Positions 1 to 64,000 of a DNA stretch of 64,000 nucleotides are shown in pieces. The stretch covers positions 1-64,000 of the forward strand of contig JAHBVX010000016.1 of the NCBI GenBank assembly GCA_019637295.1. Direction: 5' to 3'. A program made the position numbers and the translations under genes. The notes beneath the pieces were generated by a model. The model saw only the letters and a list, made by a program, of their open reading frames with translations, did not search any database and was not told where the DNA came from. Origin of the DNA: Polyangiaceae bacterium. GTDB lineage: Bacteria; Myxococcota_A; Polyangia; Polyangiales; Polyangiaceae. Positions within the stretch are counted from its first letter, which is position 1. Each line of letters begins with the position of its first letter.

Positions 1-374
1 ACTTGGATCGCATTCGTAACGGCTTGACGCGGAGCGCGCAGGCACGCGGCCGCGAAGTCGAGTTCCATCGCGGTAGGACTAAGCATGCCGACCTGCCGCA
101 TAAGCCACCGGCCGAGTTCGCGAGCCCCGAACCATTCGGCTTGCCTCTGAGAGCAATCGGCGCGGATCAGTAGGCTGGCGCCCAGCGGTCCCTCCCAGAG
201 CTTTGCGGGGCCATCCAGTTGGTCGATATCAAAAACAGCATGCCGCGCCCCTCCGCCGAGAAGGGCGTTTGCCAGCTTCAGTGGCGCGCCCAACGCCGGC
301 TGGCGTGCTCGCTCGTAGGCCGCTTCGGCGAGAGCTTCGATTCCTCCTGCATCCATGCGCCATGGACGCTCCAT
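1..374 (-). CDS. ImmA/IrrE-family protein with degenerate HExxH, partial
   Basis: This reading frame runs off the left edge of the window; 124 codons are visible. It begins MERPWRMDAGG, and the second Met at 356 is an alternative start; neither has a clear ribosome binding site. The pattern (helical start, LA..LL at about residue 30, a strand before IRAD, then EWFGARELGRWLM and ELDFAAACLRAP) follows ImmA/IrrE metallopeptidases, where the corresponding segments read AHELGHW and E..AN.FAA.LLMP. Here both zinc-binding His positions are Arg (ARELGRW), so peptidase activity is unlikely. ImmA-type proteins normally cleave a phage or ICE repressor; this copy may have kept only the binding role. It lies 37 bases downstream of the zinc-ribbon gene and probably shares its transcript. 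Confidence 0.7.
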   Translation of the reverse strand, partial: MERPWRMDAGGIEALAEAAYERARQPALGAPLKLANALLGGGARHAVFDIDQLDGPAKLWEGPLGASLLIRADCSQRQAEWFGARELGRWLMRQVGMLSPTAMELDFAAACLRAPRQAVTNAIQ

Positions 375-411
375 TGCGGGCGCGGCTCAAGGGACGGCCG
401 GCCAAAGAATG

Positions 412-1110
412 TCAGAGCTCCCGCTGCGCCGAAACCCACAGCATCGCAAAGGCGAAGTCGCTGTCATGCAACTGGAACAGTATTCGTCGCCTTTGACCCG
501 TGTAGTGCAACTCCAGCCCATCCGTGTACGGCGTCACGCTGAGCAGCTTCCGGTGTGGGACATCAAGCTGCTGCGTCCCGACAAAGAGGGTGCGCTTGGT
601 GGTGATGAGGAAGTGTCCCTCGCCGACGAACTGGAGTTCGCTGACCGGTGCGCTATACCCCCTGCTTCCTCCCGTTCGCAGTGTCACGCCGCGCATGATG
701 CGAAAGCTCGCCCCACGGCTGCCGCTAACGTATATCCGACCACGGATCTCCGTCATGATATTGGCGCCCGTTGCGAAGTGGCAGTGCTCGTTGCGCCCTA
801 GCAGAACAGGGCTCTCCACCACGGGCAAAGACCCCGTGCTGATACGGTACATCCACCGGGCTCGCCAGATCACCGGATCCAGGTGGTCGACGTCGGAGTC
901 TGACAGCCCAAGATAGCGCCGATAGCTCGTCAGCTCCTCGTCTTCTGCGGGAGTGAGCAGTTGGTCCTCCGTGAACTGGCGAACCGTTTGGTCATAGAGG
1001 GCCAGGGCTCGTCGGTACTCCTGCGCGCATCGCTCGCAGAGGGCGAACGTCTCTGAGCGATAGAGCCCGCTGCTCCGGTAGGCCGAACACCGGGTGCAAT
1101 GCTGCGACAC
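412..1110 (-). CDS. Zinc-ribbon protein with C-terminal PH-like domain
   Basis: This 232-residue protein starts with a CxxC...CxxC knuckle (HCTRC at residues 4-8 and CERC near 26-29), continues with a helical stretch rich in Glu and Arg, and ends in a beta-rich domain of the pattern G.FLIT..RTLFVG....DVP..KLLSV.PY.DGLELH. That pattern resembles bacterial PH-like domains fused to zinc ribbons. The frame is open further upstream to 1383, but GTG at 1110 is chosen because a good -10 (TAGAAT, 1118-1123) ends 7 bases before it; a longer version would overlap the divergent promoter and gene. Its position beside the ImmA-like gene and opposite the recombination operon suggests a regulator or immunity protein. 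No DNA-binding motif such as a helix-turn-helix is evident. Confidence 0.65.
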   Translation of the reverse strand: MSQHCTRCSAYRSSGLYRSETFALCERCAQEYRRALALYDQTVRQFTEDQLLTPAEDEELTSYRRYLGLSDSDVDHLDPVIWRARWMYRISTGSLPVVESPVLLGRNEHCHFATGANIMTEIRGRIYVSGSRGASFRIMRGVTLRTGGSRGYSAPVSELQFVGEGHFLITTKRTLFVGTQQLDVPHRKLLSVTPYTDGLELHYTGQRRRILFQLHDSDFAFAMLWVSAQREL

Positions 1111-1117
1111 CCGCTGG

Positions 1118-1147
1118 ATTCTAGGGGGTCGCCGAAAAAACAAACAA
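1118..1147 (-). promoter_or_regulatory. Predicted leaderless promoter for the immunity-side genes
   Basis: On the minus strand, -35 TTGTTT (1142-1147), an 18-base spacer and -10 TAGAAT (1118-1123, five of six consensus bases) place the transcription start at about the GTG codon at 1110. No Shine-Dalgarno sequence precedes that GTG, so the mRNA is predicted to be leaderless. Confidence 0.55.
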
Positions 1148-1152
1148 GGGGA

Positions 1153-1181
1153 TTGACCGGTAGAGTAACAGTAGCTACTGT
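1153..1181 (+). promoter_or_regulatory. Predicted leaderless promoter of the recombination operon
   Basis: On the plus strand, -35 TTGACC (1153-1158), a 17-base spacer and -10 TACTGT (1176-1181) put the start of transcription at about 1188, one base before the ATG at 1189. No ribosome binding site is present. The -10 lies inside the 16-bp palindrome, so a protein bound there would block this promoter. Confidence 0.6.
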
Positions 1182-1182
1182 T
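1167..1182. promoter_or_regulatory. 16-bp perfect palindrome, likely repressor operator
   Basis: AACAGTAGCTACTGTT is identical to its reverse complement. It sits between two divergent genes and covers the -10 of the rightward promoter, the usual arrangement for a dimeric repressor in a phage switch. The protein that binds it is not identified. A single copy is seen in the intergenic region. Confidence 0.65.
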
Positions 1183-1188
1183 TGGCTC

Positions 1189-1368
1189 ATGGAGAACAGG
1201 ATGCTGCGAAACCCCCTTCCCGAAGCCATCATCGTCCAGGTCGAGGTGCGGATCGTCCTCGAGCGTCGAATCACCGAGACCCCAACGGGTCCGGGGCTCG
1301 CGACGGTCCGCCAGGCCATTTCCGAGCCCACGCTCGCCCCCGTCATCCCCCTCCGGAGGGCGGCGTGA
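1189..1368 (+). CDS. Small protein of unknown function, first gene of element operon
   Basis: This is a 59-residue protein beginning MENRMLRNPLPEA, with a hydrophobic strand-like stretch (AIIVQVEVRIVLERRI) and a Pro/Thr-rich second half. It is not recognised. The ATG at 1189 lies 7 bases after a -10 hexamer and has no ribosome binding site, so it is probably the leaderless first gene of the rightward operon. Its stop codon overlaps the GTG of the next gene (GTGA at 1365-1368), which suggests translational coupling. Being the first gene under a palindrome-controlled promoter, a small regulator is possible, but nothing in the sequence shows DNA binding. Confidence 0.6.
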   Translation: MENRMLRNPLPEAIIVQVEVRIVLERRITETPTGPGLATVRQAISEPTLAPVIPLRRAA

Positions 1369-1577
1369 CGCTCGCTCACTCACCCGGGCGGGTTCCCGCG
1401 GCCCTGCTGGCTCCCCGGTCGCTCTTCTCCGACTGCCTGGCCGCTCGCGTCACCTACCTCCGGTGCCTCGAGGCGTCCGTACACATGCTCCGCGGGCTCA
1501 CGCCCCGAGACGTCGACGGGCTCGTCTCCCACGGCCTCAGCGCCTGGATGGTCGTCCCGCTAGGAGCTGTCCAGTGA
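1365..1577 (+). CDS. Small hypothetical protein
   Basis: A 70-residue protein starting at GTG with no family recognised. The centre is helical (SDCLAARVTYLRCLEASVHMLRGL) and it includes a short LTPRDVDGLVSHGLSAW segment. The start codon overlaps the previous stop as GTGA, and the stop overlaps the GTG of the next gene in the same way, so the three genes 1189-1786 form a coupled chain. The chain, more than the protein sequence, is the reason to call it a gene. Confidence 0.55.
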   Translation: MTLAHSPGRVPAALLAPRSLFSDCLAARVTYLRCLEASVHMLRGLTPRDVDGLVSHGLSAWMVVPLGAVQ

Positions 1578-1786
1578 CGCCGGTTCGCTGCACCTGCGGT
1601 GTGTGCTGGGACTGGTTGGACGTCCCGAGCCTGGGTCTTCAGGACGACGGCGCCGGGGGCCTACTCGACCTGCGCAACTGCCCGTCCTGCGGAACCACGC
1701 TCGCTCGCGAGGTGCAGTCATCAAGCCTCGCTCCCTACGAACGCACCACCCAGAGGGGAGCGCCATGCAACACCACCTTCCACTGA
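1574..1786 (+). CDS. Small zinc-ribbon protein
   Basis: A 70-residue protein with two cysteine knuckles, CTCGVC near residues 6-11 and CPSC near 42-45, typical of a treble-clef or zinc-ribbon fold. Between the knuckles it reads DWLDVPSLGLQDDGAGGLLDLRN, a pattern of a structured loop rather than a linker. It starts at a GTG overlapping the previous stop codon. Its last 22 bases overlap the start of the exonuclease gene. Such tiny zinc ribbons are common in phage early operons; its partner, nucleic acid or protein, cannot be told. Confidence 0.6.
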   Translation: MTPVRCTCGVCWDWLDVPSLGLQDDGAGGLLDLRNCPSCGTTLAREVQSSSLAPYERTTQRGAPCNTTFH

Positions 1787-2745
1787 TCACCGCGAGCCGG
1801 GTCCGGGCTTTCCAGCGGTGCCCTCGCTACCACCACATCCGCTACAACCTCGGCTACCGGACCACCGAGCGAGCAGCCCCCCTCGCATTCGGGTCGCTCT
1901 TCCACCGAGCCCTGGAGGCATGGTGGACCGCCGCCGACGGGCCACGCATCGAGGCCGCACTCGAGCAGCTCGACCGCGAGGTCGACTCCGACCCCTACGA
2001 CCTCGCGCGGGCTCAGGCGCTCATCGAGGGCTACGATATCCGGTGGTCCGATGCGGGGCTCACGCCCGAGCTCGTTGAGGCCACCTTCGAGTTGCCGCTC
2101 ACGAACCCGCAGACCGGCGCCGCGTCGCGGACGTACCGTCTCGCCGGGAAGGTGGATGCGATTGTCCGCTCGGGTCCTCAGCTCTGGCTGCTCGAGCACA
2201 AGACTACGAGCGAGACCATCACGCCCGGCAGCGCCTACTGGGCGAAGCTGCGGATGGACAACCAGGTCTCGATGTACCTGAACGGGGCCGAGGCTTTGGG
2301 TCGACCCGTCTCGGGCTGCATCTACGACGTGATCGGCAAACCGACGCTGCGCCCCTACAAGGCCACGCCTCCTGAGGTCCGCAAGTACAAGAAGGACGGC
2401 TCGCTGTACGCAAACCAGCGAGAGGAGGACGAGACACCCGAGGCGTATCTCAGCCGTCTCCGTTGGGACATCTCCGAGAACCCCGACCGCTACTACCAGC
2501 GCGCTGAAGTCGTGCGCATTGGCGACGAACTGCAGGAGTTCGACTGGGAGCTCTGGCAGACGGCGCGGGCCATCCGCGACGCCGAGATCGCCGCGCGACA
2601 CCCGCGCAACCCCAACGCTTGTTTTCAGTGGCAACGCCCCTGCGACTACTTCGACGTCTGCAGCGGCAGCGCCTCACTCGATGACGTCTCGCGGTTCGTC
2701 CACGAGACCGACCCACATCCGGAACTGCAGGAGGAACACCAATGA
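1765..2745 (+). CDS. PD-(D/E)XK (RecB/Cas4-like) exonuclease
   Basis: A 326-residue nuclease of the PDDEXK_1/Cas4-RecB type. The N-terminus has SRVRAFQRCPRYHHIRY (conserved Cys at 19), then FGSLFHRALEAWW with the motif-I His, then the catalytic core VDAIV (Asp) and LLEHKTTS (Glu-x-Lys) near residues 130-150, and a C-terminal CFQWQRPCDYFDVC cluster near 285-300. The N-terminal Cys and the C-terminal three could hold a 4Fe-4S cluster, as in Cas4 and AddB. The ATG at 1765 follows GAGGGGAGCGCC, a good ribosome binding site. It overlaps the next gene by ATGA. In this context it is expected to resect double-stranded ends for the single-strand annealing proteins that follow. Confidence 0.85.
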   Translation: MQHHLPLITASRVRAFQRCPRYHHIRYNLGYRTTERAAPLAFGSLFHRALEAWWTAADGPRIEAALEQLDREVDSDPYDLARAQALIEGYDIRWSDAGLTPELVEATFELPLTNPQTGAASRTYRLAGKVDAIVRSGPQLWLLEHKTTSETITPGSAYWAKLRMDNQVSMYLNGAEALGRPVSGCIYDVIGKPTLRPYKATPPEVRKYKKDGSLYANQREEDETPEAYLSRLRWDISENPDRYYQRAEVVRIGDELQEFDWELWQTARAIRDAEIAARHPRNPNACFQWQRPCDYFDVCSGSASLDDVSRFVHETDPHPELQEEHQ

Positions 2746-3644
2746 GTCGAATGGCACAAATCGCAACGAGTGGCGGCAACAGGGGTCGTCGGATCCTTAT
2801 CTACGGGCCTCCCGGCGTCGGCAAGTCCACGCTCGGCGCAGACGCGCCGGGGGCAGTGGTGCTGCCGGTCGAGGAGGGCGTCGACGATCTCGAGGTCGCG
2901 TCGTTCCCTAGGCCCCAGAGCTGGGAGGAGATTCTAGAGGCGGTGGACGTGCTGGCCGCGGGCAAGACGGCGCACAAGACGCTCGTCATCGACACCGTCA
3001 GCGCAGCCGAGACACTCGCGCACCGGCGGCTCATCGAGGGCAGCAAGTGGAACACTGTCGAGAAGTGGGAAGGTGGCTACAACAAGTGGCGCCAGGGCGT
3101 GCTCGACATCTGCTGGCGCCCACTGCTCGCTCGTCTCGACGCGCTGCGGGCCAGCACCGGGATGACCGTCATCCTCCTCGCCCACAGTCAGGTGAAGGCC
3201 GTACGGGACCCAGACAGTGAGGGCTGGGACCAACACCAGATCCAAATGGAGGGGCTCGCCGCGGGGCTCCTGACGGCCTGGTGCGACGTGGTGGCGTTCT
3301 ACGCCTTCGACGACATCAGGGTCGTGGAGGGCAAGGCTCGAGGCGTACACACGGGCCGGCGGGTGCTGCGAGCGGAGCATTCGGCGACTGCGGTCGCGAA
3401 GAACCGGGTGGGACTACCGGAGCTGCTCGAGGTGCCGCTGGCTGCGCCGTGGAGCGCGCTCGGGCGATACCTGGCACCGCGCGATCTGGCGACGGAGCTC
3501 GCTGAGCTGACGGCTCAGCTCCCGTCGGACGCGGCGGAGCGTGCCAGCCGCGCGGCCAAAACCGCGGACAAGGCCACGATGGGCCGAATCATCTCTCACG
3601 CGCGCCGCTTGGTCGCGCAGCAACAGGAAGGAGCATCAGCATGA
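2742..3644 (+). CDS. Sak4-like RecA-fold ATPase (phage recombination)
   Basis: A 300-residue P-loop ATPase. Walker A is GPPGVGKST at residues 22-30 and the Walker B strand is TLVIDT near 80-86. The RecA-core layout, with a short N-terminus and LLAHSQVK in the sensor region, matches phage AAA_24/Sak4 proteins, which act with SSB-like partners in single-strand annealing or exchange. The C-terminal 60 residues are helical and Ala-rich. It overlaps both neighbours by four bases (ATGA), and lies between an exonuclease and an SSB-like gene, the usual arrangement of a phage recombination module. A generic phage ATP-binding protein is the fallback name. Confidence 0.8.
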   Translation: MSRMAQIATSGGNRGRRILIYGPPGVGKSTLGADAPGAVVLPVEEGVDDLEVASFPRPQSWEEILEAVDVLAAGKTAHKTLVIDTVSAAETLAHRRLIEGSKWNTVEKWEGGYNKWRQGVLDICWRPLLARLDALRASTGMTVILLAHSQVKAVRDPDSEGWDQHQIQMEGLAAGLLTAWCDVVAFYAFDDIRVVEGKARGVHTGRRVLRAEHSATAVAKNRVGLPELLEVPLAAPWSALGRYLAPRDLATELAELTAQLPSDAAERASRAAKTADKATMGRIISHARRLVAQQQEGASA

Positions 3645-4105
3645 TCGCAAGGGGAACATACACCGCTCGGGCGCAGGGATTCGAGTTTGGCGTGACGGCG
3701 AAGGACAGTGACTTCGTCTCGGTCGAGTTCGAGATCCGCGGAGGCCCGGCCCACGTGGGCGACCGCATCGGGTGGCGTGGTTATTTCACTGAGAAGACCA
3801 CGGACCGGACACTCGAGAGCCTGAAGCACGCCGGCTGGGACGGTCGCGACGTCATGCTCCTTCAGGGGCTCGGGAGCCGGGACTGCCAGATCGTGGTGGA
3901 CCACGAGGAGTACGATGGGAAGACCTACGCTCGGGTACAGTGGGTCAACGCCCACGGCGGCGGCGGCCTGGGGCCAGGCCAGCAGATGGACGAAGCGCGC
4001 AAGCGCGCGTTCGCCGCTCGGATGCGCCGGTTCACGGGTGGCGCGCCGGCGGGAGCGCCCACGGCGCCGGCACCCGCGTTCGACGAGGACGACGTCCCGT
4101 TCTGA
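3641..4105 (+). CDS. DUF669-like single-stranded DNA-binding protein
   Basis: A 154-residue protein with a beta-rich N-terminal domain (GTYTARAQGFEFGV, then FVSVEFEIRGG, then GRDVMLL and DHEEYDGKTYARVQWV), a pattern like DUF669-type phage proteins. It ends in a Pro/Ala linker and the acidic tail FDEDDVPF, closely similar to the DDDIPF tail with which bacterial SSB recruits partner proteins. That tail and the position after a Sak4-like gene suggest it coats single-stranded DNA and recruits the ATPase. It follows the ATPase stop by an ATGA overlap. A hairpin-forming repeat follows its stop codon. Confidence 0.8.
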   Translation: MIARGTYTARAQGFEFGVTAKDSDFVSVEFEIRGGPAHVGDRIGWRGYFTEKTTDRTLESLKHAGWDGRDVMLLQGLGSRDCQIVVDHEEYDGKTYARVQWVNAHGGGGLGPGQQMDEARKRAFAARMRRFTGGAPAGAPTAPAPAFDEDDVPF

Positions 4106-4106
4106 G

Positions 4107-4151
4107 CCTCGGCTCCCCTCGGGTCCAACTCGCAGGTCAGGCGAGCCGAGG
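4107..4151. other. Inverted repeat just after the SSB-like gene
   Basis: CCTCGGCTC at 4107-4115 and GAGCCGAGG at 4143-4151 are perfect reverse complements separated by 27 bases. It begins two bases after the stop codon of the SSB-like gene. There is no T-run after it, so an intrinsic terminator is not supported; it may mark the end of one translational unit or protect an mRNA 3' end. Confidence 0.4.
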
Positions 4152-4200
4152 GTGTGTTGAGCGGCGCCCTGGTGACGTGCGCCGGCCCTGACCAACGTCA

Positions 4201-4271
4201 CCTCTTTCAGTCGGCGGACGAGCGTGAAGCGGCATCCCCTCCTGCGCCGTTCGTCCGCCGACTGAAGGAGG
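4201..4271 (+). promoter_or_regulatory. 24-bp-stem hairpin occluding the ParB-like gene's RBS
   Basis: Bases 4201-4224 can pair with 4248-4271 over 24 consecutive positions with a 23-base loop. The 3' arm ends in AAGGAGG, the Shine-Dalgarno sequence for the ATG at 4275, so in the mRNA the ribosome binding site would be fully paired. The only two departures from perfect complementarity (4205/4267 and 4222/4250) are G-U pairs in the plus-strand RNA, which favours a role as RNA over a DNA operator. Possible functions are translational control of the ParB-like gene, opened by a protein, by an upstream ribosome or by processing, or an RNase III-type site. Confidence 0.75.
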
Positions 4272-4274
4272 CCC

Positions 4275-5915
4275 ATGACCCAACTGATGATGATTTCCCC
4301 CGCGAAGCTGACTCCGTCACCCACCAACCCGAGGCGCGACCTCGGGGACCTGACGGAGCTGATCGAGTCCCTGCGGCAGCACGGGATGATCGAGCCCATC
4401 GTCGCGCGTGAAGGCCGAACGGCCGACGAGTACGAGGTGGTGTGCGGCCACCGTCGCCACGCCGCCGCCCAGGTGATCGGTCCGGAGCCCGTCCCCGTCC
4501 TGGTGCGCGAGCTCGACGACGACCAGGTGCTCGACATCCAGCTCGCCGAGAACATGGAGCGCTCGGACCTAACGGCCTTCGAGGAGGCCGAGGCCTTCCA
4601 GCTGCGGGTATCGCGCGGGCAGACGGTCGAGCGCATCGCCGCGCGGATCGGTCGGAGCGCTGGCTTCGTCGCCCAGCGCCTCAAGCTGCTGGAGCTCCAC
4701 CCCGAGGTGCAGCAGGCGCTCCGCGAGGAGGCCATCAGCGTCTCGGTCGCGCAGCTGCTGGGGCGGCTGCCCGCCGACCTGCAGGAACGCGCTCTCGAAG
4801 ACGTTCAGGTCGGCCCCGAGGATCGGGTTCGGACCGTCGCCGAGGCGAAGGCTGAGCTGGGACGGATCCTGCGCCGACTGGACCGCGCCCCGTTCGACGT
4901 AGCGGACCCGTCGCTCGGGCAAGACGAGGAGCACGGGGCGCGTGGCGCTTGCACGACCTGCCCGATGCGGAGCGGCAACCAGGGCCGGCTCTTCGACGCG
5001 GACGAGGAGGACTACTGCCTCGACGAGCCCTGCTACCGGGCGAAGTGCTCGGCTATGGCGCGGCGTGCCGAGCTCGCGGGCAAGCCGGTGTTGCGCGGGC
5101 AGGAGGCGGCGACCGCGCTGCAGAGCTGGGGCGGCGACTGGGTGCGACTGGACACTGAGGTCTGGATCGAGGACGCAGCGAAGCTCGCGGCCTTCGATGA
5201 TGGCGACGATGACGTTGCGGATGATGTCTCGCGGGAGATATCGGTTCGCGAGTTGCTCGCCGAAAGCGACCACGAGCCCACACTAGCGTTCAATGAGGAG
5301 ACGGGCACGGTCGCGGAGGTGGTGCCGAGGCACGTCGTGGACGCGGCCGTCGCGCGAGCTGAGGGGAGGGAGCCGGAGGCGCCCCCGGACCCGGGTGGCC
5401 CCGCGAAACAGAATGCGGCGGCCAAGCGTGAGGAGAAGGAGAAGCTCCGGAAGCGCGCCATCGACGCCTACATCAAGCAAGCGGCCGGCCAAGCGGTGTC
5501 GATCTCGCCCGACGTCCTGCTGGGCCTACTGGTGCGAGCGCTGGCTCGGCAGACCGAGCACACGAGCGTGCTGCGGGTGCTGAAACGTCTGGGCATCAAC
5601 CCAGGCGATGAGGGGGCTCGCATCGCCTTGTCCCGTCACGCCGGCGTCGTGCTGCCCAGTCGCCTGCCGGCGCTGGCGCTGCATCTCGTGCTCGAGAACG
5701 CTGCGCCTTGGTTCTTCCCTCTCGGGGATGACGGGGACGATGTCGACGAGGACCACGACACGTCGTCGCTCTGGGACGACGCGCAACGGGTGGTGTCGTC
5801 GCTGGAGCTGCTGGACGTGAGGGGCGTTGAGAAGGAGCTCGTCAAGGCCGACAAGGCGAAGGCGAAGAAGAAGGCCCCGGCCAAGCGGGCGAAGAAGAGC
5901 GGAGGCGCAGCATGA
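4275..5915 (+). CDS. Large ParB/Srx-domain protein with Cys cluster
   Basis: This 546-residue protein begins with a ParB N-terminal domain: the NPR motif (TNPRRDL, residues 17-23), a GHRRHAAA motif near 58-65, and LAENMERSDLTAFEEAEAF near 96-114. A helix-turn-helix follows (ERIAARIGRSAGFVAQRLKLL), as in ParB/RepB/Spo0J proteins. A mid region carries CTTC...CLDEPCYRAKC, a possible metal site, and the end is Lys/Ala-rich (KAKAKKKAPAKRAKKS), likely DNA contacting. No ParA partner is visible. Related phage ParB-like proteins act in regulation, plasmid-prophage segregation or as nucleases, and the CTP-binding GERRxR-type motif is reduced here to GHRRHAAA. ATG 4275 is preceded by AAGGAGG, buried in a hairpin. 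Confidence 0.8.
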   Translation: MTQLMMISPAKLTPSPTNPRRDLGDLTELIESLRQHGMIEPIVAREGRTADEYEVVCGHRRHAAAQVIGPEPVPVLVRELDDDQVLDIQLAENMERSDLTAFEEAEAFQLRVSRGQTVERIAARIGRSAGFVAQRLKLLELHPEVQQALREEAISVSVAQLLGRLPADLQERALEDVQVGPEDRVRTVAEAKAELGRILRRLDRAPFDVADPSLGQDEEHGARGACTTCPMRSGNQGRLFDADEEDYCLDEPCYRAKCSAMARRAELAGKPVLRGQEAATALQSWGGDWVRLDTEVWIEDAAKLAAFDDGDDDVADDVSREISVRELLAESDHEPTLAFNEETGTVAEVVPRHVVDAAVARAEGREPEAPPDPGGPAKQNAAAKREEKEKLRKRAIDAYIKQAAGQAVSISPDVLLGLLVRALARQTEHTSVLRVLKRLGINPGDEGARIALSRHAGVVLPSRLPALALHLVLENAAPWFFPLGDDGDDVDEDHDTSSLWDDAQRVVSSLELLDVRGVEKELVKADKAKAKKKAPAKRAKKSGGAA

Positions 5916-6337
5916 CCGCCCTCGCCCTGCTCAAGGACATCGCGTCCCGCGGAGAGCACCCGTCGCTGTACCGCGCATGCGAGCTGACGATCGCGACGGA
6001 CGCTGAGATCATCCTCGCGGCCCACATACCGGAGATACGCGGCGCTCTTCCCGCCACCGACGCCATGCTCAAGGCGTTGTCCGACGCGGCACGCGGAGCG
6101 ACTCGAAAGCATTCGCCCCCGCCACCCGGCGTGCTCGACGGGCGCGAGTGCCTGGTCGACGGGTGGCCGTTCAACGGCTGGCTAGTCGGTAGTGTGCTGC
6201 GCGAATGGACGCCCGAGCGCATGGGCATCATCCACAACCGCAACGGGCACGGCCTTGCGCTGGTGGGAGGCGGGTGCATCGCCCTGATCATGGGGCTCAG
6301 GAGTGCGGACGGCGACCCGCCGAGGTGGGACTGGTAA
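5912..6337 (+). CDS. Hypothetical protein
   Basis: A 141-residue protein with no recognised family. The N-terminal half looks helical (LALLKDIASRGEHPSLYRACELTIATDAEIILAA) and the C-terminal half contains Trp-rich segments (DGWPFNGWLVGSVLREW) and a hydrophobic GLALVGGGCIALIMGL stretch that could be a buried core strand or a short membrane segment. It overlaps the ParB-like gene by ATGA and its own TAA overlaps the next ATG (TAATG at 6335-6339), so it is expressed in the same coupled operon. Confidence 0.6.
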   Translation: MTALALLKDIASRGEHPSLYRACELTIATDAEIILAAHIPEIRGALPATDAMLKALSDAARGATRKHSPPPPGVLDGRECLVDGWPFNGWLVGSVLREWTPERMGIIHNRNGHGLALVGGGCIALIMGLRSADGDPPRWDW

Positions 6338-6792
6338 TGACTGACCTACGCAGCATGCGCGCCCTCACCATCATGCAACCGTGGGCATGGGCGATCTGCC
6401 ACGCGAACAAGCGCGTCGAGAACCGGACGTGGCAACCTCCGCGCGAACTGCTCGGCCGGCGCATCGCGATCCACGCTGGCAAGCGCGACGACGCCGCGGC
6501 GGTGCAGTGGATGCGCGACGAGCTCGACATCGATCCACCTGCCGCGTTGCCCCGCGGCGCGATCGTCGCGACCGCGACGCTGAGCGGGGTCGTCGCGGTG
6601 AAGCGCCACGTCGTGACCTACGTCGGCGACGTGGACCCCGCGATGGTCGACTCACCCTGGTTCTCCGGGCCGTTCGGCTGGGTGCTCGATGACGTGCGCG
6701 TACTGGCCGATCCGGTGTCGTGTCGTGGTGCGCAGGGGCTGTGGACGATGCCGCCAAACATGGCGCGAGCGGTGGAGGCGCAGCCCCAGTGA
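6337..6792 (+). CDS. ASCH-domain protein
   Basis: A 151-residue protein with the ASCH/PUA-like signature: LTIMQPWAWAI near residue 10, then KRVENRTWQPP, then GRRIAIHAGKR and RGAIVATATLSGVV. ASCH domains bind RNA or nucleosides, and some have nucleoside amidohydrolase or RNase activity. Which applies here is unknown. The start codon shares an A with the preceding TAA. The ORF is open further upstream to 6205, but the coupled ATG at 6337 begins the conserved domain. Phages and integrative elements often carry one ASCH gene in their early operon. Confidence 0.8.
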   Translation: MTDLRSMRALTIMQPWAWAICHANKRVENRTWQPPRELLGRRIAIHAGKRDDAAAVQWMRDELDIDPPAALPRGAIVATATLSGVVAVKRHVVTYVGDVDPAMVDSPWFSGPFGWVLDDVRVLADPVSCRGAQGLWTMPPNMARAVEAQPQ

Positions 6793-6974
6793 AACTCGTC
6801 ATCCTCACGCCCGAGCAGCTCCGCGCCATCGTGACCGAGGCGGTCGCCGAGGCGTTGCGCCCACCGGCAGCCCCGAGGCCCAAGCGCCGGACCCCGAAGC
6901 GAGCTCTGCCGCCGGCCGATCCCGAGGCAGACCGGCAGCTCGCCGATGACCTGCGGCGGCGGGGGTTGGCGTGA
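6789..6974 (+). CDS. Small Arg/Lys-rich protein
   Basis: A 61-residue protein starting at GTG (GTGA overlap with the ASCH stop). It has an N-terminal strand and amphipathic helix (KLVILTPEQLRAIVTEAVAEAL), a basic Pro-rich middle (PKRRTPKRALPP) and a short C-terminal helix. The middle might contact nucleic acid. It resembles the small helical proteins often found before integrase genes, some of which are excisionases, but no winged-helix or helix-turn-helix signature is visible and the assignment is open. Confidence 0.55.
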   Translation: MKLVILTPEQLRAIVTEAVAEALRPPAAPRPKRRTPKRALPPADPEADRQLADDLRRRGLA

Positions 6975-7141
6975 CCGAGCCCGAGCACACCTACTCGGGC
7001 AACTGCTGGGAACCGTCCGAAGGATGCCCGTGCGGCGTCGACCTGTGCGACGTATGCCACGAGCACTGCGCGCCACGGTGCGAGTGCGAGCAGTGCCCAC
7101 CGTGCCCCGGGTGCCCGGGGATGACGGAGACCCAGCCATGA
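6971..7141 (+). CDS. 56-residue Cys-rich protein
   Basis: This reading frame holds 11 cysteines in 56 residues, including CPCG, CDVCHEHC, CECEQC and PPCPGC. The spacing suggests two metal-binding knuckles. It starts at a GTG overlapping the previous stop and ends in ATGA with the integrase start at 7138, so it is part of the coupled operon. No family is recognised; it is too short to appear in a 60-codon ORF list. A zinc-binding regulator of the integrase or an excisionase-like cofactor is possible, but this rests only on position. Confidence 0.55.
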   Translation: MTEPEHTYSGNCWEPSEGCPCGVDLCDVCHEHCAPRCECEQCPPCPGCPGMTETQP

Positions 7142-8271
7142 GCGCCTGGGTGGAGCGTCGAGGCGAGCGCTTCCGCGTCCGCTCCCGGATCGCCGGCCGC
7201 ATCGTGACCGTCGGGACCTACCCGACCGAGGGCGAGGCCTCGCGCATCCGCGACGCGTACGAGCGCCGCCAGCGCGTCTCCGAGGTGCGCCGTGGTCTGA
7301 CCCTCGCGGTCTTCGGCGAGAGCTTCCTGGCGGCCAGGCAAGCCCGTGGGGTGCGGGGCAGGGGACCGGAGGCTAGCCGCTGGTCGACCTACATCGTCGG
7401 TGACCCCATCGGTCAACTCGTGCTCCGCTCCCTGCGCCGTCGGGACGTGCTGGAGTGGCGCGATCGCCTGCTCCGCCGAGGCCTCGCCGCCCAGACGGTG
7501 AGGAACGCCCTGAACCTGCTTCGCTCCGCCCTGGCCGATGCTCTCGACGCGGAGATCGTGGCCGAGAACGCGGCCCTGACCGTCCGGGTGCCCCGGAGCG
7601 CCACGACGACGACGGTGGAGGAGCTCAGCGGCGTCCTGCGCCCACTGGAGCAGCAGGCCCTACTTGCCGCCGTCCCGGAGCGCTTTCGCGCGATGGTGGC
7701 GCTCGCGCTGCTGACGGGGCTGCGCTGGTCGGAGCTCGCGCACCTGCGCTGGGAGGACGTGCGGGACGACGTGATCGTCGTGCGGCTGTCGCGCGGTGGG
7801 CTGGCCACAAAAGCAGGACGCCCGCGTCTCCAGCCGATGCTGGAAGCGACGCGGGCGGTGTTGGGCGGGATGCCCAGGGTGGGGGAGCTGGTGCTGGGAG
7901 GAGACAGGGCTTCGGGCTGGCGCCCTCGAGGCTGGACGAGCTGGGTGCGCGCCGCCGGCATCACGCGACGCGTGCGGTGGCACGACCTCCGCCACACCTG
8001 CGCGACGAGTCTGCTGGCGGGCTGGTGGGGGCGACGCTGGTCCCTCGAGGAAGTCCGGGGCTACCTGGGCCACCGGAGCGTCACGACGACCGAGCGCTAC
8101 GCGCGGCTCCTCGACGACACCATCGCGCTTGCTGTCAGCGAAACGGCTGCTCCCCACATGCTCCCAGTGGTCGAATCCGCCGGCGACGAAACCAGCAGTA
8201 TTTCTGCGGCGCCCCCGGCAAGAGTCGAACTTGCGACCAACGGTTTAGGAAACCGCTGCTCTATCCACTGA
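7138..8271 (+). CDS. int: Tyrosine site-specific integrase
   Basis: A 377-residue phage-type tyrosine recombinase. An N-terminal arm-binding region (residues 1-65) is followed by a SAM-like core-binding domain and the catalytic domain. The catalytic set is complete: Arg near 196 in TGLRWSEL, His282-Asp-Leu-Arg285-His286 in HDLRHTC, His312 in GYLGHRS and Tyr321 in ERYARL. The frame is open upstream to 6946, but ATG 7138 (ATGA overlap) starts the conserved MSAWVERRGERF segment. About the last 20 codons, to the TGA at 8269-8271, lie inside the oppositely oriented tRNA-Arg gene, so the attachment core overlaps the coding region and excision may change the C-terminus. It is the last gene of the element's plus-strand operon. 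Confidence 0.92.
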   Translation: MSAWVERRGERFRVRSRIAGRIVTVGTYPTEGEASRIRDAYERRQRVSEVRRGLTLAVFGESFLAARQARGVRGRGPEASRWSTYIVGDPIGQLVLRSLRRRDVLEWRDRLLRRGLAAQTVRNALNLLRSALADALDAEIVAENAALTVRVPRSATTTTVEELSGVLRPLEQQALLAAVPERFRAMVALALLTGLRWSELAHLRWEDVRDDVIVVRLSRGGLATKAGRPRLQPMLEATRAVLGGMPRVGELVLGGDRASGWRPRGWTSWVRAAGITRRVRWHDLRHTCATSLLAGWWGRRWSLEEVRGYLGHRSVTTTERYARLLDDTIALAVSETAAPHMLPVVESAGDETSSISAAPPARVELATNGLGNRCSIH

Positions 8272-8282
8272 GCTACGGGGGC
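8210..8282 (-). tRNA. tRNA-Arg (anticodon CCU), integration target
   Basis: A 73-base minus-strand tRNA. The acceptor stem GCCCCCG (8276-8282) pairs with CGGGGGC (8211-8217), with a G discriminator at 8210 and no encoded CCA. The D arm is GCUC/GAGC. The anticodon stem is GCGGU/ACCGU around the loop UUCCUAA, giving anticodon CCU (tRNA positions 34-36, 8247-8249). The T arm includes GGUCGCAAGUUCGACUCUUGCC. tRNA-Arg(CCU) is a single-copy gene in many bacteria and a frequent target of integrases. The integrase CDS runs antisense through its 3' half. Confidence 0.95.
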
Positions 8283-8367
8283 AGAAGCGCGCGGAAGGGT
8301 TGCCCCTTTGCCGCGACGGGTCAAGGCGGTTCGCGCCGAGGCGCATCACAGCTCGCGCCAGGGCGCG

Positions 8368-8913
8368 TCACGGCTCGCGGGGGACGCGCGCGCCTTCGCC
8401 CCGGCGCACGCGGCGGCGCTCTTGGATCATGCGTTGGCTGACCAAGCGCGCGGACTCGGGCGTCTCCACCAGGGTCCAGCTGTCGAGCTCGGGCAGCTCT
8501 GCAGCTTGCTCGAGCAGGAGATCCGCGGCGCGATCCGCCTCGATGCGACCGTCGTGGCGACCCGGGAGCTCGACCACGGCGGTGCGGGTGCGCAGGCCCG
8601 ACAGGGTCTCGAGCATGCGCTTCACGACGGCGCGATAGCGGCGCTCGTCGAGCGCGCTCGGGTCGCCGATCCCGAAGAACAGCAGCTTGTCGAAGGGAAG
8701 CTTGGGCTTACCCGGCACGAGCGTGACCTCCCCCAAACGACCGGTCATGTCGCCGCGCTGCAGGAACCGCGAGATGCGGCCCGCGAGGCGGAAGTCCACC
8801 AGGCCAGCGACGCCTCGCGGCGGGCGCTCGGGCTCGGAGATGCAACACGCCAGCACCTCCGTGGCGGCCAGATCGAGCTTGCGCAGGCTCGGGGCGATGA
8901 AGAACAGCTCCAT
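8368..8913 (-). CDS. M17 leucyl aminopeptidase N-terminal-domain protein
   Basis: A 181-residue protein that resembles only the N-terminal (macro-like) domain of M17 leucyl aminopeptidases: LDLAATEVLACCISEPERPPRGVAGLVDF near the start, then FDKLLFFGIGD and RYRAVVKRMLETLSGLRTRTAVVELPG. The catalytic domain with its metal ligands is absent, and the ORF stops before it, so the protein is not a peptidase. It starts two bases after the nusB stop, as part of a ribH-nusB unit. Stand-alone copies of this domain occur in myxobacteria; their role is unknown. Confidence 0.75.
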   Translation of the reverse strand: MELFFIAPSLRKLDLAATEVLACCISEPERPPRGVAGLVDFRLAGRISRFLQRGDMTGRLGEVTLVPGKPKLPFDKLLFFGIGDPSALDERRYRAVVKRMLETLSGLRTRTAVVELPGRHDGRIEADRAADLLLEQAAELPELDSWTLVETPESARLVSQRMIQERRRVRRGEGARVPREP

Positions 8914-8915
8914 GG

Positions 8916-9338
8916 CTACACGGTCTCGTCGCGCCGGCCCGCGTCCTCTGCGATGCGATCGAGCACGCCGTTGACGAAGGCGCTGCTGTCTCCGCTGCCG
9001 TAGCGCTTGGCCAACTCGACGGCCTCATCGATGATCACGGCGCGCGGAACGTCGTGCTCGTTCAAGAGTTCCCAGACGCCAAGGCGCAGCACGTTGCGGT
9101 CGATGCGGGTCATGCGTTCGAGTCGCCAGTTCGTGCTAGCGCTGCGGATCCGTGCGTCGAGTTGCTCCAGCCCCGAGGCCGCGCCCTGCAGCAAGCGATC
9201 GGCGTAGGCGCGACCCTCCGCGTCACCGGGCATCTCGCGCCAGTAGTCGTAGATCACCTGTGCCGGACTGTGACCGGCGGCCTCGAGGGCGTACAGCATC
9301 TGTAGCGCTGCTTCGCGCGCCGTAGTGCGCGGTCCCAT
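8916..9338 (-). CDS. nusB: Transcription antitermination factor NusB
   Basis: A 140-residue all-helical protein. Landmarks are GPRTTAREAALQMLYALE at the start, DARIRSASTNWRLERMTRIDRNVLRLGVWELL in the middle, and VIIDEAVELAKRYGSGDSSAFVNGVLDRI at the end, the standard NusB signature. It binds boxA RNA and S10 during rRNA antitermination. A GTG at 9344 overlaps the ribH stop as GTGA and would add two residues; the ATG at 9338 is used here. It lies directly downstream of ribH, a pairing conserved across many bacteria. Confidence 0.95.
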   Translation of the reverse strand: MGPRTTAREAALQMLYALEAAGHSPAQVIYDYWREMPGDAEGRAYADRLLQGAASGLEQLDARIRSASTNWRLERMTRIDRNVLRLGVWELLNEHDVPRAVIIDEAVELAKRYGSGDSSAFVNGVLDRIAEDAGRRDETV

Positions 9339-9340
9339 GC

Positions 9341-9832
9341 TCACAGCCCCGCGTCGGTCAGCGCACGGCCCAGGTTCACCATCTCGATGGCGGCCAGCGC
9401 GGCGTCCGCGCCCTTGTTGCCGGACTTGGTTCCCGCGCGCTCGACGGCCTGCTCGATGGTGTCCGTGGTCAGCACGCCGAAGATGACGGGGATCCCGCTG
9501 CTCGCCGCCGCCATCGCGACGCCCTTGGCTGCCTCGCCAGCGACGTAGTCGAAGTGGGGTGTCCCTCCGCGGATCACGGCGCCGAGCGCCACGATGGCGT
9601 CCACCTTGCCGCTCTTCGCGAGCCGAGCGCAGGCGGTGGGCAGCTCCCACGCGCCAGGCACGCGCACGATGGTGATGCGCTCCGCAGAGACGCCGTGTCG
9701 CCTGAGCGCGTCCACAGCGCCGCCCACCAGCTCCTTGACGATGAAGTCGTTGAAGCGCGCGGCCACCAGCGCGAAGCGAGCGGAATCCGGGGCTACGAGG
9801 CCACCTTCGATCACGGTCGGAGAGTCGGTCAT
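9341..9832 (-). CDS. ribH: 6,7-dimethyl-8-ribityllumazine synthase
   Basis: A 163-residue riboflavin biosynthesis enzyme that condenses 5-amino-6-ribitylaminouracil with 3,4-dihydroxy-2-butanone 4-phosphate. Signature segments are [17 protein letters not shown] near the start, [34 protein letters not shown] and [20 protein letters not shown], with [17 protein letters not shown] near the end. The length matches the family. It overlaps nusB and is the first gene of the unit; its upstream region (9833-10138) shows no FMN-riboswitch pattern that could be recognised by eye. Confidence 0.96.
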
Positions 9833-10138
9833 GGGAGCCGTGACGGTAGCGGCTCGGTCCGGGAAAGGCCAGGCCGCATGTCAACCGGGTGACGCGAGTG
9901 TTCCGGTGGATTCGCGGTGACCAGGCTGCTCCGGGGGCACGGCGGCTGGAGGACCCGGTCGCTCGGGATCCGCAGTCCACGGGTCGGGCCGAGCGACCGA
10001 GGTCAGTGCTCGGGCCACCGCTCGCCTGTCGGCGCGGCGCGGGTACGACTGGAGGAGGATAGGCGGAGGGCCGGGCAGTGGACGGTGCGCGCGGTGGCCG
10101 TTCCCGCGTCGCAGCGACAGGCGCTCGAAGCTCTGGGC
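9833..10138. other. Intergenic region, no gene recognised
   Basis: About 300 bases between the start of ribH and the end of the CAP-domain gene. Frames that stay open here on both strands are Arg-rich translations typical of high-GC non-coding DNA. It should contain the ribH promoter, but no clear -35/-10 pair, riboswitch or terminator was seen. Confidence 0.5.
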
Positions 10139-10777
10139 TCAGTACGGCTTGCCGCCGTTGTTTCCGCCAGGGCTGTAGTTGCACACGATGGAGCTGCCAA
10201 ACTTCAGCCCAGCGCACTTGTAGACGCCGCAGCCCAGCTTGATGGTCTTGGCCCACATCACCTGCGTGTAGTGTCCGCAGATGCCAGCGCAGGCGCCGGT
10301 GTCGTAGTCGTAGTTCGCTTCCTCGCTCATCCAAGACGCGACCGCGGCGACGCCGGTCGCGCTGCCGCTCGCGCCGTAGATGTTCTCTCCCACGTAGCCC
10401 GGGTAGTCGTCGCTGCGGCCAGCGTTGTGATCGATGAGCCCGACGGGCGCGTCGACGTCGGTGCAGGTCTCCGCCCACGCCTGCGCTACGGCGGCCAGGG
10501 CCGGATCCCAGGTCAGCGGCGCGACGCCCTTCTGCGCGCGCGCGTCGTTGTGCGCTTGGGTCACGCCTTCGAGGCCCGGGGGCTCGCCTGCGGCGGTGCT
10601 GCCACCCGAGCTGGTGCTGCCGCCCGAGCTGGTGCTGCCGCCCGCGCTGGTGCTGCCGCCCGAGCTGGCTGCTCCCTGGCCGCCGCTGCCGGCTCCTGCC
10701 TCGTCGTCGCCGCCTCCACAGCCCGTGCTCAGCGGCGCCAGCAGCGCCATGAACATCGCCACGCGACCTCGCATCAT
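10139..10777 (-). CDS. CAP-domain (SCP/PR-1) secreted lipoprotein
   Basis: A 212-residue lipoprotein. A signal peptide ends in a lipobox (LSTGC, Cys near 20), followed by a Gly/Ser/Thr linker built from repeated GGST units and then a CAP domain of about 140 residues: HNDARAQKGVAPLTWDPAL, GENIY, HYTQVMW and CNYSPGGN. CAP proteins bind sterols, lipids or metals outside the cell; the substrate here is unknown. The ORF is open to 10900, but ATG 10777 starts the signal peptide and follows a -10-like TATCCT (10784-10789) by 6 bases, with no Shine-Dalgarno, so the mRNA may be leaderless. Confidence 0.85.
   Translation of the reverse strand: MMRGRVAMFMALLAPLSTGCGGGDDEAGAGSGGQGAASSGGSTSAGGSTSSGGSTSSGGSTAAGEPPGLEGVTQAHNDARAQKGVAPLTWDPALAAVAQAWAETCTDVDAPVGLIDHNAGRSDDYPGYVGENIYGASGSATGVAAVASWMSEEANYDYDTGACAGICGHYTQVMWAKTIKLGCGVYKCAGLKFGSSIVCNYSPGGNNGGKPY
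10608..10661. repeat. 18-bp tandem repeat encoding the GGSTxx linker
   Basis: Three copies of an 18-base unit (GAGCTGGTGCTGCCGCCC or one-base variants) lie head to tail at 10608-10625, 10626-10643 and 10644-10661, with a partial fourth after it. On the minus strand they encode the hexapeptide linker of the CAP lipoprotein. Copy number is likely to vary between strains. Confidence 0.7.
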
Positions 10778-10838
10778 GCCGCCAGGATACCACGGCGCGC
10801 GCTGCGCGTCCGGGACCCGGTTCGTGCTACGAGGGAGC

Positions 10839-11132
10839 ATGGAGACGAGCTTGAGGCGGAGCGTGATGGTCGTCGCGGCGGTGCTCGTCGCGGGCTGCAA
10901 GCCAACCCCATCCGACGGACCAGCGGCTCAGCCGGTCCCGAGCAGCGCGGGCCCGTCGGCGGCCGAGCCCACCGGCAGCGGCTGCGTCGCGGCCAAGAAG
11001 AAGCTCGAAGAGTGCGGTATCGCGCCGAGCGCCGCCGGTCTCGAGCCGTGCGACGAGCGCGTCGGTGCCTGCATCGCGGGCCAGGGCTGCGAGGCGATAC
11101 GCGCCAAGACGACCGGCTGCGTGTTCGAGTGA
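10839..11132 (+). CDS. Small Cys-rich lipoprotein
   Basis: A 97-residue lipoprotein: signal peptide with lipobox (LVAGC near residue 20), a Pro/Ser/Ala linker, then a compact domain with six cysteines (GCVAAKKKLEECG, EPCDERVGACIAGQGCEAI and the final GCVFE), probably disulfide-bonded outside the cytoplasm. ATG 10839 is preceded by GAGGGAGC. It is transcribed divergently from the CAP-domain gene, with 61 bases between the two starts. No function is recognised. Confidence 0.7.
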   Translation: METSLRRSVMVVAAVLVAGCKPTPSDGPAAQPVPSSAGPSAAEPTGSGCVAAKKKLEECGIAPSAAGLEPCDERVGACIAGQGCEAIRAKTTGCVFE

Positions 11133-11157
11133 GCTCGCGATCACCGCGGGCCCAGCC

Positions 11158-13170
11158 TCAGGGCGGGGGAACCCTGCCGGCGGGTTCGTCCATCAAGTGT
11201 CGTACGAAACCCGAGGCCTGCTTCATGGCCGCGGGGATGCCGTAGATCACGAAGTGGCCGTCGCTGGCTTGACTGGCCGGCCACTGGGCGAGCACCCCGC
11301 TCGCCGCGCCGCCGGCGAGGTTACCGCTCAGCCCGGCGGCGGGGATCTCGAGCGGCGAGAGCTCGCCCCAGCCGAGCTCGTCGTGCGGGAAGATCACGGG
11401 CTGTTGCAGCGGAAGCCCCATGGCGAAGGCCTGCGCGGCGATCGAACGTGGCGGCGTGTAGCTGTCGCCGGTGCCGTCGGGGTTCACTCCCTCCGTCATG
11501 AGCACGCTCTTGGCCGAGAAGCCCGGCCGGGGAGCACGCACGATGCGATGGACGTAGTGAACGGGATCCGTTGGGTCCACGATGGTCTGGGCCAGGCTGA
11601 TGGCGGGGTGCATCAGGCCGAGCTCCTCGTACTCTTCACTGCCCAGCGCGAGGAAGATGGCGCGCACCAGGTTCTGGATGTCGAAGGGCTTGGTCTTCTC
11701 GAGCAGCGCGATGCTGATGAGGCTGCCCGACGCGCTGAGGACGCCGCCTCGGGATGAGTCATCCACCGCCAGATACAGCGGCCCATTGATACCTCCCTGG
11801 GAGTGCCCGAAGAAGCCGACGCGGTCGGGGTCGAAGCGCAGCTCGGCGCCGTCGAAGGCGATGGCGGCAGGTACACGGAGCTGGGTCTCGGTGAACAGGC
11901 GCGCCTGCTGCACGACGTCGAGGGCGGACTGAGGGCCGTTGGCGCGCGCCGCCAGCGGGTTCTGCACGTTGAAGAAGAGCAGGTCCGGCGTGCCTCCGCT
12001 CGCGCCCGGGCGATCACCGTGAAAGATCTGATCGATGCCCATGGTGGCGACGCACTCGAGCGCGAGCGCGCGCGCCTCGCGGTTGTTGCCGAGCATCGAG
12101 CGGTAGTCTCCACCGGTGCCGTGCGCGTACAGCACGATCGGATAGCCCGCCGCGGGCATCGGGCACGACGACTCGCTGGGGACGGCGAGCGCGAAGCGCA
12201 GGGAGAACTCGCGCTGCACCACGGGCGTCCCGGCGTCGTCGAACGCCAGCGTGCCCCCGTCGCCGTATTGTGCGAACGGGATGGAGCCTTGCTGAAAGTC
12301 GGGCGACGGGCCGTACCGACCCTCGTACAGATCGTAGATTTGTCCCACGCGCTCGACCGCCACCCAGGTGTCGGGCTCCACGTCCGGCGCCGGGTACTCG
12401 GCCACGATGAAGTCACGCAGTTCTTCGGTCTCGGTTGCCGGTGAATTGGTCGTGAAGACGGCGAGGTGCGCGATGCGCTTCGGTCCCACGCCCGCCGCCG
12501 CGAGCTCCTCGAGCGCGGGGGCCCAGGCGTCTCGCACCGCGCTCTCGACGACGCTGCCGCTGCGCAGCCCGAGTACGGCTGACAGCTCGCGGCTCGGGCG
12601 TACCTCGCCGCCGCCGGGGGTGGCCGCGTCGCGCGTGACGACCAGCGCGTAGCGCGTACTCGGCCGCAAGGGGTGACCGAGGGCCGGCATGAACGACAGC
12701 GTGTGCTCTCGGATGTACACGCCCGGGATCGGTCGAAACGAGACGTCGATGGGGTGGCGTGCACCGCGGGTGGGGGAGGCCGGATCGACGTCGATCAGCT
12801 GGACGCTGGACTTGGAGGATGTCGACGCGGCCGACGAGGCAGGCAGGGACTTGGGATCGAGCGCCGCGGTGAAGCGCAGGAAGCCTGCCGCGGCCGGCGA
12901 GAAGCCGTGCAGGACGCCGGCCATGGAGTCGGCGTAGTTCACCAGCATCCCGAGCTGCCGCGGGTTGGGCCAGCCCGCGAAGCGAACCGTTCCGTCCGCC
13001 TCCCGGCGCCAGTCGCTGGGCCACGGATGATCGAAGAACGTCTCTTGATCGAGCTGCGCGAGTGACTCGGGCAGCGTGAAGACCGCGTCGGCGCCGGCAG
13101 CCGCCGGATCCTCACCGCAGCCCGAGAGTAGCGCGAGTACCACGGCGCCCTGGATGCAAGCCCGATGCAT
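11158..13170 (-). CDS. Alpha/beta-hydrolase-fold lipoprotein
   Basis: A 670-residue lipoprotein starting MHRACIQGAVVLALLSGC (lipobox Cys at 18). The N-terminal half has the features of bacterial lipase N-terminal domains, with repeated Ig-like beta segments. The C-terminal half is an alpha/beta hydrolase: YPIVLYAHGTGG (oxyanion region) and the nucleophile elbow FFGHSQGG. The catalytic Asp and His are not placed with certainty. Substrates are probably esters or lipids at the cell surface. The reading frame stays open to 13344 but the signal peptide sets the start at 13170. Confidence 0.75.
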   Translation of the reverse strand: MHRACIQGAVVLALLSGCGEDPAAAGADAVFTLPESLAQLDQETFFDHPWPSDWRREADGTVRFAGWPNPRQLGMLVNYADSMAGVLHGFSPAAAGFLRFTAALDPKSLPASSAASTSSKSSVQLIDVDPASPTRGARHPIDVSFRPIPGVYIREHTLSFMPALGHPLRPSTRYALVVTRDAATPGGGEVRPSRELSAVLGLRSGSVVESAVRDAWAPALEELAAAGVGPKRIAHLAVFTTNSPATETEELRDFIVAEYPAPDVEPDTWVAVERVGQIYDLYEGRYGPSPDFQQGSIPFAQYGDGGTLAFDDAGTPVVQREFSLRFALAVPSESSCPMPAAGYPIVLYAHGTGGDYRSMLGNNREARALALECVATMGIDQIFHGDRPGASGGTPDLLFFNVQNPLAARANGPQSALDVVQQARLFTETQLRVPAAIAFDGAELRFDPDRVGFFGHSQGGINGPLYLAVDDSSRGGVLSASGSLISIALLEKTKPFDIQNLVRAIFLALGSEEYEELGLMHPAISLAQTIVDPTDPVHYVHRIVRAPRPGFSAKSVLMTEGVNPDGTGDSYTPPRSIAAQAFAMGLPLQQPVIFPHDELGWGELSPLEIPAAGLSGNLAGGAASGVLAQWPASQASDGHFVIYGIPAAMKQASGFVRHLMDEPAGRVPPP

Positions 13171-13223
13171 GGACCCACTGTGCGCGCGGGGGTGGGAGGC
13201 GGCAAGCGCGCACCTGCAATCAC

Positions 13224-14108
13224 CTAGCGGGATGGGGGTCGGGCCTGCGCCCACGCGGTCCGAGCGAAGGTCGCCGCCAGGATGATGAGGCCGCCGACGC
13301 CAGCCCAGGGTCCCGGCAACTCGCCGTGCAGCCAAAGAGCCCACACCGGATTGAGCACTGGCTCGACCAGCAGCAAGAGCGACCCCTCGAGCGCCGGCAG
13401 CCCGCGCAGGCCACGGCTGAGCAGCAAGTACGCCAGACCGATCTGAAACACGCCGAGGTAGGCGATCACCGCGAAGTCGGCGGCCACCGCGCTGATGGGC
13501 AGCGCCGCCGGCAGGCAGACGGCGAAGGCGATCACGTTGCCGGCGAGCACGCCCGTGAGGTTGCTCGGGGTTCGGCCGCGTGAGTCGGGCTGCGCCAGCC
13601 AGCGCAGGCCGAGTACGGTCAGTGCCCAGGTGACCCCGGAGCCGAGCGCGATCACGTTGCCTAGTACGGGATTGGGCGCGAGCGCGTCCGGGGCTCGCTC
13701 GCCCACGAAGAAGGCCGCGAGGCCCACGCTCATCAGCGCCATGTAGACGAGATCGCTACGACGCGCGCGCTCACCCAGCAGGTACGGCGAGAGCAAGAGG
13801 ACGTACAGCGGTGCGGTGGACTGCAGAAAAATGGTGTTGGCAGCCGTCGTGAGCTTGGTGGCGGCGACGAACTGGATCATCGTGCCTGCGTAGGCGATCC
13901 CCACCAGCACCGAGCGTCGGGTCCAGCCGCGCCGCGCTGCCGGCAGGAGCAGCAGGATGGCGAGCGCGGCGACCCCGGAGCGAAAGCTGGCCACCTGCAT
14001 GCTCGACAGCGTCGTTGCTTTGATGGCGGCCCCCCCCGTGGAGAACAAGAGCGCCGCGCCCAGAACGGCGAGGCGCGCCACGGTGGTGGGGCTCTGGGGG
14101 GTGGTCAC
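13224..14108 (-). CDS. EamA-family (DMT) transporter
   Basis: A 294-residue inner-membrane protein with about 10 helices in two EamA repeats: LAVLGAALLFSTGGAAIKAT begins the first and LGNVIALGSGVTWALTVLGLRWL the second. It is expected to export metabolites; the substrate is unknown. The start is taken at GTG 14108 (VTTPQSP), just before the first helix; the ORF is open to 14372, but that stretch is an Arg/Ser-rich shadow of the adjacent gene. Confidence 0.8.
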   Translation of the reverse strand: MTTPQSPTTVARLAVLGAALLFSTGGAAIKATTLSSMQVASFRSGVAALAILLLLPAARRGWTRRSVLVGIAYAGTMIQFVAATKLTTAANTIFLQSTAPLYVLLLSPYLLGERARRSDLVYMALMSVGLAAFFVGERAPDALAPNPVLGNVIALGSGVTWALTVLGLRWLAQPDSRGRTPSNLTGVLAGNVIAFAVCLPAALPISAVAADFAVIAYLGVFQIGLAYLLLSRGLRGLPALEGSLLLLVEPVLNPVWALWLHGELPGPWAGVGGLIILAATFARTAWAQARPPSR

Positions 14109-14172
14109 GGTGCGAGCGGCTCTTTCGCACGCTTGCGTGCGTTGGAGAAGGCCCGATCTGGCGAGCGCCCGC

Positions 14173-15864
14173 TCAGTCCGCGTCGCCCGGGATGCGGAAG
14201 GCGAAGCCGCCCCACCCGGACAGGTACTCGTCGACCGCGCCGCCGGCGACCCACGGGTCTCCCGGCTGCGGATCCAAGCTGAAGAAGTAGCGCCGGAAGT
14301 CGAAGCCGGCGACCAGCGCGATCCCACGGGTGAGCTCGTAGCCAGCCATGAAACCCGCATCGAGCCCGCCACCGCTGGCGCGCGGGAACCAAGCCGCGGA
14401 CTCGAGCTGGCCGCTGTCGGTCAAGACGCGGTATCCGAGCTGTGCTCCGATCAACACCTGGGCGACCCGGACCCGACCATCCAGACCCAGGCGAATGAAG
14501 CGGTACTGCACGTCCGGAATCAGCGGCGCTGCCGGGTCGTCCTCGATGCGGAACGTGTGCCGACCGTAGCTGCCCTCGACGCCGAACTCGTGGCGACCGA
14601 AGGGTACACGGTAACGCAGGCCCGCGTACCACTGACGCATCGTGGTCGACAGCTCCTCGCCGCCCTCCACCTGGCTCTTCAGCGCGAAGCCCTGCTCGTA
14701 GCCGCCGACGAGCCCTACGTGCGACAGCGGTCCGTCCGACGCGTGCGCGACGGGATACCACCGCAGCGCGATGAACGCCGCCGGCGCCACGCCGAGCTGG
14801 TAGGAGCGCAGCGAACCGAAGAGGTCGTCGGAGTAGCGATAGTCCCGCGAGATCGCGCGCGCGCCGACGATCACCTCTAGCGGCGATGGCCGACCGCCGG
14901 TCTCGCCTTCGCCCGGCGTGGGGGAGTCGGACTGGTCCTCTTCCTCGTCGACCTCGGTATCGGCGTCGGAGGTGGACGACGCGGCGCGAGGCGTCTCTTC
15001 CTCGGGAGGCTCCGGCGCCGAAGCGCGGTCGAAGGCTCCGGCGAGCTTTCCGCCCAGCTCCTTCACGATGGCGGCGCGCAGCCCCGCCGCGCCCTTGCCC
15101 GAGAACGACAGCTCCGTGAGGGCCTCACCGTCTGCGCCGTTGTGGGCGACCAGCGCCAGCGTGTAGCGCCCCTTCTCGACGGTGACCGCGCCGCTCACCA
15201 ACACGGCGGCGTCCAGCGCGCCCGCCGTCCCGGAGATGGCGTCGGGCGAGAGCTCACCCGAGAGCTCGACGTTCGCCAGCTCCTTGTCCGCGACGAGGGC
15301 GATGCTCTTCTGCTTCTTGAGCGTGCCGACCACGTGCCCGCGCACGATGCCGGACTGGGTGCCGGTGAAGGTCAGCACCACCACGCGCTTCTTGCCCGCC
15401 GCTTTGGGCTTGGGCGCGCTGGCGAGCGCCGGGCCCACCGCCTTCCACACGGACGATTCCACCTTCTCCGCGAGGGAGCCGACGTCGCTGGCGCGGAACT
15501 TGTGCGTCTCGGAGACTTCGCCGTCCTTGGCCGACCGCAGGCGCAGGGTCGCGGTCCAGGTGCCCTTGGCTTCATTCACTGAGCCCTCGAGCACCCCAGC
15601 GAGCCCGACGGCGCTCGAGACCTTACGCACACCGGCTGCGTTCGAGAGGCTCGCGCCCAGCGAGCCGCCGATCTTGCTCGCGTGGTCCCGGGCGATGACC
15701 CTCACCTCGGACCGTGCCTTCAGACCTGCGATGGCCGCGGCGCGAATCGAGTCGGTGTCATCGCCATCGAAGTCTCCGACGACCACTCGCGCTTGCGCCC
15801 ATGCTCCGGGGGCCAGCAGCACCAGCAGCGCGGCTAGCAGCGTGCTGAGCAGTGCGCGCGTCAT
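14173..15864 (-). CDS. Exported protein with C-terminal beta-barrel
   Basis: A 563-residue secreted protein. A signal peptide (MTRALLSTLLAALLVLLAPGAWA) is followed by a mixed alpha/beta region of about 310 residues that contains two repeats of a TolB/CsgG-like fold (RVVVGDFDGDD and RVVVLTFTG starts), a very acidic Glu/Asp/Pro linker (EEETPRAASSTSDADTEVDEEE), and a C-terminal part of about 220 residues with alternating aromatic beta strands typical of an outer-membrane barrel. Its ATG overlaps the stop of the upstream cytochrome-like gene (ATGA), so the two are made together. Role not recognised. Confidence 0.7.
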   Translation of the reverse strand: MTRALLSTLLAALLVLLAPGAWAQARVVVGDFDGDDTDSIRAAAIAGLKARSEVRVIARDHASKIGGSLGASLSNAAGVRKVSSAVGLAGVLEGSVNEAKGTWTATLRLRSAKDGEVSETHKFRASDVGSLAEKVESSVWKAVGPALASAPKPKAAGKKRVVVLTFTGTQSGIVRGHVVGTLKKQKSIALVADKELANVELSGELSPDAISGTAGALDAAVLVSGAVTVEKGRYTLALVAHNGADGEALTELSFSGKGAAGLRAAIVKELGGKLAGAFDRASAPEPPEEETPRAASSTSDADTEVDEEEDQSDSPTPGEGETGGRPSPLEVIVGARAISRDYRYSDDLFGSLRSYQLGVAPAAFIALRWYPVAHASDGPLSHVGLVGGYEQGFALKSQVEGGEELSTTMRQWYAGLRYRVPFGRHEFGVEGSYGRHTFRIEDDPAAPLIPDVQYRFIRLGLDGRVRVAQVLIGAQLGYRVLTDSGQLESAAWFPRASGGGLDAGFMAGYELTRGIALVAGFDFRRYFFSLDPQPGDPWVAGGAVDEYLSGWGGFAFRIPGDAD

Positions 15865-16424
15865 CCACCGTCTCCCGCGGCTCCGGAGCTGCCGCCGGTC
15901 GAGCTCGCATCGCTGCCGCCGCCACCGCCCGTACCGGCGCCGCCATCGGCGCCCCCTGCGACCTGCAGCACCCACTGCCGAACGCAGTCGATGTTGGCCT
16001 TGGACAGGGGCGCCGCCAGTGGCATGCGGTCACCGCAGCGAGGCGTCTTGAGCGTGACCTTCTCGATGAACAAGCTGCTCTCCGGATCCGTGGGATCGAC
16101 CAGGACCTCGCCGTCGCACAGGCCCTCGTTGATGCTGCCGGTGCTCACGGTTCCCAGCACGCGTCCCGCGATCCCGGGGGTGATCAGATCGAGGCCCGCG
16201 GCGGGCTCGTCCGCGTCGTGGCACAGGGACGACGCGCAGCCGCCGGTCTTGCCGCTGCTCGTCAGCGGGGCGAAGATCTCCTTCTCCACGTCGGTGCCTG
16301 GCGGGCACGTCGCCGCGCCGGCCTCCAGGAAGCGCTCGGGGTCCGCGAGCGAGCCCGGGCACCCCGCGAGCCCGAAGGCAGCCGCGCAGGCGACGAGGTA
16401 GGGGAACATGCGTAGGGTGTCCAC
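15861..16424 (-). CDS. Cytochrome c-like lipoprotein (CX4CH)
   Basis: A 187-residue lipoprotein with lipobox (FGLAGC), a conserved CASSLCH segment near residue 65, and RCGDRMPL and CVRQW near the end. The heme-type motif has four residues between the cysteines (CX4CH) where most cytochromes have two. The Met in RMPL could be the axial ligand. Such domains occur in myxobacterial lipoproteins; whether heme is bound is unknown. It begins at GTG 16424, 8 bases after a TATAGT -10 (16433-16438), and overlaps the downstream barrel gene by ATGA. The end is a Gly/Ser/Thr-rich tail. Confidence 0.65.
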   Translation of the reverse strand: MDTLRMFPYLVACAAAFGLAGCPGSLADPERFLEAGAATCPPGTDVEKEIFAPLTSSGKTGGCASSLCHDADEPAAGLDLITPGIAGRVLGTVSTGSINEGLCDGEVLVDPTDPESSLFIEKVTLKTPRCGDRMPLAAPLSKANIDCVRQWVLQVAGGADGGAGTGGGGGSDASSTGGSSGAAGDGG

Positions 16425-16548
16425 GTGGGTCGACTATAGACGCAATGCGGGGACAAATGTGCCCCGGTTCTCCAAACTTCGCCGGCTTACGCCCACTCAG
16501 CGTGTACACTCGTATCGATTGCCCGGACAGCCCGGGTTCGGAGGTCAC

Positions 16549-17691
16549 ATGCGCGCTGCAGGAATCGTTGGCTGGTTGAGCATCCTGGGCGCACTCGCGT
16601 TCGGCTGTGGGGATTCGGACGAGGCCAAGGACTCGGATGGCGGGGCGGGCTCCGGCAACCAGAGCGGGACGGGTGGTTCTGGCGCCGCGGCGGGCAGCGC
16701 CGGTTCGGGCGCGACGGGCACGGGCGCCACCGGCACCGGCGCGACGGCGGGCACCGGCGCGACGGCGGGCACTGGCGCGACGGCGGGTGCCAGCGGTGAC
16801 GGCGGCGTGACGGACGGGTCAGCGGGCACCGGGGGTGGCGGGCCCTGCGTCCAGCTCACCTGTCAGGGCAAGACGTACCAGTGCGGCGACTGCGTGGACA
16901 ACGATCAAGACGGTAAGATCGATCTCCAGGATCCGGACTGCCTCGGTCCGTGCGACAACAACGAGTCGGGCTTCACCATCGGCATCCCGGGGGCGAACAA
17001 CTCGCCCTGCCGGCAGGACTGCTACTTCGATCAGGACACCGGTCCGGGCAACGACGGCTGCTACTGGAACCACGAGTGTGATCCGCTCGCCGTCGGACCG
17101 GGCTACCCGCCGTCGGGCCTCAAGAAGGCGAGCACCGAGCCGCTCTGTCCACACAACCCGAACGCCAACACCCCAGGCACGAACCAGAACTGCTCGCAGC
17201 TGATGAGCGCGCAGAGCGCCGCGTGCGGCTCGTTCTGCGGCCCGCTCACGCCGAACGGCTGCGACTGCTTCGGCTGTTGCGAGGTGGGCGTCAACATCGG
17301 CAGCAACAAGTACGTGTGGCTCGGCTCGACGGATAACGCGTCGGGTGCGGGTTCTTGTGTGCTCGGCAGCGAGACGGATCCCACCAAGTGCAAGCCGTGC
17401 ACGCCGGTGCAGGGGTGCCTCAACACCTGCGAGAAGTGCGAGCTGTGTCTGGGCAAGACGACCCTCCCCGCCGAGTGTTTCCCGCCGCCGCCGGACGGCG
17501 GCACGGGCGGCAGCGGTGGCACGGGCGGCAGCGGCGGCAGCGGCGGTACGGGTGGCAGCGGTGGCAGCGGCGGCTTCTGTGGCGGCCAGCTGTGCCCGGT
17601 GGGTGCCGAGGCCTGCGGGCTCGCGTGCCAGCCGCCGTGTCCGAACGGCAAGTTCTGTCTCACCGGCTGCTGTCAGCCCATCCCCGCCTGA
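16549..17691 (+). CDS. Cys-rich secreted lipoprotein with Gly/Thr linkers
   Basis: A 380-residue lipoprotein. A signal peptide ends at AFGC (about residue 22), followed by a long Gly/Ala/Thr linker, a central Cys-rich domain of about 230 residues (many cysteines, with CGDCVDNDQDGKIDLQDPDC, an EF-hand/thrombospondin-type calcium loop), a second Gly-Ser linker and a short Cys-rich C-terminus (FCGGQLCPVGAEACG..CPNGKFC). Cysteines are probably disulfide-bonded. RBS GAGGT at 16541-16545 precedes ATG 16549. Function unknown; such modular surface lipoproteins are common in myxobacteria. Confidence 0.75.
   Translation: MRAAGIVGWLSILGALAFGCGDSDEAKDSDGGAGSGNQSGTGGSGAAAGSAGSGATGTGATGTGATAGTGATAGTGATAGASGDGGVTDGSAGTGGGGPCVQLTCQGKTYQCGDCVDNDQDGKIDLQDPDCLGPCDNNESGFTIGIPGANNSPCRQDCYFDQDTGPGNDGCYWNHECDPLAVGPGYPPSGLKKASTEPLCPHNPNANTPGTNQNCSQLMSAQSAACGSFCGPLTPNGCDCFGCCEVGVNIGSNKYVWLGSTDNASGAGSCVLGSETDPTKCKPCTPVQGCLNTCEKCELCLGKTTLPAECFPPPPDGGTGGSGGTGGSGGSGGTGGSGGSGGFCGGQLCPVGAEACGLACQPPCPNGKFCLTGCCQPIPA
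16741..16794. repeat. 18-bp tandem repeat encoding a GATAGT-type linker
   Basis: Three 18-base units of the type GCGACGGCGGGCACCGGC (16741-16758, 16759-16776 and a diverged 16777-16794) encode the N-terminal linker of the lipoprotein. They are likely length-variable. Confidence 0.65.
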
Positions 17692-17768
17692 CCTCCACGA
17701 CCTAGCTCGGCGCAGCGTCGCTCCGCGCGACGTTGCGCGGAGCGTGGCGCTGGTCTACGTCCCCGCGC

Positions 17769-18308
17769 ATGACCGACGCGAGCGCAGTGGAGTCCGCGTC
17801 CACGCGAGCCATCGTCTACGTGCTGAGCGTAGCGGTGTGCGCGCTCGTCGCGGTGGTGCTGTACGCCTTCCCGGGGCGCACGGAGCCGGCGGCTCCCGGA
17901 GTGCTGCCGACCCTGAACGCCGTGCTCAACGGCAGCGCCGCGGTCTTCCTGACGCTCGGCTACGCCTTCATTCGTCGGCGGCAGGTGCGTACCCACCGGG
18001 CGTGCATGCTGGTCGCGCTGGTGCTGTCATCTGCATTCCTGGTGAGCTACCTGATGCACCACGCTCAGGTGGGCTCAGTTCCCTTTCGCGGCCAGGGGGC
18101 ACTGCGCACCGTGTACTTCGCGATCTTGATCCCGCACGTCCTGCTGGCCGCGATCATGGTGCCGATGGCGCTGTTCACCGTGCTCAGAGCGTTCAAGGGG
18201 AACTTCGCAGCTCATCGTCGAGTGGCCAAGGTCACGCTCCCCATTTGGCTCTACGTCTCCGCCAGCGGCGTGGTCCTGTACCTGATGCTGTACCACCTCG
18301 GGACGTGA
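17769..18308 (+). CDS. DUF420-type membrane protein
   Basis: A 179-residue inner-membrane protein with about four to five helices, starting MTDASAVES. Conserved features are LNAVLNGSAAVFLTLGYAFIRRR, RTHRACMLVALVLSSAFLVSYLMHH and ILIPHVLLAAIMVP followed by HRRVAKVTLPIWLYVSASGVV. His residues near helix ends are typical of DUF420 (YozB-like) proteins, which occur near cytochrome oxidase assembly genes, although none is seen here. Start at ATG 17769. Confidence 0.8.
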   Translation: MTDASAVESASTRAIVYVLSVAVCALVAVVLYAFPGRTEPAAPGVLPTLNAVLNGSAAVFLTLGYAFIRRRQVRTHRACMLVALVLSSAFLVSYLMHHAQVGSVPFRGQGALRTVYFAILIPHVLLAAIMVPMALFTVLRAFKGNFAAHRRVAKVTLPIWLYVSASGVVLYLMLYHLGT

Positions 18309-18311
18309 GCG

Positions 18312-20267
18312 TCAGAACGCCGCCTTCGTGCGGTCCAGGCTCCCCGAGCGACACTCGATCACGCCGCCGTCTACCGTGACGGCGGTCACCAGGCCCATCT
18401 CCGCGAGCAGGCTGATGAACGGCGCGCGCCAGGAGGCCTCGCGCCACTCTTCGTGCAGCCCGCGCCGGCGGTCCGAGCTCCACAGACAGCCGGCGCCCGC
18501 CGCATGCACGTTGCCGAGCACGTCGATGGCCACGCTCGAGAAGTCCGGTCGTCCCTCGACGTTCGACGCGCGCGGGCCATCGCGCTCGACGCGCAGCAGG
18601 GCGCCGTCCGTGCCCACCGCTACCGCGACGCCCAGGGGCGGGGAGCTGCTGCAGGCGAGCAGCGCTCGTCCGTCGGGCACTGGCAGCCGCTCGATCTCCC
18701 AATCCAGCGGCGAATAGCGCGCCGCGTAGCAGCCGCCTTCGCGGGCGCGGCCGACGACCAGGAAGCGCTCGTCGTCGAACTCGGTCACGCTCGAGATCGA
18801 GGCGGCGTCATCGAGGCGGATCGGCTTGAGCCAACGGCGCGCCACGACGGCGTGCAGCGTGGGAGGCTCGCCCGCAGTCTCGGCGACGACGATGGCGAAC
18901 TCCCGCGGGTTGCCGCACAGCGCGCTGAGGGCGCCGTGGGTGGGTGCTTGATTCACGTCGGCGACGTCACCCCCGGCGAGCTCCACCAGGCGGCCACGCT
19001 CGCAGCCGACGAGCCAGCTCGAGGCGGACAGCCGGCGCACGGCCCGCGGCTCGGCGTCGAGCTGAGCGGTCGTCACCCTCGCCCAGCGCACACCGTCCCA
19101 GAACACGAGCCCCTCGGTGCTCGCGGCGAGACAGTTCCCGCTCGCGTTCCAGTCCACACCGAGCAGCAACCGATCCTGTCCGGGTGGGTGACGAACGGAG
19201 AAGTGCGTCTCGACCGCTGCGTCCTGTTGCAGCATCTGCAGGCTGTTCAGCCACTTGCGGCGCGCGGCGTTCGAGGGCGCCTCGCTGGACAACCAGGGCA
19301 ACAGGCTCTGAGCGAACTGCGCGGCGCTCTGCGGCCGGTCTGCGGGGTTGGGGGCGGTGGCGCGCGCCAGCGCTAGATCGATGGCCTGGCAGGAGGCCTC
19401 GCGCTCGCGCAGCTCTGGCGCCAGCGTCGCCGACGCGAGCAGGCTCTTGCGCTCCGGCGCGGTGGCCGCGATCAGCGCTTGGGTGGGCGAGTTCACGTCG
19501 AAGTACCGCTGCCCCGTGAGCGCGAAATACACGATGGCGCCCAGGCTGAACACGTCGCTCGCGGGGCTGACCGGCGCGGAACCGCCGATCTGCTCCGGCG
19601 GGACGTAACCCGGCGTGCCCACGACGGCATCGCCGAACGTGGCCTGCAGCCCGACCGGTCGTGCGATCCCGAAGTCGGAGATCTTGAACATCTCCGTGTC
19701 GGCCGAGCCGCAGCACAGCACGTTGCCCGGCGTCAGATCCCGGTGCACCACGCCAACGGCATGGATCTCCGTCAGCCCGCGGCTGAGCGCGTCCACCAGG
19801 CGCGACAGGCGCGTGGGATCGAAGCCGGTCTTGGTCGCGTGCAGGGCGTGGAGCACCCGCGCGTCGAGGGTCGTCCCCTCCGCGCCGCCGTGCACGTACT
19901 CGAGCGCGATCCATGGCAGCGCCACGGGCCGACCGAAGTACTCGAGCTGCACCGACCCCGTGTCGAGCAGGCGCACTACGAACGGAGTGGGTGGTACGCG
20001 CTCGTTCAGGCGACCGAGCGCGACGGCCTCCTTCTTGATGATGGTCTCGGCCTGCGCGCCCGACTCGAGCACGAGCCGCGGCAAGATCACCTTGACCACC
20101 ACCGGCGTCTCGCCGTCGCGGCAGACGCGGGTGGCGAAGAAGGCCGTGGCGGTGCCGCCCTGCCCAAGGGTGCGCTCGATTCGGAAGCTGACGCCTGGGT
20201 GGAGCTCCGACTGCAGGAGCTGGCCCAGCAAGCCTCCCTGGGCCGGCATGCTCGGTCTCGACGCCAT
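18312..20267 (-). CDS. Ser/Thr protein kinase with C-terminal propeller-like domain
   Basis: A 651-residue kinase. The catalytic domain (about residues 25-310) has the glycine loop GQGGTA, VVVKV (Lys), HRDLTPGNVL with the catalytic Asp, DFGIA and the PGYVPPEQ activation segment, so it should be active. The C-terminal 330 residues show repeated beta-strand units (LLGVDWNASGNCLAAS, LLVERDGP) like a beta-propeller sensor, and no membrane helix. ATG 20267 follows a -10-like TATTCT (20277-20282) by 9 bases, with an 11-bp inverted repeat upstream. The ORF is open to 20771 but that part is antisense to dtd. Substrate unknown. Confidence 0.85.
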   Translation of the reverse strand: MASRPSMPAQGGLLGQLLQSELHPGVSFRIERTLGQGGTATAFFATRVCRDGETPVVVKVILPRLVLESGAQAETIIKKEAVALGRLNERVPPTPFVVRLLDTGSVQLEYFGRPVALPWIALEYVHGGAEGTTLDARVLHALHATKTGFDPTRLSRLVDALSRGLTEIHAVGVVHRDLTPGNVLCCGSADTEMFKISDFGIARPVGLQATFGDAVVGTPGYVPPEQIGGSAPVSPASDVFSLGAIVYFALTGQRYFDVNSPTQALIAATAPERKSLLASATLAPELREREASCQAIDLALARATAPNPADRPQSAAQFAQSLLPWLSSEAPSNAARRKWLNSLQMLQQDAAVETHFSVRHPPGQDRLLLGVDWNASGNCLAASTEGLVFWDGVRWARVTTAQLDAEPRAVRRLSASSWLVGCERGRLVELAGGDVADVNQAPTHGALSALCGNPREFAIVVAETAGEPPTLHAVVARRWLKPIRLDDAASISSVTEFDDERFLVVGRAREGGCYAARYSPLDWEIERLPVPDGRALLACSSSPPLGVAVAVGTDGALLRVERDGPRASNVEGRPDFSSVAIDVLGNVHAAGAGCLWSSDRRRGLHEEWREASWRAPFISLLAEMGLVTAVTVDGGVIECRSGSLDRTKAAF

Positions 20268-20297
20268 GGCGCAGCGAGAATAGCGCGCTCTGGAGAA

Positions 20298-20324
20298 AAA
20301 CACGAACCTGCCCGGTTCGTGTTT
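20298..20324. promoter_or_regulatory. 11-bp perfect inverted repeat between kinase and dtd
   Basis: AAACACGAACC (20298-20308) and GGTTCGTGTTT (20314-20324) are exact reverse complements separated by five bases. The site is between two divergent genes and centred about 41 bases from the predicted transcription start of the kinase, the position of a class-II activator. It could also fold into a hairpin, but no T-run follows. Confidence 0.55.
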
Positions 20325-20387
20325 CCCACGCCCGCGAGGGCGGCGTCCTTGCCGCGCCCCCTCGTCGGACCTAGACCGGCCGCACGC

Positions 20388-20837
20388 ATGCGCGCCGTAG
20401 TCCAGCGAGCGGCCCGAGGGCAGGTCAGCGTGGCCGGTCAGATCGTGGGCCAGATCGAGCGAGGTCTGGTCGTGTTCGTCGGCGTCGGCCAGACCGACAC
20501 CGAGGAGTCCGCCGCGGCGCTGGCGCACAAGGTGACGAGCCTGAGGATCTTCGAGGACGAGGCCGAGCGCATGAATCGGAGCGTGCTCGACGTGGGCGGA
20601 GCCATCCTGGCGGTCTCGCAGTTCACCTTGTTCGGTGACGTGCGGCGGGGTCGCCGGCCGAGCTTCACGGCCGCGATGGAGCCCGCCCGTGCCAAGGAGC
20701 TGTTCGAGCACTTCTGCGCGTCGTGCGAAGCGCAGGGGGTCACGACCGAGACCGGCACGTTCCGCGCTCACATGTCAGTGGAGCTGTGCAACGACGGGCC
20801 GGTCACCATCCTGATCGACACGGAGCGAGCGTTTTGA
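20388..20837 (+). CDS. dtd: D-aminoacyl-tRNA deacylase
   Basis: A 149-residue enzyme that hydrolyses D-amino acids mischarged on tRNA. Signature segments are MRAVVQRAARGQVSV at the start, SQFTLFGDVRRGRRPSF in the middle (the SQFTL active-site motif) and CNDGPVTILIDT near the end (GPVT motif). The length is standard. It reads divergently from the kinase gene and is followed after 22 bases by a HIT gene, probably co-transcribed. Confidence 0.95.
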   Translation: MRAVVQRAARGQVSVAGQIVGQIERGLVVFVGVGQTDTEESAAALAHKVTSLRIFEDEAERMNRSVLDVGGAILAVSQFTLFGDVRRGRRPSFTAAMEPARAKELFEHFCASCEAQGVTTETGTFRAHMSVELCNDGPVTILIDTERAF

Positions 20838-20859
20838 CCTGCAAGCGAGGGACACTGCC

Positions 20860-21210
20860 ATGACCGACTGCCTTTTCTGCAAGATCGCTGCCCACGAGAT
20901 CCCGGCCAAGCTGCTGCACGAAGACGAGCGCGTGGTGGCCTTCGCCGACATCAACCCCGTGGCTCCCGTGCACGCGCTGATCATTCCCCGGCGCCACATC
21001 GCGACCATCGATGACGTGCTCGAAAGCGACGAGTCCGACATGGGCCACCTCTTCCGCGTCGCGTCCCTGGTGGCGTCGTCCCTCGGGCTCGGTGAGGGCG
21101 GGTACCGCACCGTGATGAACTGCGGAGCCGACGCGGGCCAGAGCGTGTTTCACGTTCACCTGCACGTGCTCGGCGGCAAGCCTCTCGGTTGGCCTCCGTT
21201 CCCCAAGTAG
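20860..21210 (+). CDS. HIT-family (HINT-like) nucleotide hydrolase
   Basis: A 116-residue histidine-triad protein with CLFCKIAAHEIPAKLLHEDERVVAFADINPV at the start (CxxC) and the triad motif HVHLHVLGG near the end. It is expected to hydrolyse nucleoside phosphoramidates or related adenosine derivatives. The upstream CGAGGG (20846-20851 region) is a usable ribosome binding site. It lies just after dtd and converges with the allantoinase gene. Confidence 0.93.
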   Translation: MTDCLFCKIAAHEIPAKLLHEDERVVAFADINPVAPVHALIIPRRHIATIDDVLESDESDMGHLFRVASLVASSLGLGEGGYRTVMNCGADAGQSVFHVHLHVLGGKPLGWPPFPK

Positions 21211-21213
21211 CCG

Positions 21214-22587
21214 TCAGGCGTCCGTGGCCTCGAGCAGCGCTCCTGCGGGGCCCTCTCCGAGCTGACCAGCGTCGAACACCGGGCTGCCCCGCAAGTACGT
21301 GCGCTGCACTTGCCCCCGCAGCGTGTGCCCCTCGTAGGGCGTGACCGGATGGCGCTGTAGCAGCTCTCGTCCGCGCACCACCCACTCGCGCTCGGGGTCG
21401 AACACCACGAGATCCGCGTCTCGGCCCAGCGCGATGCTGCCCTTGTGGCTCGCCAGCCCCGCCAGCCGCGCCGGACGCTCGCTCATCCAGAGCGCGATGG
21501 ACGCGGCGTCGAAGCCCGCCGCCGGTCCCAAGCTCGAGGCGATGGCCAGACCGAGCTGGAGCGACGCGATCCCTCCCCAGGCTTGCACGAAATCCCCGCT
21601 GTCGATGCGCTTCAGCTCGGGGACGCATGGCGAGTGATCGCTGACCAGCGTGTCGATGACGCCGCTCTGCAGCGCCTGGCGCAGCGCATCCTGGTGGCGC
21701 TTCTCACGGATCGGGGGCGCACACTTGAACGCTGTCGCGCCGTCCGCGATGCGCTCGGCCTCGAAGTACAGGTAGTGCGGACAGGTCTCGGCGGTGATGC
21801 GCAGGCCCTCGGCCTTGGCGCCCGCGAGCACGTCCACCGCGTCGCCACAGGCAAAGTGGACGATGTGGATGCGAGCGCCGGTACGGCGCGCCAACGAGAC
21901 GAGCAGCTCGATGGCCTCCGTCTCCGCCTCTGGCGGGCGAGAGTCGAGGTAGGTGGTGTAACGACGTGGATCTCGGGACTCGGCCCGCAGCCGTGCTTCC
22001 GCACGCTCGATCGGTCCAGGAGCCTCCGCGTGGACGAGCAGAACCGCGCCTAGCTCTGCGATCACGGGCAGGGCGTCGAGCAGGTCGTGCTCCTGCACGT
22101 GCGGGAACTCGTCAACCCCGCTCGGCACCAGGAAACATTTGAACCCAGGCAACCCGCGCGCGAAGAGCGGGGCCAGGGAGGACGTGTTGCCGGGCACCAC
22201 GCCACCCCACAGCGCCACGTCGACCCAGAGCTTCCCGGCAGCGGCGGCGCGCTTGGCCTCGAGGCCCGGCAGGTCGACGGTGGGTGGGATGCTGTTGAGC
22301 GGCATGTCCACGATGGTGGTGATGCCTCCCGCCGCAGCAGCGCGCGTCGCCGTGGCGAACCCTTCCCACTCGCTACGCCCGGGCTCGTTGACGTGCACGT
22401 GGGTGTCGACGAGCCCAGGCAACAGCCAGCAGTGCCCGAAGTCCTCGTCCCGACTGGCTTCGAGCGGAGCAGCGTAGGGCTCGATGGCCGCGATGCGCCC
22501 GTCTCGCACGACGACCGCCGCCTCGCGCAGGCGTCCATCGATGACCGCGTTTCGACTCCTGACAACCCGATCTGCGCGCTCGCTCAT
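21214..22587 (-). CDS. allB: Allantoinase
   Basis: A 457-residue amidohydrolase that opens the hydantoin ring of allantoin to give allantoate. The metal-binding DTHVHVNEPG, the Lys in GFKCFLVPSG (carboxylated Lys in this family), IVHFACG (His), ETCPHYL and SDHSPC (Asp) are all present. The start is the ATG at 22587, before a typical strand; the ORF is open to 22647. Together with the fusion protein at 25425 and HIU hydrolase at 26921 it gives a nearly complete ureide pathway, although these genes are split by unrelated ones. Confidence 0.92.
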   Translation of the reverse strand: MSERADRVVRSRNAVIDGRLREAAVVVRDGRIAAIEPYAAPLEASRDEDFGHCWLLPGLVDTHVHVNEPGRSEWEGFATATRAAAAGGITTIVDMPLNSIPPTVDLPGLEAKRAAAAGKLWVDVALWGGVVPGNTSSLAPLFARGLPGFKCFLVPSGVDEFPHVQEHDLLDALPVIAELGAVLLVHAEAPGPIERAEARLRAESRDPRRYTTYLDSRPPEAETEAIELLVSLARRTGARIHIVHFACGDAVDVLAGAKAEGLRITAETCPHYLYFEAERIADGATAFKCAPPIREKRHQDALRQALQSGVIDTLVSDHSPCVPELKRIDSGDFVQAWGGIASLQLGLAIASSLGPAAGFDAASIALWMSERPARLAGLASHKGSIALGRDADLVVFDPEREWVVRGRELLQRHPVTPYEGHTLRGQVQRTYLRGSPVFDAGQLGEGPAGALLEATDA

Positions 22588-22643
22588 GCGTCCGTCTCGC
22601 CTCAGGACAGCTGTACTCCGACTCGGTACGTCTTCAAAGCCGC

Positions 22644-23150
22644 TCACTCGATGTCGAGCAACTCCACCTCGAAGACGAGGGTCGAGCCCGGCGGGATCTT
22701 GCCCGTGGCGCGCTCGCCATAGCCGAGGTGTGGCGGGATGGTGATGCGTCGCAAGCCGCCGCGCCGCATGCCCGTGACCCCATCCTCGAAACCACGGATG
22801 AGCATCCCCTTGCCCAGCGGTACGGTGAAGGGCGCGCGCTCGCGCGTGCTGTCGAACACCGTGCCGTCGAGCAGCGTCCCGGTGTAGTGCACCGAGACGC
22901 GCATCCCGCTCCGCACCGGCTCACCGACTCCGTCACGCAGGTCGAGCCACTCGAGTCCGTCGTCGCGTATGACCGAGCGGCCGTCGTCCGGCACGCGCTC
23001 GACCACCGCTTCGCCCTCTGCGCTGACCGCGGCGCTCGGCTCGATGTGAACGGTCTGGTCGCGCGCGGTTGCCGGCTCGGTCGCTGCGGTCGCAGGAGCG
23101 CATGACAGCGTGGAGGTGACGAACAGCGTGGCCGGGCCCCAGAGTCGCAT
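22644..23150 (-). CDS. FKBP-type peptidyl-prolyl isomerase, secreted
   Basis: A 168-residue protein with an N-terminal signal segment ending LSCA (lipobox-like, MRLWGPATLFVTSTLSCA) and a C-terminal FKBP domain: VHYTGTLLDGTVFDST, GMLIRGFEDGVTGMRRGG, PPHLGYGERATGKIPPGSTLVFEVELL. It should act as a foldase in the cell envelope. ATG 23150 overlaps, in opposite orientation, a possible ATG of the kinase gene at 23149; the shorter kinase start avoids this. Confidence 0.9.
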   Translation of the reverse strand: MRLWGPATLFVTSTLSCAPATAATEPATARDQTVHIEPSAAVSAEGEAVVERVPDDGRSVIRDDGLEWLDLRDGVGEPVRSGMRVSVHYTGTLLDGTVFDSTRERAPFTVPLGKGMLIRGFEDGVTGMRRGGLRRITIPPHLGYGERATGKIPPGSTLVFEVELLDIE

Positions 23151-23202
23151 GGTGGCGGCAACGGTGGACGATCTGGTGCGCCTCTGCAATGCTCCCGGCC
23201 GC

Positions 23203-24873
23203 ATGTTCGTCTGCCCCGAGTGTGGACACCGGCAGCAAGCGCCCGGGTTCTGTACCGAGGATGGTGTCTCGCTGGCGGACGCGGGGGACGACGTCCTGCT
23301 CGGCTCCACGCTGGGTAGCTACCGCGTGACCGCGCTCATCGGACGGGGCGGGATGGGCCTGGTGTATCGCGCCGTGCATCCGACCATTGGCAGCCGCGTC
23401 GCGGTGAAGGTGCTCACCCGCGAGTGCGCCGCGGACCGCACGCTGGTCGAGCGCTTCTTCGCCGAAGCCCGCGCCGTCAATCTCATCCGGCACGACAACA
23501 TCGTCAGCGTGCTCGATCTCGCGTCGTTGCCCGACGGGCGCCCGTTCATCGTCATGGAGCTGCTCGAGGGGCGCCCGCTCTCTACGCTGATCGAGCGCAG
23601 CGGACCGCTGCCCCTGGGCGCGGCGATCACCATCGTGTCGGAGTTGCTCGATGGGCTGAGCGCTGCACACGACAAAGGCATCGTGCACCGAGACCTGAAG
23701 CCGGACAACGTCTACATCACGCGCTCCGGGCGCGTGAAGGTCGTGGACTTCGGCATCGCCAAGCTGCGGCCGGAGCAGGGCGGCGTCAGCGACGCTACGC
23801 GCACGGGGTCGCTGATGGGCACGCCCTTCTACATGTCCCCGGAGCAGGCGGTGGGCGCGCCAGTGGACGCCCGCTCGGATCTGTACGCGGTGGGCGTCAT
23901 CCTGTTCGAGATGGTGACCGGGCAACGACCGTTCTCTGCGCGAAACCTGTACGAGTTGCTCAAGGCCCACGTGGAAGCCATGCCGCTCGCGCCACGCGTC
24001 TTGCGAGCGGACATTCCGGAGCAGCTCGAGACGGTGCTGCTGCACGCGCTGCAGAAGGATCCGGGCTACCGCTATCAATCGGCCCGTGACTTCAAGGCGG
24101 GCCTGCTGCAAGCGAGCGCGGCAGTGCCGCCGGGTTCCTTCGTGCCGCCCGCGACGCTGGTCGACGGGGCGGCGACCAGCGCGCTCGGCAGCGCTCCGTA
24201 CGCGACGCCGCCGCCCGGGTTCACCAGCGGGGCGGTGGCGCACACCCCGCTCGGCTCTCGCCCCGGCCTACCGACTCCCCAAGCAGGAGAAGCGCCGACG
24301 CGCCGCGCAGGTCGCTTCGGCTATTTCGCCGTCGCGACCTGCGGCGTCGTCGTGCTCGCTACCCTGGGCTCGTGTGTGACCTGCTTCGGCCTGACCCTGT
24401 CGCACGAGCCGCGCACGGTCGACGTGCAGCTCGGGGGCACGGACCGCGTCACCATCACGCCGAGCAACTTCGAGTTCACCACCTTCACGGGCCACGCCGA
24501 GAGCGCTGCCCAGAAGCAGGACTCGAGCGCGCGGTTATCGTCGATCCGCGCCACCGGTCGCCTCCACGACAGAGGCATCGACCTGACCCACGGTGGGGTA
24601 GCGCGGGTGGTGTATGGCTTCCGCACCCCGTCGGGCTGCCTCGACGTCGAGGTCACACAGGCGGGCCTGACGACGCGGCGCAGCGACCAATGCTCACCGG
24701 GCACCGTCGGCCAGCCGCGCTGCACGGTGAGACAACTATTGCAGCGGGTCGAGCAACGAGGCGGCTCGCTCGGCAACGACGCGAGCGCTGCCCTCACGAC
24801 CCGCGACCAAGGGCCCGCGAGCTGGACGCTGCAGAGCGGTGGCCGCGAGTACGCCTTCGACGACGACTGCTGA
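23203..24873 (+). CDS. Membrane Ser/Thr kinase with N-terminal zinc ribbon
   Basis: A 556-residue kinase. Residues 1-20 form a zinc ribbon (CPECGHRQQAPGFCTEDG), a frequent feature of myxobacterial kinases. The catalytic domain has GRGGMGLVY, VAVKVL, HRDLKPDNV, DFGIAKLR and GTPFYMSPEQ, all canonical, and should be active. A Pro-rich linker leads to one transmembrane helix (near residue 373-396) and an extracytoplasmic domain of about 160 residues with four cysteines. ATG 23203 (MFVCPECG) is preferred over 23149, which overlaps the divergent FKBP start. Substrate and ligand unknown. Confidence 0.88.
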   Translation: MFVCPECGHRQQAPGFCTEDGVSLADAGDDVLLGSTLGSYRVTALIGRGGMGLVYRAVHPTIGSRVAVKVLTRECAADRTLVERFFAEARAVNLIRHDNIVSVLDLASLPDGRPFIVMELLEGRPLSTLIERSGPLPLGAAITIVSELLDGLSAAHDKGIVHRDLKPDNVYITRSGRVKVVDFGIAKLRPEQGGVSDATRTGSLMGTPFYMSPEQAVGAPVDARSDLYAVGVILFEMVTGQRPFSARNLYELLKAHVEAMPLAPRVLRADIPEQLETVLLHALQKDPGYRYQSARDFKAGLLQASAAVPPGSFVPPATLVDGAATSALGSAPYATPPPGFTSGAVAHTPLGSRPGLPTPQAGEAPTRRAGRFGYFAVATCGVVVLATLGSCVTCFGLTLSHEPRTVDVQLGGTDRVTITPSNFEFTTFTGHAESAAQKQDSSARLSSIRATGRLHDRGIDLTHGGVARVVYGFRTPSGCLDVEVTQAGLTTRRSDQCSPGTVGQPRCTVRQLLQRVEQRGGSLGNDASAALTTRDQGPASWTLQSGGREYAFDDDC

Positions 24874-24875
24874 CG

Positions 24876-25295
24876 TCACTCGTCGAAGGAGAAGCTGACG
24901 GCCTTGTCGCGCTCGAACCCAAGGCTGTTGTAGAAGTTCAGCACGCCGGTGTCCGCCTTGACCAAGGGCTTGACGTTCACCCGGCTCGGGCGTTTGGCGG
25001 TGGACTCACGGAGCGTGGCCACGAGCCGCTTGGCGATGCCGCGATGCCGCGCCGCCGGGCTCACCACGAGCTCCTGGATGTACAGGATCAGCCCCGACTC
25101 GCGCTCGAAGGAGTAGCCGAGTACGGCTCCGAGCAGCCCGTTCTCTTCGGCCACGAAGCAGCTCTGGGGCTCGAAGCGAAAGAACTTCTCGATGTAGGCG
25201 CGGGCACCCTCCCGAGTCCAGGAGACGTCGTAGCCCAGGAGATACAGGTCGGCGACCGCGTCGAGGTCGCTGTCAGTCATGCGGCGAATGTCCAT
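24876..25295 (-). CDS. GNAT-family N-acetyltransferase
   Basis: A 139-residue acetyltransferase beginning MDIRRMTDSDLDAVADLYLLGY. The acetyl-CoA-binding Q/RxxGxG/A region reads RHRGIAKRLVATL, preceded by IQELVVSP, and the end has LNFYNSLGFERD, all standard for the family. The acceptor is unknown. A TATCCT -10 (25305-25310) lies 9 bases before the ATG, and a CAGCCC-T-GGGCTG inverted repeat follows in the likely spacer. It converges on the kinase gene, three bases apart. Confidence 0.85.
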   Translation of the reverse strand: MDIRRMTDSDLDAVADLYLLGYDVSWTREGARAYIEKFFRFEPQSCFVAEENGLLGAVLGYSFERESGLILYIQELVVSPAARHRGIAKRLVATLRESTAKRPSRVNVKPLVKADTGVLNFYNSLGFERDKAVSFSFDE

Positions 25296-25313
25296 GTCCG
25301 GCGCAGGATACCC

Positions 25314-25326
25314 CAGCCCTGGGCTG
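25314..25326. promoter_or_regulatory. Small inverted repeat in GNAT promoter region
   Basis: CAGCCC and GGGCTG flank a single T. The site lies just upstream of the -10-like TATCCT of the GNAT gene and could be an operator. The arms are short and the region is GC-rich, so a chance match is possible. Confidence 0.3.
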
Positions 25327-25424
25327 CGCACCACGATCCGTAGCGCGCCGCAGCTTTCGGGGCGGAGTCTGGCCTCGGCAGTGTTGTCAACCCGAGCCGT
25401 GTCGATGAAGATGGCTCATCGCCC

Positions 25425-26924
25425 ATGGAAGACTTCACCGAGTACCTCGACGTCGCGAGCAGCCGCCTGGGTGCAGGCGTGCTGTACGCGAACGACGAGT
25501 TCTTCGCCGAGAAGGAGAACCTGATCAAGCCCGAGCCCGCGGTATTTCTCGAGCACGAGTACACCGCGCGCGGCAAGTGGATGGACGGCTGGGAGAGTCG
25601 GCGACGGCGGGAGCCGGGCTACGACTTCGCGCTGGTCCGGCTGGCGACGCCTAGCGTGCTGCGCGGTGTAGTGGTGGACACCGCCTTCTTCCGAGGCAAC
25701 TACCCGGAGCACTGCTCGCTGGATGCGACCTGGGTCGACGGCTACCCCGGACCCGAGGCGCTGCTGGCGGACGACGTGGAGTGGACGCCGGTGTTGCCCA
25801 AGAGCGCGCTGGCAGGTGACAGCCCGAATCGCTTCTCGATCGCTGACCCGCGCGCGTTCAACGTCGTGCGCCTGAACATCTTCCCGGACGGAGGCGTGGC
25901 GCGGCTGCGGGTTCACGGTGAGCCCGTGGTGCGCTTCGGGCGACTGCCCGTGGGCGCGGGGCTGGTGGACTTGGCGGCGGCGCTGCACGGCGCGCGCGCC
26001 ATCGCGTGTAGCGACAGCTTCTTCGGGCCGCGCAACAACTTGATCATGCCAGGCAACGCGCGGAACATGGGTGAGGGCTGGGAGACGCGGCGCCGGCGGG
26101 GTCCGGGCCACGATTGGATGGTGATCCGCCTCGCGGCTCACGGCATCGTGAGGCGAGTGGAGATCGACACCAGCTTCTTCAAGGGCAACGCGCCCGCCCG
26201 GGGGACTCTGGAGGGCACCTTCGTGGCGGACGGAGCGGACCCCGACGACGGCGCCGCGTGGTGGCCGATCCTGGACGCGGCCCTGCAGCCGCACACGCTG
26301 CACGGCTTCATCGACGAGGTCGCGGACTCGCCCATCGCCACCCACGCCCGCTTCTCCATCTTCCCGGACGGAGGCTGCGCGCGGCTGCGACTGCACGGCG
26401 AGATCGACGAGGCCGAGCGACTCCGGCAGGGGACCCGCGTGCTCGACGTCATGCCCGAGGGCCGCGCGCGCCGAGACCTGCTCGCCTGCTGCGGCAGCGC
26501 GCGCTGGGCCGAGGCCATGCTCGCTTCTCGTCCGTTTCGGACCTTCGAGGCCTTGTCATCGCGCGCCAGCGACGTCTGGCGCGGGCTCTCGGCTGACGAC
26601 TGGCTCGAGGCGTTTCGAGCACACCCCCGCATCGGCGAGCAGCGCGAGGGCCAAGATGCGCACGCGCGCTGGTCGCGTAGCGAGCAAGCTCGGGCGAGCA
26701 CCGCGGCCCCGGAGGTGCGCGAGGAGTTGGCCCGCGTGAACGCCGAGTACGAAGCGAAGCATGGCTTCGTCTTTCTCATCTGCGCCGCGGGCAAGAGCGC
26801 CGAAGAGATGTTGGCCGCGGCCAAGCAGCGGCTGGGCAGCTCGCGTGAGGGCGAGCTCGGGGTGGCGGCCGAGCAGCAGCGCCAGATCACCGAGCTTCGG
26901 CTCAGGAGGCTACTTCTGTCATGA
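25425..26924 (+). CDS. Allantoicase-OHCU decarboxylase fusion
   Basis: A 499-residue two-part enzyme. Residues 1-330 match allantoicase (allantoate to ureidoglycolate plus urea) with two similar halves: WMDGWESRRRREPGYDFALVRL and GEGWETRRRRGPGHDWMVIRL, each followed by VVVDTAFFRGN or VEIDTSFFKGN. Residues 330-499 match OHCU decarboxylase: DWLEAFRAHPRIGE (active-site His region), SRSEQA, NAEYEAKHGFVFLICA and RLGSSREGEL. It joins two non-consecutive steps of ureide breakdown in one chain, with a short linker near LRQGTRVLDVMPEG. The next gene overlaps by ATGA, so the third enzyme is made from the same mRNA. No strong ribosome binding site precedes ATG 25425. Confidence 0.9.
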   Translation: MEDFTEYLDVASSRLGAGVLYANDEFFAEKENLIKPEPAVFLEHEYTARGKWMDGWESRRRREPGYDFALVRLATPSVLRGVVVDTAFFRGNYPEHCSLDATWVDGYPGPEALLADDVEWTPVLPKSALAGDSPNRFSIADPRAFNVVRLNIFPDGGVARLRVHGEPVVRFGRLPVGAGLVDLAAALHGARAIACSDSFFGPRNNLIMPGNARNMGEGWETRRRRGPGHDWMVIRLAAHGIVRRVEIDTSFFKGNAPARGTLEGTFVADGADPDDGAAWWPILDAALQPHTLHGFIDEVADSPIATHARFSIFPDGGCARLRLHGEIDEAERLRQGTRVLDVMPEGRARRDLLACCGSARWAEAMLASRPFRTFEALSSRASDVWRGLSADDWLEAFRAHPRIGEQREGQDAHARWSRSEQARASTAAPEVREELARVNAEYEAKHGFVFLICAAGKSAEEMLAAAKQRLGSSREGELGVAAEQQRQITELRLRRLLLS

Positions 26925-27262
26925 GCCCCATCACCACTCACATCTTGGATCTCTCCCGCGGGAGCCCAGCGGAGGGCGTGGCCGTCACGCTCGAGCAGCA
27001 CCAGGGCGGCGACTGGCACCTGCTCGGTCAGCGCAAGACCGACGCAGACGGACGGATCCGGGACCTGCTCGGGGACGACGCCGAGCTCGCGGCCGGTGTG
27101 TACCGACTGACCTTCGACGTGGCTGGCTATTTCCAGCGGCAGGGACGCGAGACCTTCTACCCGACCGTCACGCTCTGCTTCAGCGTGAAGAACCCCAGCG
27201 AGCACCATCACGTGCCGCTGTTGCTCTCGCCCTTCGGTTACAGCACCTATCGCGGCAGCTGA
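26921..27262 (+). CDS. hiuH: 5-hydroxyisourate hydrolase
   Basis: A 113-residue transthyretin-fold enzyme that opens 5-hydroxyisourate to OHCU. The start SPITTHILDLSRGSPAEGV, the centre KTDADGRIRDL and the end HHVPLLLSPFGYSTYRGS are the family hallmarks (active-site His, Arg and the C-terminal YRGS). It overlaps the fusion gene by ATGA. Its product feeds the OHCU decarboxylase domain encoded just upstream. Confidence 0.95.
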   Translation: MSPITTHILDLSRGSPAEGVAVTLEQHQGGDWHLLGQRKTDADGRIRDLLGDDAELAAGVYRLTFDVAGYFQRQGRETFYPTVTLCFSVKNPSEHHHVPLLLSPFGYSTYRGS

Positions 27263-27339
27263 AGCGCTGTCAGGAGGGCCCCGACGAATTCACTTCGGCG
27301 GGCGGGCGTGCTGTCGATTCGACAACTCTCGAGGCTGGC

Positions 27340-28788
27340 TCAGCGCTTGCGCCGGCCGTCCAGGATCTTCACGAAGGAGCGGCTGCCGAGCTCTTCGGCC
27401 GTCAGCCCGCTCAGGCGCACGGCCTCGTCTTCGGTCAGCGCACCGCAGTTCTTGGCGCGCAGGAAGAAGTTCAAGAGCCCCTGTCCGGTGGCCGCGTCGT
27501 CGAACACATCCCCGACCAGGGTCGCCTGCGCGGCGCGCTCCACGAACTTCGTCAGCCGCTCGCTGGCGGTGTCGAGCCCTTCGAGGAAGAAGGTGAACAC
27601 CGCGGCGTAGCGGGTGGGCAGCTGACCCGGGTGCAGGTCCCAACCCTGATAGAAGCCGCCCACCAGCGAGTGCGTCGCTTGATCGAAGTGCAGCTTCCAC
27701 GCGCGATGCACGACGTCCAGGTTCTCTGCTACTTGTCGGGCGGTGAGCGGGGGCCCGTCCTTGCTCGCGGCGTGCGGCGGGATGGGCATGATCGTCGTCG
27801 CGCCGTCGCTCATCCACACGCCCGTGTTGGCGAGGGTCACCTGCATGACGTGCTTGGCGAAGTCGCAGCTGGCATGTGTCATGCTCTGATACGCCGCGGT
27901 GATGTTGCAGCTCGCGGTATAGTCGTAGGTCCCGAAGTGCGCGGCCACGATCCGGCCGCTGCCAGCGGCGATGAGCGCGGGCAGTGGCGCTCGCCCCTCA
28001 CCGCCCAAGATGACCTGGGTCTGCTCCACCATGACCTCCATGCGCAGCGTGCCGGGCGGCAAGCCGTGCTTCTGCTCCAGCGTGGAGAACAAGCCGACCA
28101 GCGCCGCGACCTGCTCGGCCACGGTGACCTTGGGCAAGGTGACCACGAAGTTCGCGGGCAGCTTCTTGCCAGACTTCTCGAGCAGCGCGGTGAGGAACAG
28201 ATCGAGCGTCCGAATGGAGCGACCGCGAAGCTCGGCGGTGAGCGGCTTGATTCGGATGCCGAGGAACGGCGGCAAGGAGCCTTCGGCCATGCCGCTCGCG
28301 ACCTCCGCCGCCGTGCGCACGGCGTCCTGATCCTCTTCGTCGTCCGGCCGGTTGCCGTAGCCGTCCTCGAAGTCGATGCGGAAGTCCTCGACGGCCTCCC
28401 GCTCGAGCTTCTCCAGGATGCGATCGTAGACGGTGGTCGCGAGCCAAGCTGCGCGATCCACCCGGCGGGCGAGGTCCGGGTTCTCGCGGACCGCCGCGAT
28501 CACGCCTGCGCTCTCGTTGACCGTGGTGGCCAGCCGCCCGCTGCCGGGTAGCGCGACGGCTCGCGCGAAGGTGAAGGGGTCCGGCGCGTAGGTGGACAGG
28601 ACTCGGGCGCCGAGCTCGCCGAGCTTCTTCGCGGTGCTGGCCTTGAACAGATGCGCGCCGCCGTAGACCGTGTGCACGGGCTGGCGCGCGCCGCTCTCCC
28701 CCGGGTACTGCTGGGCGAAGCGCTGCTCCGCCTCCCGCAAGGCCGCGAGCTGGCTGTCGATGTCTGCTGGGGTGAGGCTGGTCTTCAT
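27340..28788 (-). CDS. CitE/malate-synthase-like TIM-barrel enzyme (DUF6986-like)
   Basis: A 482-residue TIM-barrel enzyme of the HpcH/CitE superfamily. It has FRIDFEDGYGNRPDDEEDQDA (metal-binding Glu/Asp), LGIRIKPLTAELRGRSIRTLD, NFVVTLPKVTV, RMEVMVEQTQVIL and HFGTYDYTASCNI. It is shorter than malate synthases and longer than CitE. Similar proteins occur near allantoin genes in other bacteria, so it may consume glyoxylate released by ureidoglycolate lyase; this is inference. It converges on the HIU hydrolase gene with 77 bases between. Start at ATG 28788. Confidence 0.7.
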   Translation of the reverse strand: MKTSLTPADIDSQLAALREAEQRFAQQYPGESGARQPVHTVYGGAHLFKASTAKKLGELGARVLSTYAPDPFTFARAVALPGSGRLATTVNESAGVIAAVRENPDLARRVDRAAWLATTVYDRILEKLEREAVEDFRIDFEDGYGNRPDDEEDQDAVRTAAEVASGMAEGSLPPFLGIRIKPLTAELRGRSIRTLDLFLTALLEKSGKKLPANFVVTLPKVTVAEQVAALVGLFSTLEQKHGLPPGTLRMEVMVEQTQVILGGEGRAPLPALIAAGSGRIVAAHFGTYDYTASCNITAAYQSMTHASCDFAKHVMQVTLANTGVWMSDGATTIMPIPPHAASKDGPPLTARQVAENLDVVHRAWKLHFDQATHSLVGGFYQGWDLHPGQLPTRYAAVFTFFLEGLDTASERLTKFVERAAQATLVGDVFDDAATGQGLLNFFLRAKNCGALTEDEAVRLSGLTAEELGSRSFVKILDGRRKR

Positions 28789-28831
28789 GGCGAGTGCGTG
28801 CTTACGACGACTCGCCGCGGCAGTCACGCCG

Positions 28832-29524
28832 TCAGTTGGGGCAGACGGCGCAGCCCTGACTCGTCACCAGGCCGACGCAGACGCTGTCCCACTCCGTGCT
28901 GCAGCAGTAGGAATCCGCGGCGCACACGCACGACTGGATGCTCGACACGGTGCAGCCTGGCGTGGTCTTGCTGGAGCAACAGTTGCCCACGCTCGTCGAA
29001 CCGCCGGTTCCACCGCCGCCGCTGGTGCCTCCGGTGCTGGCGCCACCGAAGCCGCTGGTGCCTCCGGTGCTGGCGCCACCGAAGCCGCTGGTGCCCCCGG
29101 TGCTGGCGCCACCGAAGCCGCTGGTGCCCCCGGTGCTGGCGCCACCGAAGCCGCTGGTGCCCCCGGTGCTGGCGCCACCGAAGCCGCTGGTACCTCCGGT
29201 TGCACCGAAGCCGGCGCTGCCGCCGAAGCCGCTGGTGCCTCCGGTTGCGCCAAAGCCGGCTCCTCCCGCGGCGCCCCCGAAGCTCGAGCCCGCGGCGCCC
29301 GCGTTGCCGCCGGTCGCGCCGAAGGCGCCGAGCCCGCCGCCGCCCCCCGTGCTGCTCCCTCCGGTGCCCGAGACCGGGGCGCACGCTCCCTGGTCGCACT
29401 GGTAGCCGTCTGGGCAGGTGCCGCCGTCGGAGCAATCGATGTAGCCGCCGCCGCTGGCTCCGCTGGAGCAGGCGGCGAGGAAAGCCAGGGTGACGAGTGA
29501 CGCGAGCCGGAGTGTGTGTTTCAT
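28832..29524 (-). CDS. Gly-rich repeat lipoprotein with Cys-rich end
   Basis: A 230-residue lipoprotein: signal peptide with lipobox (FLAAC near residue 20), a Cys-containing segment (DCSDGGTCPDGYQCDQGAC), a long Gly/Phe/Thr repeat region built on GGTSGFGGAST (11 residues) and a C-terminal Cys-rich domain (NCCSSKTTPGCTVSSIQSCVC). An adhesive or wall-associated role is plausible; no enzyme domain is seen. RBS GAGG precedes ATG 29524. Repeat number probably varies between strains. Confidence 0.7.
   Translation of the reverse strand: MKHTLRLASLVTLAFLAACSSGASGGGYIDCSDGGTCPDGYQCDQGACAPVSGTGGSSTGGGGGLGAFGATGGNAGAAGSSFGGAAGGAGFGATGGTSGFGGSAGFGATGGTSGFGGASTGGTSGFGGASTGGTSGFGGASTGGTSGFGGASTGGTSGFGGASTGGTSGGGGTGGSTSVGNCCSSKTTPGCTVSSIQSCVCAADSYCCSTEWDSVCVGLVTSQGCAVCPN
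29019..29183. repeat. 33-bp tandem repeat (five copies)
   Basis: Five head-to-tail 33-base units (29019-29051, 29052-29084, 29085-29117, 29118-29150 and 29151-29183) encode GGTSGFGGAST on the minus strand; unit identity is very high, with T/C changes in one Pro/Gly codon. Degenerate units follow to about 29260. This is a candidate minisatellite. Confidence 0.85.
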
Positions 29525-29645
29525 GAAGCCTCGAAGGAGCAAGCAATGACCATACCGGTCACGGTGTGCCAACTGTGGCGCCGATTCCGTGGCGCGTCCA
29601 CCCCAGTACCCGGGGCTCGCTGGGGCGCCGGCGCCGCACACCCCC

Positions 29646-29969
29646 TCAGCTGTCGTCCCGACCCGGCCCGAGGTCGACGGGGTCCTTCGGGTGCCGCGCG
29701 AGCCAGGCGCGTGACAGCGCGTGCCCCGTGATTGGTGCGGTGACGGCGAGCACGAAGCTCACCAAGAGCTCACGGCCCGTGAGGCGACCCCCGTCGAACC
29801 AGAACCAGATGAGCGAGGCGAGCAGCAAGGTGCCGAGCCCTCCGGTGGTGACCACGCTCGGGCCGTGGATGCGGCTCAAGAAGCGCGGCAGCACGACCAC
29901 GCCCCAGGAGCCCACGAGCGCGAGCGCGGCGCCGAGCACGAGCAGCACCGAGACGACGACCTCAGCCAT
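29646..29969 (-). CDS. mrpG: Mrp antiporter subunit G
   Basis: A 107-residue membrane protein with three helices and the family segment VVVLPRFLSRIHGPSVVTTGGLGTLLLASLIWF. It is the last gene of the operon, overlapping mrpF by 8 bases. MrpG is part of the seven-subunit Na+(Li+)/H+ antiporter complex in the inner membrane. The acidic C-terminus VDLGPGRDDS is not conserved in the family. Confidence 0.9.
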   Translation of the reverse strand: MAEVVVSVLLVLGAALALVGSWGVVVLPRFLSRIHGPSVVTTGGLGTLLLASLIWFWFDGGRLTGRELLVSFVLAVTAPITGHALSRAWLARHPKDPVDLGPGRDDS

Positions 29970-30258
29970 CGCCTTCTTCCTCGAAGGGGTCACTGCCAAA
30001 GCGGCCCGTCTCGATGAAGCGAGCCAGCGAGAGCGTGCTGACCAACCCGAGCAGGCTGATCACGAACACCAACTCGAACATCTCTTCCCGTCCGTGCACG
30101 ATCGTGAACACGACGACCAGCGCCGCGCTGTTCATCACCAGCGTGTCCAGGGCCAGCACGCGGTCCAGGCTGGTCGGTCCGCGCACGAGTCGCCACAGGC
30201 AGCACGCGCACGCCAGCGCCAGACACGCTGCCGCGATGGTGCCGGCGATGGTCAACAT
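29962..30258 (-). CDS. mrpF: Mrp antiporter subunit F
   Basis: A 98-residue protein with three helices and the conserved core RLVRGPTSLDRVLALDTLVMNSAALVVVFTIV. It overlaps mrpE by 7 bases and mrpG by 8, in the usual E-F-G order. Start at ATG 30258. Confidence 0.92.
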   Translation of the reverse strand: MLTIAGTIAAACLALACACCLWRLVRGPTSLDRVLALDTLVMNSAALVVVFTIVHGREEMFELVFVISLLGLVSTLSLARFIETGRFGSDPFEEEGDG

Positions 30259-30740
30259 GGAAATATCTCCAGCAGGCGCCGCTCGTAGCGCGACTTGATC
30301 CCCGCGACGACGGACGCGGGGTCGTCCGTGTGGAACACATGTACCAGCAGGTGAGTGCGGTCTTCGCTCACGTCGACGGACACGGTGCCCGGCGTGTACG
30401 AGATGGTGGAGGCCAGCGCCGTGATCGCGAACGGATCGCGCAAGGTGAGCGGCACCTTCACCAGGACCGGGCTCTGCCGGCCGCCGCGGCTGAGGATCAG
30501 CCACGTCACGCGCAGGTTCGACGCGAACACGTCGAACGCGACCAGCGCGACGTAGGCCAAGATGCGCGGGACGCTGCGGACCCGGATGCGCTGGTCGAAC
30601 AGGCCCCGGGTGGCGAACGGCAGGGCCCAGGCCACGACCAGCCCGAGCAGCCAGTGCCCGGGGGAGAGCGGGTCCGTGATGGTGACCCAGGTGATCAGCA
30701 GCATGACGCTGGTGACCGGATGGGGCAGTACGCGGCTCAC
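30252..30740 (-). CDS. mrpE: Mrp antiporter subunit E
   Basis: A 162-residue membrane protein with two helices and the cytosolic domain typical of MrpE: VFASNLRVTWLILSRGGRQSPVLVKVPLTLRDPFAITALASTISYTPGTVSVDVSEDR. It starts at GTG 30740, overlapping the mrpD stop (GTGA). The open frame continues upstream to 32054 only as a shadow of mrpD. Confidence 0.9.
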   Translation of the reverse strand: MSRVLPHPVTSVMLLITWVTITDPLSPGHWLLGLVVAWALPFATRGLFDQRIRVRSVPRILAYVALVAFDVFASNLRVTWLILSRGGRQSPVLVKVPLTLRDPFAITALASTISYTPGTVSVDVSEDRTHLLVHVFHTDDPASVVAGIKSRYERRLLEIFPC

Positions 30741-32245
30741 GGTCGTGGCTCCTCCAAGAGCTCGGCCTGGGACAGCGAGCGCAGCTGCCGTGGTGAACCG
30801 ATCTGCGTACCCGCGACGTCGACCCACTCGCGGATCGGGCCGGCGAACACCGTGAGCAGCACGCTGAGCCCGAACATGAGCGCGGCGGCGCCGCCGGTGG
30901 TGCGCGCGCCGCTGCCCGCCGGAGCGCGGCTGGCCTCCGCAGGCGAACGCAAGAACAGGGCGTTGCCTGCGCGCACCGTGGCGATCAGCCCGAGCAGGCT
31001 GGCGGTGAGCAGCACGCCGACCAACGCCGCTCCGTTGGGCGTGCGAGCGAGCACCTCGAGCGCGCCGACCTTCCCGATGAAGCCGGAGAGCGGCGGGAGC
31101 CCAGCGACCAGCACCGCGATCCCGAAGTACAAGAGCACCAAGCCTCCGCGCCAGGTGACCGGCGGTGAGGTCGTCAGGTCGTCGCCGGCCTTGCCGCGCA
31201 AGCGCGCGACGCAGGCCGCCACCAGGAACAGTGAAGCCGCGGCCAGGGTGCTGTGCAGCGTGTAGAACAACGCCGCCGCCGCCGCCCGCTCGCCGCCGGC
31301 GCTCAGGGCCATGAGCGCGGTGGCCACGGAGACCAGCACCAGGCTGCCCGCGAGCTGTCTGAGCGAGCGACTGGCCAGCGCGAGCAGCGCGCCGACCAGG
31401 GCGGAGGCCGCCGCGGCGACACCGAGCGCCTGGCCCACCGAGGCCAGCGGCGCCGAGCTGTCCAGCCACGGTCCGTACAGACGCATCAGCGCGTAGACCC
31501 CCACCTTCGTCAGCAGCATGAAGATCGCCGCTACCGTTGGCGAGGCCACCGCGTACGTACTCGGCAGCCACAAGCCGAGGGGCAGGAGCGCGGACTTGAG
31601 CGCGAAGACCAGCGCCAAGAGCCACGCGCCGGCCAGGCCGAAGCCGCGCGTGTCGGCCGGCAGATCGGCCAGCCGCGCCGTCACGTCCGCCAAGTTGAGC
31701 GTGCCCGTGGCGCCGTACACCAGCGCCACGCCGATCAGGAACAGGGTGGAGCCCGTCAGGTTGAGCACCGTGTACACGATGGCTGCCCGGGGCGGGCGCT
31801 CGTGTCCGTGCACCAACAGCGCGTAGGAGCTGATCAGGAGGATCTCGAAGCAGACGAACAGGTTGAACAGATCCCCCGCCAGGAAGCTGCCGTTGATGCC
31901 GGCGAGCTGGAACTGCAGCAGCGCGAGGAAGTGTCGCCCGCGGCCCGCGTCGTAGCCCACGGCGGGCAGCGTCGCGACCGCGGCCACGACGGCGCTGAGC
32001 AAGACCAGCGCGGCGCTCGTTCGATCGGCGTACAGCTCGATGCCGACGGGCCACGGCCAGGAGCCCAGCTGGTAGCTGATGGGCGAGTCGTGCACCTGCC
32101 GCAAGAGCAGTGCCGCGACGACGAGTCCCAAGATGGATGCCAGCCCCGTGACCCAGCGGCTGGCTCGAGCGCGCTCGCCGAGCGCCACCAACACCGCGCC
32201 CGCGAGCAACGGCAGGACGAAGGGCAACGCGATCAGGTGGCTCAC
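30737..32245 (-). CDS. mrpD: Mrp antiporter subunit D
   Basis: A 502-residue protein of the complex-I NuoN/MrpD type with about 14 helices. It contains the proton-pathway helix ALKSALLPLGLWLPSTYAVASPTVAAIFMLLTKVGVYALMRLYG and the signature PLSGFIGKVGAL near the end. It begins at GTG 32245 overlapping the mrpC stop, and its own stop overlaps mrpE. Together with MrpA it is the likely proton-translocating part of the complex. Confidence 0.92.
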   Translation of the reverse strand: MSHLIALPFVLPLLAGAVLVALGERARASRWVTGLASILGLVVAALLLRQVHDSPISYQLGSWPWPVGIELYADRTSAALVLLSAVVAAVATLPAVGYDAGRGRHFLALLQFQLAGINGSFLAGDLFNLFVCFEILLISSYALLVHGHERPPRAAIVYTVLNLTGSTLFLIGVALVYGATGTLNLADVTARLADLPADTRGFGLAGAWLLALVFALKSALLPLGLWLPSTYAVASPTVAAIFMLLTKVGVYALMRLYGPWLDSSAPLASVGQALGVAAAASALVGALLALASRSLRQLAGSLVLVSVATALMALSAGGERAAAAALFYTLHSTLAAASLFLVAACVARLRGKAGDDLTTSPPVTWRGGLVLLYFGIAVLVAGLPPLSGFIGKVGALEVLARTPNGAALVGVLLTASLLGLIATVRAGNALFLRSPAEASRAPAGSGARTTGGAAALMFGLSVLLTVFAGPIREWVDVAGTQIGSPRQLRSLSQAELLEEPRP

Positions 32246-32580
32246 GAGCCGGGCTCCTTGCTCGAGGGCTTGCCCTCGGGCGTCTCGGCGCCCGCGCGCA
32301 GCGCGAGGGCGATGAGCCAAGCCAGCATGCCGAAGCCGATCACGATGGCCGTGAGCACCAGCGCCTGGGGCAGGGGATCGGCGGCTCGGGCGGGGTCGGT
32401 GGTCACATCCATGAGCGGTGGACGGCCGACCAACATGCCCCCGGACGCCATGATGAACAAGTTGGCGGCGTAGCCGAGCAGTCCGATGCCGAGCACGACG
32501 CGGAAACGGTCGCCGCGCAGCAGCAACGCCACGCCCGCCGCCGTGATCGCGCCCGTGAGGAGACTGAACGCCAGCTCCAT
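32242..32580 (-). CDS. mrpC: Mrp antiporter subunit C
   Basis: A 112-residue NuoK-like subunit with three helices (LAFSLLTGAITAAGVALLLRG, VVLGIGLLGYAANLFIMASGG and ALVLTAIVIGFGMLAWLIALALR) and the conserved DPLPQALVLTAIVIG segment. It begins one base after the end of mrpA and overlaps mrpD. The stop of the following gene shares bases with its last codon. Confidence 0.93.
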   Translation of the reverse strand: MELAFSLLTGAITAAGVALLLRGDRFRVVLGIGLLGYAANLFIMASGGMLVGRPPLMDVTTDPARAADPLPQALVLTAIVIGFGMLAWLIALALRAGAETPEGKPSSKEPGS

Positions 32581-32581
32581 C

Positions 32582-35356
32582 TCAGCGCTCCTCCTCGGCC
32601 GTCGGCTTGCCCAGGGGCAACCGCCCGAGGGTCGGTAGGATGGCGAGTACGGTGGCCACCACCACCACGAACACGCCCAGGTCGAACACCAGCACGGTCG
32701 ACAAGTGCACCTCGCCGACCAACGGCAGGGGTAGGTGAACGTGGCCAGCGGTCAGGAACGCCCGTCCGAACAGCATCGCGGCGACGCCCGGCAGCGCGGC
32801 GAGCAGCACGCCCGCCGCCAGCCAACGGCTCATGCTCGCGGGCCGTCGCGCCGGCGCTCCGGTGGGATTCCTCGCCTGATACACGAACACGAGCCCCACC
32901 GCGGCCGTCAGCCCGGCGATGAACCCGCCACCGGGCGCGTTGTGTCCGCGCAGGAAGAGAAAGACGGCGGTGAGCAGCGCCAGGTTCAACAGCAGCTTGG
33001 TCACGCTCTGCAAGAACAGCGGCGTCCGAGGTCGCAGGTCGCTTGGCGCCTGGCGCTGGGCGAGATGATCGAACAGCGCCAGGATCCCGAGGGAGGCGAT
33101 GGCCAGCACGGTGACCTCGCCGAAGGTGTCGAAGCCGCGGAAATCGACCAAGATCACGTTGACGACGTTGTTCCCTTGGCCGAGCGGGACGCTCTTCTCC
33201 AAGAAGTAACGGGAGATGCTGGCGACGTCCGTCGAGAGCATGAGCCAACAGCCGATGGTGACGGCGCCGCCCACTCCCAGGGCGAGGGCGCCGTCGAGGG
33301 CGCGGACGGGCGACGAGCGCTTGTCCCGGGGCGGGAGCCCGAAGTGCGGTACGGCCGCCAAGAGCAGCAGGATCGCGACCAGCTCCACCAGCAGCTGGGT
33401 GAGGGCGAGGTCCGGCGCCGAGAGGTAGGCGAAGGTCAGCGTGACCGCCAGCCCCACGATGCTGGAGTAGACGATGGCGGTCAGCGGGCGCTCGCTCTTC
33501 AGCAGCACGCCGGCGAGCGCGAACAGCGCTACGCCGCACAGCACCCAGAGCACCAGGTCGCCGCTCGTGTTGGTCGGGCTGACGCGAGCCAAGGCGGGCA
33601 GGAGCAGCCACGCGCTGACGAGCACCGCGCAGGCCAACAGGCCCCGCAGGTGCGTCGTGACCTGGTCGAGACGGAGCGCGCGTTCGAGCCTTTGTGACGA
33701 CCCGACGAGCGCGGCCACGATGCCCTCGAACGCCCGCCGTCCCTGGGACACGGACAAGCGCGCTTCGACGCCCCTGAACAGGCGCTCGCGCCGGGCGTAC
33801 ACCAGGATACCGCCGATGAGCGCGACGATGCTCATGACCAGCGGCGTGTTGAAGCCGTGCCACAGCGCGATGGTGTACGGCGGCAGCTCTCCCTGGACGC
33901 AGGCGGAGGCCGCGGCGTGGATCAGATCGCCGACGAGCAGCGCCGGTGCGACGCCGATGGCGATGCAGAGCAGCACCAACAGCTCCACCGGCACTCGCAG
34001 CCAGCGTGGTGGTTCGTGCGGGGTCTTCTCGAGCCCGGTCGCCGGCGGCCCGAAGAACGCCTGTCGCACGAAGCGCACCGAGTAGGCGACGGACAGCACG
34101 CTGGCGAGGGTGGCCCCGACGGGCAAGATCCAGCTGCGGCCGAAGATGTCGTCGGCGTCCAGGGTCTCGGTGAAGAACATCTCCTTGCTCAGGAAGCCGT
34201 TGAGCAGCGGGATGCCAGCCATGGACGCGGCCGCAACGATGGCGAGGGTCGCGGTGACGGGCATCGGCTTGAACAACCCGCTCAGTCGCCGCAGATCCCG
34301 AGTGCCCGTCTCGTGGTCGATGATCCCGGCGGCCATGAACAGAGACGCCTTGAACACCGCGTGATTGAGCAAGTGCAAGAGCGCCGCCTTGGGCGCCAGG
34401 TCCGTGTCCAGGCCAAACAGGAGCGTGATGAGCCCGAGATGGCTGACCGTCGAGTAGGCGAGCAGGCCCTTGAGATCGTTCTGGAACAGCGCGAGGAAGG
34501 AGCCGATGAGCAGCGTGAGCATGCCCGTGATGGTCACCAGGTAGAACCACAGCTCGGTGCCGGCCAGGAAGGGGTAGCAGCGGGCGAGCAGGAACACGCC
34601 GGCCTTGACCATCGTAGCGGAGTGCAGATAGGCGCTGACCGGCGTGGGGGCCGCCATCGCGTGCGGCAGCCAAAAATGAAACGGGAATTGCGCGGACTTG
34701 GTGAACGCCCCGAGCAGGACGAGGCACAACACGGCCGGGTAGTGCGGGTGTGCCTTCAGCACGTCGGCGTGCTCGATGACCTGAGTCAGCTCGTAGCTGC
34801 CGACGATCTGTCCGATCCAGATCACGCCGGCGAGCAGGGCGAGGCCGCCCAGCCCGGTCACCGTCAGCGCCATGCGCGCGCCGCGCCGTGCGTCCGTGCT
34901 GAACTGCCAGAAGCTGATCAGCAAGAAGGAGCTGATGCTGGTCAGCTCCCAGAACACCACGAGCAGCAGCAGGTTCTCCGACAACGCGATGCCGAGCATC
35001 GCGCCCATGAACGCCAGCAGCGGTCCGTAGAAGCGCCCGGTCGCCTCCTCGGGCTTGAGGTAGTAGCGGGCGTAGAGCACGACCAACAGGCCGATGCCCA
35101 GGATCAGCCCGCACATCAAAAAGCCGAGGCCGTCGAGGCGCAGCGAGATGGCGAGCCCGAGGGACGGCACCCAGGGCACGCTCGACTTCAGGGTTTGTCC
35201 GAGCACCACGACCTCGGGTGTGGTGCGGATGAGCAGCCCCAGCCCGAGCGTGGCCACGGCGCCGGCCACCAGCGCCGGATCGATGCGCAGCCGGCGGAGC
35301 GGTCCGGGGAGCAGTGCGCCAAACAGCGCGAGCCAGGGGAGCCAGGTAAAGTTCAC
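32582..35356 (-). CDS. mrpA: Mrp antiporter fused subunit A-B
   Basis: A 924-residue membrane protein. The first about 780 residues are MrpA (NuoL-like): [86 protein letters not shown] and the later MrpA-specific part. The last about 140 residues carry the MrpB-type domain ([24 protein letters not shown] ... [27 protein letters not shown]), so A and B are one chain and no separate mrpB is present. First gene of the operon, with 146 bases to the upstream radical SAM gene. Confidence 0.92.
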
Positions 35357-35502
35357 CGAGTCGTGTCCATGATTTCGCGGCGGTGCACCGCCCGCCCGGG
35401 AGGGCTCGGCGAGCGCCTACTCGACCCCGGGGTCGCACGCGGCCGGGGCATCCTGCCCAGGCTCCGTAGGTACGACAAGCGCGATCGTAAAGGCGCTCGC
35501 GG

Positions 35503-37005
35503 TCAGGAGGCGGTGGCGCCACCCTGGAGGTAGTGCTCGCGCTCCCGGACCGTGGTCCAGCGGCGAAACACGTCCACGATCTCGGGTCGATTCTCCGCCA
35601 GCTTGCCGAACAGGTAGTCCTGGATGCCCTTGTGCACTGCGCAGATGTCGCTCTCCCGCGTGCGCCCGAAGATCGAGCCCTGAGTGCGATAGCTGTGCTC
35701 GGGCTTGTTCCCGCAGTAGGGATTGTAGGTGCAGGTGACGCAGTCCGGCTGGGCGTCCAGGTTGGAGGCCAGCACCAGGGAACGTACCGTGTCCGACAGC
35801 ATCAGCTCGCGATAGCGAGCGGTGCTCACGTGCCCGATGCGGAAGGTCTCGTCCCCGGTCTCGCGCAGCATGCGGCCTTCGTCGCTCGTGTAGATGCTGC
35901 CATCGTAGTTGTACGTGAGCTGACCGATGCCGGCGCCACCGGGGCTGCGCAGATCCAGGAAGTTGGGATCGTCGCCCGTCAGGATCTTGGTCAGGAAGAT
36001 GGCTGCATAGCGCTCGAGCACGCGCGTGCCTGCCAAGTTGCGCTCCAGGATGTAGTCCACGGCCGAGCGGTAGAACTCGTGGTACCGCTTGCGGTCGTAC
36101 TCGATCTTGTCTTGGGTCTTGCCCGCGAAGCCGAACGGATCCACCGGGCGCAGGAAGATGGAGTGACACCCGAGCGACACGAAGGTGTCCACGAGCTCTT
36201 TGGGATAGTCCAGAGCGGCCCGGGTGATCGTGGGCAGCGCCTCCACGTGATAGAGCACCGGGTCGAGACCGAGGGCCAGGTAGCGCGCGTTGATGCGCTC
36301 GATCCCCCGGGCGGCGCGCTGAAAGGCGTTGTCCGACGGCAGCACGCGCTGCTTGTTGTGCAGCTTCTCGGGTCCGTCCACGCTGGTGCAGATCTGGACC
36401 TTGTTCTCCACCAGGTAGTCGAGCTTCGCGTCATCGAGCAGCGCCAGGTTCGACACCAGCGTGAACTCGATCTCCTTGCCGTAGGCGCGGTTCTTCTCGG
36501 TCGCGTACTCGATGGCGTGCTGCATCACCGGGAAGTTGACGAGGGGCTCACCGCCCTGGAACTCGAACGTCAACCGACCCGAGGTGCTCTGCAGCGCCAG
36601 ATCGATGCACCGCTCCGCGGTCTGGGGCGACATGTCCGTGTCGACCGCGTCCATGTCGGCGCGGCTGGCATGGCAGTACACGCACGTCTCGTTGCAGCGC
36701 AGCGTCACCACCAGGATGTGGAGGTTGGGCCCAAAGCGAAGGAAGCGACGCTTGCGACTCAGGCGATCCGCCAGGGCTCGGCGATCGAGACGGTCCACGA
36801 TGAAGTTTCGCTCCGCGAGCTTCTCCTCCAACTCCGTGGGCAGCTCACCCTGGTACAGCGTGGAGAGCTCCTGCGGGCTGACGAACACCCAGTCGCCGAA
36901 GTGGCTGGTGAGCAGCACGACGTCGTCGGCGACCTGCCGGAACCGCAGCGGCACCAACCGACCGGGGCTCCTGGCTGCGTGAGCGCTCTCGCTGAACTGC
37001 AACAT
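35503..37005 (-). CDS. HxsB-like radical SAM/SPASM maturase
   Basis: A 500-residue radical SAM enzyme with an N-terminal peptide-binding region (VVLLTSHFGDWVFVS), the 4Fe-4S motif CNETCVYC (CX3CX2C), FEFQGGEPLVNF, CTSVDGPEKLHN, and a C-terminal SPASM region (LDLRSPGGAGIGQLTYNYDGS, then CVTCTYNPYCGN and SDIC). These blocks match His-Xaa-Ser maturase HxsB. The usual neighbours hxsA, hxsC and hxsD are not in the window, so this is an orphan or acts on a peptide encoded elsewhere. It lies between pgpA (59 bases upstream) and the Mrp operon on the same strand. Start at ATG 37005. Confidence 0.85.
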   Translation of the reverse strand: MLQFSESAHAARSPGRLVPLRFRQVADDVVLLTSHFGDWVFVSPQELSTLYQGELPTELEEKLAERNFIVDRLDRRALADRLSRKRRFLRFGPNLHILVVTLRCNETCVYCHASRADMDAVDTDMSPQTAERCIDLALQSTSGRLTFEFQGGEPLVNFPVMQHAIEYATEKNRAYGKEIEFTLVSNLALLDDAKLDYLVENKVQICTSVDGPEKLHNKQRVLPSDNAFQRAARGIERINARYLALGLDPVLYHVEALPTITRAALDYPKELVDTFVSLGCHSIFLRPVDPFGFAGKTQDKIEYDRKRYHEFYRSAVDYILERNLAGTRVLERYAAIFLTKILTGDDPNFLDLRSPGGAGIGQLTYNYDGSIYTSDEGRMLRETGDETFRIGHVSTARYRELMLSDTVRSLVLASNLDAQPDCVTCTYNPYCGNKPEHSYRTQGSIFGRTRESDICAVHKGIQDYLFGKLAENRPEIVDVFRRWTTVREREHYLQGGATAS

Positions 37006-37064
37006 GAAGCCATCATGCCACGGGTAGGCCACCCAGCGCCGCCGCGGCGCACGATTCTCCTGAA

Positions 37065-37520
37065 TCAGCGTCGGGTGAGCAGGCGCACCGCCGCGCCGGC
37101 GAGGGCCCCGGCGAGCACGTCGTCGAGCATGATGCCCACCCCCTCGGGCTGGGCGTGCTCGGCTCGTCCGATGAGGCCTGGCTTCTTGATGTCGAGGACG
37201 CGGAACAAGCCCAGGGCCAGCGCGCCCCGGACCCACCCGCCTCCGGCTAGCCCCAGGGCGAGCAGCGTCCCGACTACCTCGTCGATGACGACGCTGCTCG
37301 GATCGCTCACCTCGAGGCGCTCCGCTTCGCGCTGCGCGGCCCACACGCCGACCGCGTACAGACCGAGGGTCGTCAGCGCGTAGGCTCCCGGCCCGAGCCG
37401 GCGCAGCAGCAGGTGCAGCGGCAGGGTGGCGACGGACCCAACCGTGCCCGGCGCGAGGGGCGACTTGCCCGCCCCGAACCAGGTGGCCAGTACGGTGGCG
37501 GCGACGGTGGCGACCGGCAT
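37065..37520 (-). CDS. pgpA: Phosphatidylglycerophosphatase A
   Basis: A 151-residue membrane phosphatase that dephosphorylates phosphatidylglycerophosphate. Signature: FGAGKSPLAPGTVGS near residue 16, DPSSVVIDEVVGTLLAL in the middle, FRVLDIKKPGLIG and QPEGVGIMLDDVLAGALAG near the end, with conserved acidic residues. Start at ATG 37520, although the frame continues to 37580. Confidence 0.93.
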   Translation of the reverse strand: MPVATVAATVLATWFGAGKSPLAPGTVGSVATLPLHLLLRRLGPGAYALTTLGLYAVGVWAAQREAERLEVSDPSSVVIDEVVGTLLALGLAGGGWVRGALALGLFRVLDIKKPGLIGRAEHAQPEGVGIMLDDVLAGALAGAAVRLLTRR

Positions 37521-37601
37521 CCTGCCGTCATCCTTAGCACTTCTGGCTGCGGGCAGGTGCCCTGTTCCATCGCTGCCCAAGCCGCTCTAGGTTGCGCTGC
37601 C

Positions 37602-39146
37602 ATGAGATCCCTCCTCACGCTCTCGGTGCTCTCGGTGCTCGCCGTGTCGGCTTGCGACAAGTCTCAGCCGACCGGGAGTCAGCCCGAGCCCACGGCGGCG
37701 CCGCCAGCGCCCTCGGCCAGCGTCGCCGAGGAGGTGCCCGCGTTGCCGTCCGCGCCCGCGGCGCCGGATCCGGTGTGCACGGTGGTGGAGCAGAAGGTGT
37801 GGGGAAAGTGGGCCAATCAACGCACCGGCATCACCCCGCGCAAGCTCGACGGTCAATTGGCTGTCGGCGTCGCGTTCGGCAACCGTCCGCACGTGCTGGT
37901 GTTCGACGGCGATGGCAAGGGCAAGCTCGTGAAGATCGAGCCCCACGCGGGCTCCGCGCTGCTCACCGACCTGAAGGAGCCGCAAGGCCGCAGGGATCTG
38001 CAGCGCGTCACGCCGGTCGTGGTGAGCGGTCAACTCACTGCCTACGCGGACTATCGGGACAAGTACAACGACAACAAGCGGCGCCGCATCGCCTGCGAGC
38101 TCGTGAGCGAGAACAAGCCGGTGCTCGTGTTCGACGACGCGCCGGTGCTCAGCCGGCCCGGCGCCACAGCGGCGGCAGCTGGGGCGACCGCAGCGGCGAC
38201 CGCGGCTGTTGTGCCCGAAGCGGCGGCGGAGGCGCCGAAGCGCAAGGGGCGGCTGAAGTTCTCGCGTCGCGCCGACGCGGCGGATGGCGGGGCTGCGGCC
38301 ACCGCCGAGCCCGAGGCTCCGGCGGCGACCGCAGCGGTTGCGCCGGAGCCGGCGGCGCCGGCGGCCAAGGTCGAGCCCGTCCGCGAAATCCGCGACTGCC
38401 GCACGTTCGTGGACGGCGACGGCAGCGTGTGGGGCGTCGGGAGCGAGCTGTACGGCGAGCACAAGGACGACGCGATCAAGTGGTCGATGCGCATCTTCGC
38501 GGCGCCGAGCGCCGGCGCCGGCTACGTGATGCTCGACGCTCACCCGCTGCCCAAGAGCCCGCGGGATCCGCAAGACCTGCACACCCTCGAGGCGCCCGTG
38601 GCTCAGGAGCTCGGTGGCGGCGAGCACGCGATCTTCGGTCGTTACCGCGGAGCGCTGCACGGCTTCTTGCTCGACAAGAGCTTCCGCTCGCGCGGGGGTC
38701 GCAAGACCTACACCGGCGGACACCCCGGACTGGCTCGCTTCTTTCACGAAGGGGGCCAGCGCCACGTGCTCGTCTCTCAAAAGACGGGTGAGGACCAGTG
38801 GCGGCTCTCGGCGGGCACCCTGGACGGGGCGGTGCCCAAGGCGCTGACCACCATCAAGCTCGAGCAGGGCAACGCGTTGTCGGAGCCGTCCCTGGCGCTC
38901 GCCGGCAAGACGCGCTGGCTGGCCTACCACTCGGGTCCCCGCCGCAGCGCGCAGATCGAGGTCGTCCCCGTGGACGCGAGCTTCGCTCCGATCGGGCGCC
39001 CGCACCCCGTCACGGCGGGCGAGGAAGTGTACGAATCGCTGGTCTACGCCCTGCCCGACGGGCGACTGTTGGTCACCTACATTGGATCCATAGACAAGAC
39101 GGCCGTGCTGGCCAGCCAAGTCTTGTCCTGTTCGGTCAAGACCTGA
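37602..39146 (+). CDS. Ala/Pro-rich lipoprotein of unknown function
   Basis: A 514-residue lipoprotein: MRSLLTLSVLSVLAVSAC (lipobox Cys at 18), a Pro/Ala/Ser linker, two beta-rich domains (CTVVEQKVWGKWANQRTG; VREIRDCRTFVDGDGSVWGV) separated by an Ala/Glu-rich stretch that includes a basic patch (APKRKGRLKFSRRADAA), and a beta-rich end reaching LSCSVKT. It resembles a beta-propeller without clear motifs. Its stop is 84 bases before tetR. Role unknown. TAGGTT (37588-37593) is a weak -10 candidate 8 bases before the ATG. Confidence 0.65.
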   Translation: MRSLLTLSVLSVLAVSACDKSQPTGSQPEPTAAPPAPSASVAEEVPALPSAPAAPDPVCTVVEQKVWGKWANQRTGITPRKLDGQLAVGVAFGNRPHVLVFDGDGKGKLVKIEPHAGSALLTDLKEPQGRRDLQRVTPVVVSGQLTAYADYRDKYNDNKRRRIACELVSENKPVLVFDDAPVLSRPGATAAAAGATAAATAAVVPEAAAEAPKRKGRLKFSRRADAADGGAAATAEPEAPAATAAVAPEPAAPAAKVEPVREIRDCRTFVDGDGSVWGVGSELYGEHKDDAIKWSMRIFAAPSAGAGYVMLDAHPLPKSPRDPQDLHTLEAPVAQELGGGEHAIFGRYRGALHGFLLDKSFRSRGGRKTYTGGHPGLARFFHEGGQRHVLVSQKTGEDQWRLSAGTLDGAVPKALTTIKLEQGNALSEPSLALAGKTRWLAYHSGPRRSAQIEVVPVDASFAPIGRPHPVTAGEEVYESLVYALPDGRLLVTYIGSIDKTAVLASQVLSCSVKT

Positions 39147-39195
39147 GGTCAAGGGGCTTGCAGCGGTCCCGCGCTGGACCTAACTCACGAGTCAG

Positions 39196-39224
39196 TTGCT
39201 GACCGGCGGTCAGCGTCCGACACT
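39196..39224 (+). promoter_or_regulatory. Candidate tetR promoter around the operator
   Basis: -35 TTGCTG (39196-39201) and -10 GACACT (39219-39224) with 17 bases between flank the inverted repeat. Both hexamers are weak, but transcription would begin at about the ATG at 39231, which has no ribosome binding site, and repressor binding in the spacer would block the promoter. Confidence 0.35.
39198..39214. promoter_or_regulatory. TetR-type operator upstream of the efflux operon
   Basis: GCTGACC-GGC-GGTCAGC is a perfect 7+7 inverted repeat with a three-base centre, 16 bases before the tetR start codon. The TGACC/GGTCA half sites are common for TetR-family operators. It probably binds the product of the adjacent gene to control the tetR-efflux transcript. 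Confidence 0.6.
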
Positions 39225-39230
39225 TGATCC

Positions 39231-39890
39231 ATGGGCGTAGCGGAGCGGCGGCAGCGCGAGCGCGAAGAGCGGCGAGTCGTGATACTGGACGCTGCCGAGC
39301 GCGTGTTCCTGAGCAAGGGCGTGGCCGTGGCCACCATGGAAGAGATCGCGCAGCAAGCCGAGGTCAGCAAGGGCGCCCTGTACCTCTACTTCAAGAGCAA
39401 GGACGAGCTCTACCTCAGCATCGTGACCAGATCCCTCCGCGAGTTGGTGGTTCGCCTCGAGCGCGCCGCGGCAGCCCCCGGCAGCGGACTCGAGCGCTAT
39501 CGACGGCTCTTGCACACCCACGCGGGGTTCGCGTTGGAGGAGCCGGACCGCTTCCGGGTGGGGATTGGCTGGCTCAACACGAACTACTCGGTCACGGACG
39601 ACAGCCCCCTGTTCGGCGAGTATCGCGGCTTGCTCGAGCGCACCCTCGCGCTGTCCGTCGCTGCCATCGAGCAGGGCAAGCAGGACGGCAGCGTCGTCAC
39701 CTCTCTGGACAGCCTGGAGCTGGCGACGCAGATCGGCGCCGCGCTGTTCGGCCTGATGGTCATCCAGGCCAATCGGCTGGAGGTCGACCGCCGGGTCCGA
39801 CACGGACTACAGTGGGAGCGCTTGATCGGCTCGTTCGTGGACCTCGTCTCCGGCGCCATCGCGCAGCCCGGCAGAGCGCGAACGGCATGA
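39231..39890 (+). CDS. TetR-family transcriptional regulator
   Basis: A 219-residue repressor. The N-terminal helix-turn-helix is RVVILDAAERVFLSKGVAVATMEEIAQQAEVSKGALYLYFKSKDELYLSIV, highly typical. The C-terminal ligand-binding domain is alpha-helical without a known signature. Its stop overlaps the next ATG (ATGA), so regulator and pump are co-transcribed. Ligand unknown; substrates of RND pumps or membrane stress are likely. Confidence 0.93.
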   Translation: MGVAERRQREREERRVVILDAAERVFLSKGVAVATMEEIAQQAEVSKGALYLYFKSKDELYLSIVTRSLRELVVRLERAAAAPGSGLERYRRLLHTHAGFALEEPDRFRVGIGWLNTNYSVTDDSPLFGEYRGLLERTLALSVAAIEQGKQDGSVVTSLDSLELATQIGAALFGLMVIQANRLEVDRRVRHGLQWERLIGSFVDLVSGAIAQPGRARTA

Positions 39891-41128
39891 GCGCGCTGAA
39901 GAAGATCGCGCGTGCCCTCTTGCCCCCCGGTGCGCTCGTGCTCGGCATCGCCGTGCTGGTGCTGATGGTCAAGACGCGCCCCACGCCCGACAAGAAGCCG
40001 CGCGAAGAGCGGGGCGCGCTGGTGCAGACCGGGCCCGTCTCTGGCGTGCGGGAGCGCTTGCGCGTGGTCGAGAGCGGCTCGGTGATCCCGGCCGAGCAGG
40101 TGGTGCTCGCGCCCGAGGTCTCCGGTCGCGTGCTGTGGCAGCACAAGGAGTTCGTGCCGGGCGGGCGCTTCAAGAAGGGGGAGGTCATCCTGCGCATCGA
40201 CGTGCGGGATCACAGCCTGGCCCTGCGGCAGCAGAGCGCGAACGTCGGGCGCGCGGAGCTCGAGCTCAAGGTCGAGAAGGCGCGCACGGACGTCGCCAAG
40301 GAGGAGTGGGCCATCGTGGGGGACGAGTCCAAGGCCTCGGCGGATGGCCGAGCGCTCGCTCTTCGCGAGCCCCAGCTCGAGACGGCGAAGGTCAACCTGG
40401 AGGCCGCGCGCAGCGCCCAGGCGCAAGCCCGGCTCGCGGTGAGCCGCTCCGCGCTGACCTCGCCGTTCAACGCGTTCGTCAAGCAAGAGAGCGTGGACAT
40501 CGGTCAGCTCGTCACCCCGCAGATGCAGCTCGCGACCCTCGTGGGCACGGACCGCTTCTGGGTGCAGGTCTCCGTGCCGGTGGACAAGCTGTCGGTCATC
40601 GAGGTGCCGGGACTGAACACCGCCGCGGCGCTCGGCTCGCCGGCGACCATCGTGCAAGAGCTAGGGGGCCAGCGCATCGAGCGTAGCGGGCACGTCATCC
40701 GACTGCTCGGTGATCTCGATCCGGTGGGACGCATGGCGCGGCTCTTGGTCGCGATCGAAGATCCCTTCGGGCTGAAGACGCCCGCGCCCGCGGCAGCCGC
40801 CGAGAGCACGAGCCGAAGCGCAGCATTGCCGCTCTTGCTCGGCGCCTTCGTGGAGGTGGCGATCGAGGCGCGGGTTTTGGAGGACGTCGTCGAGGTGCCG
40901 CGGCTGGCGCTGCGTGATGGCGACAGCGTGTACGTCTTCGGACCCGACTCCAGGCTCGAGGTGCGCGCGGTGGAGGTCGCCTGGCGGCGCGCCAGCACCG
41001 TGCTCGTCAAGAAGGGGGTGTCCGCGGGCGAAGAGGTGGTGCTGAGCCGCTTGCCGAGCGCGGTGCCCGGCATGCTGCTGCGCAAGGTGCCCGCGGGTCC
41101 CAAGGACCAAGTGCTCGGGCAGCGATGA
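39887..41128 (+). CDS. RND efflux membrane-fusion protein
   Basis: A 413-residue periplasmic adaptor: one N-terminal membrane helix ([16 protein letters not shown]), a lipoyl-type barrel half ([20 protein letters not shown]), a coiled-coil hairpin (residues about 120-200, rich in Ala/Glu/Gln), the other lipoyl half ([21 protein letters not shown]) and a beta-barrel/membrane-proximal end. It links the pump to an outer-membrane channel; no outer-membrane factor is in this operon. It overlaps the RND gene by ATGA. Confidence 0.9.
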
Positions 41129-44100
41129 GCCACCCCAGCGACCCGCAGGAGCCGCCGCCATCGAGCCGCGGCCCCCTGTCCAGCCCTCGCGGCGCCGGAC
41201 CCGAGGCTACCAAGAAGACGGGCCCGCTGGCGTGGATGACGAAGAACGCGGTGGCCTCCAACCTGCTGATGCTCGTCTTGATCATCGGAGGGCTCCTCAC
41301 TCTGCCGAGCATCAAGCAGGAGGTGTTCCCGGAGTTCGAGCTCGATCTCGTGCTGGTCAACGTGCCCTACCCCGGCGCCAGCCCCGCGGAGGTCGAGCAG
41401 GGGGTGGTGCTGGCCGTCGAAGAGGCGGTGCGCTCGGTGGACGGCGTGAAGGAGGTGCGCGGTACCGCCTCCGAGGGCGTCGGCACCGTGGTGGTGGAGC
41501 TGTTGCTCGGCACCAACTCGGACCGGGCGCTGGCGGACGTCAAGAGCGCGATCGATCGCATCACCAGCTTCCCCAAAGACGTGGAGCGGCCGGTCGTCAG
41601 CCTGGCGCAGGCGCGACGGCAGGTCGTCTCGATCATGGTCTACGGCGACGCGAGCGAGAAGGCGCTGCGCGAGCTGGCCGAGCACATCCGAGATGATCTG
41701 CTTGCGGATGGCAAGATCACGCTGATCGAGCTGGCGGGCGTGCGGCCCCCCGAGATCAGCATCGAGGTGCCGCGGGACTCGCTTCGACGCTACGGGCTCA
41801 CCCTCGATCAGGTGGCTCAGCGGGTGGGTGCGGCTTCCGTGGAGGTGCCCGGCGGCGGGGTCAAGACGTCCGCTGGGGAGGTGCTGCTGCGCACTGCCGA
41901 GCGCCGGGAGCGCGCCGCGGAGTTCTCCGAGATCGTGATCGTGTCGCGCCCGGACGGGAGCGAGGTGAAGGTCGGCGAGCTCGGGCGGGTGGTGGATGGC
42001 TTCCGCGAGACCGACCAGGAGGCGTTCTTCAACGGCAAGCGCGCGGCGATGGTCAACGTGTATCGCGTCGGCGAGGAGAAGCCGCTGGACATCTCCGAGA
42101 TCGTGCTGCGCTACGTGGCCGAGCACCGGACCTCGCTGCCCCCCGGCGTGCAGATGGACGTGTGGAACGACACCTCGGAGATCTACGCCGACCGCGTCGA
42201 TCTGCTGCGGCGCAACGCCAACCTGGGCCTGGTCTTGGTGATCGTCATCCTAGGGCTGTTCCTGGAGCTGCGGCTGGCGCTGTGGGTCACCCTGGGCATC
42301 CCCATCTCCTTCATCGGCTCGCTCCTGTTCATGCCGGCCTGGGGCGCGTCCATCAACATGATCTCGCTCTTCGCGTTCATCGTCTGCCTCGGAATCGTGG
42401 TCGACGACGCGATCGTGGTGGGAGAGGCGGTGCACACCAAGCGGACCCAAGGCCTGTCCCCGATGGACGCCGCCGTCGCGGGCGTGCGCGAGGTGGCCGT
42501 GCCGGTCCTGTTCGCGGTGCTCACCACCATCGTGGCGTTCTCGCCCATGCTGTTCGTGCCAGGTCCCGCCGGCAAATTCTTCCGCTTGATCCCGATCGTC
42601 GTGATCTCCGTGCTCGTCATCTCTCTGGTCGAGAGCCTCTTGGTGTTGCCCGCCCACCTGGCGCACCGGGGCGGGGGAGTGCTGGTGGCTACGGCGGCCA
42701 TCGCGGTGGGCCTGATCGTCGGCATGCCCTACGGCATGGGGTACGCCATCGGCTTCGGCCTGGGCACCTTGCTCGTGGGCGGCGTCGTTCTTCTGCTGCT
42801 GGGTCGCCTCTCGACTGGGCGCCCCTACCAGTTCATCGAGCACCAACAGCAGCGCTTCGCGCGCTTCGTCGAGTGGCTCATCGAGCACACCTATGTTCCG
42901 GTGGTGCACGCGGCGCTGAACCGCCGATACTTGACGATCTGCGTCGCGGTGGGCGTGCTCCTCGGGACGCTCGGCCTCGTCGCCGGGGGGCGCGTGAACT
43001 TCACGTTCATGCCCAAGGTGGACAGCGACGTCATCGTGGGGCAGCTCGAGATGCCCTACGGCACCGCGGTGGACGAGACGCGGCGAGTCAGCGAGCAGAT
43101 GCTGAAGAGCGCCCAGCGACTGGTGGATGAGCTCGGCGGCGGCGCCAAGGTCGGGCGCGGCATCTTCTCCCAGGTCGGGGACTCGGGGGCGATGGCGGGC
43201 GGTCCGAGCGCGGCGACCAGGTCCTCGGGCGGCAGCCACCTGGCCGAGGTCGCGGTGTTCCTGGTGCCGCTCAAGGACCGCTCCTTCAGCTCCACCGAGT
43301 TCGCGCGGCGGTGGCGGGAGGACATCGGCGAGGTGCCCGGCGCCCGCACCCTGAAATTCGGCTTCAGCACCGGGCCGAGCGCGGGTGCCGGCGTGGACAT
43401 CGCGCTCTCGCACCGGGACCTCGGAGTGCTCGAGGCTGCGGCGACGCGGGTGGCCCAGCGCCTGACCGAGTACAACGGCGTCTACGACATCGACAACGGG
43501 TTCGCCTCCGGCAAGGAGCAGCTCGATCTCAAGCTGCTGCCCAGCGCGCGGGTGCTCGGGCTGACGGAGGTGGAGCTCGCGCGGCAGGTGCGCAGCTCCT
43601 TCTTCGGCACCGAAGCCGTGCGCCAGCAGCGCGGGCGAGATGAGCTGCGCGTATACGTCCGTCCGCCCCGGGATGAGCGCGCGAGTGAGTACGACGTCGA
43701 GCGCCTGCTCGTGCGCACCCCCGGCGGCGGCGAGGTGCCGCTGGCTCAGGCGGCCAGCGTGAATCGTGGTCGCGCCTACACGGCCATCCAGCGGGTCGAC
43801 GGACGCCGCGTCGTACGCGTGACCGCCGAGGTGGACGACGCGGTGAGCAACGCCTCCAAGGTCGTGGCGGACGTGCAGCAGAACGTGCTGCCCGACGTGC
43901 TGGCCGACTTCGACGGTCTCACCTACAGCTTGGAAGGGGAGCAGAAGTCGCAGGCCGAGACCATGTCGAGCCTGGGCAAGGGCTTCTTGTTCGCGCTGAT
44001 CGCCATCTTCGGACTGCTGGCGGTGGTGTTCCGCAGCTACATCCAGCCCATCATCATCATGGGCGTCATCCCCTTCGGGTTCGTGGGCGCGCTGCTCGGT

Positions 44101-44520
44101 CACATGCTGATGGGCTACGATCTCTCGCTCATGAGCCTGATGGGCGTGGTGGCGCTCTCTGGCGTTGTGGTCAACGACTCGCTCATCCTGGTCGACGCGG
44201 TCAACGGCTTCCGCGCGCAGGGCATGGATCGCCGGCAGGCCATCTTGGCCGGCGGCGCGCGGCGCTTCCGCCCCATCTTGCTGACCTCGCTGACCACCTT
44301 CTTTGGCCTGTCGCCGATGATCCTGGAGACCAGCGTTCAGGCTCGCTTCCTCATCCCCATGGCCATCAGCTTGGGCTTCGGCGTGCTCTTGGCCACGGTC
44401 ATCTGTCTGATCTTGGTGCCCGCCTCCTACGCCATCGTGGACGACTTCACGCGCGCGTGGAAGCGACTGAGCGGCTTCGTCGCGGGGGAGCCTGCGCCGG
44501 GCGCTCTCCCGGGCGAGTGA
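41125..44520 (+). CDS. RND-superfamily efflux pump (AcrB-like)
   Basis: A 1131-residue inner-membrane transporter. The typical two-repeat structure is present: first helix [17 protein letters not shown], porter segments ([26 protein letters not shown]), helices 2-6 with [14 protein letters not shown] (the acidic proton-relay helix), and the second half with [21 protein letters not shown]. It uses proton motive force to expel small hydrophobic molecules. It ends at 44520, nine bases from the convergent gene. The Asp residues in helix 4 are visible in VVDDAIVV. Confidence 0.92.
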
Positions 44521-44529
44521 GCTGACAGC

Positions 44530-45153
44530 TCACTCTTGGGCCAGCGCGCAATTCACCGGGCGGGCCACCATCGCGGCGCCCTCGCTCTGCCAGGGGCCGC
44601 CCGGGTTCCAGCGCAGCTTCGGAGCATCGAGCTTGCCGACGAACTTCACGTCGCACGACGCGATGAAGCGGGCGAGCTTGGTCGACTGCACGCCGGCGGA
44701 GGGCTCGCGATGGTTGCGCAGCGCCATGTTCGGCTCGGCCCACAACCCCGCCACCAAGATCAGCTTGTTGTCCGGGAACGTGCGATACGGCTGGATCACG
44801 TTCTTCTTGTTGTCGTCCAGCGCGGCGGCGGGATCGACGGGCCACTGCTCCGCCTCGGTGCGAAACGCGCACTTCGCGCCGTCCACGCTCTGATCCGAGG
44901 CGCAGAACAACAACGAGGCGTCGGCGGTGATCAACGTCAGGCGCACGTTGCTGGTGTTGCCTTCTTGCCACTGACCCAGATCGTGAGGCTGGGGTGCCTT
45001 GGGCGTCAGCCACGCGCCGAGGGGCGAGAAGGGGATGAGCACCATGGCGGCGACGAAGGTGCCCGCGATCCAGAAGCGGCCGCTCACCACGGGCAAGGGC
45101 TCGGCGGGGGGAGCGGAGCGAGCGCGGCGGCGTCCAGCGGTCGTCGTGGCCAT
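44530..45153 (-). CDS. Membrane-anchored protein of unknown function
   Basis: A 207-residue protein with a basic N-terminus (MATTTAGRRRARS), one membrane helix (FWIAGTFVAAMVLIPFSPLGAWL) and a periplasmic domain of about 150 residues rich in Trp/Asn (WQEGNTSNVRLTLIT, CASDQSVDGAKCAF, FIASCDVKFVGKLDAP, PVNCALAQE) with four cysteines. No family is recognised. It converges on the RND gene. Confidence 0.6.
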   Translation of the reverse strand: MATTTAGRRRARSAPPAEPLPVVSGRFWIAGTFVAAMVLIPFSPLGAWLTPKAPQPHDLGQWQEGNTSNVRLTLITADASLLFCASDQSVDGAKCAFRTEAEQWPVDPAAALDDNKKNVIQPYRTFPDNKLILVAGLWAEPNMALRNHREPSAGVQSTKLARFIASCDVKFVGKLDAPKLRWNPGGPWQSEGAAMVARPVNCALAQE

Positions 45154-45321
45154 TGGGACGCGCTTGTAGCAAAGAGCCGCCAGGGTGTCAGCCCGCACCG
45201 CTCCTTGAATCAATTCGCTGGCTTGCCGGCCCGACGCGGCCACGACGGCCCTGCGCACGAATTCCCTCGGTCAGATCGAGCGCTTGGGGACGGCGCGCGG
45301 GCGTCGGGCTGCGTGGCTCGC

Positions 45322-46059
45322 CTAGGGCGAGGGCGCGACGCAAGCGCCCTCGACGCACAGGAGCGGCTCCGCGCAATCGACGTCTTTCGCGCAGGTCGGC
45401 GCGGTACACGCGCCATCTCGACAGACGCGGCCTCCGCGACACTGGGCGTCCTCGGTGCAGCCGGCCGCGGCCGGAGGGGCTGGCGCGGCCGTGGGGGGAG
45501 TCGCGCTCACAGGGGAGCTCGGCGGCACCGCCTTGAGGCGCGCGAGCAGCCGCGCTTCGAGCGCTCCGGTCGAGGGGCAGTCGACTCGTGTGCGCGACGT
45601 CACCCTCATGTCCGGACTGAAGATCGTCTCGTACTCGTACGCGTTGGCGGTACAGCCGAAGAACGCGTTGACGCTGACCCGGGTCTCGTTCGGCCCGTGC
45701 CTGCGCACGATGACGTTGAAGTTGCCGCGGTGGTCGACCTGCTCGACCCGACCTCCGGCAGGTGCCTCGCTCTTCGGGCACCGCATCACGCTCCCGGCGT
45801 CCTGCATCGAGAGCGCGTACTCCGTAGCGATGAGGCCAGAGTCTTTGTCGAGGTTCTTGATCGGGATGTTGTGGGTCGCGAACCACTCGACGGCCTGGCT
45901 CCAGACGGCCTCGAAGGGCGCGCTGAGAACGACCTCCTTCTCGACGGGCTGCGCCGTGACGGGCGCTGGCGGCGGCCCGCAGCCCGTGGACCACCCGACA
46001 CAGAGCCAGCCTGCGACGAGGCCTACCGGGACCAGCCACGAACGAGTCTGCCAAGCCAT
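45322..46059 (-). CDS. Secreted lipoprotein with Cys-rich C-terminal repeats
   Basis: A 245-residue lipoprotein: signal with lipobox (VGWSTGC), a middle domain of about 150 residues with EKEVVLSAPFEAVWSQAVEWFATHNIPIKNLDKDSGLIATEY, a pattern like BamC/NlpB-type C-terminal domains, and a C-terminal region with repeated C-x4-C-x5-C spacing (CTEDAQCRGGRVCRDGACTAPTCAKDVDCAEPLLCVEGAC), as in myxobacterial Cys-rich repeats. Assignment of the middle domain is uncertain. Start at ATG 46059. Confidence 0.6.
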   Translation of the reverse strand: MAWQTRSWLVPVGLVAGWLCVGWSTGCGPPPAPVTAQPVEKEVVLSAPFEAVWSQAVEWFATHNIPIKNLDKDSGLIATEYALSMQDAGSVMRCPKSEAPAGGRVEQVDHRGNFNVIVRRHGPNETRVSVNAFFGCTANAYEYETIFSPDMRVTSRTRVDCPSTGALEARLLARLKAVPPSSPVSATPPTAAPAPPAAAGCTEDAQCRGGRVCRDGACTAPTCAKDVDCAEPLLCVEGACVAPSP

Positions 46060-46310
46060 GAGATTGAGCCATGCAAACCGCGCGCCCTGGTTGGCAGTTC
46101 GTAAGAGCCGGGAAGACGCCGCAGCATCCGCGCCGCGGCGAACCAATTGCGCGGCGCTCGCGCAGCGTGCAACGGATTCGCGCAGGGTCAGCGAGAAAGC
46201 CCGAGCGTTCTGCCTGTCGCCGGGCCCAGCGGACTGCGGCGCTTGCCACCCCGGCGGGGCTCTCCGTAGGCTCGGAGCATGCGCACTTTCCTGGTGCGGT
46301 GGGTGAGCTC

Positions 46311-47132
46311 ATGACGGCCGCCACCGGTGGCTACGACCGAAGGAGCCTGGCGGCGCTGCTGCTGCTGGTCGGGGTGGGCTCGTCCGTCGGCTACCACTGG
46401 CGGGATCTGCTGGACGCGAACGGCGATCTCGACGCGCTGCTGCTCGGGGTCTGGCTGGTGATGGCCGCGCTGATCACCTGGAACGTCGCGCCGCGTCGCG
46501 ATCTACTATTGCTCGCGGTCGGGCTGTGCGGTGGCGCCGTGATCGAGTGGTGGGGCACCACCACGGGGCTGTGGCGCTACTTCACCGGAGAGCGTCCGCC
46601 CTTGTGGATCTTGCCTGCCTGGCCGGTGGCCGCGCTGTCCACGGATCGCTTGGGGCAGCTCTTCGATCGCGCGCTCACGGCGCTGGCCGGGCGGGGCGTC
46701 GCGTCGCGTTGGCTGTCGCCGTCGAGCGACTTTGGCCAGCGCGCGAGCCAGCTCGCGTACTGGTGCTTGCTGCCGCTGTTCGTCCTCGGCATGACGAGCT
46801 TCGCGTGGCCGGCGCGTGGCGTACTCTCGACGCAGGTGGTGATCGCGCTGATGATCGCGCTCACGCTGCACTGTCCGCGTCCGCGGCGGGACGTGGTGCT
46901 GTTCGTGGGCGCCTCCGGGCTCGGGTTCTTCCTCGAGTACTGGGGCACGAGCCGCCAGTGTTGGACCTACTACACCGAGCAGGTGCCGCCGGCGATCGCG
47001 GTCGTCGCGCACGGCTTCGCGGCCGTCGCCTTCGCCCGCGCGACGGACGGCATCGACTGGGCGCTGGCGCGCCTGTGGCGCCGGCTCTCCGCTTCCGCGG
47101 CTCACCGACAACCCGAGAAGGCCGCCTCGTAG
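46311..47132 (+). CDS. Multi-span membrane protein (unknown function)
   Basis: A 273-residue protein with about seven helices. Motifs are EWWGTTTGLWRYFTGERPPLWILPAWPVAALSTDRL and FFLEYWGTSRQCWTYYTEQVPPAIAVVAHGF, two similar blocks (EWWGT/EYWGT) suggesting an internal duplication. The Glu/Trp/Tyr pattern could form a polar site in the membrane. Similar proteins are uncharacterised. It overlaps the end of the following GDSL gene by 31 bases, convergently. Confidence 0.65.
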   Translation: MTAATGGYDRRSLAALLLLVGVGSSVGYHWRDLLDANGDLDALLLGVWLVMAALITWNVAPRRDLLLLAVGLCGGAVIEWWGTTTGLWRYFTGERPPLWILPAWPVAALSTDRLGQLFDRALTALAGRGVASRWLSPSSDFGQRASQLAYWCLLPLFVLGMTSFAWPARGVLSTQVVIALMIALTLHCPRPRRDVVLFVGASGLGFFLEYWGTSRQCWTYYTEQVPPAIAVVAHGFAAVAFARATDGIDWALARLWRRLSASAAHRQPEKAAS

Positions 47133-47941
47133 AGGGCTTTGCCCAGCACTTCGTGACCCTGCTTGCCGAAGTGCAGCCCGTCTCGGATCGGGTGGGCGTA
47201 CTCGGGGCAGAGTCGCTCGGGCTGGCCGCAGGACAGGAGCTGATACGCGTCCACGACGTGATCCACCCTGCCGGCGCCGAGCTGCTCCTTGATCCAGGCG
47301 TTCAGCCGCCCGGTCGCCTCGCCGCGTCGTTCGTTGTAATACTTCGTGAAGCCGCCCCAGGGCGCGACCGTGATGGCGACGACCTTGGCCGGGTGGCGCC
47401 GCGCGGCCAGGTACATGGCGTCGAGATCCGTCGAGACCTTCTGCACCGTGCGCCCCGCGGTGAGATCGCTGTACAGATCGTTGACGCCGCCGAACACCAG
47501 CACGTGGGTGTAGCGCTTGCCCGTCAGGCTCCGGCCGTCCGCCGCGAACACCTGCGAGAAGAAGCGGCGGCGGATCATGTTCACCATGTCGCCGCCCTTG
47601 CCGAAGTCGTCGAAGGTGCTCTCGGGGCAGCGGGCGCGCAGGTGGGCGAGGTAGCCGCCCCCGCCGACCCGACCATCCGTGAGCGAGTCACCAAAGGCGG
47701 CGACGACAACCGGGGCGGGCTCGGGCGGCTCCAGCGAGCCCGAGTCCAGTTGGCCTGCGTCCTCGGCAGCGGGCTCCTCCGTCGGCGCGCTCGCGGCAGG
47801 CGGATCGCGCGACGTGGTGGCCTCGGGCGGCGAGGGGTCGGTCGCTTGCCGGGCGCCGCAGCGCGCGAGCAGGGCCGCGCACGCGAGGCCGGCGACCACC
47901 AGCCAGGTCGTGGCAGAGACGGACGAGCTACGCTTCGGCAT
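47102..47941 (-). CDS. SGNH/GDSL hydrolase lipoprotein
   Basis: A 279-residue lipoprotein with signal peptide and lipobox (LLARC near residue 28), a Pro/Ser/Ala linker, then a GDSL hydrolase domain: AAFGDSLTDGRVGGGGY (block I Ser), FGGVNDLYSD (block III), and DGLHFGKQGHEVLG (block V Asp/His). It should cleave ester bonds at the cell surface. It overlaps the upstream phosphatidyltransferase gene (47928-47941). Confidence 0.88.
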   Translation of the reverse strand: MPKRSSSVSATTWLVVAGLACAALLARCGARQATDPSPPEATTSRDPPAASAPTEEPAAEDAGQLDSGSLEPPEPAPVVVAAFGDSLTDGRVGGGGYLAHLRARCPESTFDDFGKGGDMVNMIRRRFFSQVFAADGRSLTGKRYTHVLVFGGVNDLYSDLTAGRTVQKVSTDLDAMYLAARRHPAKVVAITVAPWGGFTKYYNERRGEATGRLNAWIKEQLGAGRVDHVVDAYQLLSCGQPERLCPEYAHPIRDGLHFGKQGHEVLGKALYEAAFSGCR

Positions 47942-48671
47942 CGGACGATTTCGGCCGCTCGGGCCGACCGAAGCGTAGAATCACGGACGCGAGCGCCCGC
48001 GCCGCGTACAGCGCATTGACCGCCACATACGGCAGCAGGTACGCCTCCAGGCGCCCGGCGATGGCGACGTAGAGCAGGTAAGACGGGTAGTGGATCAGGA
48101 ACTTGGCGATGCGCTCCACCAGGCCGATGGCCAGCTTCACTGGGCTCTTGCTGCGCACCTGGGAGGCCGCCAGCGCGCCAGTCGCTGGCGGCGGCGCGAT
48201 CTCGGGACGCCGCTGAAACGTCGTCAGGCCGATGCCGGTGGCCAGGCAGCACAAACCCCCGATCCCGAGCACGAGGAAGCGGTCGTCGGCGTGCTCTCGC
48301 CACAAGCGGACGCTCGCGACGCCCAAGAGCGCGAACGCCTTGATCTCGTCCATCAGGAAGTCGAGCAGGTGACCCTGGGTGGACTGGATGTTGCGCCAGC
48401 GCGCCAGCATCCCGTCCGCGCAGTCGAGGACGTAGGAGAGCTGGAAGACGACCACGCCCACGAGCAGACCCGCGTGGCCGGGCACCGCGAGTAAGATCCC
48501 GCAGGCGGCCAGCGCGAGGAAGAACGCGGCGAAGGTGATCTGGTTCGGCGTCACCGGGGTGTTGCGCAGCGCGGCGACGACCACCGCCGCGGGCGGGCGG
48601 CACACGTACGTGTTCCAGAACAGATCGGGACGCTTGCGCGTCTTTCGGTACACCTCGGAGACGATGCTCAT
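47928..48671 (-). CDS. CDP-alcohol phosphatidyltransferase
   Basis: A 247-residue membrane enzyme with the CDP-OH signature SYVLDCADGMLARWRNIQ...GHLLDFLMDE, which fits D-x2-D-G-x2-A-R-x..-G-x3-D-x3-D. It transfers a phosphatidyl group from CDP-diacylglycerol to an alcohol, but the alcohol (glycerophosphate, inositol, or other) is not decided by motif. About six helices follow. Confidence 0.85.
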   Translation of the reverse strand: MSIVSEVYRKTRKRPDLFWNTYVCRPPAAVVVAALRNTPVTPNQITFAAFFLALAACGILLAVPGHAGLLVGVVVFQLSYVLDCADGMLARWRNIQSTQGHLLDFLMDEIKAFALLGVASVRLWREHADDRFLVLGIGGLCCLATGIGLTTFQRRPEIAPPPATGALAASQVRSKSPVKLAIGLVERIAKFLIHYPSYLLYVAIAGRLEAYLLPYVAVNALYAARALASVILRFGRPERPKSSDAEA

Positions 48672-48786
48672 CGACGACGGGCACGTTAGAGCATCTCGCG
48701 TCCGGTCGGAACCGCCCTCGGCTGGGTTCGCGTCAACCCGCCCCCGCGCTCGCGTGCGCTCGCATCCCCGCGCTCGCGACAGCGGG

Positions 48787-50403
48787 TCAGCGCTCCGCTT
48801 CGAACACCTCGACCAGGTGGCCGTCGTACAGGGTCGACGGCGTCGCGGCGGCTGGGTAGTGCGAGTCTCGGGGGAAGGCGCGCAGCTCGAGCGCGGTCAC
48901 TCCCGACAGGCGCTCGGCGGCGCGAGCGAGATCGAGCTCGGGTGCGGCGCCGCGGCGGGCGGCGAGGAAGCCCCAGTCACCGAAGGAGGGGACGCCGGCG
49001 CGGTAGGCCGTGGACGCCAGGCCCACGTGGGCCAGCGTCGCGGCCACGGTGGCGAAGGACTCGGGGCTCGTGAACGGCGACATGGCTTGGACGACCAGCA
49101 CACCGCTCGGCGACAGCGCCCGCGCTACCAGACCGAGCAGGTGGACGCTGTAGTACTTGCCGTCGGCGTGGCTGAGGGGATCCGGGAAGTCTGCGAGCAC
49201 CACGTCGAAGCGTGACTGGTTGCGCTGCAAGAACACGGAAGGCTCTTCCTCCACGAGGGTGAGGCGGTCGGAGTCGAGCGCGCCGCCGTTCAGCGCGACG
49301 AGCCAGCGCTGTCGCCGCGCGACGCGCAGCAGTTCGCTGTCGGACACGACGCTAGTCAGCGAACGCACGCCGGTATGGGACAGGACCTCGTGTTCGGCGA
49401 TGCCCGTGCCCCCACCGAGCAGGAGTACGGTCGCCCCGTCGGGCGCGCTCGCGAGCGCCGGATGCACCAGAGCGCCGAAGTAACGCGCTTGGTCGAGGGA
49501 GGAGACGCGCAAGCGACCGTCCACGTGCAGCTCGAAGGCGCGCTGGCCGCTGGTGACCACGAACTCGTGGTGAGCGCCCCGACTGCGATGCACGATGGTG
49601 TTCGGATGGTGGCCGATCATTCCCAGCGGCACGACGAGCTCGGCCGCGCCAAAGCTCGCGAAGGCTAGCCCGAGCGCCGTCGCGCCCAGGGCCGTGAGTC
49701 CAGGTGGCTGCCGCGCCGACGACAACGCCAAGAACGTCGCCACCCGCGGTGACCACAGCGCGCTCACGGCCAAGAGGGCGGAAGCCGCCGCCGACGCGCG
49801 CCAGGGGCCGATGGTGCCCAGGGCGGCGGTGACCAGACCCACGCCCACCGCCGCGGCCAGCAGCCGGAAGGGCGACAGCGCCCAAGGCACCAGCCCGAGT
49901 CGCAGCGCCGTGGGCAGCACGCTTCGGCTGGCGCGACCGACCGCGAACCCGAGCGCGGCGTGCGCGAGCACGACCATCACGCCAATCACTGGGACGAGCC
50001 CGAGCCCGCGATCGAACGCCATGAAGGCGAGGGGACCCGAGGTCACGGACACGAGCGCGCCCACCGTCAGGCCCGCCGGCAGCGCCCAGGCGCCCAGCCG
50101 TCGGCCGATCGCGATGCACACGGCGAGGCAGCTCGAGCCCGCGCCCACCGCGAGGGCGACCCAGCTTCCGCCGAGGGGCTCGAGGTACGCCGTCGTCAGA
50201 CCGACGGAGAGCTGGTGCGCCGCGAGCACGACGGCGACGCCCACGAGGGAGACGTAGGCCAACACCGGCGTCGCGAAGTCCTCCGACGTCGGGGGTGCGG
50301 CGGCATCGCGATAGCCGGGCGGCGCCGCCCTGGCGTCACTTGCCGCCGCTGTAGACGCCGGAGCCTCCGCGGTACGTCCCGCCGCTGGATCCGCTGCTGC
50401 CAC
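48787..50403 (-). CDS. Membrane spermidine-synthase-like protein
   Basis: A 538-residue protein: an Ala/Pro-rich N-terminus, about seven membrane helices (residues 45-265) and a C-terminal class-I methyltransferase-like domain with VLLLGGGTGIAEHEVL and FDVVLADFPDPLSHADGKYYSVHLLGLVARALSPSGVLVVQ, as in spermidine synthases. Membrane-anchored forms are found with DUF4178 genes. The start at 50403 overlaps the upstream gene by 68 bases; GTG at 50265 is an alternative near the first helix. Whether it uses decarboxylated SAM is unknown. Confidence 0.8.
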   Translation of the reverse strand: MAAADPAAGRTAEAPASTAAASDARAAPPGYRDAAAPPTSEDFATPVLAYVSLVGVAVVLAAHQLSVGLTTAYLEPLGGSWVALAVGAGSSCLAVCIAIGRRLGAWALPAGLTVGALVSVTSGPLAFMAFDRGLGLVPVIGVMVVLAHAALGFAVGRASRSVLPTALRLGLVPWALSPFRLLAAAVGVGLVTAALGTIGPWRASAAASALLAVSALWSPRVATFLALSSARQPPGLTALGATALGLAFASFGAAELVVPLGMIGHHPNTIVHRSRGAHHEFVVTSGQRAFELHVDGRLRVSSLDQARYFGALVHPALASAPDGATVLLLGGGTGIAEHEVLSHTGVRSLTSVVSDSELLRVARRQRWLVALNGGALDSDRLTLVEEEPSVFLQRNQSRFDVVLADFPDPLSHADGKYYSVHLLGLVARALSPSGVLVVQAMSPFTSPESFATVAATLAHVGLASTAYRAGVPSFGDWGFLAARRGAAPELDLARAAERLSGVTALELRAFPRDSHYPAAATPSTLYDGHLVEVFEAER

Positions 50404-51817
50404 TGCCGTCTCCCAGGCACGAGCCGCACGCGCCGAGCATGCAGATCAAGAGCACGATCAGGATGATGATGATGAGCATCGCCGAGCCGCCGCAACCGGC
50501 GGCTGCGCCACCACCGCCGCTGCCGGCTGCGAAGCCCTGTCCACCGCCACCGGCCACGGGCAGGCCGAAGGCCTGGGCGATGACCGCCCAGCTCATGGGC
50601 GCCGAGTAGCTCCAGCGCGCCTCGCCGTCGCCCTCTTCGCGTGACAGCACGTCGCCGCCGTTCACGAAATCCGAGACGTGGGTGGTCTCGCCGATCTCGC
50701 ACTTCCAGTACACCTCGCCGAGGCAGTAGTCCACGCGCGCCATGTTCTGGTTGCGCTGCGTGAAGTGACGACCGCCCCAGCTCGCGCCCCGCGGCATGCT
50801 CGAGAGATCGAGCTCGGCCAGGTTGACCGGCGTGACCCAGCTCCAGCCCGTCTCCGGGTCCTTGACCAGCCAGCGGAAGCCGACGGGCTGCGACCAGAGC
50901 AGGTACTCTTCCCAGGTGTAGCGCTCGCCCTCGAAGTCCGAGCTGCGACGCATGTAGGCGATGCAGACGTACTCGGCGCCGTCGAACACGCCGTGCGAGC
51001 CGATCGGGATGTCCGGCATCTGCATCGCGCGCTCTTGCTGCGCAACCACCTGTTGCAGCGCGATGTCGCTGATGGCCCCGCAATACGGGCAGCCGACGCG
51101 CTCGGCGCGATCCCCGCTGAGCTTGGGGATGTCTCCTCCGCAGCTCGGGCACTTGATCTGCGCGGACTTCACCTTGTTGGCCGTGCGTGGACCCACCTGG
51201 GTGACGACCATCTGCGGCTCGTCGAACACCCAGCCCGTGAACACGGTGTACGCGCCGCGATTGTCCCCGTAGTCGAGGGTCGCGAAGGCGTTGTTCAGTC
51301 CGTAGCAGTCGGCGTAGTAGCGGGTGAATCCCGGCGGAAACCCGCCCGGCAGCTCGCCCTCGCCGCTCACGATGGTGCCGCTCTTGACCTCAGCCACGCG
51401 AAACCTGCCCGCGGGTCCGAGGTCCACGTCCAGCTCCGGGCGCAGGGACTGATAGGGCGGGATACCGATGCCGTGGACCGGCTGGGTGACGTACCAGTGG
51501 CCTTGCGCGTAGGCGAGCCAGCCCCAGGCCTGCCCGTAGTCGAAGGCGACGTAGTACTCGTCCCAGGGCCCCTTGCCGTGGTCGAGCTGCACGCGACCGA
51601 GCACTTGGAACGGTCGCCCCCCGAGCGTGCCCTCGTCGCCGATCGCGATCAGCGACGGCGTCATCGCCAGATCGGCGACCTTGCCCAGGTTCTCGAGGCC
51701 ACGATCCGAACGAACGACCGTGGCGCGACAGAACTCGCACACCTTCGCGAGGGACGAGCCCAGACCGAACTCGATCGGGGCACCACAGCTGGGACAGCTT
51801 CCCTGGGCGACGGCCAT
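50336..51817 (-). CDS. DUF4178 zinc-ribbon protein
   Basis: A 493-residue protein: a zinc ribbon (CPSCGAPIEFGLGSSLAKVCEFC), a DUF4178 domain (GGRPFQVLGRVQLDHGKGPWDEYYVAFD), a second zinc ribbon (CPSCGGDIPKLSG...CPYC) with a second DUF4178-like domain (FDGAEYVCIAYMRRSSDF ... TWEEYLLWSQPVGFRWLV), a Gly-rich linker and one C-terminal membrane helix (AMLIIIILIVLLICMLGAC). Such proteins occur in a conserved neighbourhood with membrane spermidine synthases. The end of the gene overlaps the downstream synthase start. Confidence 0.82.
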   Translation of the reverse strand: MAVAQGSCPSCGAPIEFGLGSSLAKVCEFCRATVVRSDRGLENLGKVADLAMTPSLIAIGDEGTLGGRPFQVLGRVQLDHGKGPWDEYYVAFDYGQAWGWLAYAQGHWYVTQPVHGIGIPPYQSLRPELDVDLGPAGRFRVAEVKSGTIVSGEGELPGGFPPGFTRYYADCYGLNNAFATLDYGDNRGAYTVFTGWVFDEPQMVVTQVGPRTANKVKSAQIKCPSCGGDIPKLSGDRAERVGCPYCGAISDIALQQVVAQQERAMQMPDIPIGSHGVFDGAEYVCIAYMRRSSDFEGERYTWEEYLLWSQPVGFRWLVKDPETGWSWVTPVNLAELDLSSMPRGASWGGRHFTQRNQNMARVDYCLGEVYWKCEIGETTHVSDFVNGGDVLSREEGDGEARWSYSAPMSWAVIAQAFGLPVAGGGGQGFAAGSGGGGAAAGCGGSAMLIIIILIVLLICMLGACGSCLGDGSGSSGSSGGTYRGGSGVYSGGK

Positions 51818-51883
51818 GAGCGCTCGGTCTGGACTCTACACACCCCCGCCGCGGGGCGGCAACGGCGTTTCCGCGGCGCCGCG

Positions 51884-52867
51884 CTACTCCGCGTCGCTGT
51901 GCGCTTCGCGTAGGGCCTCGGCGACCAGCGAGCCGAGCTCATCGTCGTCGCGGCTCTTCTTTGGCTTCTTCTTGTTGGCGGCCGGCGGCGCCACCGCGAG
52001 CAGCGTCTCCATTTCCTCCAAGCTCAGCTCGTCCGGCGTGCGCTCCTTCGCGGACTTGCGGCCCAGCGCGCGGAGCAGCCAGGGCTTGGGCTCTTCCAGC
52101 TTGAAGTCGCCCTCGGCCAGGCGGGCAGGGGACTCGCGCAGCAGCGCGACGACGCTCTCGTTCGACTCGAACAGCTCGCGGGCGTCGCTCAGCGCCTCGC
52201 GCTGAGTCGGGTCCAGCTGCTTGAGGGCCGCCTTGATCGGGTGCTTGCCACGCGCAGCGAAGGCGGCGAGCGCGACCGCCAGCTCCCCGGGTCCGAGGCT
52301 GGTCACCTTCGCGACGGACGGTCCACCACAGCTCTTGGAGTAGATGTAAGAGCCCTGCATCACGAGTACGCCGAAGCCCAGCGCGACGGCGGCGAGATCC
52401 ACCGTCACGTCCATGGGCTCGTCCAGCGGGGTCTCGTCGTCCCGGGTCTCCGCCAGAAAGATCGAGGCCAGCGCCCGCGCGATGTTGGAGGTCAGGACGA
52501 CCGGATGCTTGACCTCGGCCGCGGGGACGTTGAGCACCCAGCGCTCGCCGGTGTCGACGATGCGCGCCACCTCGCTCCCGTCCGCTCCCGCGCTGCCCAC
52601 GCCACAGGCGCCCGTGCTGCAACCACCACCGCCTTCGGGAGTGTCCCCCACCAGCGTCGCCGTCACGGGAATGTCGTCCATGCCCGCGTGCACCTGCATG
52701 CGCTTGGTCAGACGCGTCAACGAGCGCTGATCGTGCGTGAACGTGTCCGGGAAGAACTCCGCCGTGGGCAGCACCAAGGGTCGCTCGCCGAGCTCGCCGT
52801 CCAGGGACGAGAGCAGGCGCGCGTAGCGCTGGAGGATGGCCTTCTGTACCGCGGGCGAGAGCTCCAT
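51884..52867 (-). CDS. Operon protein with CSTGACGVG segment (unknown)
   Basis: A 327-residue protein, no family recognised. It has a Tyr/Arg-rich start (ELSPAVQKAILQRYARLL), a segment CSTGACGVGSAG near residue 85 (a possible metal or disulfide site), a central LVLTSNIARALASIFLAETRDDE, and a highly charged C-terminus (NKKKPKKSRDDDEL). It precedes the DUF4178 and synthase genes with 66 bases between, so it is probably co-transcribed. ATG 52867 is 6 bases after TATGCT (52874-52879) and has no Shine-Dalgarno; a leaderless mRNA is likely. Confidence 0.6.
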   Translation of the reverse strand: MELSPAVQKAILQRYARLLSSLDGELGERPLVLPTAEFFPDTFTHDQRSLTRLTKRMQVHAGMDDIPVTATLVGDTPEGGGGCSTGACGVGSAGADGSEVARIVDTGERWVLNVPAAEVKHPVVLTSNIARALASIFLAETRDDETPLDEPMDVTVDLAAVALGFGVLVMQGSYIYSKSCGGPSVAKVTSLGPGELAVALAAFAARGKHPIKAALKQLDPTQREALSDARELFESNESVVALLRESPARLAEGDFKLEEPKPWLLRALGRKSAKERTPDELSLEEMETLLAVAPPAANKKKPKKSRDDDELGSLVAEALREAHSDAE

Positions 52868-52926
52868 GCGGCAAGCATAAACCACCCCGACCAGCCCGGC
52901 TAGCCGCCGCCCTGGCGGCACCGTCG

Positions 52927-53454
52927 TCAGACCGGGTTCAAATCTCCACGGCGCACGCGCTCGAGCTCCGCCAGGCGCGTGATCACCCCGCGCGCGACGA
53001 TCTCGAGCACGCGCGAGACGAGCGCTGCGCGGCGACTCGGATCGCCGCCGAACTCCAGCCGGCTCTTCGCCTTCCGCCCGCCGGGTAGGCGGCCGACCGC
53101 CGAGGCGCGCACCCGCAGCACGTCGTCGACCACCGAGACGTCTAGCTCCGTGAGTGCGAAGCGATACTCGATGCGGTTGTTCCGCCCCGCACCCCACTCC
53201 ACGCGGCGAACCTCGCGGGTGAGCACCTTGCGGAGCTGATTGCCGTAGGCCCGCCCCAACCCTTCGGGGAGATCGAGCCGATCGAGCACGACGGTCGGGC
53301 GACCCGTGTCGCGCTTGGGTGGCGCGGGGCCGCGGCCGGCGGCCGGCGCCGAGAGCAGCCCGAGCGCCAGCGCCGCGAGCCAAGCGCGGCGAGTGGGGTG
53401 GCGGAGAGCCGACTCGCCGGCCCCCGCGCCGGACCGGGCCTCGGGGCAGTTCAC
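52927..53454 (-). CDS. Exported protein (unknown function)
   Basis: A 175-residue protein starting at GTG 53454, preceded by GGGGCG. It has a signal-like segment with two Arg before a hydrophobic core (TRRAWLAALALGLLSAPAAG), compatible with export, then a basic alpha/beta region (RPTVVLDRLDLPEGLGRAYGNQLRKVLTREVRRVEWG, IEYRFALTELDVSVVDDVLRVRASAVGRLPGGRKAKSRLEFGG). The pattern suggests a ligand-binding or scaffold domain, not a known enzyme. The long ORF reaching 55197 on this strand is a shadow of glpA. Confidence 0.55.
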   Translation of the reverse strand: MNCPEARSGAGAGESALRHPTRRAWLAALALGLLSAPAAGRGPAPPKRDTGRPTVVLDRLDLPEGLGRAYGNQLRKVLTREVRRVEWGAGRNNRIEYRFALTELDVSVVDDVLRVRASAVGRLPGGRKAKSRLEFGGDPSRRAALVSRVLEIVARGVITRLAELERVRRGDLNPV

Positions 53455-53583
53455 CGCCCCGTTGTAGGTCCCCGCAGCCCGGTGGCCAAATACCCTGCGC
53501 CCGGGCCGGCGGCAGATTTGTGCCGCACTGCGTCGAAGCCGGCGCAGAAACTTGCTATGAGCCCCCTTTCGCCCGGTGAAGCC

Positions 53584-55257
53584 ATGAGCGTCGAGTCTTC
53601 GGAAGCCCGCCCCGACTGCGACGTGATCGTGATCGGCGGGGGCGTGAACGGCACCGGCGTGGCTCGCGACTGCGCCCTGCGCGGGCTCTCCGTCGCGCTG
53701 TTCGAGCGCAACGACATCGCGTTCGGTGCGAGCGGCAACTCCAGCGGCATGATCCACGGCGGTCCGCGTTACCTGACCTACGATCCCGAGGTCACCCACA
53801 CCTCCTGCCTCGACTCGGGACACATCCAGCGCATCGCGCCGCATCTGCTGTTCCGAATCCCATTCTTGGCGCCCGTGTATCGACAGCGGCGCGGCGCCAA
53901 GCTCACCCTGTTCGGCTACGACGCGTTCTTCGATCTGTACGACAAGTACCAACCCCTCAAGCGTGGCAAGCCGCACGTGCGACTGTCCGCAGACGATCTG
54001 AGGCGCCTCGAGCCTGGGCTGGTCGCGGATGCGGTCGGTGGCGTCACCTTCGACGAGTGGGGCATCGACGGTGCGCGCTTGTGCATCGGCAGCATGGTGG
54101 ACGCGATCGAGCGGGGCGCGACGGTGCGCGTCCACACCACCGTCAGCGAGGTGCTCAAGAGCGACGATGGCCGCGCCACGGGCGTGCGCTGGCGCGACCG
54201 GCTCACGGGCGAGTCGGGCACCACGACGGGCCTCGTGGTCGTCAACGCCACGGGCGCCTGGGCGCCCATCACCGCGGCCCTCGCGGGCCTGCCGCCGCGC
54301 GCGGCGCGCGTGCGCCCCGGCAAGGGCATTCACGTCTTTCTGGATCGCCGCCTCACCAACTACGCCATCGTGGCCTCCGCCATCGACGGGCGTCAGGTGT
54401 TCCTGATGCCCTGGCAGAACATGAGCGTGATCGGCACCACGGACGACGACTACTACGGGGACCTCGACGCCGTGGTCGCCAGCGCGGACGAGTCCCGCTA
54501 CCTTATTCAGGCCGCGGAGCGGGTGTTCCCTTCCGTGCGCCAGGCGCGGGCCATCGGCACCTGGGGCGGCGTGCGACCCACCCTGTGGGGCTGGGGCGTG
54601 AACGAAGACAAGCTCAGTCGGGAGCACGAGATCGTCGACCACGCCCGCCACGGCGTGGACGGGCTGTACTCGATGATCGGCGGCAAGCTCGCGAGCTACC
54701 GCATCTTCGCCGAAGAGATGACGGACGTGATCGCCGCGAGGCTCGGCAACACGGCGCAGCGGCGCACGCACGTCTCTCCGCTGCCAGGTGGGGACGAGGC
54801 CGTCGATCCATTCGAGCTGACCCGCGGCGTGGCCATCGACGCGCTCACGGCGGCGCGCCTCGAGTATCGGCATGGCAGCCGTGCGCTGCGCGTGATCGAG
54901 CGTATGAAGCAGAGTCCGCGTGAGGCCCGCGTCGTGTGCGAGTGCGAGCCGGTGACCGAGGCGGAGATCCGCTACGTGGCCGAGCACGAGCTGGCGTGTA
55001 CGGTGGACGACGTCTCGCGCCGTACGCGCCTCGGGCTCGGCTCCTGCGGAGGCATGCGCTGCGCGCTGCGCTGCGGGGCCATCCTGGCGGACGCTCGGCA
55101 GCAGTCGCCGGAGCGCGGGCGACGTTCGGCGCTCGCGTTCCTCGACGGGGCGCTCGCGCGGCGGCTGTCGATTGTCGGTCCGGCGCAGGCACGACAAGAA
55201 GCGCTCGCGCTCTCCGTGTTGCGCTCGGAGCTCGGCGCGGACGAGGAGAGCGCGTGA
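53584..55257 (+). CDS. glpA: Glycerol-3-phosphate dehydrogenase subunit A
   Basis: A 557-residue FAD enzyme of the GlpA/GlpD family. The Rossmann motif DVIVIGGGVNGTGVARDCALRGLSVALFERND opens it, followed by GASGNSSGMIHGGPRYL and GTWGGVRPTLWGWG. A C-terminal BFD-like domain has CECEPVTEAEIRYVAEHE and CGGMRCALRC, fitting a 2Fe-2S cluster as in GlpA. It oxidises glycerol-3-phosphate to dihydroxyacetone phosphate in the membrane. ATG 53584 is used; a start at 53557 would add nine residues. The stop overlaps the next gene (GTGA). Confidence 0.9.
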   Translation: MSVESSEARPDCDVIVIGGGVNGTGVARDCALRGLSVALFERNDIAFGASGNSSGMIHGGPRYLTYDPEVTHTSCLDSGHIQRIAPHLLFRIPFLAPVYRQRRGAKLTLFGYDAFFDLYDKYQPLKRGKPHVRLSADDLRRLEPGLVADAVGGVTFDEWGIDGARLCIGSMVDAIERGATVRVHTTVSEVLKSDDGRATGVRWRDRLTGESGTTTGLVVVNATGAWAPITAALAGLPPRAARVRPGKGIHVFLDRRLTNYAIVASAIDGRQVFLMPWQNMSVIGTTDDDYYGDLDAVVASADESRYLIQAAERVFPSVRQARAIGTWGGVRPTLWGWGVNEDKLSREHEIVDHARHGVDGLYSMIGGKLASYRIFAEEMTDVIAARLGNTAQRRTHVSPLPGGDEAVDPFELTRGVAIDALTAARLEYRHGSRALRVIERMKQSPREARVVCECEPVTEAEIRYVAEHELACTVDDVSRRTRLGLGSCGGMRCALRCGAILADARQQSPERGRRSALAFLDGALARRLSIVGPAQARQEALALSVLRSELGADEESA

Positions 55258-56414
55258 CCGCGCCGAGGGTGCTCGTGGTGGGTGGCGGAGCTGCGGGCAC
55301 CGCGGCGGCCTGGTCGGCAGGACGTGCGGGTGCGCGGGTCACGCTGCTGCACGCCGGTCCTGGCGCGACGGCGCTGTACTCCGGCGCGCTCGACCGCGAG
55401 CCCTGGAGCGAGCGGGCTCGACCCTCTGCCGCGGACGAGCTCACGGTGGCGTTCGCGGTCGCGCTCGGCATCTGGCGCCTGGGTGGGCAGCCGGCTCGTA
55501 TCTCCACCCTCCACGGCGAGTTGCGCCCGGCGCTGGGTCGCGATCGCGCGCTGCTCGATCTGGCGCCCTTCGCTGGCAAGTGCGTCGCGGTCGCGGACGC
55601 GCTGCATCGTGAGCACGACCCGCGCTTGCTCGTGCGGGCGCTCGAGGCCAGTCCCTGGGCGCGCTCGGCGCGAACCCGCTTCGAGCTGCGAGACGTGCCC
55701 GGGTTGCTCGACGAGTCCGAGCAGAATCTCTCGAGCTACGATCTGGCCAAGCGCTTCGACGACCCCGAGCGCAGCGCGCTCGTCGCCCGCGCGCTCACGG
55801 CTGGGGGCGAGGCGCCCGCGGCGTGGTTGCTCGGACCGTGGCTAGGGCTCGAGGTCGACGTCGCCGGGCTTCTGACGGAAGCCGTCGGTGTACCCGTGGG
55901 CGAGGTCAGCTCGCCGCCCGGGGGCGCCGCCGGTGGGCGCTTCGAGTGGGCGCGGGATCGGCTGCTCGCGGATCAGGGAGTGTCCGTCGAGCGCGGAGTC
56001 GCTACGGAGATTTCCCGCGACGGCGCGGGCTGGGTCGTCACCGCGGGCGACCGGCAAGTCGCTGCCGAGCGCGTCGTGCTGGCGTTTGGCGGCGTGCAAG
56101 CCGGTGGCATTTGCCTGGGCGCGGTGCGACCCGAGGAGCCGCTGTCGCTCGCGTTTCGCGCGTCCCTCGCGGGCGAGCTTCCCCTCGAGCTCGACGGCGA
56201 GCCGGTCGATCGCAACAGCACGCTCTTCGGCGTCGACTTCGTCGCGCGCGGGGTGGATGTGCTCTCGCGGGTCGGGCTGGCCGCCGACGGTGCGGCGGTG
56301 CGCGGGTGCTCGGGGCTGTACGCGGCCGGAGACGCCATCGCGGGTCGACCTCGGGCGGTGCTCGAGGCGATCGCCGCGGGCATCGCGGCCGGGGCTGCCG
56401 CCGCGGGCGCGTGA
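55254..56414 (+). CDS. glpB: GlpB-like FAD-dependent subunit
   Basis: A 386-residue FAD protein beginning at GTG 55254 (MTAPRVLVVGGGAAGTAAAWSAGRAGARVTLLHAG). It has a GlpB-like middle and ends LYAAGDAIAGRPRAVLEAIAAGIAAGAAAAGA, the FAD-contacting GD motif. In the anaerobic enzyme GlpB supports GlpA, and GlpC anchors both to the membrane. GlpC is not found here, so electron transfer must differ or GlpC lies elsewhere. Confidence 0.8.
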   Translation: MTAPRVLVVGGGAAGTAAAWSAGRAGARVTLLHAGPGATALYSGALDREPWSERARPSAADELTVAFAVALGIWRLGGQPARISTLHGELRPALGRDRALLDLAPFAGKCVAVADALHREHDPRLLVRALEASPWARSARTRFELRDVPGLLDESEQNLSSYDLAKRFDDPERSALVARALTAGGEAPAAWLLGPWLGLEVDVAGLLTEAVGVPVGEVSSPPGGAAGGRFEWARDRLLADQGVSVERGVATEISRDGAGWVVTAGDRQVAAERVVLAFGGVQAGGICLGAVRPEEPLSLAFRASLAGELPLELDGEPVDRNSTLFGVDFVARGVDVLSRVGLAADGAAVRGCSGLYAAGDAIAGRPRAVLEAIAAGIAAGAAAAGA

Positions 56415-56498
56415 GGGCGGCACCGGGCGAAGAAGCCGTCCGCACCCCCGAGGGTGGGTGCTACCCTGTCGCTCGGGATTCTCGCGGAGGAGCGTGTC

Positions 56499-58076
56499 AT
56501 GCGGCGTCGAACGATTGGGCTCACAGCGGTAGTCGGAGTGGTGATCACCGGCGTGGGAGCGCCCGCCTGGGCGACGACGTACGACATCTCGCCGGGCGCC
56601 AACCTCGGCGCCGAGATCGCCAAGCTGCAGCCCGGGGACGAGCTGGTGCTCGCGGGCGGCACCTACACCCTCACCGCGCGGCTCGGCGTGAGCGTGCAGG
56701 GCACGGCCCAGAGTCCGATCATCATCCGCTCGAAGGACAACGAGACCGCGCACATCACGCGGGACGCCAGCCAGAACGTGATCAACATCGAGAACGCGGC
56801 GTACCTGATCTTCCGCGGCCTCACGGTCTCCGGCGGCTCCCACGGCATTCGCATCGACAAGTCGAGCTTCATCACGATCGAAGACTGCCTGATCCACAGC
56901 ACGGCAGACGTGGGCCTCAGCGCCAACATCTCCGGCTCGACCTACGAGGGGCTGATCATCCGCGGCAACGAGATCCGCAACACGAGCGGCACCGGGGAGG
57001 GAATGTACCTGGGCTGCAACAACGCCGCGTGCGCCCTGACCAAGAGCTTGATCGAGGGTAACTGGGTGCACCACACCGACGGCAGCGGCGTGACGCAGGG
57101 GGACGGCATCGAGCTGAAGACGGGCAGCTACGAGAACATCATCCGAGACAACGTGATTCACGACACCAACTACCCCTGCATCTTGGCCTACGGCACCGAC
57201 GGCAAGGCGCAGAACCTGATCGAGCGCAACGCCATGTGGAACTGCGGCGATCACGGCATCCAGGTGGCCGGGGACGCCATCGTGCGCAACAACATCATCC
57301 TGGGGGCGCAGGCGGACGGCCTCCGGAATCAGACGCACCAGGGCGCCACCGTGCAGAACCTCGTCATCGTGCACAACACCATCCTGAACTCGGGGACGGC
57401 GCTGCGCAGCGACAGCATCGTGTCGAACGTGCTGATCGCCAACAATGCCCTGTACAGCCAGAACGGCAACGCGCTGCAGCTCTCGGGGGCGGTGGCGCAG
57501 GCCACCGTGGCGGGCAACGTGGGCAAAGGCGGGCTGCAAGGCACCGCTCAGGGCTTCGACGGCAGCGGCGACGTCGCGAGCGACTTCGTCGACGCGGATC
57601 ACTCGGGCAGCAAGCTGAACGTCTACCCCAAGGCGGGCGGCAAGCTCATCGGCGCCGGGGACACGACGCACGTCGCTACGGACGACTACAACGGCACGCT
57701 GCGCGCGGGAGTCGCGGACGTTGGCGCGTACAAGTACGACGCCAGCGGCAACCCCGGCGGCGCCGTCGGCCCGGGCTTCAAGTCCAAGGTGGGCAGCGGC
57801 GGCGGTCCTGGCACGGGGGGAAGCACCGGCAGCGGCGGCGCCACCGCGAGCGGAGGCACTGCGGGCAGCGGCGGCAGCACGGCGAGCGGCGGTGCCTCGA
57901 GCGGCGGTGCCTCGAGCGGCGGCAGCACCGCGAGCGGCGGCGCGGCGAGCAGCAGCGCGGGTTCGGACGACGGCGGCTGCGGTTGCCGAACGAGCCCGGC
58001 GAGTCAGCGAGGCTCGCACGCATTGCTCGGACTGCTCGTCGCCGCGGGGCTGCTGCGTCGTCGCCGCGGCCGCTGA
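56499..58076 (+). CDS. Right-handed beta-helix protein with MYXO-CTERM tail
   Basis: A 525-residue surface protein: a signal peptide (TIGLTAVVGVVITGVGAPAWA), repeated beta-helix rungs over residues 25-410 (ISIL-type ladders such as IIIRSKDNETAHI, LIFRGLTVSGGSHGIRIDKSSFITIEDC, NIIRDNVIHDTNYPCILAYG), a Gly/Ser/Ala linker, and the tail GCGCRTSP..GSHALLGLLVAAGLLRRRRGR, a MYXO-CTERM-like sorting signal. The rungs resemble polysaccharide lyases but catalytic residues cannot be assigned. RBS GGAGGA precedes ATG 56499. Confidence 0.85.
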   Translation: MRRRTIGLTAVVGVVITGVGAPAWATTYDISPGANLGAEIAKLQPGDELVLAGGTYTLTARLGVSVQGTAQSPIIIRSKDNETAHITRDASQNVINIENAAYLIFRGLTVSGGSHGIRIDKSSFITIEDCLIHSTADVGLSANISGSTYEGLIIRGNEIRNTSGTGEGMYLGCNNAACALTKSLIEGNWVHHTDGSGVTQGDGIELKTGSYENIIRDNVIHDTNYPCILAYGTDGKAQNLIERNAMWNCGDHGIQVAGDAIVRNNIILGAQADGLRNQTHQGATVQNLVIVHNTILNSGTALRSDSIVSNVLIANNALYSQNGNALQLSGAVAQATVAGNVGKGGLQGTAQGFDGSGDVASDFVDADHSGSKLNVYPKAGGKLIGAGDTTHVATDDYNGTLRAGVADVGAYKYDASGNPGGAVGPGFKSKVGSGGGPGTGGSTGSGGATASGGTAGSGGSTASGGASSGGASSGGSTASGGAASSSAGSDDGGCGCRTSPASQRGSHALLGLLVAAGLLRRRRGR

Positions 58077-58084
58077 GGCCCCGT

Positions 58085-58120
58085 TCGTGACAACCGCGTG
58101 GCTTTCTCGTGACAAGCGCG
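58085..58120. repeat. Pair of 14-bp direct repeats, 22 bases apart
   Basis: TCGTGACAACCGCG (58085-58098) and TCGTGACAAGCGCG (58107-58120) differ in one base and begin 22 bases apart (two helical turns). They are upstream of a membrane-transport operon start (58149), so may be a regulator's binding site. Confidence 0.45.
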
Positions 58121-58148
58121 CGCGGGTCTGGGCACGCTGTCGGCGGCA

Positions 58149-59180
58149 ATGGCTGCGAGCGAACCTGGCCCATCCGTGTCCATCTGGGCCTTCGCCTTTG
58201 GCTACTTCGCTTGCTACGTGCCCTACAGCGCGCTGACGAAGGCGCTGTCGTCCGGCGCGTTGTCGTCCACCCCCACGCCCATCGCCGGCGTGACGCTGCT
58301 GCCCCTCACCGCGCTCTCGTCGCTGCTGGGCATGTTCGTGTTCATCTCCGCCATGCGCTGGTGGCGCTTCGCGTCGAGCAGCACGGTCTTCGGGGTCAAC
58401 CTGCCCCGGCCGACGCGCTGGACGCTGCTCTCCGGCCTGTGCACCGCGGGCATCATCGCCACCACCACCCTGTCCTACACGTTCGAGGGCATCTCCATCG
58501 TGTTCATGATGCTGCTGATGCGCGGCGGGGTGCTGGTCATCGCGCCCTTGGTGGACTTCGCGAGCGGGCGCAAGGTCGGTGTCTACTCTTGGGTGGGGCT
58601 GGCGCTTAGCATGGGCGCGCTGCTGGTCGCACACTTCGGCTCGGGCCCGGACTCCACGAAGCTCACGGTCGTGGCCGCGGTCGATGTCGGACTCTACCTG
58701 CTCGCTTACTTCGTGCGCCTCCGCTTCATGAGTCGGCTGGCCAAGAGCGCGGACGCGGACGTGACTCGTCGCTACTTCGTGGAAGAGCAGATGACGGCGA
58801 CGCCGCTCGTCATCACCTTCTTGGCCCTCGTGGCCTGGCTCGGTCGAGGCGACTTCGCCAGCGCGCTGCGCGCCGGCTTCGTCGACATGTGGCAGCACCC
58901 GGCGCTGTGGCTGGTGCTGCTGGTGGGCCTGCTGTCGCAGGGGACGGGCATCTTTGGCGGCTTGATCTTGCTCGATCGTCGTGAGAACACCTTCTGCGTG
59001 CCCGTCAATCGCGCGAGCAGCATCTTGGCCGGTGTGTGCGCGAGCTTCGCGCTGGTCTGGTTGCTGGGCGTGGCTGCCCCTGCCGCGTCGGAGCTGTGGG
59101 GCGCGCTGCTGGTGGTCGCGGCGATCGTCGTGCTCAGCGCCGGCTCGCTGAAGAAGGCCTGGGCTGCAGGCAAGTCATGA
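58149..59180 (+). CDS. DMT-type membrane transporter
   Basis: A 343-residue protein with about 10 helices (SIWAFAFGYFACYVPYSALTKALSSGALS, PIAGVTLLPLTALSSLLGMFVFIS, GISIVFMMLLMRGGVLVIAPLVDFASGRKVG, KLTVVAAVDVGLYLLAYFVRLRFM, NTFCVPVNRASSILAGVCASFALVWLLG). It resembles drug/metabolite or nucleotide-sugar transporters of the DMT type. Its stop overlaps the pirin start (ATGA). Confidence 0.7.
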   Translation: MAASEPGPSVSIWAFAFGYFACYVPYSALTKALSSGALSSTPTPIAGVTLLPLTALSSLLGMFVFISAMRWWRFASSSTVFGVNLPRPTRWTLLSGLCTAGIIATTTLSYTFEGISIVFMMLLMRGGVLVIAPLVDFASGRKVGVYSWVGLALSMGALLVAHFGSGPDSTKLTVVAAVDVGLYLLAYFVRLRFMSRLAKSADADVTRRYFVEEQMTATPLVITFLALVAWLGRGDFASALRAGFVDMWQHPALWLVLLVGLLSQGTGIFGGLILLDRRENTFCVPVNRASSILAGVCASFALVWLLGVAAPAASELWGALLVVAAIVVLSAGSLKKAWAAGKS

Positions 59181-60046
59181 CTGCGGTGCAGCACGTCATC
59201 GACGCCCGCGTGCGCGACATCGGGGGCTTCCGCGTGCGACGCGTACTGCCGGCGGGCGCGCGCCGCCTCGTGGGGCCGTTCATCTACCTCGATCACATGG
59301 GCCCGGTCGAGCTGGCTGCGGGCTCGGGGCTGGACGTGCCGCCGCACCCGCACATCGGGCTCGAGACGGTGACCTACCTGTTCGACGGCGAGCTCGAGCA
59401 CCGCGACAGCGTCGGCTCGCACCAGCTCATCGCGCCGGGCGCCATCAACTGGATGACCGCGGGTCGCGGCGTGGTGCACTCGGAGCGCACGGCCACCGCG
59501 GCGCGCACCCGCGCCGTGCGGCTGCACGGCCTTCAGATCTGGGTGGCGCTCCCGCGCGATCAGGAGCAGGTGGAGCCCGCGTTCAGTCACTACCCAGCCA
59601 GCGCCCTGCCTGAGCTCGAGCGGGGCGGCGCGCGCGTGCGCGTGCTCGCGGGCAGCGCCTACGAGGCCTCGTCGCCGGTGAAGACGGCGTCCGCCTTGTT
59701 CTATCTCGACGTCGCCCTCGCTGCAGGCGCGAGCCTCACGCTGCCCGCGGAATACGAAGAACGCGCGGTCTACGTCGTGCGCGGGGAGGTGAGCTGTGGT
59801 CCCGAGCGCGCCGCCGAGGCGCGGATGCTGGTGCTCGCCCCCGGCGCGGACGTCACCCTCGGCGCGGAGGGCCCGGCGCACGTGGTCGTCTTCGGCGGCG
59901 CCCCCATCGACGGCCCGCGCCACATCTGGTGGAATTTCGTGTCGAGCTCCCGCGAGCACATCGAGCGAGCGAAGCAAGACTGGAAGGCAGGGCGCTTCCC
60001 CAAGGTGCCGGGGGACGACGCGGAGCCGGTGCCGCTACCGGAGTGA
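59177..60046 (+). CDS. Pirin-family cupin protein
   Basis: A 289-residue bicupin. The N-terminal cupin has PPHPHIGLETVTYLFDGELEHRDSVG and GRGVVHSER, the metal ligands His-x-His, His and Glu of pirins; the C-terminal cupin is degenerate. Pirins act as quercetinases or redox-dependent regulators. Coupled to the transporter by a four-base overlap, so the two are made together. Confidence 0.92.
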   Translation: MTAVQHVIDARVRDIGGFRVRRVLPAGARRLVGPFIYLDHMGPVELAAGSGLDVPPHPHIGLETVTYLFDGELEHRDSVGSHQLIAPGAINWMTAGRGVVHSERTATAARTRAVRLHGLQIWVALPRDQEQVEPAFSHYPASALPELERGGARVRVLAGSAYEASSPVKTASALFYLDVALAAGASLTLPAEYEERAVYVVRGEVSCGPERAAEARMLVLAPGADVTLGAEGPAHVVVFGGAPIDGPRHIWWNFVSSSREHIERAKQDWKAGRFPKVPGDDAEPVPLPE

Positions 60047-60054
60047 TGCGCGCG

Positions 60055-62430
60055 TCAGCGAGGCACGGCGCAGTCCGGGTTGACCGCGCTCGAGACGTTG
60101 TTGTCCGTGCGGCACTCGGTCCACTCGGGGTGTGGAGTCGTGGTGTCATCCACGATCGCGAACACGAGCCCGGAGGGGACGCTCCCGAGCGGCAGCAGCA
60201 AGCTCTGTGCCTCCAGGGCGTAGAGGGGCTTGGTGGTGGTGAGGGTTCCAAGCAGCGTGCCGGGGGGAGCGCTGCCCTGGTAGACGCCCACGACGACCCC
60301 CGCCGGTAGCGAGGCCTCGCCGACGTTCGTCACGGTGACGTACAAGCCGTACGCGCCAGCGCACTTGGGAGCGACGCTGACGATGGCGTCGGGCGCGGCG
60401 AACTCGCTGCCGGGCTGCTTGTTCTGCCGGAAGTTGTTGAGCCCCGGCGTGCTCACGTTGGGCGCTTGGACCGCGGGCACGGTGCCGTCCTCCTCCAGGT
60501 TGGTCACGTGGTAGGCGTGCTGATTCCACACCCGGCGCGTTCGTACCCACTTGCCGTCCGGATCTCCGAACACCCGCACGCCGCCCTGCCGCGAGCCGTC
60601 GTCCGGGCAGGTCCGCGCGTAGGCGTTCGACACGGCGATGATGTCCGCGTGCCCGTCGTTGTCCACGTCCGCGACCACCGGGTTCTCGATCAGGGTCGCG
60701 GTGGTGTTGCACGTCTCCCAGAGCACGTTCCCAGTCGGCCCGTCGTAGATGCGGAGCTTGAGCTCGTCCGAGTAGATGACCTCGGCGATGCCGTCGCCGT
60801 TGAAGTCGAACACCGTGCTGCCGGTCGAAGCGGACGAGCAGTCGGTGGTCTCCTTGATCCACAGCAGAGTAGCGAGCGGGGCGACGGTTGGATCGACGAG
60901 CTTCTTGCCGTCGAAGACCGCGTAGCCGACGCCACCGGCGAGCGCCACGTCCGGCGTGCCATCCCCGTTGAAGTCCGCGACGGTGGGCGGACCGCCGCCG
61001 TGGGTGTTGCCCCAGGCGCCCGTGGGGCAGGTCGAGGCGGGCAGCGGCCCGTTGATGTCGATCGGCCCGCGGACGACGGTGAACTTCTGTGCTGCCGCCG
61101 CGTCGTAGCGCCACACGCTCAAGGTGTGGGCCAGGTTGTGGACCACGATCACCTCGGGCTTGCCGTCGCCGTCGAAGTCGGCGATCGCCGGCCAGGGGCT
61201 CTTCCAGTCCGACGTATCCGCGAACTGCCCCGTGTTGGCCTGACCCGTGTCGACGAACAGCTGACCCTGAGCGTCGAAGCCTTGGCTGCCCGTGACCACG
61301 TCGAGCTTGCCGTCGCCATCGATGTCGCTCACCACGAAGGAGCTGGCGAGGGGCGCGGAGAAGGCGTGCTTCAGCTGCCCGGTCGCGCCGTCGAGGATGC
61401 CTCCCTCCACGATCACCTCGGGCTTGCCGTCCTGGTCCAGATCCGCGATCGAAGGCATGAAGCAGGGCATGGGATCGCTGGACCACAGGACCTTGCCGTC
61501 TGAGCTCACCGCGTGGGCGCGGTCGTCGTTGCCGCAGCCGACGATCTCGTTGCCTGGTACACCGTCGAAGTTGCCGCCGGCGAGCTGCTTGGTCGGATTG
61601 AGCACGTTCGGGAGCGACCACTTCTCGACCACCTGGCCGCCCACGATGCTGATGGCTCTCAGCACGCCCGCGCCCTTGTACGCGCCGCCGGAGAACGTCG
61701 AGAAGACGATCTCGGGGATGTCTCGGTCGGTCAGCTTGCCGTCGCAGTCGTCATCGTCGAGCTGAAGGACGATCGGCGTCATCATCACGTCCGTGGCGAA
61801 CGGGCTCGTCACCTCTCCGCCCCAAGCGTACTTGAGCACGGGCGAGAAGCTGCTGCTCGGCGGCTTGTAGCTGCACGCGTTCAAGCACGTGGGCGGCGAG
61901 CCGGGATCCTGCCCGGGCGCGCAAGTCGGGGGCTTTGGCAGACACTTGCCGGTGGCGAACACGACGCCGCCGGTGCATGAACCGCCATCGGCGCCACCGT
62001 CGGTCACGCCCGCGTCCGAGTCCTCTCCCAGCGACAGATCGCAATACTGGCCAGACGGACAATCGCCCGTCTCGGTGCAGGACTGGCCCGGAGTCGCGCA
62101 GGAGCCGAAGGTGCAGACCTGCCCGCCGGCGCAGCAACTCTGGCCGCACGCGAGGTTGGCCGCGCAGCACACGCCCCCTGCGCAGATCCCGCCGTCCCCG
62201 CAGGCCTGCCCCGTGCTGCAGCCCGAGTCGCTGGCGGCGTCCGTCACGATATTGCCTCCGGTGCCCCCCGCCGCCGTGCCGCCCGTCGCCGCGGCCGCGT
62301 CTGCACCACCCGAAGCCGACACCCCGCCGCCGCCGGCCACGCCCCCGTCGTCTCCGCCGCAGCTCGCGGCGCTGCCCAGAGGCAAGGACAGTACCGCCAG
62401 TGAGAGCCAGGTTCGTGTAGTGCTGCGCAT
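60055..62430 (-). CDS. FG-GAP/VCBS repeat lipoprotein
   Basis: A 791-residue lipoprotein: signal with lipobox (GSAASC), Gly/Ala/Thr linker, Cys-rich repeats (CSTGQACGDGGICAGGVCCAANLACGQSCC), then many FG-GAP/VCBS-like blades (IADLDQDGKPEVIVEGG, VSDIDGDGKLDVVTG, IADFDGDGKPEVIV, VADFNGDGTPDVALAGG, VADVDNDGHADIIAV) that bind Ca2+ in a beta-propeller, and a C-terminal Ig-like domain. Probably an adhesin or surface polymer binder. It ends at 60055, close to the pirin end (convergent). Confidence 0.85.
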   Translation of the reverse strand: MRSTTRTWLSLAVLSLPLGSAASCGGDDGGVAGGGGVSASGGADAAAATGGTAAGGTGGNIVTDAASDSGCSTGQACGDGGICAGGVCCAANLACGQSCCAGGQVCTFGSCATPGQSCTETGDCPSGQYCDLSLGEDSDAGVTDGGADGGSCTGGVVFATGKCLPKPPTCAPGQDPGSPPTCLNACSYKPPSSSFSPVLKYAWGGEVTSPFATDVMMTPIVLQLDDDDCDGKLTDRDIPEIVFSTFSGGAYKGAGVLRAISIVGGQVVEKWSLPNVLNPTKQLAGGNFDGVPGNEIVGCGNDDRAHAVSSDGKVLWSSDPMPCFMPSIADLDQDGKPEVIVEGGILDGATGQLKHAFSAPLASSFVVSDIDGDGKLDVVTGSQGFDAQGQLFVDTGQANTGQFADTSDWKSPWPAIADFDGDGKPEVIVVHNLAHTLSVWRYDAAAAQKFTVVRGPIDINGPLPASTCPTGAWGNTHGGGPPTVADFNGDGTPDVALAGGVGYAVFDGKKLVDPTVAPLATLLWIKETTDCSSASTGSTVFDFNGDGIAEVIYSDELKLRIYDGPTGNVLWETCNTTATLIENPVVADVDNDGHADIIAVSNAYARTCPDDGSRQGGVRVFGDPDGKWVRTRRVWNQHAYHVTNLEEDGTVPAVQAPNVSTPGLNNFRQNKQPGSEFAAPDAIVSVAPKCAGAYGLYVTVTNVGEASLPAGVVVGVYQGSAPPGTLLGTLTTTKPLYALEAQSLLLPLGSVPSGLVFAIVDDTTTPHPEWTECRTDNNVSSAVNPDCAVPR

Positions 62431-62467
62431 CCCCCGAGCGTAACACCATCACGACCACCCAGGGCCC

Positions 62468-62496
62468 CTGACACGGCATGGTCCTGCCAGTATGCT
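62468..62496 (+). promoter_or_regulatory. Predicted promoter of the 62503 operon
   Basis: -35 CTGACA (62468-62473), 17-base spacer and -10 TATGCT (62491-62496) form a good sigma-70-type promoter. Transcription would start about 62502-62503, right at the GTG start codon, so the mRNA is predicted leaderless. Confidence 0.6.
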
Positions 62497-62502
62497 AGGG
62501 GC

Positions 62503-62802
62503 GTGAGGCGCTTCTGGCTGGTGATGGGCGCGCTGCTGGTGCTCGGCGCTCCGCTGGGCGCCAGCGCGATGTGCGTGCATACCTCGCGGCCCGTCGCGCG
62601 GTCTCTCCAGCGCGGAGGTGGCACTCCGCACGGCATGCCCGGCTGCTCGCCGTCCGTCGCCTGGATGCTGGCGCCCATCCAGCGAGAGGTGGTGGGCTGG
62701 AACGTGCTCTACGGTTTGCTCGGTTTCGCTGGCTTTTGTGGGGGCATCGCGGTGATCGTCGAGCGCGCACTCGCGCGCGGCTCGAAAGAGCGGCGACCAT
62801 GA
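62503..62802 (+). CDS. Small membrane protein
   Basis: A 99-residue protein starting at GTG (MRRFWLVMGALLVLGAPLGASAM as signal peptide or first helix), a Cys-containing loop (CVHTSRPVARSLQRGGGTPHGMPGC) and a second helix (LYGLLGFAGFCGGIAVIVERAL). Likely an inner-membrane protein with its middle outside. It overlaps the next gene by ATGA. ATG 62524 is an alternative start. Confidence 0.55.
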   Translation: MRRFWLVMGALLVLGAPLGASAMCVHTSRPVARSLQRGGGTPHGMPGCSPSVAWMLAPIQREVVGWNVLYGLLGFAGFCGGIAVIVERALARGSKERRP

Positions 62803-63917
62803 CGAGCCTGAAGGAATGGTCACGGAGCGCGGGGAAGCGCTATGCCGCCCTGAAGTCGGAGGCCGAGGCCGCCGTGACCCGCTGGGAGTGGGGCTCGTCT
62901 GCCATTCACTCCTTGGAGCCCTTCTACTTCGAGCGTCATCGATTCGGTCGCGGGCAACGCATTTCGGCGCCGGCCAAACCCAAGAGCGGGCAAGAGCAGT
63001 ACGGCTTCGACGCCGATGGTCAGCTGCGGGTAACGCGCTCGTACACGGAGCTCGAGGGGCGCTGCTACGAGACCTTCTACGACCACCGCGGCGCCGAGGT
63101 CGACAAAGTCCACTACGACTACGCCGCCAAGAAGAGCGTGATCCACGTCGCGCGCTACCGCTTCGACGCCGCCGCGCGTCTGCTAGAGCTGGAGCACCTG
63201 TATCCGGCTGCGCGGGGCCGGCGACACGAGCGCTTCGAGTGGGAAGACGCCCGGCTGGCACGCGTGATCGTGGACCACGACGGGACCGCTCAGACAGACG
63301 ACTTCGTCTACGACCCTGCCGGCGAGCTCCTGCGCATCGAGCAGGTCTACCCCAGCGGCGATCGCAGCGTGACCTACGAGCGTGTCGCACCCTCACTCCC
63401 GAGCCTGCTCGCGCAGCTCGAGGCGCTAGCGCTCGATACCATCCCCCAGCTCCTCGAGCGCCTCCCGCGCGCCGAGTCGGTCTGTGCTCTCGCTCTCTGG
63501 CTCGACATGGAGGCCTACGAGCACGTGCTGCCGCCGGGCTTGGCGCTGCTCACGGTCGCCGAGCGCCAGCGCCTCGTCGACTTGCACGGACCCGACGCCA
63601 GGTCGTACCTGTGGAATCCAGCGGAGTGGAGCGCGTTCGACACGCCGAGCCTCGAGTACCGCAGCGACGAGCTGCTCGCGCTGGCGGCGGGCGCCAACCA
63701 GCTCATCTGGCAGAAAGAGCGGTTCACTCAGGCGCGCAAGCACGTGGATGCGCTCGCCAAGAAGCTCATGCGCGGCGCCTGGGCGAAGTCGCTGGGCGTG
63801 ACCGACGACTGGGTCGTGTTCCCCGTGGACATCTGCAGCGGAGACGGGCTCGAGGGTGTCCGCCGCGTCGCACCAGCAAAGAAGCTAGCGTTGCTGGCTC
63901 GGCGTGGCTTCATCTGA
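62799..63917 (+). CDS. Protein with YD-repeat-like segments (unknown)
   Basis: A 372-residue protein. The middle has repeated Y/F-x-D segments of the RHS/YD type (QYGFDADGQLRVTRSY, HYDYAAKKSVIHVARYRFDAAARLLELEHLY, FVYDPAGELLRIEQVYPSGDRSV). The C-terminal part is alpha-helical (LEALALDTIPQLLERLPRAESVCALALWLDMEAYE). No signal peptide, so cytoplasmic. Not an Rhs core (too few repeats). It overlaps the small membrane protein upstream, suggesting they act together. Function unknown. Confidence 0.6.
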   Translation: MTSLKEWSRSAGKRYAALKSEAEAAVTRWEWGSSAIHSLEPFYFERHRFGRGQRISAPAKPKSGQEQYGFDADGQLRVTRSYTELEGRCYETFYDHRGAEVDKVHYDYAAKKSVIHVARYRFDAAARLLELEHLYPAARGRRHERFEWEDARLARVIVDHDGTAQTDDFVYDPAGELLRIEQVYPSGDRSVTYERVAPSLPSLLAQLEALALDTIPQLLERLPRAESVCALALWLDMEAYEHVLPPGLALLTVAERQRLVDLHGPDARSYLWNPAEWSAFDTPSLEYRSDELLALAAGANQLIWQKERFTQARKHVDALAKKLMRGAWAKSLGVTDDWVVFPVDICSGDGLEGVRRVAPAKKLALLARRGFI

Positions 63918-64000
63918 GGCGAGCGCGCCGCGAGACCTGCGAGCCATGAATTAGCACAAAAAAACGGCTCTATTCGCGATCGTGGCGTCGCGCCGATAGC

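Follow-up and report, generated by a model that had tools for sequence, protein, structure and literature searches.

ImmA-type proteases give prophages and ICEs one of their main means of sensing damage and exiting lysogeny. Such metalloproteases can act across elements, as described for MpaR of Listeria, where phage phi10403S depends on the metalloprotease of another element (PMC6872733). The same M78 fold also binds ligands, with ssDNA bound by PprI and CoA by PrpR (PMC10904395, PMC6765138), and the IrrE-like domain of MtPrpR is built without the conserved HExxH residues (PMC6765138). The locus described here lies at the left edge of a stretch of 64,000 nucleotides (the window), whose base 1 is base 1 of contig C8 (136,981 bp) in a 7.65-Mb genome that also contains contigs C11 and C12; it codes for a zinc-less ImmA/IrrE-like protein, named ImmA*. 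Fused regulators are known to contain M78 domains without catalytic function; what is new is therefore a standalone, phage-borne, operator-flanked zinc-less ImmA, of which a literature search of limited scope found no description.

Superfamily membership and the two contigs

The original prediction had recognized an ImmA/IrrE homolog by eye in the truncated frame, and profile comparison bears this out. The window piece matched no Pfam (including PF06114), PHROGs or NCBIfam model, and pairwise BLASTP on ImmA* found nothing; homology is therefore demonstrated by a subfamily profile. Searches with the window piece gave chance-level matches only among the proteins of 97 relatives, and none among viral contigs and phage records. 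The sole match to a genome contig, L147 (Labilithrix), was an oxidoreductase ORF with common ground barely beyond FGEVTGAP, and was discarded. The host's order was searched first with PF06114 and next with a profile (A2) made from four standalone M78 proteins of that order found after the PF06114 search, the query being absent; this led to a phage-type M78 subfamily. Against 5,469 ORFs, A2 matched the window ORF at E 1.3e-4, a piece of C11 at 1.3e-5 and the joined protein at 2.4e-15, and those of its matches up to E 0.1 that were inspected were M78-like. With a held-out profile of 13 relatives, likewise without the query, the window piece scored 38.4 bits (E 3.1e-10), the C-terminal piece reached E 3.7e-10 and the joined protein E 1.4e-24; the top score for shuffled versions of both pieces (n = 4,000) was 8.1 bits.

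A structure model, which had been proposed as a check, is predicted to take the ImmA/IrrE fold. The AF2 model of the 124-aa window piece, built with an alignment of 16 relatives, had a pLDDT of 92.5, and its PDB matches were, best first, IrrE (3dti, Z 9.9), PprI (8sln, Z 9.7), MtPrpR (6d2s, Z 8.1) and CapP (7t5t, Z 7.9), beneath which the values fall to Z 3.6; in a viral library, the best named matches were IrrE-like phage proteins. The alignment behind the model consists of M78 relatives, so that fold and sequence do not count as independent evidence. By held-out profile and predicted fold, ImmA* belongs to the M78 ImmA/IrrE superfamily.

The C-terminal end of the protein, missing from the window, was located at the start of C11. 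The A2 profile matched C11 bases 10-156 in the model region that continues the window piece, C8 and C11 have the eight bases ATCCAAGT in common at their left ends, and across the join the ImmA* frame runs on to 204 aa, ending at C11:249. Moreover, the palindrome CAGTAGCTACTG has just two copies genome-wide, one near each joined contig end, and a 45-bp att repeat is identical on both contigs; because of these two independent facts C8 and C11 belong together, and they carry two halves of one prophage of ~40 kb. A chance assembly join was dismissed, since overlap, frame, operator and att all agree.

The features of the locus are collected in Table 1. The part on C11 adds genes for a helicase, a primase/helicase, terminase, portal, head, tail sheath, tape measure, baseplate, holin and endolysin, so that the tRNA-Arg-integrated element looks like a complete contractile-tail phage (myophage). 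The location in a temperate element, implied by the original prediction, is supported by the presence of att, integrase and phage genes; the element is a prophage and not an ICE. A tRNA-Met(CAT) also lies inside the prophage (C11:14387-14458). The ORF of the phage helicase, which lies outside the window at C11 (L139):1995-5747 (1,250 aa), holds two inteins, the first of which (with a LAGLIDADG domain) interrupts the Walker A motif and the other a DEAH-type box. Inside the second intein, in a different reading frame, lies a DUF559/MTES_1575-type nuclease ORF (E 3.6e-9; L139:4009-4605, plus strand), across which the intein's own frame stays open; it is possibly a nested homing endonuclease gene.

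Table 1. Features of the ImmA* locus and its prophage, with one pseudo-M78 protein from another genome. Plain coordinates are window positions.
Feature	Position	Strand	Remarks
ImmA*, N-terminal part (first 124 codons)	3-374 (feature 1..374)	minus	frame open at contig edge
ImmA*, C-terminal remainder	C11:1-249		reached past 8-bp overlap; completed protein 204 aa
P0002, 232 aa	412..1110	minus	upstream of ImmA*, same direction, 37 nt between
Promoter-like TTGACC-17-TACTGT of rightward operon	1153..1181	plus	by eye from sequence
Putative operator O1, palindrome CAGTAGCTACTG	1169..1180	none	1 of 2 copies in 7.65-Mb genome
PD-(D/E)XK exonuclease	1603..2745	plus	ORF limits; real start may be internal
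Sak4-like single-strand annealing/ATPase protein	2742..3644	plus	family scans
Phage single-strand DNA-binding protein (SSB)	3641..4105	plus	family scan
ParB-like protein	4275..5915	plus	family scans
phrog_3193 phage protein, weak ASCH domain	6205..6792	plus	
Phage integrase	6946..8271	plus	phrog_1, E 1.5e-45
Prophage end, 45-bp att core	8208..8252	plus	= C11:32036-32080
tRNA-Arg(CCT), attachment gene	8208..8282	minus	host DNA to its right
Gene X, 198 aa	C11:754-158		tail to tail with ImmA*
Promoter-like TTGACT-17-TACTGT	C11:760-788		by eye; geometry equal to 1153..1181 site
Putative operator O2, second CAGTAGCTACTG copy	C11:776-787		
Pseudo-M78 protein L129	L129:1258-1968 (G093:C334)	minus	wider relative set

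The zinc site

Residues 84-90 of ImmA* read ARELGRW (codons 85-89, RELGR), which places R85, R89 and A102 at the zinc-ligand positions and retains the catalytic Glu86. The substitution of both zinc-binding His by Arg on a preserved scaffold, as originally read, therefore holds, with the third ligand, replaced by Ala102, lost in addition. All 13 aligned relatives have the first His and the third-ligand Glu, and they carry either His or Glu as the second ligand. Outside the ligands, 12 of the 13 columns conserved at ≥90% are kept in ImmA*, the exception being Ile to Leu; set against 0/3 ligands kept, this gives a Fisher p of 0.007, in an alignment that contained the query and is thus mildly biased. 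An intact HExxH elsewhere in the completed 204-aa protein was looked for and none was found. The motif is HExxH in 19 and HExxE in 8 of 27 distinct relatives and RExxR in none of them; the proposed check for homologs sharing the His-to-Arg changes found none in this set, which holds no close homolog with the ImmA* state.

Zinc proteolysis by ImmA* is very unlikely, because three ligands are lost and no HExxH exists elsewhere. In Listeria MpaR, the change of one motif His (H54A) abolishes repressor cleavage (PMC6872733); cleavage is therefore not to be expected of a protein in which all three ligands have been exchanged. Judged by the defining catalytic feature in its sequence, ImmA* is not an ImmA metallopeptidase, though it is an M78 relative by homology. 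That it is still a metallopeptidase through other ligands is scarcely credible: Glu86 and the fold are kept, and HExxE is a frequent variant among family members (8/27), so that the ligand set tolerates change, but the positions here are Arg, Arg and Ala, the full protein has no further HExxH, and MpaR H54A is inactive (PMC6872733).

The wider family contains other departures from the motif. The relatives L085, L091, L103, L104, L106, L107, L110 and L138 have HExxE with the third Glu kept, often as HE[LI][AG]EW, and HExxE in phage-type M78 relatives is a possible alternative zinc site. The standalone M78 protein L129 of genome G093, from another subfamily, has RKVAR in place of HExxH and also lacks the third ligand; those of its relatives in which the motif was seen are all intact, and L129 evidently lost its ligand residues separately from ImmA*. 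HExxH is also often absent from the long PrpR/RamB-like fusions of the order, the host genome has an intact M78 protein (motif HEIGH, C12:1092496), and a viral scan using L131, a phage ImmA protein from IMG/VR, returned L131 alone. The recurrence of Arg at both His positions in L129 would suit a repurposed sensor, in which the former zinc cleft (Arg85, Glu86, Arg89) would bind a ligand such as ssDNA or a nucleotide and so report infection or damage to DNA. The ligands bound on the same fold by PprI (ssDNA) and PrpR (CoA) point the same way (PMC10904395, PMC6765138). Such a role is nevertheless improbable, in that the PprI/PrpR ligand site involves a GAF-like domain, for which the 204-aa ImmA* appears too short.

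The immunity region and the probable role of ImmA*

With C8 reversed into C11, the gene order is exonuclease operon, O1, P0002, ImmA*, X, O2, and the Cro-like gene with replication genes. The two putative operators have the 17 bp CAGTAGCTACTGTTACT in common, and both overlap promoter-like sequences of matching geometry. Genes X and ImmA* are convergent, their 3' ends overlapping by 92 nt, and X and the Cro-like gene diverge at O2. No recognised HTH or other family match was found for X, and its AF2 model (pLDDT 52) was too poor for use. A homolog of X in genome G003 (E 1.3e-4, 39% identity in the alignment) likewise diverges from a Cro-type HTH gene, and X is weakly similar to the gene that precedes the L085 ImmA (E 0.047). 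We infer that X may be a CI-type repressor that acts at both putative operators.

The zinc-ribbon gene originally placed beside ImmA* corresponds to P0002, which adjoins it and has four Cys near its zinc-ribbon-like N-terminus; domain scans gave P0002 no family match. Its relatives occur in two genomes of the host's order (E 1e-21 and 9e-13), and a distant one in Bordetella avium phages stands two genes downstream of the repressor and is annotated as TerB family. ImmA* does not directly follow a repressor, its upstream gene being P0002 and the candidate repressor X being convergent; among the closest relatives of ImmA*, the ImmA gene usually stands directly after a repressor-like gene.

In phage lambda, rexAB stands between two operators, and P0002 and ImmA* are similarly placed. 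The two could accordingly form a Rex-like superinfection exclusion pair made from the prophage outside repressor control, a reading to which the place of the Bordetella-phage P0002 relative, two genes behind the repressor, lends some colour. The chance of this is slim, since no ImmA*-like gene was seen next to the relatives of P0002 in L043 and L044, the Bordetella phage has none annotated next to its own, and the orientation is unlike that of rex.

The main rival to a regulatory role is a relic in slow decay: a phage that no longer needs its own ImmA, for example with induction now relying on another element's protease, would let the gene drift to loss, its frame open by chance. An open 204-codon frame by itself is weak proof of a maintained gene at 66% GC. 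All zinc ligands are gone, a conserved spacer segment (~25 aa) near the C-terminus is missing, third-position GC (0.66) is below that of most genes of the phage, and the gene is displaced from the usual place behind the repressor; furthermore, the host has the intact HEIGH protein, and phi10403S is a precedent for reliance on another element's metalloprotease (PMC6872733). Decay is still considered unlikely, given that loss is restricted to the zinc ligands with 12/13 other highly conserved columns kept, that the R89 codon, CGG, is at least two changes away from any His codon, and that the remaining prophage looks intact.

Given the conserved scaffold and the position of the gene inside the switch, a binding regulator is the best reading, and a probability of roughly 55% is assigned to the view that ImmA* is a pseudoprotease which descends from a phage M78 protein of the ImmA type and has been retained in the prophage immunity region as a non-catalytic regulator. 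The otherwise intact-looking phage gene set and the existence of L129, likewise a standalone M78 protein with both His replaced by Arg, support this regulatory role. ImmA* would no longer be able to cut X and would bind X, or the repressor of a rival element, through its ancestral repressor-binding surface; cross-element action of such metalloproteases is known from MpaR (PMC6872733). The bound repressor would be sequestered, as by an antirepressor, or alternatively would be shielded from active ImmA proteases, such as the host's intact protein on C12. If so, the repressor-recognition surface would have a use even where nothing is cleaved, either in stoichiometric antirepression or in guarding against foreign ImmA proteases, and the locus is small and complete enough for direct testing. 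A broader and more doubtful proposal is that phages have repeatedly made zinc-free ImmA pseudoproteases, in at least two subfamilies and with Arg at both His positions, which control repressors by binding; the ImmR/ImmA switch would then have a branch that works without proteolysis and is reversible or protective.

Comparison with known systems

ImmA of ICEBs1 and MpaR of Listeria resemble ImmA* in M78 profile, predicted fold, residence in a temperate element and position in an immunity region beside regulator genes; however, ImmA* lacks the three zinc ligands, and cleavage is not expected from its sequence. In phage ImmR-ImmA pairs, the protease gene stands directly behind the repressor on the same strand, whereas ImmA* is convergent with X; several relatives of ImmA* do stand after a regulator gene. 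The nearest of these relatives, the phage ImmA proteins L131 and L135 from IMG/VR (33% identity in the alignment), have intact HELGHW and HELAHW motifs, unlike the ARELGRW of ImmA*, and L131, which also has the N-terminal MERPW of ImmA*, lies directly behind an HTH regulator gene instead of P0002.

Deinococcus IrrE/PprI gives the top fold match (Z 9.9), across the N-terminal peptidase-like domain, but PprI is active as a metalloprotease and also has HTH and GAF-like domains, whereas ImmA* has no zinc site, and family scans matched no HTH domain in its 204 aa. Similarly, CapP of CBASS matches in the M78 fold (Z 7.9) but is an active protease that cuts CapH. The closest precedent is MtPrpR, matched at Z 8.1, whose IrrE-like domain without zinc residues is fused to a regulator; proteins of the MtPrpR/RamB/ScfR type are fusions of ~500 aa (HTH, M78-like, sensor), and ImmA* is a standalone 204-aa phage protein. 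Lastly, if X is the repressor and binds both palindromes, the arrangement would recall the lambda immunity region through its two copies of one operator-type palindrome and its divergent Cro-like gene, with ImmA* in a rex-like position and the opposite orientation.

Follow-up and report, generated by a model that had tools for sequence, protein, structure and literature searches.

Genes and prophage context of the ParB-like gene

We analyzed a 64-kb stretch of DNA (hereafter, the window), in which a long inverted repeat lies between an SSB-like gene and a ParB-like gene near one end of a predicted prophage. The features discussed below are listed in Table 1. The genes on this side of the window form a recombination operon in the order Cas4-like exonuclease, Sak4, SSB, ParB-like, small genes, and integrase, and from Sak4 onward every start except that of parB overlaps the preceding stop (2742/2745, 3641/3644, 5912/5915, 6337, and 6789). 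Between the end of ssb (4105) and the start of parB (4275), there is a gap of 169 nt. The first-pass annotation of this DNA had described the start of the ParB-like gene as the only non-coupled start in the operon, and this is correct for the operon from position 1765 on, where parB alone has no overlap with its upstream neighbor.

Table 1. Genes, repeats, and hairpins around the start of the ParB-like gene (positions in the window)
Feature	Position	Strand	Annotation
Cas4/PD-(D/E)XK exonuclease	1765..2745	+	PF12705; phrog_1218
Sak4-like single-strand annealing ATPase	2742..3644	+	Pfam AAA_24, 9.3e-36; phrog_124
SSB-like gene, upstream of the ParB-like gene	3641..4105	+	phrog_378
IR1, hairpin directly after the ssb stop	4107..4151	+	CCTCGGCTC...GAGCCGAGG; RNA −23.7 kcal/mol, z −3.2; without T-tract
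IR2, weak inverted repeat (z about −2)	4171..4202	+	GGTGACGT-16-ACGTCACC; last two bases overlap the hairpin 5′ arm
Possible 4-bp extension of the stem	4197..4279	+	GUCA 4197–4200 with UGAC 4276–4279; would also pair the UG of the start codon
Hairpin 5′ arm	4201..4224	+	nt 1–7 of the arm, CCTCTTT, form the anti-SD strand
Hairpin loop, 23 nt	4225..4247	+	TGAAGCGGCATCCCCTCCTGCGC; includes CCTCCT, a second potential anti-SD
Hairpin 3′ arm	4248..4271	+	holds the SD AAGGAGG, 4265–4271
ParB-like gene (546 aa), next gene downstream of the hairpin	4275..5915	+	ParB_N PF02195, 2.8e-19; HTH_ParB PF17762, 3.1e-12; phrog_6218, 5.3e-44
Tyrosine integrase at the attachment tRNA	7138..8271	+	PF00589; phrog_1
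att repeat in tRNA-Arg(CCT), 48 bp	8208..8255	.	equals the 3′ part of the tRNA; second copy at C11:32033–32080

The integrase reading frame extends into tRNA-Arg, which is encoded on the other strand (8208–8271), so that the att site encodes the C-terminus of the integrase. On another contig (C11), positions 1–32080 encode a primase-helicase, terminase, portal, Mu-like head, sheath, tape measure, baseplate, and endolysin. Because this contig carries both phage genes and the second copy of the att repeat, we infer that C11:1–32080 and the first 8.26 kb of the window are two parts of one temperate contractile-tailed prophage of ~40 kb, which is integrated in tRNA-Arg and split by a contig break. 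A tRNA gene lies within the head-gene region of the prophage (L216, i.e., G000:C11, 14387–14455). Beside the primase-helicase gene, GGTCCAACC/GGTTGGACC occurs as nine exact copies, in both orientations, within 240 bp (L216, 8100–8370), and no copies were found elsewhere in the 40-kb prophage. This cluster is probably an iteron origin of replication and is a better candidate for that role than the hairpin before the ParB-like gene, which is unlikely to be an origin because the same phage has the iterons beside its primase-helicase.

A 24-pair hairpin buries the SD of the ParB-like gene

The two arms of the inverted repeat form 24 contiguous pairs in the sense RNA, including two that are not Watson–Crick pairs, both of them G-U (U4205–G4267 and G4222–U4250). 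The RNA MFE of the hairpin 71-mer was −51.3 kcal/mol (z −8.3), and none of 200 shuffles was as good. On the opposite strand the 71-mer folded at −47.7, and both G-U pairs became A-C mismatches. In dinucleotide-preserving shuffles (n = 400) of the 185-nt intergenic region, the longest stem had 12 pairs. Furthermore, the hairpin has the longest uninterrupted stem of the window, in which the runner-up has 15 pairs (nine fewer), and the maximum over 1.3 Mb of other fetched DNA was 20 pairs. The 16-bp core of the arm has no second exact copy in the 7.65-Mb genome, and when it was searched genome-wide at up to three mismatches, the counts equaled those of the reversed control. From the limit set by the shuffles, the ranking by stem length, and the single-copy arm core, the hairpin is therefore neither a product of chance nor a dispersed repeat. 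The 24-position stem, the 23-base loop, and the arm ending at AAGGAGG, all of which had been proposed at the first reading of the sequence, are thus borne out by pairing, MFE, and shuffles. The same reading had noted that the imperfections of the stem are G-U in the sense RNA and A-C on the other strand, which holds at both positions. Its further step, that these pairs reveal selection on the mRNA, is weak because, if two transitions hit a perfect inverted repeat at random, both appear as G-U pairs on a given strand with a probability of 1 in 4.

Several other identities were considered for the hairpin. A dispersed repeat of the REP or MITE type was rejected, the arms being unique in the genome, as was an intrinsic terminator, there being no T-tract after the stem. 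Among known RNA families (riboswitch, thermometer, or leader), Rfam gave only sub-threshold matches to microRNA-like hairpins. An excess of 22–25-nt loops among long stems was suggestive in five cases and was gone in a set of 68 stems of at least 14 pairs.

The SD of the ParB-like gene lies wholly within the 3′ arm, which ends on the last G of the SD. The spacing from the SD to ATG 4275 is 3 nt (CCC); the first-pass annotation had located the SD correctly and had put it four bases before the ATG, a figure that is reached by counting the ATG position. AAGGAGG is the sole good SD of the gene, and the internal alternatives, ATG 4287 and ATG 4290, are without an SD. Upstream, TGA 4263 closes the parB frame, and a longer start is therefore impossible. 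No leader ORF ends suitably near ATG 4275 for coupling to it. The only in-frame stop close upstream, TGA 4263, is preceded solely by a 13-codon GTG mini-ORF that has no SD and begins where the 5′ arm ends. Leader-peptide coupling was rejected on account of the absence of an upstream ORF ending suitably close to the start.

Predicted effect of shortening the RNA from its 5′ end

The accessibility of the SD was calculated for RNAs with different 5′ ends. When the RNA began at or before 4201, the unpaired probability of the SD was 0.00, and opening the region from the SD to the ATG cost 11–14 kcal/mol. When the RNA began at 4204 or later, the SD was unpaired with a probability of 0.2–0.5, and opening cost about 4–7 kcal/mol in nearly all cases; one RNA start in the loop, with a cost of 7.5 kcal/mol, was an outlier among the 5′-shortened RNAs. 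Because so small a truncation lowers the cost, an RNA that lacks just the base of the 5′ arm, through either internal initiation or nuclease action, is predicted to have the block of the SD relieved. The RNA-level gating suggested in the first-pass annotation is supported in part: the SD is buried, the start is uncoupled, read-through RNA is predicted to be closed, and 5′-shortened RNA is predicted to be far more open. On the other side stand the weakness of the argument from mRNA selection, the lack of a comparable hairpin before any of 90 distant ParB-like homologs, and a possible DNA-level role of the repeat.

Relatives of the ParB-like gene and of its leader

ParB-like homologs were gathered from viral contigs, phages, plasmids, and genomes, and their proteins were about 25–42% identical. 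No relative nearer than about 42% identity came from protein, profile, and DNA searches of collections of viruses, phages, plasmids, and genomes. When the leaders of 91 ParB-like genes were compared (that of the window and 90 others), the leader in the window ranked lowest in MFE and also in SD accessibility (0.00; the next was 0.17). None of the 90 other, distant leaders had a comparable SD-burying hairpin, and none could be aligned with that of the window. Similarly, a DNA search of 379 genomes of the phylum gave no related ssb–parB gap, only short chance pieces. As far as the collections show, the hairpin appears to be specific to this phage lineage. An apparent parallel on the plasmid pACPOL3 (L038), a stem ending at the SD before a parB-like gene, was attributed to chance, since the stem is not the MFE structure and has a z of −0.5.

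Other structured elements were observed in the collected sequences. In two prophages of one related genome, a common structured element lies directly after ssb (L051, 3193–3350, and L082, 3521–3660). It has a long conserved outer stem and an inner helix with three compensated pairs, it has no Rfam match, and exact copies of its 3′ stem occur once each in two further genomes (G155 and G029). In two prophages of another genome (L079 and L080), a strong hairpin follows ssb, with differing sequences that still pair. Meanwhile, the parB-like coding sequence of a viral contig contains an inverted repeat whose 20-bp arms match perfectly and are separated by 22 bp (L108, 3645–3706).

Control of the ParB-like gene on read-through RNA and alternative explanations

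We see about an even chance that the main function of the hairpin is to act in cis, at the RNA level, as a silencer of the ParB-like gene on read-through RNA. Transcripts entering from the Cas4-Sak4-SSB genes would fold the SD of the ParB-like gene into the 24-pair hairpin and would not be translated there, and the ParB-like protein would be made solely from RNA without the base of the 5′ arm. The hairpin could be opened by a transcription start inside or after it, as in the T4 I-TevI/soc/e arrangement, or by cleavage of the long duplex by RNase III, as in the adhE/lambda cIII arrangement. RNase III uses roughly two turns of duplex. The host genome encodes this enzyme (TIGR02191, 220.8 bits, over the curated cut-off), and the stem, with 24 pairs, provides the duplex of ~20 bp or more that an RNase III-activated leader would need. 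A sigma-70-like promoter was not found around the hairpin, and phage promoters need not fit the sigma-70 type. RNase III is slightly favored as the opener because the duplex exceeds its roughly two turns and because a promoter-like site was not found. We infer the folding of the RNA in the cell, the silence of the gene on read-through RNA, and the opening agent alike. Several points weigh against silencing as the main function: the hairpin was not seen in any relative, the sigma-70-like promoter search around it was negative, the stem is far longer than the hiding of an SD needs, so it could have another purpose, and the inverted repeat is equally present in the DNA.

In the main rival explanation, the inverted repeat acts as DNA, as a site for the ParB-like protein (an autoregulatory operator or a centromere-like site) or for another phage regulator, with the RNA hairpin as a side effect. 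In its favor, the repeat lies right beside a gene that encodes ParB_N and HTH_ParB domains, the small inverted repeat IR2 adjoins the repeat, and the repeat in the distant ParB-like phage gene of L108 has a similar geometry. However, the repeat in the window is single copy in the genome, the L108 repeat differs from it in sequence, and a DNA site would leave unexplained why the repeat ends exactly at the last G of the SD. Furthermore, a 24-bp arm with a 23-bp spacer is, to our knowledge, longer than known ParB sites, and we consider this explanation rather unlikely. In a further reading, the ParB-like protein (or a phage antisense RNA) acts on the hairpin as its own operator, in RNA or in DNA, so that a ParB-family member gates its own translation via an mRNA hairpin; this seems decidedly improbable.

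The hairpin may instead be chiefly an element that processes the mRNA or insulates ssb from parB, serving as an RNase III site or protecting the 3′ end of the ssb mRNA, with the burial of the SD being of little regulatory weight. The long duplex and the RNase III of the host are consistent with this explanation, as is the location at a polycistronic boundary, in the sole intergenic gap of the operon. In addition, other Cas4-Sak4-SSB prophages (L051, L077, L079, L080, and L082) repeatedly carry a hairpin immediately behind the ssb stop, such post-ssb hairpins seem to be a recurring feature of this module, and IR1 is their counterpart in the window. Nevertheless, IR1 would suffice for the 3′ end of ssb, and the 5′ arm exactly complements the SD, so that we regard a chiefly processing role as unlikely. 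A non-functional palindrome, produced by template-switch correction of a shorter quasi-palindrome and kept by chance, would account for the perfect repeats, which such events yield, and for the absence of conservation in distant homologs. It is improbable, given that burying the sole SD of an intact, well-formed reading frame would be costly and that the presence of two G-U pairs points to a repeat of some age in which pairing was retained. Finally, the feature is known from one assembly only, but its arms differ at two positions, it lies 4.2 kb inside the contig, and the flanking frames are intact, which makes an assembly artefact very improbable indeed.

Comparison with known systems

Terminal inverted repeats of the IS10/Tn10 type protect transposases from read-through expression. 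As in those elements, the gene behind the hairpin would be silenced on transcripts entering from outside, whereas the hairpin in the window does not mark an element's end and has no transposase. The parS and operator sites of ParB-family proteins share with it an inverted repeat beside a parB-like gene; the repeat in the window is far longer-armed, is single copy, overlaps an SD, and is only a putative site. Further copies in the replicon, of the kind seen for parS, were not found, the arm core being unique in the genome.

The closest parallels are two experimentally described kinds of control element in which an RBS is occluded in RNA, and both match the anatomy of the hairpin. In E. coli adhE and lambda cIII, an occluded RBS is freed by RNase III (PMC5371410). 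The hairpin in the window likewise places the RBS in duplex RNA that is long enough for RNase III, and the enzyme is present in the host; however, it has no sequence in common with these two, and its cleavage is hypothetical. In T4 I-TevI, I-TevII, I-TevIII, segB, soc, and e and in Aeh1 mobE, hairpins sequester the RBS on early/middle read-through transcripts, and in T4 and its relatives, translation occurs from a late transcript whose start lies too far downstream for the hairpin to form (PMC2988022). The hairpin before the ParB-like gene resembles these in being, by prediction, a stable hairpin of phage read-through mRNA with the SD in its 3′ arm, and in that removal of the 5′ arm is predicted to open the RNA. 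In contrast to the T4-type hairpins, it has 24 uninterrupted pairs and a 23-nt loop, and belongs to a ParB-like gene of a temperate phage in a high-GC host; no sigma-70-like internal promoter was found for it.

If the proposed silencing is true, RNA structure alone separates the ParB-like gene of a temperate phage from the phage's own recombination operon, and RBS occlusion in the style of T4 and lambda extends to ParB-like genes, here in a high-GC host. The hairpin would then also be a natural translational lock of great strength, with an opener that could be identified directly. The RBS-hiding hairpin is probably a known kind of phage control acting here on a new gene, and its chief interest lies in the extreme length of the stem and in the nature of the gene.
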